Source: Bacillota bacterium
Lineage (GTDB): Bacteria; Bacillota; Clostridia; Peptostreptococcales; Anaerovoracaceae
Direction: 5' to 3'
DNA: 34,955 bases
Assembly: GCA_017459895.1 (NCBI GenBank)
Contig: JAFUCA010000035.1
Span: 1 to 34,955 of the forward strand
Shown piece after piece: positions 1-34,955 of this stretch. Within the stretch, counting starts at the first letter, position 1; each line of letters begins with the position of its first letter. The translations under genes and the position numbers were made by a program. The notes below the pieces were generated by a model, which worked only from the letters and a program-made list of their open reading frames with translations, searched no databases and had not been told where the DNA came from.

Positions 1-140
1 AGATGTGCATGCCTGGAGATAACATCACCATGCAGATCAAGCTGATCACTCCGATCGCGATCGAAGAAGGACTGAGATTCGCTATCAGAGAAGGCGGAAG
101 AACGGTAGGATCCGGCGTAGTAACCGAGATCATCGAGTAA
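1..140 (+). CDS. tuf: Elongation factor Tu, C-terminal end (partial)
   Basis: The window opens inside this gene. The reading frame from base 3 gives about 45 residues ending in VVTEIIE and a TAA stop at 138-140. The segment reads CMPGDNITM, then [19 protein letters not shown], which is the end of domain III of bacterial EF-Tu. EF-Tu is the GTPase that delivers aminoacyl-tRNA to the ribosome; the GTP-binding domain lies outside the window. A strong hairpin terminator follows 18 bases after the stop, so this is the last gene of its transcript. Identity is secure from the nearly invariant C-terminal sequence. Confidence 0.97.
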
Positions 141-158
141 TCGAATCACGCTTATTGA

Positions 159-185
159 GAGACTGTCTTCGGACAGTCTCTTTTT
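159..185 (+). terminator. Rho-independent terminator after tuf
   Basis: A perfect 9-bp stem (GAGACTGTC / GACAGTCTC, 159-167 and 172-180) closes on a TTCG tetraloop and is followed by five T residues. It separates tuf from the yhaM transcription unit. Confidence 0.95.
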
Positions 186-232
186 CATGGGACGAAGGGG
201 CCTGTAAGTGTAAATATTTTCCAATAAATGTT

Positions 233-261
233 TTGCATCGGACACCGTTCTATGTTATGAT
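233..261 (+). promoter_or_regulatory. Sigma-A promoter of the yhaM unit (extended -10)
   Basis: TTGCAT (233-238) and TATGAT (256-261) are separated by 17 bases. A TG one base before the -10 (253-254) makes it an extended -10. Predicted start of transcription is about 268, some 28 bases before the yhaM ATG. Confidence 0.8.
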
Positions 262-295
262 GGACGTACTACAATGATGAGAGAGGCTGAACTAT

Positions 296-1267
296 ATGAA
301 GAACAGATACATTGCGGATATCCGCCCGGGAGAGGACATTACATCTTTTTTCCTGGTCAAGAGTATTGCCCTTAAGGTCGGGTCCAATAAGAAGACCTAT
401 CTGGACCTGCTGCTGGGCGATAATTCCGGAGAGATCAACGGTAAGAAATGGGACATCGCCGATAACGAAATCGCCGGACTGCAGAGAATCAAGGAGAACA
501 GTATCCTGAAGATCCGGGCGCTGGTGACCGAGTGGAACGGCATGAAGCAGCTGCGCATCATGCGGATCCGGCTCACGGGGGCGGAGGACCACATTGACAT
601 GGCGGACTTTATCAAGGCTGCTCCGGAGGATCCGCAGGAAATGTATGATTATATCTACGGGAAGGCCGCAGCCTTTGCCGACGAGGAACTGCGCAGCCTT
701 TGCACGACCATCCTGCAGCGCCGGAAGGACCAGCTGATGTACTACCCGGCGGCGCAGAAGAACCACCACGCGGAGATGGCGGGGCTGCTGTACCACGAGA
801 AGCGGATGCTGATGATGGCGGAGCGGGCCTGTCAGGTCTACACCAACCTGAATCCCGATCTGCTGATGGCCGGGGTGATCCTCCATGATATCGAGAAGAT
901 CGATGAGATCGAATCCAACGAACTGGGCATATCCCCGGGCTATTCCTTCGAAGGGAAGATGCTGGGTCATCTGGTGCTGGGGGTGCGCGAGATCGAGAAG
1001 ATCAGCAATGAGCTGGGCATTTCCCATGAGAAGGCGGTCCTGATCGAGCATATGATGCTGACGCACCACTACGAACCGGAATACGGCAGCCCGAAGAAGC
1101 CGCTGTTTCCGGAGGCGGAGATGCTGCACTACCTCGACATGATCGACGCCAAGATGTTTGATATGCAGGAGGTGCTGGAGAAGACCGAGCCCGGCAAGTT
1201 CAGCGAGCGTGTCTGGACGCTGGATAACCGGACGCTGTACAGGATTGGGGAGGACAAGGATGATTAA
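296..1267 (+). CDS. yhaM: 3'-5' exoribonuclease YhaM family (OB fold plus HD domain)
   Basis: This 323-residue protein matches the YhaM/CBF1 family in length and layout. An N-terminal OB-fold nucleic-acid-binding region (about residues 10-90, with YLDLLLGDNSGEINGKKW) is followed by an HD phosphohydrolase domain. The metal-binding set is visible: H in the HHAEMAG stretch, HD in the VILHDIEK stretch, and the LTHHYEPEYGSPKKP segment characteristic of the family. Family members degrade RNA, and also single-stranded DNA in vitro, from the 3' end. The ATG at 296 has a GAGAGG ribosome site and sits just behind its own promoter. The stop overlaps the next start by 8 bases, so the following gene is probably translationally coupled. 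Confidence 0.93.
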   Translation: MKNRYIADIRPGEDITSFFLVKSIALKVGSNKKTYLDLLLGDNSGEINGKKWDIADNEIAGLQRIKENSILKIRALVTEWNGMKQLRIMRIRLTGAEDHIDMADFIKAAPEDPQEMYDYIYGKAAAFADEELRSLCTTILQRRKDQLMYYPAAQKNHHAEMAGLLYHEKRMLMMAERACQVYTNLNPDLLMAGVILHDIEKIDEIESNELGISPGYSFEGKMLGHLVLGVREIEKISNELGISHEKAVLIEHMMLTHHYEPEYGSPKKPLFPEAEMLHYLDMIDAKMFDMQEVLEKTEPGKFSERVWTLDNRTLYRIGEDKDD

Positions 1268-2531
1268 ACTGCCGAAGGAGATCAGTCAGATCATAGGGCG
1301 GCTGACCGCGGAGAAGTACGACGCCTGGTGCGCCGGACAGTGCGTCACCGGAGGAGAGCTCGGTGAGAAGCCCCAGGACTGGGATATCTATACGGACTGT
1401 CCGCAGGAGAAGCTGCGGCAGATGTTCCCTGAGGCAGAACCGATGGGAAGCCGCACCAGCCGGCTGGACTATACGGAGTTCGTGGAGTACGATGACCTGA
1501 ATATCGAAGACCGGTACGAAGGAATCGTTGCGGATATTGTCACGCTGAAGGGATCGATGGAGCAGCAGCTGACGGAGGTCTATCATTTCACCTGTGAGGC
1601 CATCGCGGAGCATCCCAACAAAAGCCCGATCGATCCCTGCGAGGGACTGAAGGACATCCGCAAGTCCCTGCTGCGGCCTACGTGCGACATCCGGGAGGTC
1701 TTCCGCAGGGATCCGATTCAGATACTGCGGGGGCTGCGCTACGTCGGTCTCTATGGATTCGATCTGACGAAGGATCTGTCGGAGGCCATGACGGACTGCG
1801 CTGACGAGCTGCTGCAGGCAGACAAGGAACAGATTCTGTATGAGTTTTCTCTGGCGATCAACGGCAATCATGCGGGGAAATACCTGAAGATGATCCGCGG
1901 CCTGAACCTGCTGCCGGCCATCGTCGGCCCGGAGGGGATGGTCCATGACCGCAGAGGCATCAGCGACTATGAGATCCTCTCAGAGAACATCGATAAGATC
2001 AAACATATCACGCTGCGGCGGATGGCGCTGTTCTATATCTGCTTCGACCGGTCCTACCGGAAGGCAGTGGAATGGCTCCCCCACGAGGAGATGGATCTGG
2101 AGTACCTGCTGGATGCGAAGAAGCTGCTGCCGAAGCTGCACTTTGTCGGCAGCGACACGCAGCTGAAGAAATTCATCTATCGCTGCGGCAGCTGGGATAA
2201 ATACAATTTCTATGACAAACTGTCGAAGGCACAGGTCATCGTCTACGATTACAGCAACCAGAGGATCATCGGCAGGGACGCGATCCTGAAGCAGGTGCTG
2301 GCCGAGCGGCAGCCGATCTTCGCGGAGGATCTGAGGATCGATGCGGATGACATCATCGAAGCCGGGATCACCGATGATCCGGAGCGGGCGGATGAACTCT
2401 GGCATATGCTGCCGGACGTGGTTCATGAGAGTCCGTCGAACAACGAGCGGGAGAAGCTGCTGAAGTTCGCGAAGAGATTCCACCGGAGCAAGTTCAGCGC
2501 CACATTCCGCGATGTCAAATGGCTGAGATAA
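1260..2531 (+). CDS. Diverged class II CCA-adding enzyme / poly(A) polymerase-like protein
   Basis: The 423-residue protein has the layout of a class II tRNA nucleotidyltransferase: an N-terminal Pol-beta-like domain carrying a DWDIYT stretch (the metal-binding DxD), then an RDPIQILRGLRY segment matching the family's conserved RDPxRxLR motif, then a long helical C-terminus. Two family motifs are changed. The usual GGxVRD reads AGQCVTGG, and the RRDFTxNA nucleotide-recognition motif reads VYHFTCEA. It may therefore be a paralog with altered specificity rather than the housekeeping CCA enzyme. I chose the ATG at 1260 because a GGGGAGGA site precedes it and homology starts there; it overlaps the yhaM stop by 8 bases. 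Confidence 0.72.
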   Translation: MIKLPKEISQIIGRLTAEKYDAWCAGQCVTGGELGEKPQDWDIYTDCPQEKLRQMFPEAEPMGSRTSRLDYTEFVEYDDLNIEDRYEGIVADIVTLKGSMEQQLTEVYHFTCEAIAEHPNKSPIDPCEGLKDIRKSLLRPTCDIREVFRRDPIQILRGLRYVGLYGFDLTKDLSEAMTDCADELLQADKEQILYEFSLAINGNHAGKYLKMIRGLNLLPAIVGPEGMVHDRRGISDYEILSENIDKIKHITLRRMALFYICFDRSYRKAVEWLPHEEMDLEYLLDAKKLLPKLHFVGSDTQLKKFIYRCGSWDKYNFYDKLSKAQVIVYDYSNQRIIGRDAILKQVLAERQPIFAEDLRIDADDIIEAGITDDPERADELWHMLPDVVHESPSNNEREKLLKFAKRFHRSKFSATFRDVKWLR

Positions 2532-2544
2532 CACTGGGTTTACT

Positions 2545-4794
2545 ATGAACGAAGAATACACCGGTGTGATCCGGGAAATCATTTTTCATAACAACGAAAA
2601 CGGCTATACAGTGGCCGTTTTTGAAACGGAATCCGAAGGCTTTGAAGAGGAATTCACCGTCGTAGGGAACATCCCCCAGGTGGCGGCAGGAAGGACCTAC
2701 ACGCTGCGGGGCTCCTTTGTGGAGCATCCTTCCTACGGGGAGCAGTTCAAGGTCAGTTCCTTTGAAGAACAGATGCCGACCTCCGAAGAGGGGATCCGGG
2801 AGTTTCTCGCCTCCGGTGCGATGAAAGGGATCGGCCCGAAGACCGCCGCCGCCATCGTCGCTCTGTTTGGGGAGGACACCTTCCGGATCATAGAGCACGA
2901 GCCGAATTGTCTGACGGAGGTTTCGGGGATCGGATCAAAAACAGCGGTCCGGATCTCCGAGGCTTTTGCGCAGCAGAGGGAATTCGCCTCGGTCACCCTG
3001 CAGCTGCAGAAATACGGCATCGGGGCGGAGTACGCGCTGAAGCTGTATCAGTCCTACGGCATGGATACGATTCGGGTGCTGGAGGAGAATCCCTACCGGC
3101 TCATTGATGACTTCTATGGGATCGGTTTTGTAAAGGCTGATAAGATCGCGGAAAAAATGGGCTTTCAGAAGGATGACCCCTTCCGGATTCGGAGCGGGAT
3201 CCTGTTCACGCTGAATCACTTTTCGCGGGATGGGCATACCTGCCTTCCGGAGGAAGAGCTCTGCGAGAAGGCGGCCCAGCTTTTGGAGCTGTCCCGGCAG
3301 CAGGTGCGGCAGCAGCTGGAATTCATGGCCTTTTCCGGAGAGATCCATATCGATCTGATCCAGCAGAAGAAAGTTGTCTATCTGATGTCGTTTTATCTGG
3401 CGGAGCAGAGCGTCTGCAAGAATCTGCGCATGCTTCGGGGAGCTGACCTGAAACCCCTCGCCGGCGGAGAGATCGACTCACTGATCCGCCGGACGGAAAC
3501 AGCGATGGGCATCCCCTTCAGTGAAAATCAGAAGGATGCCGTGCGAACCTCCCTTCAGAACGGCGTTTCGGTGATTACCGGAGGCCCCGGAACCGGGAAG
3601 ACGACCATCATCAATGCGATCATCGACATCCTGGAGGACAGCGGGCAGAAGACGGCGATCGCTGCCCCGACGGGCCGCGCTGCGAAACGGATCACGGAGA
3701 CCTCCGGTCATCCGGCCTCCACCATTCACCGGCTGCTGGAGTATTCCTACACGGAGGGAGAAGACGGACTGCGCTTTGGCCGCAACGGTGAAAACCCGCT
3801 GGAATACGACGCGGTGATCGTCGACGAGGCTTCCATGATCGACCTGCTTCTGATGGACGCGCTGGTGCGCGCGATCCGGCCGGGAACGAGGCTGATCCTG
3901 GTGGGTGACGATGATCAGCTGCCGTCGGTGGGAGCCGGCAATGTGCTGCGGGACATGATCAGCAGCGAATACATTTTCTGCACGAAGCTGACGAAGATCT
4001 TTCGGCAGGCAGGAGAGAGCATGATCGTGGTCAACGCCCACCGGATCAACCGGGGGGAGTATCCCGACTGCAATGTCAGGGACAAGGACTTTTTCCTGCT
4101 TCGAAGGTCGAAGGTCCCAGAGATGCTGCAGACGCTGCTGGATCTGTGCGTGCGGCGGCTGCCGGCCTTTTTCCCGAAGCTTTCACCGGTCAGAGATATC
4201 CAGGTGCTGACTCCGGTCCGCAAGGGCCCCCTCGGCTCGGTAAACCTGAACCAGAGACTGCAGGCGGTGCTGAATCCGCCGGATCCGCAGCGCCTCGAAA
4301 AAACCCATGGAGACCGGGTCTTCCGGGAGGGTGACAAGGTCATGCAGATCCGAAACAACTACGAGATGAAGTGGCGGGACTGCGAAGATTTTACCGAAGG
4401 GGAAGGAATTTTTAACGGGGACGTCGGATTCATCCAGAGCATCGATCCGGAGCTGGGGGAGATCACTGTACTGTTTGACGGAACGCGGTATGTCACGTAT
4501 AATCCCGCGCAGCTGGAGGAGCTGGAGCTGGCCTACGCGGTCACGGTCCACAAGAGCCAGGGCAGTGAATTCCCCGTTGTGGTGATGCCCATCAGCTGGT
4601 TCCCGCCGGTGCTTGCTACGCGCAATCTTCTCTACACAGGGGTAACGAGAGGGAAGACCGCCGTGGTCCTGGTCGGCTCGGAGGATCAGCTGCACGCGAT
4701 GGTGGACAATAACCGGATCAGCATGCGCTATTCCGGCCTGGCCTGGCGCCTGGCCCAGCTTCTGAAGCTGGAAAATGAGCTGCGGGAGGGGTAG
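2545..4794 (+). CDS. recD2: ATP-dependent DNA helicase RecD2 (RecD-like, SF1B)
   Basis: At 749 residues this is the size of Bacillota RecD2, a 5'-3' DNA helicase of recombination and repair that works without RecBC. Helix-hairpin-helix segments are visible near residues 90-140 (MKGIGPKTAAAIV and VSGIGSKTAVRI). The helicase core begins with Walker A GGPGTGKT at residues 346-353, followed by Walker B-like DEASMID, the DDDQLPSVGAG motif III, the VTVHKSQGSEF motif V and YTGVTRGK motif VI. It starts 13 bases after the preceding gene, so it is probably in the yhaM operon. No recB or recC lies nearby, consistent with the RecD2 class. Confidence 0.96.
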   Translation: MNEEYTGVIREIIFHNNENGYTVAVFETESEGFEEEFTVVGNIPQVAAGRTYTLRGSFVEHPSYGEQFKVSSFEEQMPTSEEGIREFLASGAMKGIGPKTAAAIVALFGEDTFRIIEHEPNCLTEVSGIGSKTAVRISEAFAQQREFASVTLQLQKYGIGAEYALKLYQSYGMDTIRVLEENPYRLIDDFYGIGFVKADKIAEKMGFQKDDPFRIRSGILFTLNHFSRDGHTCLPEEELCEKAAQLLELSRQQVRQQLEFMAFSGEIHIDLIQQKKVVYLMSFYLAEQSVCKNLRMLRGADLKPLAGGEIDSLIRRTETAMGIPFSENQKDAVRTSLQNGVSVITGGPGTGKTTIINAIIDILEDSGQKTAIAAPTGRAAKRITETSGHPASTIHRLLEYSYTEGEDGLRFGRNGENPLEYDAVIVDEASMIDLLLMDALVRAIRPGTRLILVGDDDQLPSVGAGNVLRDMISSEYIFCTKLTKIFRQAGESMIVVNAHRINRGEYPDCNVRDKDFFLLRRSKVPEMLQTLLDLCVRRLPAFFPKLSPVRDIQVLTPVRKGPLGSVNLNQRLQAVLNPPDPQRLEKTHGDRVFREGDKVMQIRNNYEMKWRDCEDFTEGEGIFNGDVGFIQSIDPELGEITVLFDGTRYVTYNPAQLEELELAYAVTVHKSQGSEFPVVVMPISWFPPVLATRNLLYTGVTRGKTAVVLVGSEDQLHAMVDNNRISMRYSGLAWRLAQLLKLENELREG

Positions 4795-4878
4795 GCAACG
4801 AGAACGGTCGGTTGAAAACGGGAAAAGGCCGGCCGGTCGATGGGTGCTACTGTAAAATCGCTCTTGAGAAAGGGAAAT

Positions 4879-4908
4879 GATCAGTGGAATGCTCAGAATC
4901 CACTGATC
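4879..4908. other. Inverted repeat between recD2 and comF
   Basis: A perfect 10-bp inverted repeat (GATCAGTGGA / TCCACTGATC) with a 10-base loop. There is no T-run, so it is not a typical terminator. It could be a protein-binding dyad or an mRNA-processing hairpin. Confidence 0.45.
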
Positions 4909-5038
4909 GTAAGGAATCATAGGGGATCAGATTACAGTAATACGCTCTTCGGAAGCTAAAAATCAAGAAAAATACTGAATAGCAGTGGTGACAGAAACGA
5001 AAATTACAGTGGCCAGTGAAAAAATAGGGGGAAAGGGG

Positions 5039-5812
5039 ATGAGGCAGCGATTGCGGACGCTTCTTGCCGAAGTGGATGAAGCGGTGTTTCCGTCGGGAAT
5101 CTACTGCGTATGCTGCGGAGCGCTGATTGACCGGAGCAGAGCCTACAGTCTTTGCGATACCTGCATCGACCGGTTTCACTGGATCACGGGACGCACCTGC
5201 GGGAAGTGCGGGAAGGCAATGCCGGACACCAGTACGGGTCAGTTTTGTTATGACTGCATGCAGGAGGAGCACTTCTTTAAGAAGGGGTTCTCCTGTCTGA
5301 CCTACGGGCTCTATGAGCGGCAGCTGATGATGGACCTGAAATATGCGGGCAGAGGGTATCTGGCCCGCATTTTTGGTGATATCCTGTTTGATCGAATGGA
5401 GGGAAAGCAGCTTTCAGTGGATCTGATCGTGCCGGTCCCGGTCAGCAGCGGCCGGCTGAGAAAACGCGGCTATAATCAATCCCTGATCATGGCGCGGCAG
5501 CTGGCGGCAAGGTGGCGAAAAGAAGGGGAGTGTGCTCCCGAGCTTCGCCCGGGGATGCTTCGAAGAACCAGAGAAACGAAAATGCTCCGCAGCCTGAATC
5601 CTACCGAGCGGCGAATGGCACTGAAGGGCGCTTTCGCGGTAGGGGAATCGGAGCGGAGCAGACTTGCCAACCGAAGCGTGCTGCTCGTGGATGATATCTA
5701 CACCACCGGGGCCACGGCCGATGCCTGCAGCCAGGCGCTTCTCGAAGGCGGCGCGAAGGAGGTGTACCTGCTGACACTGGCCTCCGGCGGCAACCGCAAG
5801 CCGGGGGAATAG
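5039..5812 (+). CDS. comF: ComF family protein (double zinc ribbon, phosphoribosyltransferase fold)
   Basis: The 257-residue product has the ComF layout. The N-terminus carries several CxxC pairs (CVCC, CDTC, CGKC, CYDC) that form zinc ribbons. The C-terminal type I phosphoribosyltransferase domain has the PRPP-binding signature VDDIYTTGATADA near the end and the RGYNQS motif in the middle. ComF proteins take part in uptake of transforming DNA and, more broadly, in DNA repair. No comFA helicase gene is adjacent. The frame is open upstream to a GTG at 4985, but the ATG at 5039 has the better AGGGGGAAAGG ribosome site and fits homologs, so I use it. Confidence 0.9.
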   Translation: MRQRLRTLLAEVDEAVFPSGIYCVCCGALIDRSRAYSLCDTCIDRFHWITGRTCGKCGKAMPDTSTGQFCYDCMQEEHFFKKGFSCLTYGLYERQLMMDLKYAGRGYLARIFGDILFDRMEGKQLSVDLIVPVPVSSGRLRKRGYNQSLIMARQLAARWRKEGECAPELRPGMLRRTRETKMLRSLNPTERRMALKGAFAVGESERSRLANRSVLLVDDIYTTGATADACSQALLEGGAKEVYLLTLASGGNRKPGE

Positions 5813-5868
5813 GTTTTGGTATTACAGGGCTTTGGCTGCCTTGATTATCAGGAGAAAAACCAGTATTC

Positions 5869-6038
5869 GGTGTAGATTTCTTTTATTGCATTAGAAAGTG
5901 ACAGCGTTTTCATTTATTCTGATGTCACAGATCAACTTCTGATTATTCTTCTACACCAAAACGGGTTTTCATGTCCTTTTTGCAACATCTAAATACAGAA
6001 ATTTGTCATTTCATTGCTGTGTTTGAGAAATCTACACC
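5869..6038. repeat. 170-bp segment with 13-bp terminal inverted repeats, possible mobile-element relic
   Basis: The convergent gap between comF and bioB (5813-6089) has no gene. It is AT-rich compared with its neighbours. The segment is bounded by a perfect 13-bp inverted repeat, GGTGTAGATTTCT at 5869-5881 and its complement at 6026-6038. A further partial copy, TTCTACACC, sits at 5949-5957. A GTGACA-N18-TGTCAC dyad lies inside (5899-5928). Size and ends resemble a miniature inverted-repeat element or an eroded insertion sequence, but I see no target-site duplication and no open frame, so origin is uncertain. Confidence 0.35.
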
Positions 6039-6089
6039 AGAACTCACATCCTGAAGTAGCCGGAAGTTCTATGAAATTACAGCATCATC

Positions 6090-7094
6090 TCACACCTGCC
6101 GGCCCAGCTCCTTCAAAAGCTCCCGGTCCCCTGCGATGGTCGTTCCGGTGGTGGTCAGCATATTCCCGGTGATGGTCGAGCTGGCGCCGCTGCAGAAGAG
6201 GGCAGCGCCGTGGTCGGAACACAGGGCTCTGCCGGCTGCCAGGCGGATGTCCGCCTCGGGTGCCAGGAAGCGGAAGATCGCCACAGTGCGCCGGATCTCA
6301 TCCTCCGTCAGCCGGGGCAGGGCCTCCAGAGGCGTTCCCGGAATGGGCATCAGCGCATTGATCGGGATGGAATGAATGCCCAGCTCGGCAAGGCTTACGG
6401 CCATGTCGATGCGGTCTTCCCACGTTTCTCCCATGCCGATGATTCCGCCGGAGCACACGGAGAGCCCTATTTCCTGGGCATCCCGGATCACACGGATCTT
6501 GTCATCGTAGGTGTGGGTGGTACAGATGTTCGGAAAGTTTCTCCGGGAGGTTTCGATGTTTTCATGGTAGCGGGTGAGACCGGCTTCCTTCAGACGGAGC
6601 AGCTGCTCCTTTGTCAGAAGCCCCATGGAGGTGCACAGATCCAGGCCCGTTTCTTCGCGAAGTCTGCGATAGGCAGCCAGAGCCTGTTCGAAATCCTCGC
6701 CCTGCAGGGTCCGCCCGGCGGTGACGATGGCAAAGCGATCGACTCCCTCGGCTTCATTGGCCTGAGCGGTCTCCACGATGGTGTCCGCATCCAGAAAGCC
6801 ATAGGTCTCGCAGTCACTGTGATGATGCGCGGACTGAGCGCAGAACTTACAGTCCTCGCTGCAGCGTCCTGCTTTGCCGTTGATGATGGTGCACAGATCC
6901 ACCTTGTCACCCACCATCGCCTGCCGGATCCGGTCGGCCCCGCTGCACAGCGCTTCCAGATCACAGTCGATGAACCAGGTCAGATCCTCGTCCCGGCCAA
7001 GCCTTCGTCCGCGGATGATCTCATCGGCCAGCCGGCCGATCCATTCCTTTGATCCTGCAGGATCCGATGTGTGTTCTCTCATAATTTCGTTCAT
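6090..7094 (-). CDS. bioB: Biotin synthase BioB (radical SAM)
   Basis: BioB inserts sulfur into dethiobiotin, the last step of biotin synthesis. The protein has the radical-SAM cysteine motif CSEDCKFC (Cys78, Cys82 and Cys85 in the 334-residue form) that holds the 4Fe-4S cluster, plus the family motifs YHENIETS, ICTTHTYDD and CSGGIIGMGE. The frame extends upstream to an ATG at 7115, but that codon has no ribosome site. The ATG at 7094 follows GGGAGGGAG at good distance and is preferred. The gene is the last of the bioY-D-A-B cluster but is separated from bioA by 306 bases filled with an unusual dyad array, so it may have its own control. Confidence 0.96.
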   Translation of the reverse strand: MNEIMREHTSDPAGSKEWIGRLADEIIRGRRLGRDEDLTWFIDCDLEALCSGADRIRQAMVGDKVDLCTIINGKAGRCSEDCKFCAQSAHHHSDCETYGFLDADTIVETAQANEAEGVDRFAIVTAGRTLQGEDFEQALAAYRRLREETGLDLCTSMGLLTKEQLLRLKEAGLTRYHENIETSRRNFPNICTTHTYDDKIRVIRDAQEIGLSVCSGGIIGMGETWEDRIDMAVSLAELGIHSIPINALMPIPGTPLEALPRLTEDEIRRTVAIFRFLAPEADIRLAAGRALCSDHGAALFCSGASSTITGNMLTTTGTTIAGDRELLKELGRQV

Positions 7095-7108
7095 AATCTC
7101 CCTCCCGT

Positions 7109-7377
7109 TTGTCATACAACGTTCAGAATTGATCCGTTCTGTGACATTTCCTCTGGATGATTGTCACGTCATGTCAGGAAATGACTGTCTTGGTGACAAA
7201 CGGGACTGCCCCGTTGTCACGCGTGCACTCGTTTTTGATATCATCGTGACAAAATCCTATACAAAAGCTAAACTGTTCAGATGAAATTGTCACGGAGGAC
7301 TAATATTATCCTCTCTCCGTGACAAAGCCGTTTCGAAATTGTCACGGAATGCCCTGAATTCGGGTGTGTCGTGACAA
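7109..7377. promoter_or_regulatory. Array of five phased TTGTCAC-N25-GTGACAA dyads upstream of bioB
   Basis: The gap between bioA and bioB holds ten 7-bp half-sites in strictly alternating orientation. They form five 39-bp units at 7109-7147 (TTGTCAT / GTGACAT), 7161-7199, 7214-7252, 7287-7325 and 7339-7377. In all five the half-site offset is exactly 32 bases. Units start 52, 53, 73 and 52 bases apart, close to 5, 5, 7 and 5 helical turns. Unit 5 extends to a perfect 12-bp arm (GAAATTGTCACG). The unit nearest bioB overlaps the region of its ribosome site and upstream ATG. This suggests cooperative binding of a dimeric regulator along one face of DNA. Units could alternatively fold as RNA hairpins. 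The binder is unknown, and the spacing and sequence differ from the classical BirA operator. Confidence 0.8.
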
Positions 7378-7400
7378 TTTCAGGAACTCATGATACCCGC

Positions 7401-8600
7401 TTATCTCCGAAACCATTCCTTCATGGTGTTCAGTACGGTGACCAGCTGTTCCTCAGTGATGACGTAGGGCACCATGGCGTACAGGTACTGCAGGAAGGGG
7501 CGGTTGAAGACGCCTCTTTCCCGCGCAAAGGCTGGGAAGTCCTGCAGGTCTTTTTCATCGTAGACCTCAATGCAGACGCAGGCGCCCATGATCCGGATCT
7601 CGCGGATGCGGGGATCGCGGAAGCCGGCCATTTCCCGGCGGGTGATCTCCTCAATGCGCCGGACCTTTCCCATATAGTCCTCCCGGTCGAAGATCTCGAT
7701 GACCTTCAGCGCAGCGCTGGCCGCCAGTGGATTGCCCATGAAGGTGGGCCCGTGCATCAGGGCCTTGTCCGGATCGTCATCGTAGAAGGCGTCAAACACG
7801 TGATCCCGTGAAACTGTGACCGCATGGCCGATGTAGCCTCCTGTCAGGGCTTTGCCCAGCACCAGGATGTCCGGCAGTACCAGGTCCGAGACGAACCGGT
7901 GACCGGTGCGTCCGAAGCCTACCGCGACCTCATCGAAGATCAGGAGCACGTCGTATTTGTCGCACAGCTGCCGGGCCCGCTGCAGGAATGAAATGTCGTA
8001 CATCCGCATGCCGCCTGCGCCCTGGATCAGAGGCTCGACGATGAAGCAGTTCAGCCGGTCGTGCCAGCGGGCGAAGGCATCCTCCAGCGCCTCGGTCTGC
8101 GCGGGGATGTGGAGGAAATCCGGATCCGGGCCATAGGCCTCCAGCACGAAATGGTAGTCTTCATCGTCGCCGGCCTTCATGGCCTGGAACGTATCCCCGT
8201 GATAGGAGTGTTCCAGGGACAGGACCGCCGTCCGGCCGGGGATCCCCCGGTTCATATAATATTGCAGAGCCATCTTCAGCGCCACTTCCACGGCAACGCT
8301 GCCGGAATCCGAGAAGAACGAGTGATTCAGATCCCCCGGAAGCCACTCCTCCAGCTTCGCAGCCAGCCTTTGCACGGGAGCATGGGTCAGTCCGCCCAGC
8401 ATGACATGCGAAAAGCGGCCGGCCTGCTCTGTGATGGCGGCGGTAATCTCCGGATGGGCATACCCGAAATCATTGCTCCACCAGGAAGAGATGGAGTCGA
8501 TCAAAGGGCCTTCCGACGTCTCCAGGATCACGCCATGGGCGCCCGTCACCTCGATGGGATCCTCCATGGTCTTCATTTGTGTATAAGGGTACCAGATCAT
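7401..8600 (-). CDS. bioA: Adenosylmethionine-8-amino-7-oxononanoate aminotransferase BioA
   Basis: BioA transfers an amino group from S-adenosylmethionine to KAPA to give DAPA, using PLP. The 399-residue protein begins WYPYTQM as BioA does. It has the fold-type I features SDSGSVAVEVALKMA, the SYHGDT segment, the PLP-contacting Asp223 in FDEVAVGFGR and the Schiff-base Lys250 in LGKALTGG. The reading frame is open far upstream inside bioD, but the ATG at 8600 overlaps the bioD stop as ATGA and is preceded by GGGAGGAAC, so translation is probably coupled. It lies between bioD and the bioB regulatory array. Confidence 0.96.
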   Translation of the reverse strand: MIWYPYTQMKTMEDPIEVTGAHGVILETSEGPLIDSISSWWSNDFGYAHPEITAAITEQAGRFSHVMLGGLTHAPVQRLAAKLEEWLPGDLNHSFFSDSGSVAVEVALKMALQYYMNRGIPGRTAVLSLEHSYHGDTFQAMKAGDDEDYHFVLEAYGPDPDFLHIPAQTEALEDAFARWHDRLNCFIVEPLIQGAGGMRMYDISFLQRARQLCDKYDVLLIFDEVAVGFGRTGHRFVSDLVLPDILVLGKALTGGYIGHAVTVSRDHVFDAFYDDDPDKALMHGPTFMGNPLAASAALKVIEIFDREDYMGKVRRIEEITRREMAGFRDPRIREIRIMGACVCIEVYDEKDLQDFPAFARERGVFNRPFLQYLYAMVPYVITEEQLVTVLNTMKEWFRR

Positions 8601-9310
8601 TTGTTCCTCCCGATGGGTTCGTACAGCGCGCTCAGCGCATCGACGCCGATGTCCAGATCCGTGTCCCCGGGCTTCACACAGGCGACGACGGGGATCCCGG
8701 TCAGCTCCTCGCACATATACCGGTTGTCCTCCTCCATCACATCCCCGGGGTGCCAATGATTGAATATGATTCCCCGCACCGGCAGATCCCGGCGGAGCAT
8801 GTATTCCGCGGTGAGCACCACGCTGTTGATGGTGCCGAGCCCCGCATCCGCCACGATCAGCGACGGCAGGCGGAGCATTCGGATGATGTCCTCCAGCAGA
8901 ATGCGGTGCTCCCCGTGCTCCCGCTGGAAGCGAATGGGACACAGGATCCCGCCGCTGCCTTCGGCGGTAATGAAATCATACCGGTCCAGCAGCGCTTCCC
9001 ATCCGGCAGCGACCGCGGCAGCATCCACCGGGTTTCCCTCCAGCCGCGCCGCCAGATGAGGCGAATACGCCTGCTCGTAGACGTAGGGACACATCTCTTC
9101 CAAAGGCTGGCGGATGCCGGAAACGCGCTTCACGTGATCCGCATCCCCGGGGATCAGCGTTCCGTCCCCGCGACGCGCATTGCCGCTCATGGCGGCCTTG
9201 TAATAGGCCGCGGCAAACCCTGCTTCCTCCAGCTTTTTCGTAATGAGACCGGCGACGTAGGTCTTGCCGATATCGGTGCCGGTGCCGGTGAGAAAAATAC
9301 CTTTTGTCAT
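8597..9310 (-). CDS. bioD: Dethiobiotin synthetase BioD
   Basis: BioD closes the ureido ring of dethiobiotin from DAPA, CO2 and ATP. The 237-residue product starts with the ATP-binding loop GTGTDIGKT (about residues 9-17) and has the expected Lys in YYKAAMSG and the EGSGGILCP motif. The ATG at 9310 follows AGAAAGGAA. It sits 49 bases after bioY and overlaps bioA by four bases, so the three genes form one operon. Confidence 0.95.
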   Translation of the reverse strand: MTKGIFLTGTGTDIGKTYVAGLITKKLEEAGFAAAYYKAAMSGNARRGDGTLIPGDADHVKRVSGIRQPLEEMCPYVYEQAYSPHLAARLEGNPVDAAAVAAGWEALLDRYDFITAEGSGGILCPIRFQREHGEHRILLEDIIRMLRLPSLIVADAGLGTINSVVLTAEYMLRRDLPVRGIIFNHWHPGDVMEEDNRYMCEELTGIPVVACVKPGDTDLDIGVDALSALYEPIGRNK

Positions 9311-9359
9311 AAGTTCATTCCTTTCTGTGAAGACGTTCCGCCCGCGGGCCGGGACTAAA

Positions 9360-9926
9360 TCAGACCGGCAGGACCGGACGCAGGCGTTTCGTCAGAATGG
9401 CGGTCAGGATGCACAGGCAAATATCGCCGGGGACCGCCAGAATAAAGCAATAGAGGAACAGCGGCCAGACGCCCAGTGCAACGCCCAGAACGAAGTTGGA
9501 AATGACGTAGCACCAGATCATGCCCAGCAGATAAACCAGCCCCAGGCCGGCAAAGCATGCGGTGAGAACACGGGAGAAGCTCAGCTGCCCTGCGCCCTCG
9601 ATCATCCGCCCGGTAACGAAGGTGCCGGCGGCGAAGCCGATGAGATAACCGAAGGTAGGCTTCAGAACGTACCAGATCCCGCCGCCTTCCGCGAAGATGG
9701 GAAGCCCCACCAGACCCAGGATCAGATAGACCAGAACGCTGATGGTTCCCCGCCGGCTGCCCAGAAGGGATCCGGCCAGACAGGTGAAGAGGAACTGGAG
9801 AGTGAAGGGGACGACCGGAACCGGGATCCGGATGAAAGCTCCGGCGGCGATGAGCGCAGCGAACAGGCTGCACAGGATCATATCCCGGGTCCGTGAGGAT
9901 GTCGTTACACTTTGTGGGCTTCGCAT
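9360..9926 (-). CDS. bioY: Biotin transporter BioY (ECF S-component)
   Basis: BioY is the membrane substrate-binding subunit of energy-coupling-factor biotin uptake. The 188-residue product is strongly hydrophobic with about six helices. It carries typical BioY segments: VPFTLQFLFTCLAGSLLGSRRG, then GLPIFAEGGG and PTFGYLIGF. The frame opens upstream at 9977, but the ATG at 9926 has an AGAAGGAG ribosome site and matches the normal N-terminus. It is the first gene behind the bio promoter. No EcfA/EcfT energizing subunits are adjacent, so it would use shared ones. Having uptake and late synthesis in one operon suggests both respond to biotin status. Confidence 0.94.
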   Translation of the reverse strand: MRSPQSVTTSSRTRDMILCSLFAALIAAGAFIRIPVPVVPFTLQFLFTCLAGSLLGSRRGTISVLVYLILGLVGLPIFAEGGGIWYVLKPTFGYLIGFAAGTFVTGRMIEGAGQLSFSRVLTACFAGLGLVYLLGMIWCYVISNFVLGVALGVWPLFLYCFILAVPGDICLCILTAILTKRLRPVLPV

Positions 9927-9977
9927 GAATCGTCTCCTTCTGAAATCGTAAACCAGGTGGAATAGAATGTCGACCAT

Positions 9978-10006
9978 ATTGTAAACGGATGATGACGGAA
10001 TGTCAA
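9978..10006 (-). promoter_or_regulatory. Promoter of the bioYDA operon with a BirA-like half-site
   Basis: Read on the minus strand, TTGACA (10006-10001) and TACAAT (9983-9978) are 17 bases apart, nearly consensus for sigma-A. The -10 overlaps CGTTTACAA (9979-9987), which matches the BirA half-site GGTTTACAA at 8 of 9 positions. A weak partner TTGTTAGGT lies 18 bases upstream (10006-10014). The partner and spacing are poor, so BirA control is only a possibility. Confidence 0.7.
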
Positions 10007-10050
10007 CCTAACAAACAGAGACACCGCCGGAAAAACGACCAAAAAGAACT

Positions 10051-10078
10051 TTTAACCGTTTCGGAAATAGAGTAAAAT
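10051..10078 (+). promoter_or_regulatory. Probable promoter of the structured RNA
   Basis: TTTAAC (10051-10056) and TAAAAT (10073-10078) with a 16-base spacer point to a transcript starting near 10085, immediately before the long terminal stem of the RNA. It is divergent from the bio promoter. Confidence 0.55.
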
Positions 10079-10084
10079 GAAGTA

Positions 10085-10281
10085 CAGGCGCGCCGCGCAT
10101 ATGGCCCGGGTCTGTGGTTGAAAGGCCAGGCCAGCTACGGGCGAAAGGTCCCACGTAAGCTGTTCGCAGGGCGGCAGTGATCATGGCGTAGTTTAGAAGT
10201 AAGTCCTCGGGAAAATCCCGGTCAAGGCAGGTGTGGGGGCAAAGACCAGGTCAGCCGGGCCATATGCGCAGCGCGTTTTTT
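10085..10281 (+). ncRNA. Structured small RNA, possibly the raiA motif RNA
   Basis: A region of about 190 bases is closed by a 21-bp terminal stem (10089-10109 with 10255-10275; only one pair is non-Watson-Crick, a G-U) and ends in six T residues, so it looks like a free-standing terminated RNA. Inside are a stem CAGCTACG / CGTAAGCTG (10132-10139, 10154-10162) enclosing GGG..CCC, and a CGGGA-AAA-TCCCG hairpin (10208-10220). Many GAAA/GGTC-type conserved-looking loops are present. It stands before a gene pair that includes hpf/raiA, which is why the clostridial raiA RNA is my best guess. It lacks the signatures of SRP RNA, tmRNA, RNase P and the common riboswitches I know. 6S RNA or an unnamed class remains possible. 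Confidence 0.65.
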
Positions 10282-10302
10282 GTTTCAGGAGGAAGGACAT
10301 CA

Positions 10303-11337
10303 ATGTTGGATAATTACGTGAGCGCGATGGAGCATTGGCAGGGAAGAGTCGACAGCGAGGAGGACTACGATTCTTTCCGATGGCATCAGTGGGTGAGGCC
10401 CCTGGATCTGAACGGGGATCCGGAGGTGTTTCAGGGTCCTCAGGGATTCGCGTTTATCGGCTTTTGCAGCGAGCAGGGGGTACAGAGAAACAAAGGCCGG
10501 GTCGGGACGGCTCTGGCGCCGGATCTGATCCGCCGGCAGATGGCGAATCTGCCCTGTACCTTCCAGCAGAGCGTGGCGATCTATGATGCGGGGGACATCC
10601 TCTGTCAGGACATTTCCATGGAGGAGGGGCAGGCCCGGCTGGCGGAGGCGGTACGCCGGATCCTGGCGCTGAATCTGTTTCCCATCGTTCTGGGCGGCGG
10701 GCACGAGACCACCTTCGGACATTACTGCGGACAGCTGGCCCATGCCGAGGGAAAGCAGCCGGAGAAAACACCGGATATCGCCGTGGTCAACTTCGATGCC
10801 CATTTTGATCTGCGGCCTTACGACCGGGGCTCAAGCTCCGGATCCATGTTCCGGCAGATCGCGGATATCTGCCGGGAAAAGGGGATGAAGTACGGATACC
10901 TGCCCCTGGGGATCCAGAAGCACAGCAATACGGTGAGTCTGTTCCGGGAAGCGGAGCGGATGGATGTGCGGTACGTGCTGGCCAGAGACCTGCAGTACGG
11001 CTCTGCGGCATCGGTCTATGAGAAGGTGGATACCTTCATGTATGAGCACGAGAACGCCTACATCACCATCTGTACGGACGTGTTTTCCTCGGCCTTTGCC
11101 CCCGGAGTCAGCGCGCCTCAGGCGCTGGGGCTGGATCCGGAACGGGTCCTGCCGCTGATCAAGCACATCCTTCGGACCCGCAAGATCCGCGGATTCGACA
11201 TCTGCGAGATCTCCCCGCGGTTCGACCAGGACAACACCACCGCCAGCCTGGGCGCCGTGCTGATCTTCACCGTGGTGAATACGATCTGCAAGCTGAAGAA
11301 TCTTGCCGTGAATACCGGCGTGGAATACTACGGATGA
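10303..11337 (+). CDS. hutG: Formimidoylglutamase-like ureohydrolase (arginase/agmatinase family)
   Basis: The 344-residue protein belongs to the ureohydrolase superfamily, binuclear Mn enzymes that split C-N bonds of guanidino or formimidoyl groups. Metal ligands seen are His134 in GGGHET and Asp165, His167 and Asp169 in NFDAHFD. The late loop reads TICTDVFSSAFAPGVSAP. The APGVSAP run points to HutG (N-formimidoyl-glutamate to formamide and glutamate) rather than arginase. Position 257 is Cys where most superfamily members have a metal-binding Asp; Asp259 is kept. No other histidine-degradation genes are near. The ATG at 10303 follows AGGAGGA; the upstream in-frame sequence is the structured RNA and not coding. 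Confidence 0.8.
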   Translation: MLDNYVSAMEHWQGRVDSEEDYDSFRWHQWVRPLDLNGDPEVFQGPQGFAFIGFCSEQGVQRNKGRVGTALAPDLIRRQMANLPCTFQQSVAIYDAGDILCQDISMEEGQARLAEAVRRILALNLFPIVLGGGHETTFGHYCGQLAHAEGKQPEKTPDIAVVNFDAHFDLRPYDRGSSSGSMFRQIADICREKGMKYGYLPLGIQKHSNTVSLFREAERMDVRYVLARDLQYGSAASVYEKVDTFMYEHENAYITICTDVFSSAFAPGVSAPQALGLDPERVLPLIKHILRTRKIRGFDICEISPRFDQDNTTASLGAVLIFTVVNTICKLKNLAVNTGVEYYG

Positions 11338-11350
11338 GAATTGTAGCGCA

Positions 11351-11378
11351 GGATGAAAATATTCTGAAAAATTCATCC
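11351..11378. other. Hairpin between hutG and hpf
   Basis: A 7-bp perfect inverted repeat GGATGAA / TTCATCC with a 14-base AT-rich loop lies 14 bases after the hutG stop. It lacks a T-run, so termination is doubtful. Confidence 0.35.
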
Positions 11379-11385
11379 GCCTTCA

Positions 11386-11414
11386 TTGAAAGCTGCGCCA
11401 TGCTATGTTAAACT
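11386..11414 (+). promoter_or_regulatory. Promoter of hpf
   Basis: TTGAAA (11386-11391), a 17-base spacer and TAAACT (11409-11414), with TG one base upstream of the -10 (11406-11407), give an extended -10 sigma-A promoter 31 bases before the hpf ATG. Confidence 0.75.
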
Positions 11415-11444
11415 AAAGAAAAAGTTATAGAAGGAGGTCTCTTA

Positions 11445-11972
11445 ATGAAAGTCATTATTACAGGAAAGAACTATGCTCCAAGCGAAAAGCTGAAGGAGAC
11501 CATTGAAAAGAAATTCGAGAAGCTCGACAAGTACTTTTCAAATGAAATCACCGGAAACGTGATGACGATCAAGGAGAAAGGGAACTACAAGGTAGAAGCC
11601 ACGATCAACGCGAACGGCACGATTTTCCGGGCGGAAGTCCGCTCCGGAGATCCCTATGACTGCGTTGACAGATGCATCGAGAAGCTGTCCAGCCAGATGT
11701 CCCGTTTCAAGACCAAACTGCAGAAGAAGCACAAGGGCCAGAAGGCCGTGGATTTCGCGGAGGTTCCGGCGTTTGAAGAAACCGAGGAAGAAATTCATGT
11801 TGTCAAGAGGAAGAAATTCGGGCTCTCCCCGATGACCGTCGACGAGGCGATCGTTCAGATGGAGCTGCTGGAGCACAACTTCTTCGTCTTCCTGAACATC
11901 GAGACAGATGCAGTTAATGTGGTCTATCGCAGGGCGGATCAGGACTACGGACTGCTGGAAACGACCTATTAA
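11445..11972 (+). CDS. hpf: Ribosome hibernation promoting factor, long form
   Basis: This 175-residue protein has the two-domain layout of long HPF. The N-terminal ribosome-binding domain (residues 1-100; GKNYAPSEKLKETIEKKFEKL) sits between the 30S and tRNA sites. A charged linker leads to the C-terminal dimerization domain (about 120-175; KKFGLSPMTVDEAIVQMELLEHNFFVF) that joins two 70S ribosomes into 100S dimers in stationary phase. It has its own promoter, an AGAAGGAGG ribosome site and a strong terminator, so it is a single-gene unit. Confidence 0.97.
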   Translation: MKVIITGKNYAPSEKLKETIEKKFEKLDKYFSNEITGNVMTIKEKGNYKVEATINANGTIFRAEVRSGDPYDCVDRCIEKLSSQMSRFKTKLQKKHKGQKAVDFAEVPAFEETEEEIHVVKRKKFGLSPMTVDEAIVQMELLEHNFFVFLNIETDAVNVVYRRADQDYGLLETTY

Positions 11973-11988
11973 TCGGACACATCCATTC

Positions 11989-12017
11989 AGCGGGGCAAAA
12001 GCGCCCCGCTTTTTTTG
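11989..12017 (+). terminator. Terminator after hpf
   Basis: An 8-bp stem AGCGGGGC / GCCCCGCT (11989-11996, 12003-12010) with loop AAAAGC is followed by a run of T residues to 12017. Confidence 0.95.
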
Positions 12018-12036
12018 TACAGAAGCGGTTTCGATA

Positions 12037-12065
12037 TTGAATCCAGCCGGCTTTTTCTGTAGAAT
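12037..12065 (+). promoter_or_regulatory. Promoter of the cdaA unit
   Basis: TTGAAT (12037-12042) and TAGAAT (12060-12065), 17 bases apart, lie 39 bases before the cdaA start. Confidence 0.75.
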
Positions 12066-12104
12066 GTATATGTATGAATATGCATTCGGACAGGAGACTT
12101 GGTC

Positions 12105-13172
12105 GTGCAGGATTTTTTTCATAACATCGTTTCAGAAATAGGCATTTTTGACGTGATCGATATTTTGATCGTCGCATTTGTGATATACAAAATCCTTGGA
12201 TTTATCGTGAAGACACGGGCGGTTCAGATCCTGAAGGGCGTCCTGGTGCTGATCGTGGCGCTGATCGTTTCGGATGTGCTGGATCTGTACACCCTGAACT
12301 GGATGTGCAAGGGAGCGGTGGCCATGGGCGCGGTGGCGATCCTGGTCGTATTCCAGCCGGAACTGCGCCGGGCCCTGGAATACATGGGCCGGGGCAGTTT
12401 CATGCGTCCAGCCTTTGCACAGGAGAATAAGGAGAAGGTCAAGCGGGATGTCAATCAGATCGTACGCGCTGTCGACGATTTCTCCGGGGACCATGTGGGC
12501 GCGCTGATCGTATTCGAGGGGCAGACACTGCTGGAGGATATCGTGGAGACCGGAACGGTGCTGGACGCGACGATCTCGGAGCAGCTGCTGGGCAATATCT
12601 TCTATGAAGGATCGCCGCTGCACGATGGCGCGGTGATCATCCGCGAGGGCATGATCCACGCGGCGGGCTGCGTGCTCCCGCTGACGGGAAGTCAGGAGAT
12701 CGGCAAAAACCTGGGAACGAGGCACAGAGCCGGGCTGGGAATTACGGAGCATTCCGATGCGCTGGTTCTGATCGTGTCCGAAGAGACGGGAATCATTTCC
12801 ATGGCAAGGGACGGGAAGATGGACCGTTTTCTGGACCGGAAGACCGTGGAGAAGCAGCTGCTTGATTTTTATCTGAAGGGCGGCGATCTTTCCGAGAGGA
12901 TCGAGAAGGTGCCCTGGATGAAGAGCCTGTTTGCCGGAATCAAGGATCCCGGCGTTGTGAAGGATAAGGTTTTCGGCGGAAGCAGCGGTCGGAATACGAC
13001 CCAGGAGATCCCTGCGGAGGAGCTGCAGGAAGCCGTTCGCAAGTTTACAAAGGAGACGAAGGACCTGAATGAGCTGAAGGATCTGGAGGATCTGATGAAC
13101 GATCCGGATCTGGAGCCGGCGGGCTCGCAGGCAGCGCAGACCGAGACAGGCGAGGAGGGACAGGATGCTTAA
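12105..13172 (+). CDS. cdaA: Diadenylate cyclase CdaA (membrane c-di-AMP synthase)
   Basis: CdaA makes c-di-AMP from two ATP. The N-terminus has three predicted membrane helices (about residues 10-85). The DAC domain has the catalytic DGA motif (Asp174-Gly-Ala in LHDGAVI) and the ATP-contacting RHR motif (Arg206-His-Arg). The C-terminal tail past residue 270 is charged and variable. A GTG at 12105 lies seven bases after AGGAGA and is preferred; a TTG at 12099 is too close to that site. The next gene, cdaR, starts 8 bases before this stop, the usual cdaA-cdaR coupling. The third member of the common cluster, glmM, is not here but about 7.4 kb downstream. Confidence 0.96.
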   Translation: MQDFFHNIVSEIGIFDVIDILIVAFVIYKILGFIVKTRAVQILKGVLVLIVALIVSDVLDLYTLNWMCKGAVAMGAVAILVVFQPELRRALEYMGRGSFMRPAFAQENKEKVKRDVNQIVRAVDDFSGDHVGALIVFEGQTLLEDIVETGTVLDATISEQLLGNIFYEGSPLHDGAVIIREGMIHAAGCVLPLTGSQEIGKNLGTRHRAGLGITEHSDALVLIVSEETGIISMARDGKMDRFLDRKTVEKQLLDFYLKGGDLSERIEKVPWMKSLFAGIKDPGVVKDKVFGGSSGRNTTQEIPAEELQEAVRKFTKETKDLNELKDLEDLMNDPDLEPAGSQAAQTETGEEGQDA

Positions 13173-13545
13173 GAACAAGAAATTCCAGGCCATACTCTCC
13201 CTGCTGATTGCCATCGGCCTGTGGATGTATGTGATGGGGACCGTGGATCCCACCGTTACGACGACCATCCGCGATGTCACGGTGGAGAAGATCAACGAGG
13301 ATGTTTTGGAGGAGAAGGGACTGTCGGCTGATCTGGAACGGCCGGACACCGTGAACATCGAGATCAAGGGTGCCAGATCCGACGTGAATGAAGCCAAAGA
13401 AGGCGAGATCCGGGCGACGGTGGACGTTTCCAACTGCGAATACGGAGAGAATGAGACGGAGATCAAGGTGAAATTCCCCGATGGAGTTTCCGGCGTGAAG
13501 GTGGAGAACATCTCCCAGAGAACCGCTGTTTTCACTGTGAAATAG
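13165..13545 (+). CDS. cdaR: CdaR-like YbbR-domain protein, short form
   Basis: A 126-residue protein with an N-terminal membrane anchor (residues 8-25, ILSLLIAIGLWMYVMG) and a single YbbR-like domain (DPTVTTTIRDVTVEKIN onward). CdaR proteins bind CdaA and tune c-di-AMP synthesis. Bacillus CdaR has several YbbR repeats and about 480 residues; this one has one, so it is a minimal version. Overlap with cdaA supports a joint role. The ATG follows GAGGAGGGACAGG. Confidence 0.85.
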   Translation: MLKNKKFQAILSLLIAIGLWMYVMGTVDPTVTTTIRDVTVEKINEDVLEEKGLSADLERPDTVNIEIKGARSDVNEAKEGEIRATVDVSNCEYGENETEIKVKFPDGVSGVKVENISQRTAVFTVK

Positions 13546-13588
13546 CGCATCCCGCGCATTTGCTGATATAACCAGAGAGGAGTAAGAA

Positions 13589-14146
13589 ATGTTAAAATTC
13601 CTTTTAGTGATTCTGATCATCATCGTGCTGATCATCGTATGGCTGGTCTCCACGTACAACGGGCTCGTTCGCAGCCGCAACACCGTGGATGAAGCGTACT
13701 CTACGATGGATGTCTACCTCAAGAAGAGATTCGATCTGATCCCGAATCTGGTGGAGGCGGTCAAGGCGTATGCGGCCCACGAGAAAGAAACTCTGCAGGC
13801 CGTGATCGCAGCCCGGGGACAGATCCAGTCGGCGGGAACGCAGGCGGAGCGGATGGAAGCGGAGAACGCGCTGTCCGGAACTCTGAAATCCCTGTTTGCC
13901 GTTGCAGAAGCTTACCCGGATCTCAAGGCCAACGAGGGATTCCTTGATCTGCAGCAGCAGCTGAAGAAGGTCGAAGAAGACATCGCTCAGTCAAGAAAGT
14001 ATTTCAACGGCAGTGTCAAGGCGTACAACAACAAATGCCAGACATTCCCGTCCAGCTTCATTGCAAGCACATTCCGCTTCGAACCGCGCACCATGTTTGA
14101 GGTCTCCAGAGAAGAGGAAAGAGAAAATGTCAAAGTTGAATTCTAG
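13589..14146 (+). CDS. lemA: LemA family protein
   Basis: The 185-residue protein has one N-terminal membrane helix (residues 3-21) followed by the family stretch NTVDEAYSTMDVYLKKRFDLIPNLVEAVKAYAAHE, then an amphipathic helical body and the closing FRFEPRTMFE region. LemA proteins are membrane-anchored with a soluble helical domain; their molecular function is not settled. Pairing with a DUF2207 protein, which follows with a 20-base overlap, is a frequent arrangement and suggests the two act together at the envelope. An AGAGAGGAG ribosome site precedes the ATG. Confidence 0.92.
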   Translation: MLKFLLVILIIIVLIIVWLVSTYNGLVRSRNTVDEAYSTMDVYLKKRFDLIPNLVEAVKAYAAHEKETLQAVIAARGQIQSAGTQAERMEAENALSGTLKSLFAVAEAYPDLKANEGFLDLQQQLKKVEEDIAQSRKYFNGSVKAYNNKCQTFPSSFIASTFRFEPRTMFEVSREEERENVKVEF

Positions 14147-16043
14147 ACTTTGGACGGATCCGGATCGCCGCGGCAAGAGGAGATCCGGATTTCTGTCTCT
14201 GGCCGTCGCGCTGCTGATGGCCGCCTTTATGGTGCCTGCATTCCTCGCGCCGGAGGAGGCCAGCGCGGACAGCGCCGGCTACACGACTCCGTCCTACGAT
14301 GTGAACGTGGTGACCGATGAAGATCACGTCTTTCACGTTACCGAGGAGATCCAGGTGGACTTCTATGAGTACCGCCACGGGATCTACCGGTACATCCCGG
14401 ACGGCAGCCGCTATTACGGGATCAGCAATGTGAGGGTGCAGGGATACGATTACGAGGTGTATTCCGAAAGCGGCAATCAGGTCGTGCAGATCGGAAGCCC
14501 GGACTATACGGTTTACGGACCCCAGACCTACCGCATCAGCTACGATATCGTCGGATACCGGGACGATTCCGGCGAGCAGGACTACCTGTCGCTGGATCTG
14601 CTGCCCACCGGCTGGAGCACATCCATCGAATCGGCAAACCTTCGCATCGAATTTCCCAAGGAGATCCGGGGGATCGAGACCTTCGCCGGTGCCTATGGCA
14701 GCCAGGACGGAAATGACTATTTTAAGGTGACGGACAGCGGAACCGTGTACACAGCGGTCTCCCGGGGGGAACTGCCCCGGGGCGTTGGACTGACCATTAA
14801 GGCGGATCTGCCGGAGGGCTACTGGGTCAATCCCTACAGCCGGGATTCAGCCCTGCAGGGGCTCTGCGGGATCCTGGCGGTCATGGGCATGCTGATGCTG
14901 CTTCTGTGGTTTGCGGTGGGCCGGGACGATCCGATCATCCCGACGGTGGAGTTCTACCCTCCGGAGGAACTGGACCCGCTGGAGATGGCCTACGTGGCAA
15001 ACGACGAGGTGAAGACGAAGGATATCTCCGCTCTGCTCATTTATCTGGCGGATAAGGGTTACATCCACATCGACTCCGACGGCAAGAGATCCTTCACGCT
15101 GATGAAGCAGCAGGAGATCGGGGAGAATGAGCGGTCCCATACGAGAAAGATCTACCATTCTCTGTTCGCAAACCGCAGGAAGACGGTCCGGCTGAAATCC
15201 CTGCCGGATGGATTCGGTGAGGTTGCGGCGAAGACTCCCTCGGAGGTGAAGTCAAGCGTTGAGAAGCGGCGCAGGACCTTCTCAGCGGCCTCCAAGGCCG
15301 GCAGAGCCGTCGGCCTGGCGTTCTGCCTGTTGATCCCCGTGATCGCGGCGGGCGCCCATTCCTGGCTGACCTTCGGGTCTTCCGACTACGGGTTTATTCC
15401 GCTTCTGATGGCACTGGTCATGTTCGCCTCCATGGTGAGCCTGGTGGCGAAGACGGACGCTTTCCGGACGAAGAAGCGGCCGGTGCGGATCATCATCGGA
15501 TTCATCATATTCCTGGCGGCTCTGGCCATGGAAGCATGGATCATCGCGCTGGATTATCCGGTGCTGGCGCTGGTCTTTGCCTGCGCGGAGCTTGCGGCAG
15601 CGGTCGCGACCATCTTCGTGCGGCGGCGGATGAACAACGAGCTCTTCGGCCGCGTGCTGGGATTCCGCGATTTCATCCGCACGGCGGAATACGACCGGCT
15701 GAAGATGCTGTCCGAGGAGAATCCGGATTACTATTTCAACATCATGCCCTACGCCTGCATTTTCGGGATGTCGACAAAGTGGGCGGATAAATTTTCCGAT
15801 TTCAGGATTCCGCAGCCCTCGTGGTACACCAGTCCCGCCGGGACCTGGGATCCGTACTTCGGACACCATATGTACATCTATTCAGGAAACAATATCAGCA
15901 GCGCCGTTGCAAGCCATTACAAGGCAGTCGGTTCCGATTTCCTGTCCTCCGCCGTGGACAGCGCCGGCAGCGGCGGCGGCGGTTTCTCCGGCGGAGGGTT
16001 TTCCGGCGGCGGCTTCGGCGGCGGAGGAGGAGGTTCATGGTAA
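14127..16043 (+). CDS. DUF2207 membrane protein with glycine-rich tail
   Basis: The 638-residue protein starts with a basic N-terminus and a signal/anchor helix (about residues 21-42, ending near ASA). An extracytoplasmic beta-rich region carries the DUF2207 opening (YDVNVVTDEDHVFHVTEEI and FYEYRHGIYRYIP). A membrane helix near residue 250 leads to a cytoplasmic part with DPLEMAYVANDEVKTKDISALL. Further helices lie near 395-450 and 460-510. The tail is GGGGFSGGGFSGGG-type ending GGSW, as often seen in this family. I chose the ATG at 14127, which overlaps lemA and has an AGAGGAAAGAG site; earlier in-frame sequence lies inside lemA. Function unknown. Confidence 0.88.
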   Translation: MSKLNSRLWTDPDRRGKRRSGFLSLAVALLMAAFMVPAFLAPEEASADSAGYTTPSYDVNVVTDEDHVFHVTEEIQVDFYEYRHGIYRYIPDGSRYYGISNVRVQGYDYEVYSESGNQVVQIGSPDYTVYGPQTYRISYDIVGYRDDSGEQDYLSLDLLPTGWSTSIESANLRIEFPKEIRGIETFAGAYGSQDGNDYFKVTDSGTVYTAVSRGELPRGVGLTIKADLPEGYWVNPYSRDSALQGLCGILAVMGMLMLLLWFAVGRDDPIIPTVEFYPPEELDPLEMAYVANDEVKTKDISALLIYLADKGYIHIDSDGKRSFTLMKQQEIGENERSHTRKIYHSLFANRRKTVRLKSLPDGFGEVAAKTPSEVKSSVEKRRRTFSAASKAGRAVGLAFCLLIPVIAAGAHSWLTFGSSDYGFIPLLMALVMFASMVSLVAKTDAFRTKKRPVRIIIGFIIFLAALAMEAWIIALDYPVLALVFACAELAAAVATIFVRRRMNNELFGRVLGFRDFIRTAEYDRLKMLSEENPDYYFNIMPYACIFGMSTKWADKFSDFRIPQPSWYTSPAGTWDPYFGHHMYIYSGNNISSAVASHYKAVGSDFLSSAVDSAGSGGGGFSGGGFSGGGFGGGGGGSW

Positions 16044-16771
16044 TGAGACAGATCAAAAGAATAGGCATTCTGGGAGCAATGGCCTCCGAGATGGAAGCGA
16101 TCAAAGGGATGATCCAGCAGCCTCATACAGAGGAGATCAGCGGGATCCGCTTCGTACAGGGGACGATTCACGGAATCGACGTCGTTGCGGCGACCTGCGG
16201 CATCGGCAAGGTCTTCGCGGCCCTTTGCGCGCAGACCATGATCCTGACGTACCATCCGGATCTGATGATCAATGTGGGAGTGGCGGGGTCTCTCACCCCG
16301 AAGCTGAATATCGGCGACATCGCCATCGCGGAGAAGGTCGTGCAGCATGACATGGACACCACAGCCATCGGCGATCCGGCAGGGCTGCTGTCCGGGATCA
16401 ATGTGGTGTATCTGCCCTGCAGCCAGGACACGGTCCGGATGATGGAGGCCTGTGCGGACGCTTTGGGATATCATCGTGAGACCGGCGTCATCGCCACCGG
16501 CGATGTATTCATGACCGACAGCCAGAAGAAGAGACAGGTGGCGGATACGTTTGATGCCATCAGCTGCGAGATGGAGGGCGGCAGCATCGGGCAGGTCTGC
16601 TATGTGAACGGTACGGATTTCTGTATCCTCAGAGCCATTTCCGACAACGGGGATGAGAATGCCCACGATGATTATCATCTGTCGCTGGATATGGCGGCGG
16701 ACCGGGCGACGCAGGTAATGGATCGCTTTCTGGCGAATCTGGCCGTCGGACAGAAGCTGTTTCAGGGATGA
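16043..16771 (+). CDS. mtnN: 5'-methylthioadenosine/S-adenosylhomocysteine nucleosidase
   Basis: MtnN (Pfs) removes adenine from methylthioadenosine and S-adenosylhomocysteine, recycling by-products of SAM use. The 242-residue product starts IKRIGILGAMASEMEAI, with the catalytic Glu in ASEME. The substrate-binding Glu is in SCEMEGG and the catalytic Asp in RAISDNGDENA. The ATG at 16043 overlaps the DUF2207 stop as TAATG and lies nine bases after GGAGG; an ATG at 16037 is also possible but too close to it. The upstream in-frame codons lie inside the DUF2207 gene. Confidence 0.94.
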   Translation: MRQIKRIGILGAMASEMEAIKGMIQQPHTEEISGIRFVQGTIHGIDVVAATCGIGKVFAALCAQTMILTYHPDLMINVGVAGSLTPKLNIGDIAIAEKVVQHDMDTTAIGDPAGLLSGINVVYLPCSQDTVRMMEACADALGYHRETGVIATGDVFMTDSQKKRQVADTFDAISCEMEGGSIGQVCYVNGTDFCILRAISDNGDENAHDDYHLSLDMAADRATQVMDRFLANLAVGQKLFQG

Positions 16772-16787
16772 TCCGGAGGGTGCTGGT

Positions 16788-17324
16788 ATGAATATAGCGG
16801 TTTACTGCGGATCGAGAATGGGGAAGGATGAAGAATTCGCCGCGGCTGCGGTCCGGCTGGGGCAGTGGATCTGCCGCCGGGGCCACGGGATGGTCTACGG
16901 CGGGGGCAACATCGGACTGATGGGTCTGATCGCCGACACGGTCCTGGAGGGCGGCGGCGCGGTGACCGGCGTCATTCCGGAATTTCTGATCGAGGCGGAA
17001 GTGGGGCACGAGGGACTGCACACCCTGGAGGTGGTGCAGACCATGACTCAGCGAAAGAACCGGATGATGGAGCTTTCCCAGGCCTTCATCGCGATGCCCG
17101 GCGGGACCGGCACGCTGGAGGAGATCGCCGAAGTGATCTCCCTCCAAAAGCTGGGTCTGCAGGACAAGCCATGCGTCTTTTATAACATCAATGGATTTTA
17201 CGAGCCCCTGCGGCAGATGCTGGCCGATATGGTGGCAGCGGAGTTTCTGACCGCAGAGGACTTCGGGAAGATCCATTTCATCCGCCGGCCGGAGGAGCTG
17301 GAGCCGATCCTGGCCGGGAAGTGA
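16788..17324 (+). CDS. LOG family (TIGR00730) nucleotide phosphoribohydrolase
   Basis: The 178-residue Rossmann-fold protein has the family signatures GGGNIGLMG (about residues 38-46) and PGGTGTLEE (about 104-112), with TQRKNRMM between. Members related to plant LOG and bacterial YvdD/PpnN hydrolyse nucleoside 5'-monophosphates to base and ribose-5-phosphate; older names call them lysine decarboxylase-like. It begins 16 bases after mtnN with GGAGGGTG, and both enzymes act on adenine-type compounds, so a shared purine-salvage role is plausible. The stop is four bases from the end of the convergent aminopeptidase gene, leaving no room for a terminator. Confidence 0.9.
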   Translation: MNIAVYCGSRMGKDEEFAAAAVRLGQWICRRGHGMVYGGGNIGLMGLIADTVLEGGGAVTGVIPEFLIEAEVGHEGLHTLEVVQTMTQRKNRMMELSQAFIAMPGGTGTLEEIAEVISLQKLGLQDKPCVFYNINGFYEPLRQMLADMVAAEFLTAEDFGKIHFIRRPEELEPILAGK

Positions 17325-17328
17325 GGAG

Positions 17329-18783
17329 CTACAGACCGTAGATGTTGGTCATGTGCTCCAGGAAGACCTTGTAGGCGCGGAAGCCTTCGTAGACATCCGC
17401 CTTGCTGGAGATCTCCATCGGCGCGTGCATGCACAGAACCGCCAGACCGCAGTCGATGACCTCCATACCGTAGTTGGCCATGATCCAGGCGATGGTGCCG
17501 CCGCCCCCTACATCGACCTTGCCCAGTTCGGCGGTCTGGAACTGGACTTCGTTCTCGTCGAGGATCCGGCGGATCGCCGCCATGAATTCCGGATTGGCAT
17601 CGCTGGAGCCGCTCTTGCCTCTGGCACCGGTAAATTTATTGAACACAACGCCCTTGCCCAGGTAAGCGGCGTTTTTTGTTTCGAAAACATCAGCGTACAG
17701 GGGGTCGAATCCGGCGCTGACATCCGAGGACAGCATGGAGGAATTCTGAAGGGTCCGCCGCAGAGACAGGGCGCTGGGATAGCCCATCAGAGCCAGAACC
17801 TCCGCGGTCATGTTCTCAAAGAACCGGGACTGCATGCCGCTGGCGCCCTGGCTGCCGACCTCCTCCTTGTCCACAAGCAGGCAGCAGGCGGTTCGCTTCG
17901 GCGTATCGGTCTCGAGCATAGCCATCAGGGAGGTGAAGGCGCAGATCCGGTCGTCCTGGCCGTAGGACAGGATCATGCTCCGGTCAAAGCCCAGCTCTCT
18001 GGCTCTGCCGGCAGGCACGACCTCCAGCTCCGCGGAGAGGAAATCCTCTTCCTCAATACCATAGCGTTCCTTCAGAAGCTGCAGGATGTTCGCCTTGACC
18101 GGGGTCTTGCGGAGCTTCTTCTCGCTGTCCGCCGCATCCCCTGCGCTTTCTTCCTCCGCACTGCCTCCGAAATCCCGCGGAACGGACCCCACCAGCACAT
18201 CCAGCCCTTCGCCTTCGATGACCTTGGCCGCGTCCTTCGTCATCTGCTTCTGAGCCAGATGGATCAGAAGGTCGGTGATGGCGAAGACCGGATCGTCCTC
18301 GTTTTCGCCGAGACAGATATCCACCCGGCTGCCGTCCTTCTTAATGACGACGCCGTGGATGGCCAGCGGGATCGTGACCCACTGGTATTTCTTGATGCCG
18401 CCGTAGTAATGGGTGTCCAGATAGGCAAGTCCGGTGCTCTCATACAGCGGATTCTGCTTCACATCGATTCGCGGGGAGTCGATGTGGGCCCCAAGAATGT
18501 TCATGCCGTTTTCGATGGGCTCGGTCCCGATGTGATAGAGGACCAGCGTTTTGCCGTTGTACTGGGCGTAGACCTTATCTCCCGGGCAAAGGCTGGAGCC
18601 GGCTTTCACAAGCTCGTCCAGCGGACGATAACCGGCAGCCTGCGCCATCTCAATGGAAACCTTCGCGCATTCCCGTTCGGTCTTGCCCCGGTCCAGAAGC
18701 TCCCGGTAACGGGCATTGACTGCCTCCATCTCCTGCAGCTGCTGCTCCGTGTATATTTCCCAAAGACTCTTTTCTCTTGCCAT
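17329..18783 (-). CDS. M18 family zinc aminopeptidase
   Basis: The 484-residue protein fits M18 aspartyl-type aminopeptidases, tetrahedral oligomeric dizinc enzymes that trim N-terminal residues from peptides. Zinc-binding and catalytic segments are visible: GAHIDSPR (His100, Asp102), DKEEVGSQGASG, SSDVSAGFDP and CMHAPMEISS near the end. The ATG at 18783 follows AAAAAAGGAG; the frame extends 24 codons further without a ribosome site. It is a single gene, convergent with the LOG-family gene and divergent from nagB. Gene names differ among clostridia (apeA, lap4-like), so I leave the symbol blank. Confidence 0.93.
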   Translation of the reverse strand: MAREKSLWEIYTEQQLQEMEAVNARYRELLDRGKTERECAKVSIEMAQAAGYRPLDELVKAGSSLCPGDKVYAQYNGKTLVLYHIGTEPIENGMNILGAHIDSPRIDVKQNPLYESTGLAYLDTHYYGGIKKYQWVTIPLAIHGVVIKKDGSRVDICLGENEDDPVFAITDLLIHLAQKQMTKDAAKVIEGEGLDVLVGSVPRDFGGSAEEESAGDAADSEKKLRKTPVKANILQLLKERYGIEEEDFLSAELEVVPAGRARELGFDRSMILSYGQDDRICAFTSLMAMLETDTPKRTACCLLVDKEEVGSQGASGMQSRFFENMTAEVLALMGYPSALSLRRTLQNSSMLSSDVSAGFDPLYADVFETKNAAYLGKGVVFNKFTGARGKSGSSDANPEFMAAIRRILDENEVQFQTAELGKVDVGGGGTIAWIMANYGMEVIDCGLAVLCMHAPMEISSKADVYEGFRAYKVFLEHMTNIYGL

Positions 18784-18826
18784 GTTGATACTCCTTTTTT
18801 CAGATTTGGTTAGACGTCTCTTCTTA

Positions 18827-18855
18827 AGTGTAATTCCTTCGCCTTCGATTCGCAA
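18827..18855 (-). promoter_or_regulatory. Promoter of the M18 aminopeptidase gene
   Basis: On the minus strand TTGCGA (18855-18850) and TACACT (18832-18827) are 17 bases apart, 44 bases upstream of the start codon. Confidence 0.6.
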
Positions 18856-18875
18856 GTGATTTCCTCGGAAAAGGC

Positions 18876-18904
18876 TTGCAAAAGATGCAGTGTATGTTTA
18901 AAAT
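18876..18904 (+). promoter_or_regulatory. Promoter of the glmS ribozyme-nagB operon
   Basis: TTGCAA (18876-18881) and TAAAAT (18899-18904) are 17 bases apart. Transcription would start near 18911, about 50 bases before the ribozyme cleavage site. Confidence 0.8.
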
Positions 18905-18954
18905 AGGAATGTTAAAACAGTGAGCTGGCGAAGGAGGGAAGAGAACGCAGCCTG

Positions 18955-19072
18955 CTGTTAGCGCCAGGCCCCGAAAGGGGTGACGAGGATGGCAGTTATC
19001 GAAAGACTCGGCGGGTGCTGCCACGGCCGTCCATGGGAACCCCCATGGAACGTGGGTCGTCAGAGAGAAAGC
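18955..19072 (+). ncRNA. glmS ribozyme: glmS ribozyme (GlcN6P-activated self-cleaving riboswitch) upstream of nagB
   Basis: All the core motifs are present in order: AGCGCC at 18960-18965 (cleavage expected between A18960 and G18961), a CCCC-GAAA-GGGG hairpin (18969-18980), TGACGAGG (18981-18988), TTATCGA (18996-19002) and TCGGCGGGTGC (19008-19018). The core helix GGCAG / CTGCC pairs 18991-18995 with 19018-19022. Downstream GC-rich pairings (CCATGGG / CCCATGG near 19031-19048) fit the P3-P4 part less certainly. The ribozyme uses glucosamine-6-phosphate as cofactor to cut the mRNA leader, lowering expression. It normally controls glmS; here the gene 80 bases downstream is nagB. Confidence 0.93.
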
Positions 19073-19150
19073 AAAAAACGGAATCAAAACCGCAACAGAG
19101 GTTCTCTCGTCACACGAAACTACAGAAAATAACAAAGGAGATAAATCGAT

Positions 19151-19942
19151 ATGAGAGTTGTAATTCAGGAAAACTATGACAATATGTGCAAGTGGGCAGC
19201 GAACTACATCGCGGATAAGATCAGAAACCATAAGGAAGACCGGCCGTTCATCCTGGGTCTGCCGACGGGATCTTCTCCCATCGGAGTGTACAAGGAACTG
19301 GCAAGGATGAACCAGGCGGGCGAGCTGAGCTTCGCCAATGTGGTCACCTTCAATATGGATGAGTATCTGGGTCTGCCCCATGAGCACGATCAGTCCTACT
19401 GGTACTTCATGCACGACAATTTCTTCGACCATCTGGTGGACATGAAGCCGGAGAACATCAACATTCTGAACGGCATGACCGATGATCCGGAAGGGGAGTG
19501 CGCCCGCTATGAGGAGAAGATCGCCAGCTACGGCGGCATCGATCTGTTCATGGGCGGCATCGGCGTGGACGGCCACATCGCGTTCAACGAGCCCTACACC
19601 AGCCTTTGCTCGAGAACCGGCGTGCGGAATCTGACTACAGACACCAGAATCGTCAACTCCCGTTTCTTCGGAAACGATCCGGAAGCGGTACCGTCCCAGG
19701 CGCTGTCCGTGGGCGTCGGCACCGTTACCGACTCGAAGGAAGTCCTGATCCTGATCAACGGCCACAACAAGGCGAGAGCGCTGGCGGCCACCGTTGAGGG
19801 CGGCGTCAGCCACAAGTGGACCTGCTCCGCGCTGCAGATGCACAACGGCGCCATCATCGCCTGCGATGAAGCGGCCTGCGGAGAACTGACGGTTGACACT
19901 TACAAGTATTTCCTCGACATCGAGAAGAAAGAGAGACTCTAA
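19151..19942 (+). CDS. nagB: Glucosamine-6-phosphate deaminase/isomerase NagB, possibly acting in synthesis
   Basis: The 263-residue protein is close to E. coli NagB (266) across its whole length. Catalytic residues are Asp70 in TFNMDEYLG, and Asp140, His142 and Glu147 in DGHIAFNEP; the phosphate loop is LPTGSSP. NagB interconverts GlcN6P and fructose-6-P plus ammonia. At the region equivalent to the E. coli GlcNAc6P allosteric site, Arg158 and Lys160 correspond to Gly157 and Arg159 here. The gene follows a glmS ribozyme and heads an operon with an acetyltransferase and glmM, joined by TAATG overlaps. That context suggests work in the amination direction, replacing GlmS (inference). The AAAGGAG site is ten bases before the ATG. 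Confidence 0.93.
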   Translation: MRVVIQENYDNMCKWAANYIADKIRNHKEDRPFILGLPTGSSPIGVYKELARMNQAGELSFANVVTFNMDEYLGLPHEHDQSYWYFMHDNFFDHLVDMKPENINILNGMTDDPEGECARYEEKIASYGGIDLFMGGIGVDGHIAFNEPYTSLCSRTGVRNLTTDTRIVNSRFFGNDPEAVPSQALSVGVGTVTDSKEVLILINGHNKARALAATVEGGVSHKWTCSALQMHNGAIIACDEAACGELTVDTYKYFLDIEKKERL

Positions 19943-20604
19943 TGTACACAATCAAAGATTTATACGATCTGGAGCATACGCTGGCGGCGGATTACCTGGC
20001 GCAGTTCACCTATCCCTGGGAGGCTCTCGCGGGCATCAAGGAACTGATCCTGCAGCTGGGACCGAACCTCGGCGAGGACTATGAAGAGGTCCAGCCGCAG
20101 GTATGGGTCCATAAGACCGCGAAGGTTTTCCCCTCCGCTTATCTGGGAGCACCCTGCATCATCGGACCGGGAACAGAAGTCCGGCACGGAGCATTCATCC
20201 GCAGCGCAGCGCTGGTGGGAGCGGACTGTGTGGTCGGCAACTCCGTGGAGCTGAAGAACGTCATCCTGTTCGATCACGTCCAGACACCGCACTACAACTA
20301 TGTGGGCGACTCCATCCTCGGATACTACAGCCATATGGGCGCCGGGAGCATCACGTCCAACGTGAAATCGGACAAGAAGAACGTCGTCGTTCATAACGGT
20401 ACGGAGCAGATGGAGACCGGACTGCGCAAGTTCGGCGCGATGCTGGGCGACTATGTCGAGGTCGGCTGCAACGCGGTCTGCAACCCGGGGACCGTCATCG
20501 GCCGTCACTGCAACGTGTATCCGACCTCCTGCGTCAGAGGCGTCATCCCCGAAAACAGCATCTGGAAGGATAACGGCGAGGTCATTCACAAGGAGGAGAG
20601 ATAA
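19942..20604 (+). CDS. Left-handed beta-helix acetyltransferase resembling the GlmU C-terminal domain
   Basis: The 220-residue protein has a short helical N-terminus and then a hexapeptide-repeat beta-helix (about residues 55-210). Its core TPHYNYVGDSILGYYSHMG then AGSITSN matches the GlmU acetyltransferase active-site region (E. coli VPHLTYLGD and NIGAGTITCN), with His117 in the position of the catalytic His. The uridylyltransferase domain of GlmU is absent. Expected reaction: acetyl-CoA plus GlcN-1-P to GlcNAc-1-P. It starts on the last base of the nagB stop (TAATG) and ends the same way into glmM, so the three genes are tightly coupled. A different sugar-phosphate substrate cannot be ruled out. 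Confidence 0.8.
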   Translation: MYTIKDLYDLEHTLAADYLAQFTYPWEALAGIKELILQLGPNLGEDYEEVQPQVWVHKTAKVFPSAYLGAPCIIGPGTEVRHGAFIRSAALVGADCVVGNSVELKNVILFDHVQTPHYNYVGDSILGYYSHMGAGSITSNVKSDKKNVVVHNGTEQMETGLRKFGAMLGDYVEVGCNAVCNPGTVIGRHCNVYPTSCVRGVIPENSIWKDNGEVIHKEER

Positions 20605-21950
20605 TGGGCAAATATTTCGGAACAGACGGATTTCGCGGGGAAGCGAATCAGACGCTGACCTACGATCACGCGATCAAAATCGGCCGTTTTCTGGGCTGGT
20701 ACTACGGCGCGAACCAGGGCAAGAAGGCGAAGATCGTCATCGGCAAGGACACCCGCCGGTCCAGCTACATGTTTGAGTACGCGCTTTGCACCGGCCTGAT
20801 GGCCAGCGGCGCGGACGCCTATATCATGCACGTTACGACGACTCCTTCGGTGGCATACATCACCAGAGTCGACGAGTTCGACTGCGGGATCATGATCTCC
20901 GCTTCTCACAATCCGTACTATGACAACGGCATCAAGCTTCTGAACGGAAATGGCGAGAAGATGGAGGAAGAAACCATCCTTCAGGTAGAGGATTACATCG
21001 ACGGCAAGATCGACATTCCGGCCGCCGGCCGGGAGGAGATCGGACGGACCGTTGACTATGTGAACGGAAGAAACCGCTACATCGGTCATCTGATCAGCAT
21101 GAGCAAATACGGCTTCAAGGGCAAGAGGGTCGGCCTGGATGTGGCCAACGGCGCGGCATGGCAGATCGCGAAGAGCGTTTTTGAGGCTCTCGGCGCGAAG
21201 ACCTACGTGATCAATGACGAGCCCAACGGATACAACATCAACACCGACTGCGGCTCCACGCATATCGAGCACCTCCAGAAGCTGGTGGTCGAAAAGGAAC
21301 TGGATGTGGGCTTTGCCTACGACGGAGACGCGGACCGCTGTCTGGCGGTGGATGAGAAGGGCAATGTCATCACGGGTGACCACATCATTTACATCTACGG
21401 CCTGTACATGAAAGACCGGGGCAAGCTGCTGAACAACAAGGTCGTTACGACGGTCATGAGCAACTACGGCCTGTTTAAGGCGCTGGACCGCGTCGGCATC
21501 GAGTACGACAAGACGAAGGTCGGAGACAAGTATGTCTATGAGAACATGATGGAAACCGGAAACCGCATCGGCGGAGAACAGTCCGGCCACATTATCTTCT
21601 CCAAGTACGAGACCACCGGAGACGGCATTCTGACCAGTCTGAAGGTCATGGAGGCCATGCTGGCGAAGGAAAAACCGCTGAGCGAGCTGGCGGCGCCGGT
21701 GATCTTCTATCCCCAGGTGCTGAAGAACGTCCGCGTCAAGAGCAAGCCGGACGCCCAGAACGATCCGGATGTCCAGGCTGCAGTGCAGCGGGTCGCCGAT
21801 GAGCTGGGAGATACCGGCCGCATCCTGGTCAGAGAATCCGGAACCGAGCCGGTGATCCGTGTCATGGTCGAGGCGGATACCGAGGAGATCTGTGAGAAGC
21901 ATGTGGACGCGGTAATCGATGTGATCACGGCCAAGGGACACCGGGCGTAG
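20604..21950 (+). CDS. glmM: Phosphoglucosamine mutase GlmM
   Basis: GlmM converts GlcN-6-P to GlcN-1-P for UDP-GlcNAc and peptidoglycan. The 448-residue protein begins YFGTDGFRGEAN, has the phosphoserine loop ISASHNP (Ser101), the metal loop DGDADRC, the sugar loop GGEQSGH and the phosphate-binding RESGTEPVIRVMVE near the end. All four domain signatures are in order and length is normal. An AAGGAGGAG site precedes the ATG, which overlaps the previous stop as TAATG. It lies between the acetyltransferase and a DUF4125-like gene. Confidence 0.96.
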   Translation: MGKYFGTDGFRGEANQTLTYDHAIKIGRFLGWYYGANQGKKAKIVIGKDTRRSSYMFEYALCTGLMASGADAYIMHVTTTPSVAYITRVDEFDCGIMISASHNPYYDNGIKLLNGNGEKMEEETILQVEDYIDGKIDIPAAGREEIGRTVDYVNGRNRYIGHLISMSKYGFKGKRVGLDVANGAAWQIAKSVFEALGAKTYVINDEPNGYNINTDCGSTHIEHLQKLVVEKELDVGFAYDGDADRCLAVDEKGNVITGDHIIYIYGLYMKDRGKLLNNKVVTTVMSNYGLFKALDRVGIEYDKTKVGDKYVYENMMETGNRIGGEQSGHIIFSKYETTGDGILTSLKVMEAMLAKEKPLSELAAPVIFYPQVLKNVRVKSKPDAQNDPDVQAAVQRVADELGDTGRILVRESGTEPVIRVMVEADTEEICEKHVDAVIDVITAKGHRA

Positions 21951-21995
21951 GACGGCGGACAGACGGCGGACTTTGCCGCCGGGAAGGAGAACGAG

Positions 21996-22646
21996 ATGGG
22001 CAGAGGAGATGTGGTTCTGACCCGGGACAATCGGGAATTCATCCGGCAGGACTGCCTGCGGGATGCGCTGATCTACGAGATCGTGGATCTGGAATGGAGC
22101 ATGATGCAGGACATGAGAAGCGCCCAGGGCCGGCCCCTGGAGGAGTCGGGTTTTGAGGCGTTCTATCAGGTTCGCTACAGCCAGCACAGCGCCATGAATT
22201 CGGATACGGTGGGCCTGTACAAGCAGGATCTGATGATCGCAACCCACACCGGCCGGAACCTGATGGCGGAGAAATACGGCTATATGAAGGATCCGTCAAA
22301 GCTGCCGGAGGATCCGGCGGTCCGGGATCTGATCGGCCAGATCGTTCCCCTGATGCTGCAGTCTCAGGAGAGGTTTTCAAATGCCTTCCCGGCGCTGGGG
22401 AGCATGAGCCGCGCCTTCGATCCCGAGGAGGATCAGGTGAGTCTGGAGGTCTACATCACCAGTGAACTGGTGGGCAAGTCCGACACGACTCTGCAGATGA
22501 TCCTGCGGGATGTGAAGCTGAATCCGGATTACATCCGGGACATCTTCGAGGTCTTCGTCAGCTTCTTCGGACAGGATTCCCTGGGCAAGGCCGAGGTGCT
22601 GGCCGCGGCGCAGCAGATGAAACCCTGCCGGGGAGCTACGCTGTAA
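21996..22646 (+). CDS. DUF4125-like protein of unknown function
   Basis: A 216-residue soluble, acidic, mainly helical protein. The stretch DLEWSMMQDM, then FEAFYQVRYSQHSAMNSDTV and YKQDLMIATHTGRNLMAEKYGYM, resembles the conserved core of DUF4125, in which a short W/F-rich helix and an NL.EKY motif recur. No catalytic motif or membrane segment is visible. It starts 45 bases after glmM with a GGGAAGGAG site and ends at the operon terminator, so it is co-transcribed with the amino-sugar genes, but nothing in it explains a role there. Confidence 0.65.
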   Translation: MGRGDVVLTRDNREFIRQDCLRDALIYEIVDLEWSMMQDMRSAQGRPLEESGFEAFYQVRYSQHSAMNSDTVGLYKQDLMIATHTGRNLMAEKYGYMKDPSKLPEDPAVRDLIGQIVPLMLQSQERFSNAFPALGSMSRAFDPEEDQVSLEVYITSELVGKSDTTLQMILRDVKLNPDYIRDIFEVFVSFFGQDSLGKAEVLAAAQQMKPCRGATL

Positions 22647-22673
22647 ACCCTTAACACAAAACACAATGAGATC

Positions 22674-22702
22674 GACAGGTCGGAAACGGCCTGTCATTTT
22701 TT
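22674..22702 (+). terminator. Terminator of the nagB-glmM operon
   Basis: A 9-bp stem (22674-22682 with 22687-22695, one G-U pair) closes on a GAAA loop and is followed by ATTTTTT. The stop codon of the convergent gtrA-like gene lies inside its 3' arm. Confidence 0.92.
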
Positions 22703-23089
22703 GTCATGAAAGATCAGTTTCTTCTGGATCAGATAGTTGGCGAAGAACAGCACGCACTCCACGCAGAACTTGAGCACGATGGTGGGCAGCGGCAGATGGG
22801 CGGTCAGGAAGGTGACGGCAAGGCCGCTGACGGTGCTGGAGAGGATCACCAGCAGGATGTACTGAAGGAACTGGCGCAGAGGATGTCCGCAGCTGCGGAA
22901 GACGCCGTTTCGGTTCAGTGCGAAATTCACCACGCAGGAACAGGCCCGGGCGATGTAGGTGGAGACCAGGATGGACTGGCCCAGCTGCAGCACCAGAGCG
23001 AACACGCCGTAGTCCACGAGAAAGGACAGTATGGACGAGATCCCGTATTTCAGGATCGTCGATTTCAGGAAATCGGCCAGCTTTTGCAT
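22694..23089 (-). CDS. GtrA/DPMS-family membrane protein
   Basis: The 131-residue protein has four hydrophobic helices and the GtrA family opening KYGISSILSFLVDYGVFALVL, followed by ARACSCVVNFALNRNGVFR and a closing NYLIQKKLIF. Family members help move lipid-linked sugars or support polymer glycosylation in the membrane. The start at 23089 lacks a clear ribosome site; a weak promoter (TTACCT and TACCAT on the minus strand, 18-base spacer) would place the transcript start close to the ATG, so translation with a very short leader is possible. No glycosyltransferase is adjacent. Confidence 0.85.
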   Translation of the reverse strand: MQKLADFLKSTILKYGISSILSFLVDYGVFALVLQLGQSILVSTYIARACSCVVNFALNRNGVFRSCGHPLRQFLQYILLVILSSTVSGLAVTFLTAHLPLPTIVLKFCVECVLFFANYLIQKKLIFHDKK

Positions 23090-23124
23090 AACAACTGTAT
23101 GGTATCACATCCAGTCACCAAAAG

Positions 23125-23137
23125 GTAACCCGGTTAC
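23125..23137. promoter_or_regulatory. Candidate operator dyad between gtrA-like and macrodomain genes
   Basis: GTAACC-C-GGTTAC is a perfect dyad with a one-base centre, flanked by A runs on both sides, in the divergent promoter region. It overlaps the likely -35 of the gtrA-like gene. Confidence 0.4.
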
Positions 23138-23151
23138 AAAAAACTGCGTAC

Positions 23152-23180
23152 TTTCCCAAAAGCTGTTTTTAGGTTATACT
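23152..23180 (+). promoter_or_regulatory. Weak promoter of the macrodomain-sirtuin unit
   Basis: TATACT (23175-23180) is a good -10, but the -35 position 17 bases upstream reads TTTCCC. The poor -35 suggests need for an activator or low basal expression. Confidence 0.5.
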
Positions 23181-23230
23181 GTAAGCGTAATCAAAAAGCG
23201 TGAACAGTGGCCGGAATGCAGAGGTAGAAG

Positions 23231-24079
23231 ATGACAATGGATATGCACGGAGGTATGACACAGGAGCAAAGGCTGGACTGGCTGGTGGAGGAATTCAAGG
23301 AAGACTCCGGGACCTACCGGGATCTGGAGACTCCGGAGCAGGCGGACGGGAAACGTCAGCTGCTGCGGTCGCTGATGAATATCCGGATGCCCCGGCCGAT
23401 GGGCGAGGAAGTGCTCAGGGTGCAGGACGCCTATCTTCTGGGCCGGGCGCAGGAGAAGGGCGTGGTACGGCTGGCGGATATCCCGGTCATTACGAAGACT
23501 CCCGCGGATTCGGACCTTGGCGGAGAGATCTCCATCTGGCAGGGGGACATCACCCGTCTGGAGTGTGACGCCATCGTCAATGCGGCGAATTCCCGGATGC
23601 TGGGGTGCTTTCAGCCTTGCCACAGCTGCATCGACAACTGCATCCATACCTACGCCGGGATCCAGCTGCGGCAGGCCTGCGAAGCGGAGATGCAAAAGCT
23701 CAGGGAAAAATACGGACCGGACTATGAGCAGCCTACGGCGGTGCCCATGATCACCGATGCCTATAACCTGCCGGCGAAGAAGGTCATCCATATCGTGGGC
23801 CCCATCGTCATGGGACCGCTGAGCCGGGAGCACGAACGGGATCTTGGGGAGTGTTACCGGAGCACGCTGGAGATTGTGCGGGAGCACGGACTGCGGAGCG
23901 TGGCCTTCTGCTGCATCTCCACGGGAGTGTTCCGCTTCCCGAACCGGCGGGCAGCACAGATCGCTGCAGATACCGTGCTCCGGTGGCTCTCGGAGAACCC
24001 GGGCGACATTGACCGGGTGATCTTCAACGTGTTCAAGGACGAGGATCTGCAGCTCTATCAGGAGCTGCTTGAGAAATAA
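23231..24079 (+). CDS. Zinc-dependent macrodomain protein, ADP-ribosyl hydrolase type
   Basis: The 282-residue protein has a helical N-terminal extension (residues 1-90) and a macrodomain (about 95-280). The ADP-ribose motifs QGDITRLECDAIVNAANS and STGVFRFPN are clear. The insert MLGCFQPCHSC gives Cys126, His131 and Cys133, the metal ligands of the Zn-macro class linked to SirTM sirtuins, followed by IDNCIHTYAG. Enzymes of this class remove ADP-ribose from proteins modified by SirTM. The sirtuin gene follows after 12 bases, supporting that pairing. The ATG at 23231 is preceded by AGAGGTAG. Confidence 0.93.
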   Translation: MTMDMHGGMTQEQRLDWLVEEFKEDSGTYRDLETPEQADGKRQLLRSLMNIRMPRPMGEEVLRVQDAYLLGRAQEKGVVRLADIPVITKTPADSDLGGEISIWQGDITRLECDAIVNAANSRMLGCFQPCHSCIDNCIHTYAGIQLRQACEAEMQKLREKYGPDYEQPTAVPMITDAYNLPAKKVIHIVGPIVMGPLSREHERDLGECYRSTLEIVREHGLRSVAFCCISTGVFRFPNRRAAQIAADTVLRWLSENPGDIDRVIFNVFKDEDLQLYQELLEK

Positions 24080-24091
24080 GGAGGAACGGGA

Positions 24092-25102
24092 ATGACAGGA
24101 AGAGACGGATACAGAGAAAGCATCTCCAAAGGGCTGGATGCCGTCTATAAACTCGGCAGGAACATCACCATGAACACCGGGGACCGCGAAACCGAGATTC
24201 CCCGGCTGCGCCGGGAGATCGAAGAGGCCGAGTTCATCGTCATCGGCGCCGGTGCAGGTCTTTCCACCTCTGCGGGCCTGATCTACAGCGGCGAGCGCTT
24301 CGAGAAATACTTCTATGATTTCGCGGAAGCGTATGGCATTACCGATATGTACTCCGGCGGCTTCTATCCCTTCCCGGATGCCCAGACCCGCTGGGCCTGG
24401 TGGGCCCGGCACATCTATTTCAACCGCTACGTGGATGCTCCGAAGCCGGTCTACCGGCAGCTGCTGGATCGGATGAAGGACCGAAACTACTTCGTCATCA
24501 CCACCAATGTGGACCATCAGTTCCAGAGGGCGGGCCTCGACAAGTCCAGGCTCTTCTATACCCAGGGGGATTACGGGCTGTTTCAGAGCGTGGATCCTGC
24601 CTGGCAGGAGACCTACGACAACGAGGAATGGGTCATGAAGGCCATGGAGGCCCAGGGCTTCGTCCGAAATGATCAGGGCGAGTTTGCCGTTCCGGAGGGG
24701 GCCAGCCTTTGCATGAGGATCCCTGCGGAGCTGATTCCGAAAAGTCCCCGGGACGGAAGTGAAGTCACCATGAATCTGCGCTCGGACGATACCTTCGTGG
24801 AGGATGCGGGCTGGCACAGGGCATCGGAAAGCTATTCGGAATTTCTGCAAAGGCTGGCCGGCCGCCGGGTGCTCTTCCTGGAACTGGGCGTGGGAGCGAA
24901 TACACCGGTGATCATCAAATACCCCTTCTGGGCGGAGACGTACGAGAATCCAAAGGCCACCTACGCCTGCCTGAATTACAACGAGGCCTTCTGCCCGAAG
25001 AAGATCGAGAAGCAGTCCATCTGCATCGACGGGGACATCGGGGAAGTGCTGGACGCAATAGGGGAAGTATCTGAATCGGCACAGGGGACATCGGCCTTAT
25101 GA
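24092..25102 (+). CDS. SirTM-type (class M) sirtuin, putative protein ADP-ribosyltransferase
   Basis: The 336-residue Sir2-fold protein has GAGAGLSTSAG (residues 52-62) with YSGERF instead of the GIPDFR of deacetylases, TTNVD (Asn139, Asp141), and YTQGDYG, where Gln158 replaces the catalytic His. These are the marks of SirTM enzymes, which ADP-ribosylate a lipoylated GcvH-like protein in known systems. Unusually, the four zinc-ribbon cysteine positions read Ser166, Ala170, Ser218 and Asp221. The macrodomain gene lies just upstream; no GcvH-L or LplA gene is in the window. The stop overlaps the next start as ATGA. Confidence 0.92.
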   Translation: MTGRDGYRESISKGLDAVYKLGRNITMNTGDRETEIPRLRREIEEAEFIVIGAGAGLSTSAGLIYSGERFEKYFYDFAEAYGITDMYSGGFYPFPDAQTRWAWWARHIYFNRYVDAPKPVYRQLLDRMKDRNYFVITTNVDHQFQRAGLDKSRLFYTQGDYGLFQSVDPAWQETYDNEEWVMKAMEAQGFVRNDQGEFAVPEGASLCMRIPAELIPKSPRDGSEVTMNLRSDDTFVEDAGWHRASESYSEFLQRLAGRRVLFLELGVGANTPVIIKYPFWAETYENPKATYACLNYNEAFCPKKIEKQSICIDGDIGEVLDAIGEVSESAQGTSAL

Positions 25103-25929
25103 ACAGCAGCAAACGCGTCAAGAAAAAAAGACTGACTGCCGTCAGCATCTGGCATTTCGTCCGGCTGACCTACCGGGCGGTGCTGTTTGTCGTTTTTGCC
25201 GTCATCTACGTCGATTACCGGGTCACTCTCCCCGATGTGGCCGTTCTGAAGAGCGGCGCGGGGCTGCTGACGGATCTGAGCCATTCGGCGGCGATCCGCA
25301 ATGCCATGCTGGGGATCGTATGGGCCGTGTTCATGGTGGAGATGGTCCTCAGGCTGTTTCCCTCCCGGCTGGAGAGCCCGGGCTGTCAGAAGCAGTTCGC
25401 CGGCACCTACATTAAAACCGGGCAGACGGAGATCGACATCCCAGACAACAACGCGACCATGCTGGTGGCGCTGGTCTGGGTGTGCCTGAACGCCCCCATC
25501 GGAATGCTCTACATGGCGGGGATCCTGGATGCAGGGATCCTGATTTTGCTCAGCTGCGCCTACGCGGTGTGCGATATGATCTGCATTCTGTTTTTCTGTC
25601 CGTTCCAGAGCTGGTTCCTGAAGAACAAATGCTGCGGATCCTGCCGGATCTACAACTGGGACTACGCCATGATGTTCACGCCGCTGTTTTTCGTGAGCTC
25701 CGCCTATACCTGGAGCCTGATCGGCATGTCTCTGGTGCTGCTGATGCGGTGGGAGGTCACGTTTTACCGGTATCCGGAGCGGTTTTCGGAGCGGACGAAT
25801 GAGTACCTGCGCTGTAAGAACTGCACGGAGAAACTGTGCGCTCATAAGAAGCAGCTGCACAGCCTTTGGAAGAACGTAGCGGCATTTACGGCGGAACGGA
25901 CGAAGCGGCTGCGCCGGGAGGAGGAATAA
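25099..25929 (+). CDS. Six-helix membrane protein with cysteine motifs, unknown function
   Basis: The 276-residue protein has a basic N-terminus and about six hydrophobic segments (roughly residues 25-42, 65-88, 115-135, 138-165, 185-205 and 205-220). Two cysteine groups lie outside the helices: CPFQSWFLKNKCCGSC near 170 and CKNCTEKLCAHKK near 240, in the right form for metal or redox chemistry. I do not recognise the family. It overlaps the sirtuin stop by four bases and the mnmA start by one, so it is part of the same transcript. A function in ADP-ribosylation is not shown by the sequence. Confidence 0.8.
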   Translation: MNSSKRVKKKRLTAVSIWHFVRLTYRAVLFVVFAVIYVDYRVTLPDVAVLKSGAGLLTDLSHSAAIRNAMLGIVWAVFMVEMVLRLFPSRLESPGCQKQFAGTYIKTGQTEIDIPDNNATMLVALVWVCLNAPIGMLYMAGILDAGILILLSCAYAVCDMICILFFCPFQSWFLKNKCCGSCRIYNWDYAMMFTPLFFVSSAYTWSLIGMSLVLLMRWEVTFYRYPERFSERTNEYLRCKNCTEKLCAHKKQLHSLWKNVAAFTAERTKRLRREEE

Positions 25930-27008
25930 TGAAAGCACTGATTGCCATGAGCGGCGGCGTGGATTCCAGCGTGGCCGCCAAGCTTACGCAGGAAGAGGGA
26001 TACGAGTGCATCGGCTGCACCATGAAGCTGTTTGAACAGCCGCCGGGAGAGGAGCCGGATCCGGACCGCCCCCGGCGCACCTGCTGCTCCCTGGACGATG
26101 CGGAGGACGCGAGAAGCGTCGCGACGCGGCTGGGCATGCCCTTTTATGTGTTCAATTATCAGGAGGATTTCCGCCGCTGTGTCATGGATCCCTTCGTCGA
26201 AAGCTATACCCGGGGCCGCACCCCCAACCCCTGCATCGACTGCAACCGGTATCTGAAATTCGACCGGCTGCTGCAGCGGGCGCGCCAGCTGGGCTGCGAC
26301 TGTGTGGTGACCGGCCACTACGCCCGGATCGAGCGGGATGAAAATACCGGCCGGTACCTGCTGAAAAAAGGCCTGGATCCGTCCAAGGATCAGAGCTACG
26401 TCCTCTACAATCTGACCCAGGAGCAGCTGGCCCACGTGCGGATGCCCCTCGGACAGCTGCACAAGAGCCATGTCCGCGAGATCGCGGATGCGGACGGGTT
26501 CGTCAACGCGGAGAAGCCGGACAGCCAGGACATCTGTTTCGTACCGGACGGGGACTATGCGGGGATGATCCGCCGCTACACCGGACAGGATTTCCCGCCG
26601 GGGGAGTTCGTGGATCTGGACGGAAATCCCATAGGGACCCACAAGGGCATTATCCACTACACCATCGGTCAGACCCGGCGGCTGGGTCAGGCCTTCGGGC
26701 GGCCCCGCTACGTCTGCCGCATCGATGCAGCGTCCAACCGGATCTGGCTGGGCGGTTCGGAGGACGTCTATTCTTCCTATGCAAAGGCTGGAGATTTCAA
26801 TTGGATCAGCGGCGAGGTGCCCCAGGGGGAGATCCGCTGCAGGGTTCGTACCCGGTACAAGCAGAAGGAGCAGTGGGCAACCGTGCGTCCGGCAGCCGAG
26901 GGGGAGGCCGAAATATTCTTCGATGAGCCTCAGCGGGCGATCACCCCGGGACAGGCAGCGGTGCTGTACGACGGGGACATCGTCCTCGGAGGAGGAACGA
27001 TTTTGTGA
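25929..27008 (+). CDS. mnmA: tRNA-specific 2-thiouridylase MnmA
   Basis: MnmA thiolates U34 in tRNAs for Lys, Glu and Gln using ATP and persulfide sulfur. The 359-residue protein has the PP-loop SGGVDSS (residues 8-14), catalytic Cys102 in PNPCIDCN and Cys203 in SQDICFV, then the YTIGQ segment and a C-terminal beta-barrel. The ATG at 25929 overlaps the previous stop (TAATG) and follows GGGAGGAGG. It is the last gene of the macrodomain unit. Most clostridia pair mnmA with a cysteine desulfurase, which is not seen here. Confidence 0.96.
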   Translation: MKALIAMSGGVDSSVAAKLTQEEGYECIGCTMKLFEQPPGEEPDPDRPRRTCCSLDDAEDARSVATRLGMPFYVFNYQEDFRRCVMDPFVESYTRGRTPNPCIDCNRYLKFDRLLQRARQLGCDCVVTGHYARIERDENTGRYLLKKGLDPSKDQSYVLYNLTQEQLAHVRMPLGQLHKSHVREIADADGFVNAEKPDSQDICFVPDGDYAGMIRRYTGQDFPPGEFVDLDGNPIGTHKGIIHYTIGQTRRLGQAFGRPRYVCRIDAASNRIWLGGSEDVYSSYAKAGDFNWISGEVPQGEIRCRVRTRYKQKEQWATVRPAAEGEAEIFFDEPQRAITPGQAAVLYDGDIVLGGGTIL

Positions 27009-27011
27009 CAC

Positions 27012-27037
27012 AAAAAAACGGCGGCTTCGCGCCGCCG
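27012..27037 (-). terminator. Terminator of the small minus-strand gene, between convergent genes
   Basis: A 7-bp stem CGGCGGC / GCCGCCG (27019-27025, 27031-27037) with loop TTCGC is followed on the minus strand by seven T residues (27018-27012). It may also slow plus-strand transcription leaving mnmA. Confidence 0.9.
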
Positions 27038-27041
27038 CAGT

Positions 27042-27428
27042 TTATTCTTCGAACACCTTCCGGATGACGAAGCTCAGCCGGTCATCCAGCGGGCCGTCCT
27101 CGCCATCGGTGGTTCCGGCGCAGTGAGACATCTCGTCCGCCAGCCGGAGCAGATCCTTCCAGAGCTTCAGAGCCTTCTTGTCAAAAGACCAGTTTATGGG
27201 AAGGGTGATGGTGATGGAGACATCGGTTTCCTCATAAGCCACCGAAACGGAGATCAGTTCGCTTCCTTCGTCCTTCGTATGGTTCTCCAGAAGATTCCGT
27301 ATCAGCGCCAGAGCCTGTCCGACCTTGGCGAAATTCTTCGTCGGGACCTTGTCCTTCTCGTTCTCCGAGATGTAATCCATAACAGCCCGCATGATATCGT
27401 TGCTGATCATATTGTTTCGTGTACTCAT
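27042..27428 (-). CDS. Conserved-looking small protein of unknown function
   Basis: A 128-residue soluble protein with a helical N-terminal part (ISNDIMRAVMDYISENEKDKVPTKNFAKVGQALALIRNLLENHTKDEG) and a beta-rich middle (ISVSVAYEETDVSITITLPI) followed by another helix. No known family, signal peptide or membrane helix is seen. It has a nearly consensus promoter, a GGAAAGGAA ribosome site and a strong terminator, so it is a real, probably well expressed single gene. It is convergent with mnmA. Confidence 0.75.
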   Translation of the reverse strand: MSTRNNMISNDIMRAVMDYISENEKDKVPTKNFAKVGQALALIRNLLENHTKDEGSELISVSVAYEETDVSITITLPINWSFDKKALKLWKDLLRLADEMSHCAGTTDGEDGPLDDRLSFVIRKVFEE

Positions 27429-27473
27429 GATTCCTGTTCCTTTCCGGGTTTGTTTTTATTTCAGAACAATTTT

Positions 27474-27502
27474 ATTATAATCCGCTCAGTATCGTTTCGC
27501 AA
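27474..27502 (-). promoter_or_regulatory. Promoter of the small minus-strand gene
   Basis: On the minus strand TTGCGA (27502-27497) and TATAAT (27479-27474) are 17 bases apart, 46 bases from the start codon. Its -35 abuts that of the divergent promoter. Confidence 0.85.
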
Positions 27503-27531
27503 GTGACTCTGATGCGGTTTTGCTGTATAAT
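27503..27531 (+). promoter_or_regulatory. Promoter of the long leader before the P-loop gene
   Basis: GTGACT (27503-27508) and TATAAT (27526-27531), 17 bases apart, predict a transcript start near 27538, about 440 bases before the next start codon. Confidence 0.65.
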
Positions 27532-27539
27532 AAGAAAAT

Positions 27540-27976
27540 GGTTACCGTCCAATAACAACGACATTATGAGCACTTTTGATGCATGTGGATCGAAAACTCA
27601 TATTTCTTAGAATCCTTTTGGGACAAATCCTCGATTTCAAACATCAGCGAATGGGATTTGTCTCGATTATTTATATTTTATGAGTTCGATTGGACCGAGA
27701 CAGAGCATATGGATCGAACTGGCGAAAGAAATGTCGCGTTTCGTTCCGCCATCATCAAAACAGCTAAATTTTGCTTTCGTTTCGTACCGCCGGGTTCAGA
27801 TAATGAGCCAAGACCTTTGTGAGTGTGAATTGTCCTTCAAATACTCTGTGGCATTTATCTCTGCGGGAAAGGCTTGTGGGTAACTGGTGTACAGTCTGTG
27901 AGCAGGTGATGCGTCGCCTTGCCTGAGCCTGGCGACCGTCTGAAAAGTAACAGAAAATGCGACAAGGAGGGATTAC
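27540..27976 (+). promoter_or_regulatory. Long structured 5' leader without a convincing gene
   Basis: About 440 bases, AT-richer than the neighbours. Stem A pairs ATCGAA(AA)CTCAT (27589-27601) with ATGAGTTCGAT (27680-27690) and encloses a perfect 9-bp stem GACAAATCC / GGATTTGTC (27622-27630, 27654-27662). Stem B pairs AGTTCGAT (27683-27690) with ATCGAACT (27713-27720), so A and B compete for the same strand. A further hairpin covers 27721-27750, and GTCGCC / GGCGAC (27913-27918, 27931-27936) lies before the GGAGGG ribosome site. Short frames inside (such as 27583-27822) lack ribosome sites. It may be a cis-regulatory RNA; no known class is recognised. Confidence 0.45.
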
Positions 27977-29668
27977 ATGAGAGAGACACTTTATCTGGCG
28001 GACACCATCGCCATTATCAATTACGACAGGACCTTTCCGACGACGAAATCCGGGCTGATCAAATCCCCGGAGTTTCATCAGGTGATGGGCCAGTTTTTGC
28101 ATGATCTGAAAGAAAAGGACGCAGAGCTCTACGCCTGGGCCTGCGGGGGGAAGGATGAAGCGGAGGCGGTGGCGGAGCTTTGCCGGCTGGCGAGGACCAT
28201 CATCGTCTTTGACATGGACGAGATCACCAGCCCCTACATCGACGGAACCGACCGGGCGCTGCGGTTCGTGGAGACCATGTACGATTTCTGGAGAGACCAC
28301 CAGCGGTACTCCGTGACCACCAACCGGGCCAGCGATGTGGAGTCCTCGGAGTTCATGGAGCGGGACTCCCAGTTCAATGAGCTGATCCGCAATACCTTCC
28401 GGCAGATCGAGCAGACCCTGAGCGGGAGGATCAACAAGGTCCTGCGGCAGCAGCATTCCGGCACCAACGCCGCCATCGCCGGCTACTATCTGGAGGAGCT
28501 GGATCTGAGTGAGCGGTACCGTTTCCTGAAGGATATCATGTTCATCGATTCCATCATGCTGCGCACGCCGACGATCCTGCATCCGAAGAACACGAAGCGG
28601 GAAGGCATGTTCGAGGAGACCGGAAGGAATCCGGCCTTCACTTTCCACGGAGACCCGGAGGAGTTCTTCTGCTATCCGGCGAAGGTGGGAGGACTCCTGC
28701 TGTTCATCTGCTTCCACAGAGATTTTATGGCCAACGGCGTTTCCTGCGCCAACCTGTTCGAACTGGCAACGCCGGAGGAAGCGGCGGCCCGGCCGGACGG
28801 GATCGTGCTGTTCGGAAATCCCGACGGAGAGGGGAAATGCACCTTCTACCACGACCAGGACGAGAACCTGTGGGTGGGCAGCGTGTCCGCCAGCGGCAAG
28901 GTGGATTATTTCGGCTACATGAAAAAGATGGTCCTGACCCTGCACAACGTGGCGATGATGGAGCGGGGGTGGCTTCCCATCCACGGCGCCTTCATCAACG
29001 TGATCCTGAAGGACGGACGGCGGAAGGGCATCTGTCTGATGGGGGATTCCGGCGCGGGCAAGTCGGAGACCATTGAGGCGCTGAAGGCAGTGGGAAGCGA
29101 CAGGATCCAGCGCATGGAGATCGTCTTCGATGATATGGGGACCTTCCACGTCGAGGACGGCCGGCCCGTCGCCCACGGCACAGAGATCGGCGCCTTCATC
29201 CGCCTGGACGATCTGGATCCGGGGGCGCCCTACCGGGACATTCACCGGTCGATCTTCTTTAATCCGGACCGCTCCAACGCCCGGGTCATCACCCCGGCAG
29301 CGCCCTACTCCCTGATCATGCAGGATCATCCCATCGACCTGTTCGCCTATGCGAACAACTACGATGATCAGCCGGGCCTTCGCAGGATCGAGGATCCTCA
29401 GGAGGCGAAGGAAGTCTTCGTCCGGGGAAGGCGCATGGCCAAGGGTACGACCCAGGAGGTCGGCCTGTCAGAGACCTATTTCGCCAATCCCTTCGGCCCC
29501 ATGCAGCAGCAGCAGGTCTGCAGCCCGATCATCGACGAGGTGTTTGACAGCCTGCGGGAGAGCGGCGCCTTCATCGGGGAGGCCTTTACCCATCTGGGCA
29601 TCAACCCGGAGGGGGATGACATTCAGGAGACCGCCCGGGCGCTGCTGGCGCTGATCGAGGAGCTGTGA
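27977..29668 (+). CDS. PEP carboxykinase / HPr kinase-like P-loop protein, function unknown
   Basis: The 563-residue protein has a large N-terminal region without recognised motifs and a C-terminal kinase-like domain. The loop GDSGAGKSE (residues 356-364) resembles those of HPr kinase and ATP-dependent PEP carboxykinase. His336 in IHGAFIN and FDDMGTF (384-390) may provide metal ligands. A closing stretch reads MAKGTTQEVGLSETYFANPFGP. It is not a standard PckA: length and N-terminus differ and the full PEPCK signatures are missing. The ATG follows AAGGAGGG. It stands alone behind a long leader, and no partner gene tells its substrate. Confidence 0.7.
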   Translation: MRETLYLADTIAIINYDRTFPTTKSGLIKSPEFHQVMGQFLHDLKEKDAELYAWACGGKDEAEAVAELCRLARTIIVFDMDEITSPYIDGTDRALRFVETMYDFWRDHQRYSVTTNRASDVESSEFMERDSQFNELIRNTFRQIEQTLSGRINKVLRQQHSGTNAAIAGYYLEELDLSERYRFLKDIMFIDSIMLRTPTILHPKNTKREGMFEETGRNPAFTFHGDPEEFFCYPAKVGGLLLFICFHRDFMANGVSCANLFELATPEEAAARPDGIVLFGNPDGEGKCTFYHDQDENLWVGSVSASGKVDYFGYMKKMVLTLHNVAMMERGWLPIHGAFINVILKDGRRKGICLMGDSGAGKSETIEALKAVGSDRIQRMEIVFDDMGTFHVEDGRPVAHGTEIGAFIRLDDLDPGAPYRDIHRSIFFNPDRSNARVITPAAPYSLIMQDHPIDLFAYANNYDDQPGLRRIEDPQEAKEVFVRGRRMAKGTTQEVGLSETYFANPFGPMQQQQVCSPIIDEVFDSLRESGAFIGEAFTHLGINPEGDDIQETARALLALIEEL

Positions 29669-29723
29669 GGCAAAAACCGCACAATGATACGTTCAAGAAC
29701 AATAAGCATAGCAAGATAGTGAA

Positions 29724-29739
29724 TTGAAACCGGTTTCAA
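29724..29739. promoter_or_regulatory. 16-bp perfect palindrome matching a CcpA/LacI-type operator (cre)
   Basis: TTGAAACCGGTTTCAA is fully palindromic. Its core at 29725-29738 fits the cre consensus TGWNANCGNTNWCA at every defined position. It lies 80 bases upstream of the atp promoter and 56 after the P-loop gene. Confidence 0.6.
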
Positions 29740-29803
29740 AAGGTGAAAAAATTAACGAAATTATCATAAATATGCTCACTTTCCGAATGATACTTTCGGC
29801 TCG

Positions 29804-29833
29804 TTGACACAAATCAAAGCGATAAGGTAGACT
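29804..29833 (+). promoter_or_regulatory. Promoter of the ATP synthase operon
   Basis: Consensus TTGACA (29804-29809) and TAGACT (29828-29833) with an 18-base spacer, 51 bases before the first start codon. Confidence 0.75.
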
Positions 29834-29883
29834 ACGGATATGAGAAGAACTTTATCGCAGTAAAGAAACGAGCAGGAGGAATC

Positions 29884-30195
29884 GTGTTTTCCACCATCGC
29901 AGGCGCACTGGCCGGGGCAGCATACGGCAGCGCAGTCGGATATATCAAATATGCGGCACTTTGGAAAAGAATATTAAAGACCAATAAGAAGATAGCGGCG
30001 GGAGTACTGTACCAGCACATGGGGATCAGCTATGCCATCAATGTCGTGACCCTTCTTATTGTTTTTTTGCTCAGAAACCAGATCCCCTGGGATTTTATGA
30101 TCGTCATCATCGCGGCAGCGGTCATGCTCAGTCTTGTGGGCAAGCTGGCGCCGATGAGTGAGATCGTCAGTCATGTGGAGGAGGGCGCATCATGA
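29884..30195 (+). CDS. atpI: ATP synthase subunit I-like small membrane protein
   Basis: A 103-residue hydrophobic protein with three to four membrane helices (about residues 3-20, 44-62 and 68-86) and a YLKYAALWKRI-like basic loop. It has no strong motif, but position first in the atp operon and size fit AtpI, which assists c-ring assembly. The start is GTG with an AGGAGG site four bases upstream. The stop overlaps atpB as ATGA. Confidence 0.72.
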   Translation: MFSTIAGALAGAAYGSAVGYIKYAALWKRILKTNKKIAAGVLYQHMGISYAINVVTLLIVFLLRNQIPWDFMIVIIAAAVMLSLVGKLAPMSEIVSHVEEGAS

Positions 30196-30875
30196 TCAGT
30201 AAACTCTATGCGATCGGAATGACGGACGCGATGATCACGTCCAGCATCATCACCATCCTGATCTGCGCGGCCGCCATCATCATCAGCCGGAAGATCTCCG
30301 TCGAGAACCCGGCGCCCCTGCAGAACATGGTCGAGATGGGACTGGAAAAGCTGCACGGCTTCTTTCAGGAACTCATGGGAGAGGAAATGTGCAGGAAGTA
30401 CTTCCCGCTGGTGGGGACCCTGTTCATCTACATCCTGATCTGCAACTACTCGGGGCTGCTGCCTCTGGCAGGACACGCGCCGGGCTTTCAGGCACCGACC
30501 AGCGACATCAACTTCCCGGCAGGGCTGGCGATCATGGTCATCATCCTGGTGCAGCTGATCGGCCTGCGGGAGCACCGCGGCATGGGAACGTACAAGAGGA
30601 TGATCCAGCCGTTTATCTTCATCTTCCCTCTGATGCTGATGGATGAGCTGGCAAAGCCCATCTCCCTCACCTTCCGACTTTACGGCAACACCTTCGGAGA
30701 CGAGCAGGTCGTGGACGTTCTGCGGGAGCTCTGCCCGGTGCTGCTTCCGGTAGTGATGCAGTTCCTCGTCGTGATCCTGGCGCTGATCCAGGCGGTGGTA
30801 TTCGCCCTGCTGACGGCGATCTACATCGGCGAGGCGGTGGAGAAGGAAACGACGCTTCCCATCGAACAGCACTGA
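30192..30875 (+). CDS. atpB: F-type ATP synthase subunit a
   Basis: Subunit a forms the two ion half-channels beside the c-ring. The 227-residue protein has five to six membrane helices. The essential Arg is Arg162 in ISLTFRLYGNTFGDE, and the preceding FIFIFPLMLMDELAKP helix is typical. The C-terminal helix reads LAIIQ-like (ALIQAVVFALLTAIYIGEA). It overlaps atpI by four bases; 77 bases separate it from atpE. Confidence 0.96.
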   Translation: MISKLYAIGMTDAMITSSIITILICAAAIIISRKISVENPAPLQNMVEMGLEKLHGFFQELMGEEMCRKYFPLVGTLFIYILICNYSGLLPLAGHAPGFQAPTSDINFPAGLAIMVIILVQLIGLREHRGMGTYKRMIQPFIFIFPLMLMDELAKPISLTFRLYGNTFGDEQVVDVLRELCPVLLPVVMQFLVVILALIQAVVFALLTAIYIGEAVEKETTLPIEQH

Positions 30876-30889
30876 GCCGGACCCAATAA

Positions 30890-31180
<291 letters not shown>

Positions 31181-31210
31181 CGGCTTCAGAGAGCAAGGGA
31201 GGAATTTGTA

Positions 31211-31704
31211 ATGCTTGACGCATTAGGATTAAACCTGAAAGAAATCATATTCGTGATCATCAACTTCCTCATCCTCGTGGGCGTACTGGGTAAATTCCTG
31301 TACAAGCCGTTCCTTGGCGCGCTGGAAACCAGAAAGCAGAACATCAAGGACACCTATGACAAGGCGCAGATCGAAAGCCGCCGGGCGGATGCGAAGATGG
31401 CCAAATACGAACGCCGCATCGCCAACGCCGAGGACGAAGTCCGGGACATCATCCGGGACGGCAAGAAGCGGGCGGACCGTCAGGCGCAGCAGATCATCGA
31501 AGAGGCCAATCAGAAGGCTTCCGACATCGTCCGGCGGGCCGAAGAAGCGGCCGAGCTGGAGAAGGCCAAGGCGATGGACGAGCTCCGGGAGGAGATCGCA
31601 GACATGGTGATCATGGCTGCGGAGCAGGTCGTCGAGCGGGAGATCGAAAAAGAAGGTCACATGGCGATCATCGATGATGTGATCGATAAGGCGAGGAAGG
31701 TACA

Positions 31705-31717
<13 letters not shown>
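31211..31717 (+). CDS. atpF: F-type ATP synthase subunit b
   Basis: The 168-residue stator stalk protein has one N-terminal membrane helix (about residues 10-28, IIFVIINFLILVGVLG) with the typical KFLYKPFL after it, then a long charged coiled coil (about 35-150). It starts 30 bases after atpE with GGGAGGAA and overlaps atpH by 13 bases. Confidence 0.96.
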
Positions 31718-33799
<2,082 letters not shown>

Positions 33800-33800
<1 letters not shown>

Positions 33801-34669
33801 TGGCAAAGCAATCGATGCAGGACATCAAAAGGCGGATCAAATCCGTCTCCAGCACGGAGAGGATCACCAACTCCATGAAGCTGATCTCTGCGGGTAAGCT
33901 TCGGAGGGCGCGCAAACTCTACGAGGAGACACACGAAAATTCGCTTTTTATCACAAATACCATCAGCGAGCTCTTTCAGAGCAGCATGGACGTTCCGGAG
34001 AAATACCTGGATGGCAGCCGGAAACAGGATCGGACCGCGTACATCATCATCACCAGCAGCAAAGGCCTGTGCGGCGGGTTCAATACCAACGTGCTGAAGC
34101 GGGCCCAGGAGAGGTTCGATGAGGAGCACGCCGCGCCGCTGATCGTGGCGATCGGCGGCAAAGGGCTGGAATATTTCGAGAAGCGGGGCCACGATATCTA
34201 TAACTCCTATCTGGCGGCGCCGGAGACCATCTCCTTCCTGGAAACGGAGGAAATCTCCCGGCCGATCATCGAGATGTTCGATGAGGGACGGATCAATAAG
34301 GTGGTGCTGATCTACACGGCCTTTGTCAACGCCATGGAGCAGAAGGTGGTGGAGAAGACCCTGCTGCCGTTCCGCATGGAAGAGATTGCAGGGCAGGCGC
34401 AGGCGGTCTCACAGAAGACGGAATACGAGCCCTCGGCGGAGGTGGTGTTCAACTATCTGATCCCGAAGTACGTGGAGATGGAGCTGTACGCTTCCGTCAT
34501 CGAGTCGGCGACCTGTGAGCACGCGGCCCGGAGGACGGCCATGGAGAGCGCCACCGACAACGCCAGGGAGATGCTCAGCCGGCTGAATCTCAGCTACAAC
34601 CGGGCACGTCAGGCCGCCATCACCGACCAGATCATTGAGATCGTTGCCGGCGCGGAGGCGCAGAACTAA
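33800..34669 (+). CDS. atpG: F-type ATP synthase subunit gamma
   Basis: The 289-residue central rotor shaft has the two long terminal helices that form the coiled coil: [29 protein letters not shown] at the start and [34 protein letters not shown] at the end. The middle has [12 protein letters not shown]. It overlaps the atpA stop by one base and ends 11 bases before atpD. Confidence 0.97.
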
Positions 34670-34680
34670 CGGAGGATACT

Positions 34681-34955
34681 ATGAACAAGGGAAGAATACA
34701 TCAGGTTATCGGTCCTGTCATCGATATCAAGTTCAATGAAGATGAGATGCCGGAGCTGCTGAACGCAGTGGATATTGAGGCAGGCGGAAGAAAGATCGTC
34801 ACCGAGGTTGCCCAGCATCTGGGAGATGACGTTGCCCGCTGCGTTGCCCTGTCCTCAACGGACGGACTGCGCCGGGGCATGGAGGCGACGGATACGGGAA
34901 GCCCGATCCGGATCTCCGTGGGCAAGGAAGTGCTGGGACGGATGTTCAACGTCAT
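34681..34955 (+). CDS. atpD: F-type ATP synthase subunit beta, N-terminal part (cut by window edge)
   Basis: The first 91 residues of the catalytic subunit are present: [17 protein letters not shown], then [29 protein letters not shown] and [12 protein letters not shown], which is the beta-barrel domain before the P-loop. Only the window end truncates it. The ATG follows ACGGAGGA. With this gene the operon order is I-a-c-b-delta-alpha-gamma-beta; epsilon is expected next. Confidence 0.97.

Follow-up and report, generated by a model that had tools for sequence, protein, structure and literature searches.

The glmS ribozyme normally switches off the enzyme that makes GlcN6P, and in 2011 McCown et al. 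reportedly found such ribozymes before glmS in all but two cases. What, then, is the role of one that precedes nagB, a gene of the GlcN6P deaminase family, in the window analysed here (the whole stretch of 34,955 nucleotides)? Our answer is that the locus is probably a feedback-controlled amino-sugar synthesis operon, in which NagB would act as an ammonia-dependent GlcN6P synthase that has replaced or supplemented GlmS in ammonia-rich habitats. We consider a biosynthetic NagB the best reading because the ribozyme sits on nagB, the genome has one nagB and no GlmS was found in it, ribozyme-led NagB operons recur elsewhere, and GlmS can be found swapped into the position of NagB.

Ribozyme and operon in the window

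Using cmscan, the glmS ribozyme model RF00234 was matched over model positions 1–167 (E 1.7e-11), with a score above the curated gathering score of 37 bits. The RNA lies right before nagB, as a sequence-only reading of this DNA had proposed, and the cleavage site suggested there, between A18960 and G18961, agrees with the one predicted from the RF00234 match. That reading had also described a fully conserved core. The strings AGCGCC, GACGAGG, AUCGA and UCGGCGG are indeed all present, but the core differs from the usual sequence at a single base: position 19015 is a G and corresponds, in our own mapping, to A68 in B. subtilis numbering. According to the accessible part of PMC11602151, A68 lies near the cofactor, and A68U slows cleavage of the B. 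subtilis ribozyme; the G at this position counts against the biosynthetic reading. The usual location before glmS, which RF00234 does not require, is replaced here by a location before nagB. A chance match is ruled out by score, core, conservation and covariation. The RNA is confirmed as a glmS-type ribozyme, the cleavage of which would depend on GlcN6P.

Table 1. Features of the nagB operon and its leader in the window
Feature	Position	Strand	Evidence
Possible sigma-70 promoter, TTGCAA - 17 - TAAAAT	18876..18904	+	weak
glmS-type self-cleaving ribozyme	18949..19118	+	RF00234 59.6 bits; R1 152 bits; covariation
nagB, 263 aa, GlcN6P deaminase family; proposed F6P + NH3 -> GlcN6P	19151..19942	+	TIGR00502 378.8 bits
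Hexapeptide acetyltransferase, 220 aa, proposed GlcN-1-P N-acetyltransferase	19942..20604	+	TIGR03992, Hexapep, 5z09/2ggo
glmM, phosphoglucosamine mutase, 448 aa	20604..21950	+	TIGR01455 540.4 bits

The candidate promoter is weak, because 2 such sites occur in 18800–22100 while 1.4 are expected from shuffles. NagB and GlmM exceed the cut-offs of their families (236.9 for TIGR00502 and 447.55 for TIGR01455), and TAATG overlaps join nagB to the acetyltransferase gene (19940–19944) and the latter to glmM (20602–20606), exactly as first described. NagB contains the motifs NMDEY and G-DGH-AFNEP, which we take to hold the catalytic Asp, Asp, His and Glu of the deaminase family, and its solved relatives include 7lqm, 3hn6 and 1cd5. 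Arg158 and Lys160 presumably form the GlcNAc6P allosteric site of E. coli-type GlcN6P deaminases; the window enzyme has G157 and R159 at these positions and thus lacks this mark of the allosteric type. GxR was found in 114 of the 116 NagB sequences read (2 unreadable), and RxK in 7lqm and 3hn6. The allosteric residues are also missing from the NagB of operons without a ribozyme, and the Akkermansia enzyme is described as catabolic and free of allostery in the accessible part of PMC5902328; both points count against the biosynthetic reading.

The acetyltransferase reached 143.2 bits against TIGR03992 across its C-terminal part (cut-off 292.1), and it also resembles the C-terminal part of TIGR03991, below that family's cut-off. 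It further matched Hexapep (41.4 bits) and the acetyltransferase part only of bifunctional GlmU (TIGR01173, 49.8 bits, cut-off 366.85). From its homology to the C-terminal domain of 5z09 and 2ggo only, we propose that it acts on GlcN-1-P.

We infer the following route. NagB would form GlcN6P from fructose-6-phosphate and free ammonia, GlmM would convert GlcN6P to GlcN-1-P, and the acetyltransferase would turn this into GlcNAc-1-P, drawing the reversible NagB step forward. When GlcN6P is abundant, the ribozyme of the 5' leader would use it as cofactor, so that the mRNA would be cut and the operon turned down. In ammonia-rich habitats, for example the rumen, the NagB route may replace or supplement the glutamine-dependent GlmS.

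Recurrence of the ribozyme-led operon

We built a model, R1, from five nagB-linked ribozymes and ran it on 349 genomes of the family; since the window copy was among these, its R1 score in Table 1 is not independent. R1 matched in 22 genomes, 13 times at 93–163 bits and nine times at 32–61 bits. All 12 stronger copies with downstream sequence lead NagB or acetyltransferase-NagB (the 13th lies at a contig end), and all nine weaker copies lead GlmS.

The same operon was then surveyed among named organisms, in the best 80 loci picked by acetyltransferase similarity, which are mainly from rumen bacteria and include Succiniclasticum ruminis DSM 9236. R1 detected 64 copies in 63 of these loci. NagB belongs to the gene run behind 61 copies, where it heads the run in 42 cases and follows the acetyltransferase in 19, and GlmS comes first behind the other 3. 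In four loci (L135, L142, L145 and L173) GlmS occupies the slot of NagB before acetyltransferase-GlmM, preceded by an RF00234 match in L142, L145 and L173; the L135 sequence begins 43 bases before GlmS. In the alignment of the 64 copies 97.9% of the cells were paired and 18 of 27 pairs showed two-sided changes (0 of 500 shuffles as high). Of the five measures applied to the set of 13 sequences, one (further pair types) was equalled or surpassed in 398 of 500 shuffles. Both alignments had been made to follow the structure of the model, and this biases them toward a paired result. Helices kept by compensating changes were found in both sets. Operons without a ribozyme match also occur and count against the biosynthetic reading: nine Butyrivibrio loci with NagB-acetyltransferase-GlmM gave no R1 match, the 8 scanned with RF00234 (all except L151) none either, and in L138 and L152 neither model matched. 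Near the operon of L050 and L051 lies a nucleotidyltransferase that scored below the Pfam cut-offs for that domain.

Could NagB nevertheless be catabolic, with the ribozyme serving the acetyltransferase and GlmM and the effect on NagB being incidental, or with the operon working as a valve through which GlcN6P is drained at low levels only? NagB enzymes usually run toward Fru6P, as stated in the accessible parts of PMC4281351 and PMC5902328, and most carriers tested also have GlmS. But NagB's place behind 61 of 64 ribozymes and the four operons with GlmS in its position speak against a catabolic enzyme, no nagA was seen among the window ORFs scanned (most, not all), and to shut down an enzyme just when the substrate it removes is plentiful would be senseless as regulation. 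We regard a catabolic NagB as unlikely.

A second alternative to the biosynthetic reading is that the RNA has changed its ligand or become inactive, and no longer responds to GlcN6P. The nagB-linked subtype has P2, P3 and P4 sequences of its own, RF00234 scores in the family are 33–63 bits for nagB-linked versus 87–106 bits for glmS-linked copies, and the window has its G at the A68 position. However, AGCGCC, GACGAGG and CGGCGG are kept in 61, 63 and 62 of the 64 named copies, and position 68 is A in 53 of the 62 that are readable there (G, as in the window, in 9). Moreover, the subtype is not strictly bound to nagB: L170 has two ribozymes, one before GlmS (R1 108.5 bits) and another before NagB. 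A loss of the GlcN6P response is therefore improbable.

Resolution was poor in a tree of 73 NagB proteins, with good support at 24 of 67 inner branches. In it, S. ruminis and a MAG, a pair of Acidaminococcaceae, group with Butyrivibrio, and a Coriobacteriaceae row with a Clostridia MAG; these groupings fit transfer, of which they are no proof. A plasmid search with the acetyltransferase returned 91 records, the nearest from Ruminococcus albus 7 and Vescimonas, and R1 had no match in the three regions examined.

GlmS in carriers of the operon

The window genome is 93.3% complete and 5.1% contaminated, and contains a single NagB. Two genome-wide searches that the sequence-only reading had recommended turned out in its favour: the window copy was the sole RF00234 match, and no GlmS (TIGR01135) exceeded the cut-off of 418.05. 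The best GlmS match, at 25.1 bits, falls in an ORF whose sequence looks like that of a different class II glutamine amidotransferase. Neither bifunctional GlmU nor a uridyltransferase was found over the GlmU cut-off in this genome. Besides the window acetyltransferase, the uridyltransferase search gave three weaker matches; by eye, we take these ORFs to be IspD-, MobA- and RfbA-like.

Might this organism have a GlmS that the assembly does not contain, or might the contig be a binning error? The completeness and contamination of the genome leave room for both, but three congeners (92, 79 and 71% complete) have the same operon and likewise no GlmS, and the chance that all four carriers lost it by incompleteness is about 3e-4 if they are independent. 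In L125, the ribozyme of which has the same contig coordinates as that of congener G507, the region upstream of the ribozyme holds a gene for an M18 aminopeptidase on the opposite strand, as in the window, which argues against a binning error. We judge both explanations improbable, and a one-off or contaminated contig is ruled out by the operon's presence in three congeners and many other species. Within the window's genus GlmS is missing from 4 of 4 operon carriers versus 4 of 45 other genomes (Fisher 3.3e-4, counting as independent four congeners that could share one loss). A comparison of the 13 family carriers with the wider family sample (p 9e-4) was set aside, as genome completeness was unlike. 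In the family sample GlmS over the cut-off is absent from 36 of 197 genomes, partly owing to incomplete assemblies, and G413, of the window's genus, has neither GlmS nor NagB; both observations count against the biosynthetic reading. It is very unlikely that the window organism and the three congeners are amino-sugar auxotrophs that scavenge GlcNAc after losing GlmS and use NagB for ordinary breakdown: Akkermansia sets a precedent (accessible part of PMC5902328) and the genus carriers lack GlmS, but GlcN6P feedback on NagB would be useless to an auxotroph for that step, four congeners and 63 of 80 named loci preserve the ribozyme core and helices, and GlmS-bearing carriers retain the same operon.

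The description of the operon as GlmS-free agrees with the search of the window genome but does not hold in general. GlmS exceeded the curated cut-off in 45 of the 50 named carrier genomes tested and in 5 of the 13 family carriers. In these, GlcN6P does not come from NagB alone, and the proposition that NagB always replaces GlmS is ruled out. All 12 class D GlmS loci examined have glutamine synthetase, ammonium-transport or glutamine-amidotransferase genes nearby (glutamine synthetase, Amt/P-II, AsnB, GMP and CTP synthase), which suggests two nitrogen-dependent routes into amino sugars. Where both enzymes are present, GlmS, often near glutamine synthetase and ammonium-transport genes, would serve under scarce ammonia. 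We see an even chance that gut bacteria, those of the rumen among them, enter cell-wall amino sugars by two routes, the NagB operon with its own ribozyme subtype for ammonia and GlmS for glutamine, and that some species, including that of the window, lost GlmS and rely on NagB alone. Such an arrangement would run parallel to GDH versus GS/GOGAT.

Known systems and implications

The window ribozyme shares core strings, cut site and helix plan with RF00234 ribozymes and, like them, lies in the 5' leader of a gene for amino-sugar metabolism, but its type leads nagB or acetyltransferase-nagB and has distinct P2, P3 and P4 sequences. We know of no ribozyme on the NagB of Giardia lamblia, a eukaryotic, encystment-induced enzyme, whereas the window system is bacterial and includes GlmM, an acetyltransferase and putative RNA feedback. 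Both are NagB-family enzymes in the GlcN6P-forming direction, which is our proposal for the window; the Giardia enzyme, a precedent for an anabolic NagB, makes GlcN6P from Fru6P and ammonia and is unmodified by GlcNAc6P, according to the accessible text of PMC4281351. Akkermansia muciniphila is a bacterium that resembles the window genome in lacking GlmS and having a single NagB candidate. According to the available portion of PMC5902328, however, its NagB, with Km values of 41 mM (NH4) and 5.5 mM (Fru6P), is considered incapable of GlcN6P synthesis under physiological conditions and the organism requires GlcNAc; a GlmS-less bacterium whose NagB supplies no GlcN6P in practice counts against the biosynthetic reading. 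The B. subtilis glmM-glmS pair with its glmS ribozyme has the same feedback metabolite and next enzyme (PMC6171935, accessible part), but employs glutamine-dependent GlmS and GlmU where the window has NagB and a separate acetyltransferase. The best solved relative of that acetyltransferase is the C-terminal domain of the Sulfolobus dual sugar-1-phosphate enzyme (5z09, 2ggo), the nucleotidyltransferase domain of which it lacks.

To our knowledge, no bacterium has previously been described with NagB as its essential GlcN6P synthase, and the GlmS-less carriers would be the first if the biosynthetic reading is correct. What databases call a deaminase would then serve cell-wall synthesis in many bacteria of the rumen, and metabolic models of these organisms would draw its arrow in the wrong direction. 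The supply of peptidoglycan precursors would depend directly on free ammonia, which is central among the variables of the rumen. The locus would also represent a natural gene replacement under a conserved ribozyme, with the ribozyme revealing the direction of the enzyme. Cultivated strains in which this is testable are Succiniclasticum ruminis DSM 9236 and Ruminococcaceae P7 and YRB3002.

The operon and its genome

The window is an entire contig of 34,955 bases (G000:C7) from a genome of 2.50 Mb that is 93.3% complete and 5.1% contaminated. The sequence-only reading had placed a glmS ribozyme directly before nagB, with nagB, an acetyltransferase gene and glmM joined by TAATG overlaps. Using cmscan, we found a full-length match to the Rfam glmS model RF00234 at this place, its predicted cut falls on the very site that reading had named, and both overlaps are present in the sequence. 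The acetyltransferase resembles archaeal and alternative GlmU proteins in their C-terminal part only, and among solved structures it is closest to the C-terminal domains of 5z09 and 2ggo.

Features of the window
Feature	Position	Strand	Basis or remark
raiA RNA	10101-10263	+	RF03072, 135.4 bits; overlaps start of arginase-family ORF
Long arginase-family ORF	10231-11337		True start may be later
Promoter-like site, weak	18876-18904	+	Sequence pattern
glmS ribozyme, full-length	18949-19118	+	cmscan RF00234, 59.6 bits, gathering score 37
Predicted ribozyme cut	A18960/G18961	+	Ribozyme match
nagB	19151-19942	+	Starts 32 bases past ribozyme
Acetyltransferase gene	19942-20604	+	TAATG overlap with nagB
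glmM	20604-21950	+	TAATG overlap with acetyltransferase gene
DUF4125 protein gene	21996-22646		After glmM; no match in compared loci L047-L051
ATP synthase genes (a, b, delta, alpha, gamma)	30192-34669		Contig end

A search of the whole genome yielded no second RF00234 match and no GlmS over the cut-off of the GlmS model; the ORF behind the one weak match reads as another class II amidotransferase. Exactly one NagB was found. No bifunctional GlmU exceeded the cut-off in this genome, where the best GlmU match was the window's own acetyltransferase, and no GlcNAc-1-P uridyltransferase, the enzyme of the final step to UDP-GlcNAc, was identified.

Linkage of the ribozyme to NagB

Within the family, RF00234 matched in 15 of 197 genomes (14 over cut-off). 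Nine of these matches, at 87-106 bits, all lead GlmS. The other six, the window's among them, score 33-63 bits, and the five besides the window's adjoin NagB proteins 84-92% identical to the window NagB; four of these five loci also encode an acetyltransferase 75-87% identical to the window's (none was seen in L013). A covariance model, R1 (alignment A2), was built from five of the six low-scoring, NagB-linked ribozymes and run over 349 family genomes. It matched in 22, with 13 copies at 93-163 bits, spread over seven genera, and nine at 32-61 bits. Behind all nine weak copies lies GlmS, and behind all 12 strong copies with downstream sequence lies NagB or acetyltransferase-NagB, the 13th stopping at a contig end.

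With the acetyltransferase alignment as query, a scan of named genomes gave at least 594 matching stretches, 588 of them encoding relatives; the counts that follow apply to the nearest 80. Titles name a ruminant gut for 24 of these best 80 loci and carry RUG or RUI codes, which we take to mark rumen genomes, for 30 more, a rumen link that is a lead and not a statistic, rumen genomes being heavily sampled. R1 gave 64 matches in 63 of the 80 loci. The gene run behind the ribozyme (successive genes no more than 400 bases apart) includes NagB for 61 of the 64 copies, with NagB leading in 42 and the acetyltransferase in 19; for the other three it is opened by GlmS. The 17 loci without R1 match include nine from Butyrivibrio, L138 and L152, three whose contig starts at or within NagB (L146, L191, L203), L135, whose contig starts 43 bases before GlmS, L142, with an RF00234 ribozyme before GlmS (51.7 bits), and L198, with the acetyltransferase on its own. 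In a scan of 14 loci where R1 matched weakly or not at all, RF00234 was found in L142, L145 and L173 alone (L151 lay outside the scan); L129, at 56.8 bits with R1, gave no RF00234 match.

Pairing was assessed on two alignments, each fitted to the structure of the model and so biased in its favour: the 13 strong family copies have 97.7% of cells paired and both-sided change in 10 of 27 pairs, and the 64 named copies (63 distinct) 97.9% and 18 of 27. No shuffle attained any of five measures for the 64 copies; for the 13, none was as high on four measures and 398 of 500 were on the fifth (further pair types). The core strings AGCGCC, GACGAGG and CGGCGG are kept in 61, 63 and 62 of the 64 named copies. 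At the position that our own mapping assigns to A68, 53 have A, nine have G and two are unreadable; the window's ribozyme has G. A different change at this position, A68U, slows the B. subtilis ribozyme (PMC11602151).

The ribozyme on NagB-acetyltransferase-GlmM is a real variant with wide conservation, in which a ribozyme of known class is attached to another gene set. No published account of a glmS ribozyme on nagB was apparent in the titles and abstract openings searched, the main glmS ribozyme survey being outside that scope, and the linkage is likely, not proven, to be new.

Stand-alone acetyltransferase genes occur at L269 5001-5669 (Ruminococcus albus 7 plasmid pRUMAL01) and L270 5001-5654 (Vescimonas). 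Both are annotated 'UDP-N-acetylglucosamine pyrophosphorylase', a name that is likely misleading, the window homologue corresponding to the hexapeptide part only.

GlmS in carriers and in the place of NagB

The sequence-only reading had called the operon GlmS-free, which holds for the window's genome and three carrier congeners, and fails for the operon at large. In the window's genus, GlmS exceeds the cut-off in 41 of 49 genomes; it is absent from all four carriers of a ribozyme-led NagB operon versus four of the 45 other genomes (Fisher 3.3e-4). NagB occurs in six of the 49, namely the four carriers plus G433 and G441, both without R1 match, the G441 gene being below cut-off and with a stop. 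The search for NagB found nothing in the remaining GlmS-less congeners (G413, G504, G505, G508), so GlmS can also be absent through incompleteness or for some other reason; G413, at 91% completeness, may be an auxotroph, use a different route or simply have a gap. Across the family sample, 36 of 197 genomes lack a GlmS above the cut-off. GlmS is present in five of 13 family carriers and in 45 of 50 named carriers; these 50 come from a set of 51 loci where R1 scores ≥100 bits and the locus itself shows no GlmS (L195 left out). The five without GlmS are L125, which looks like congener G507 again, L133, L169, L174 and L179. At nine further named loci with R1 at ≥100 bits, GlmS lies beside the operon.

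In L135, L142, L145 and L173, a GlmS of a separate class occupies NagB's place before acetyltransferase-GlmM, with RF00234 ahead in the last three. L170 (Coriobacteriaceae MAG RUG13402) has two glmS-type ribozymes (1705-1844 and 4016-4152), one ahead of GlmS and the other ahead of NagB-acetyltransferase-GlmM; this locus offers a natural control when the two targets are compared. In g82, a genus of the family whose genomes gave no R1 match, NagB adjoins GlmM without the acetyltransferase in the 17 loci examined. Such arrangements would be expected if NagB and GlmS share a job. The two can also occur together, since eight Butyrivibrio loci (L134, L149, L150, L154, L155, L163, L165, L171) have NagB-acetyltransferase-GlmM and then GlmS in one run; no ribozyme was found there, and regulation must be different.

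Direction of NagB and its possible relation to nitrogen

The catalytic motifs of the window NagB are intact. Of 116 sequences of its subfamily, some counted twice from overlapping loci, 114 carry GxR (two are unreadable) at a loop position where 7lqm and 3hn6 carry RxK; we take this loop to be the GlcNAc6P site of E. coli NagB (R158 and K160). GxR is also found in g82 and Butyrivibrio NagB proteins without ribozyme. Loss of GlcNAc6P control, as read from these residues, would fit a non-catabolic role. Yet PMC5902328 describes the Akkermansia NagB as catabolic and likewise not activated by GlcNAc6P, and, in Akkermansia without GlmS, as in practice unable to make GlcN6P, while Giardia makes GlcN6P with a NagB (PMC4281351). 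Sequence alone gives no choice between these precedents. Ribozyme, operon and GlmS replacement all speak for synthesis, and the best reading, a probable one, is that NagB is biosynthetic, depends on ammonia and is subject to feedback by GlcN6P.

None of the five family carriers that have a GlmS possesses the class usual in the family, which is 65-79% identical to the L033 reference; class D (51-53% identical to L033) is present in three, a Butyrivibrio-like GlmS in one and an intermediate GlmS (60%) in one. Twenty GlmS surroundings, 12 of them class D, were hand-picked from family and named carriers. By Pfam, the 81 ORFs within four places of the 12 class D genes include 12 glutamine synthetases (seven with type III domain), four ammonium transporters, four P-II domains, four asparagine synthases and ten class I glutamine amidotransferase domains (including four GMP and four CTP synthases). 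By our own reading of ORFs and Pfam, all 12 loci have at least one gene of these kinds, the nearest at L249 being a GMP synthase four ORFs off. At the eight other loci, as judged by reading the ORFs, glutamine synthetase lies near GlmS in L262, L263, L264 and L268, CTP synthase in L266, and no such gene in L256, L265 and L267. For comparison, flanks of 1.5 kb around 39 usual-class GlmS genes hold 90 ORFs; 24 match PGM/PMM (GlmM-like), and the families listed for the 90 include no nitrogen enzymes, these flanks being shorter and the two sets unmatched. No ribozyme was found at ten carrier GlmS loci scanned (L109-L113, L205-L209). These neighbourhoods suggest that a class D-type GlmS may serve nitrogen scarcity and NagB ammonia plenty, the GlmS class being known for a minority of the 45 named carriers. 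A model of two entries, an ammonia-using NagB and a glutamine-using GlmS, is the boldest interpretation compatible with the data, with chances evenly balanced.

Single operons vary. At L016 1440-1860 (G175, without GlmS over cut-off), a ribozyme with large P1 and P3 insertions and the core strings kept leads acetyltransferase-NagB-GlmM, and at L048 11139-11942 (-) (G113), ribozyme and nagB are followed by neither acetyltransferase nor glmM. Directly upstream of the operon in L050 (G159) lies a CofD/YvcK family gene (13454-14401, -; PF01933, 279 bits), presumably GlmR, which in B. subtilis directs carbon towards GlcN6P. Nucleotidyltransferase-like proteins under the Pfam domain cut-offs are encoded near the operon in two genera (L050 8305-9864, -; L051 6312-7307, +) and are candidates for the GlcNAc-1-P uridyltransferase.
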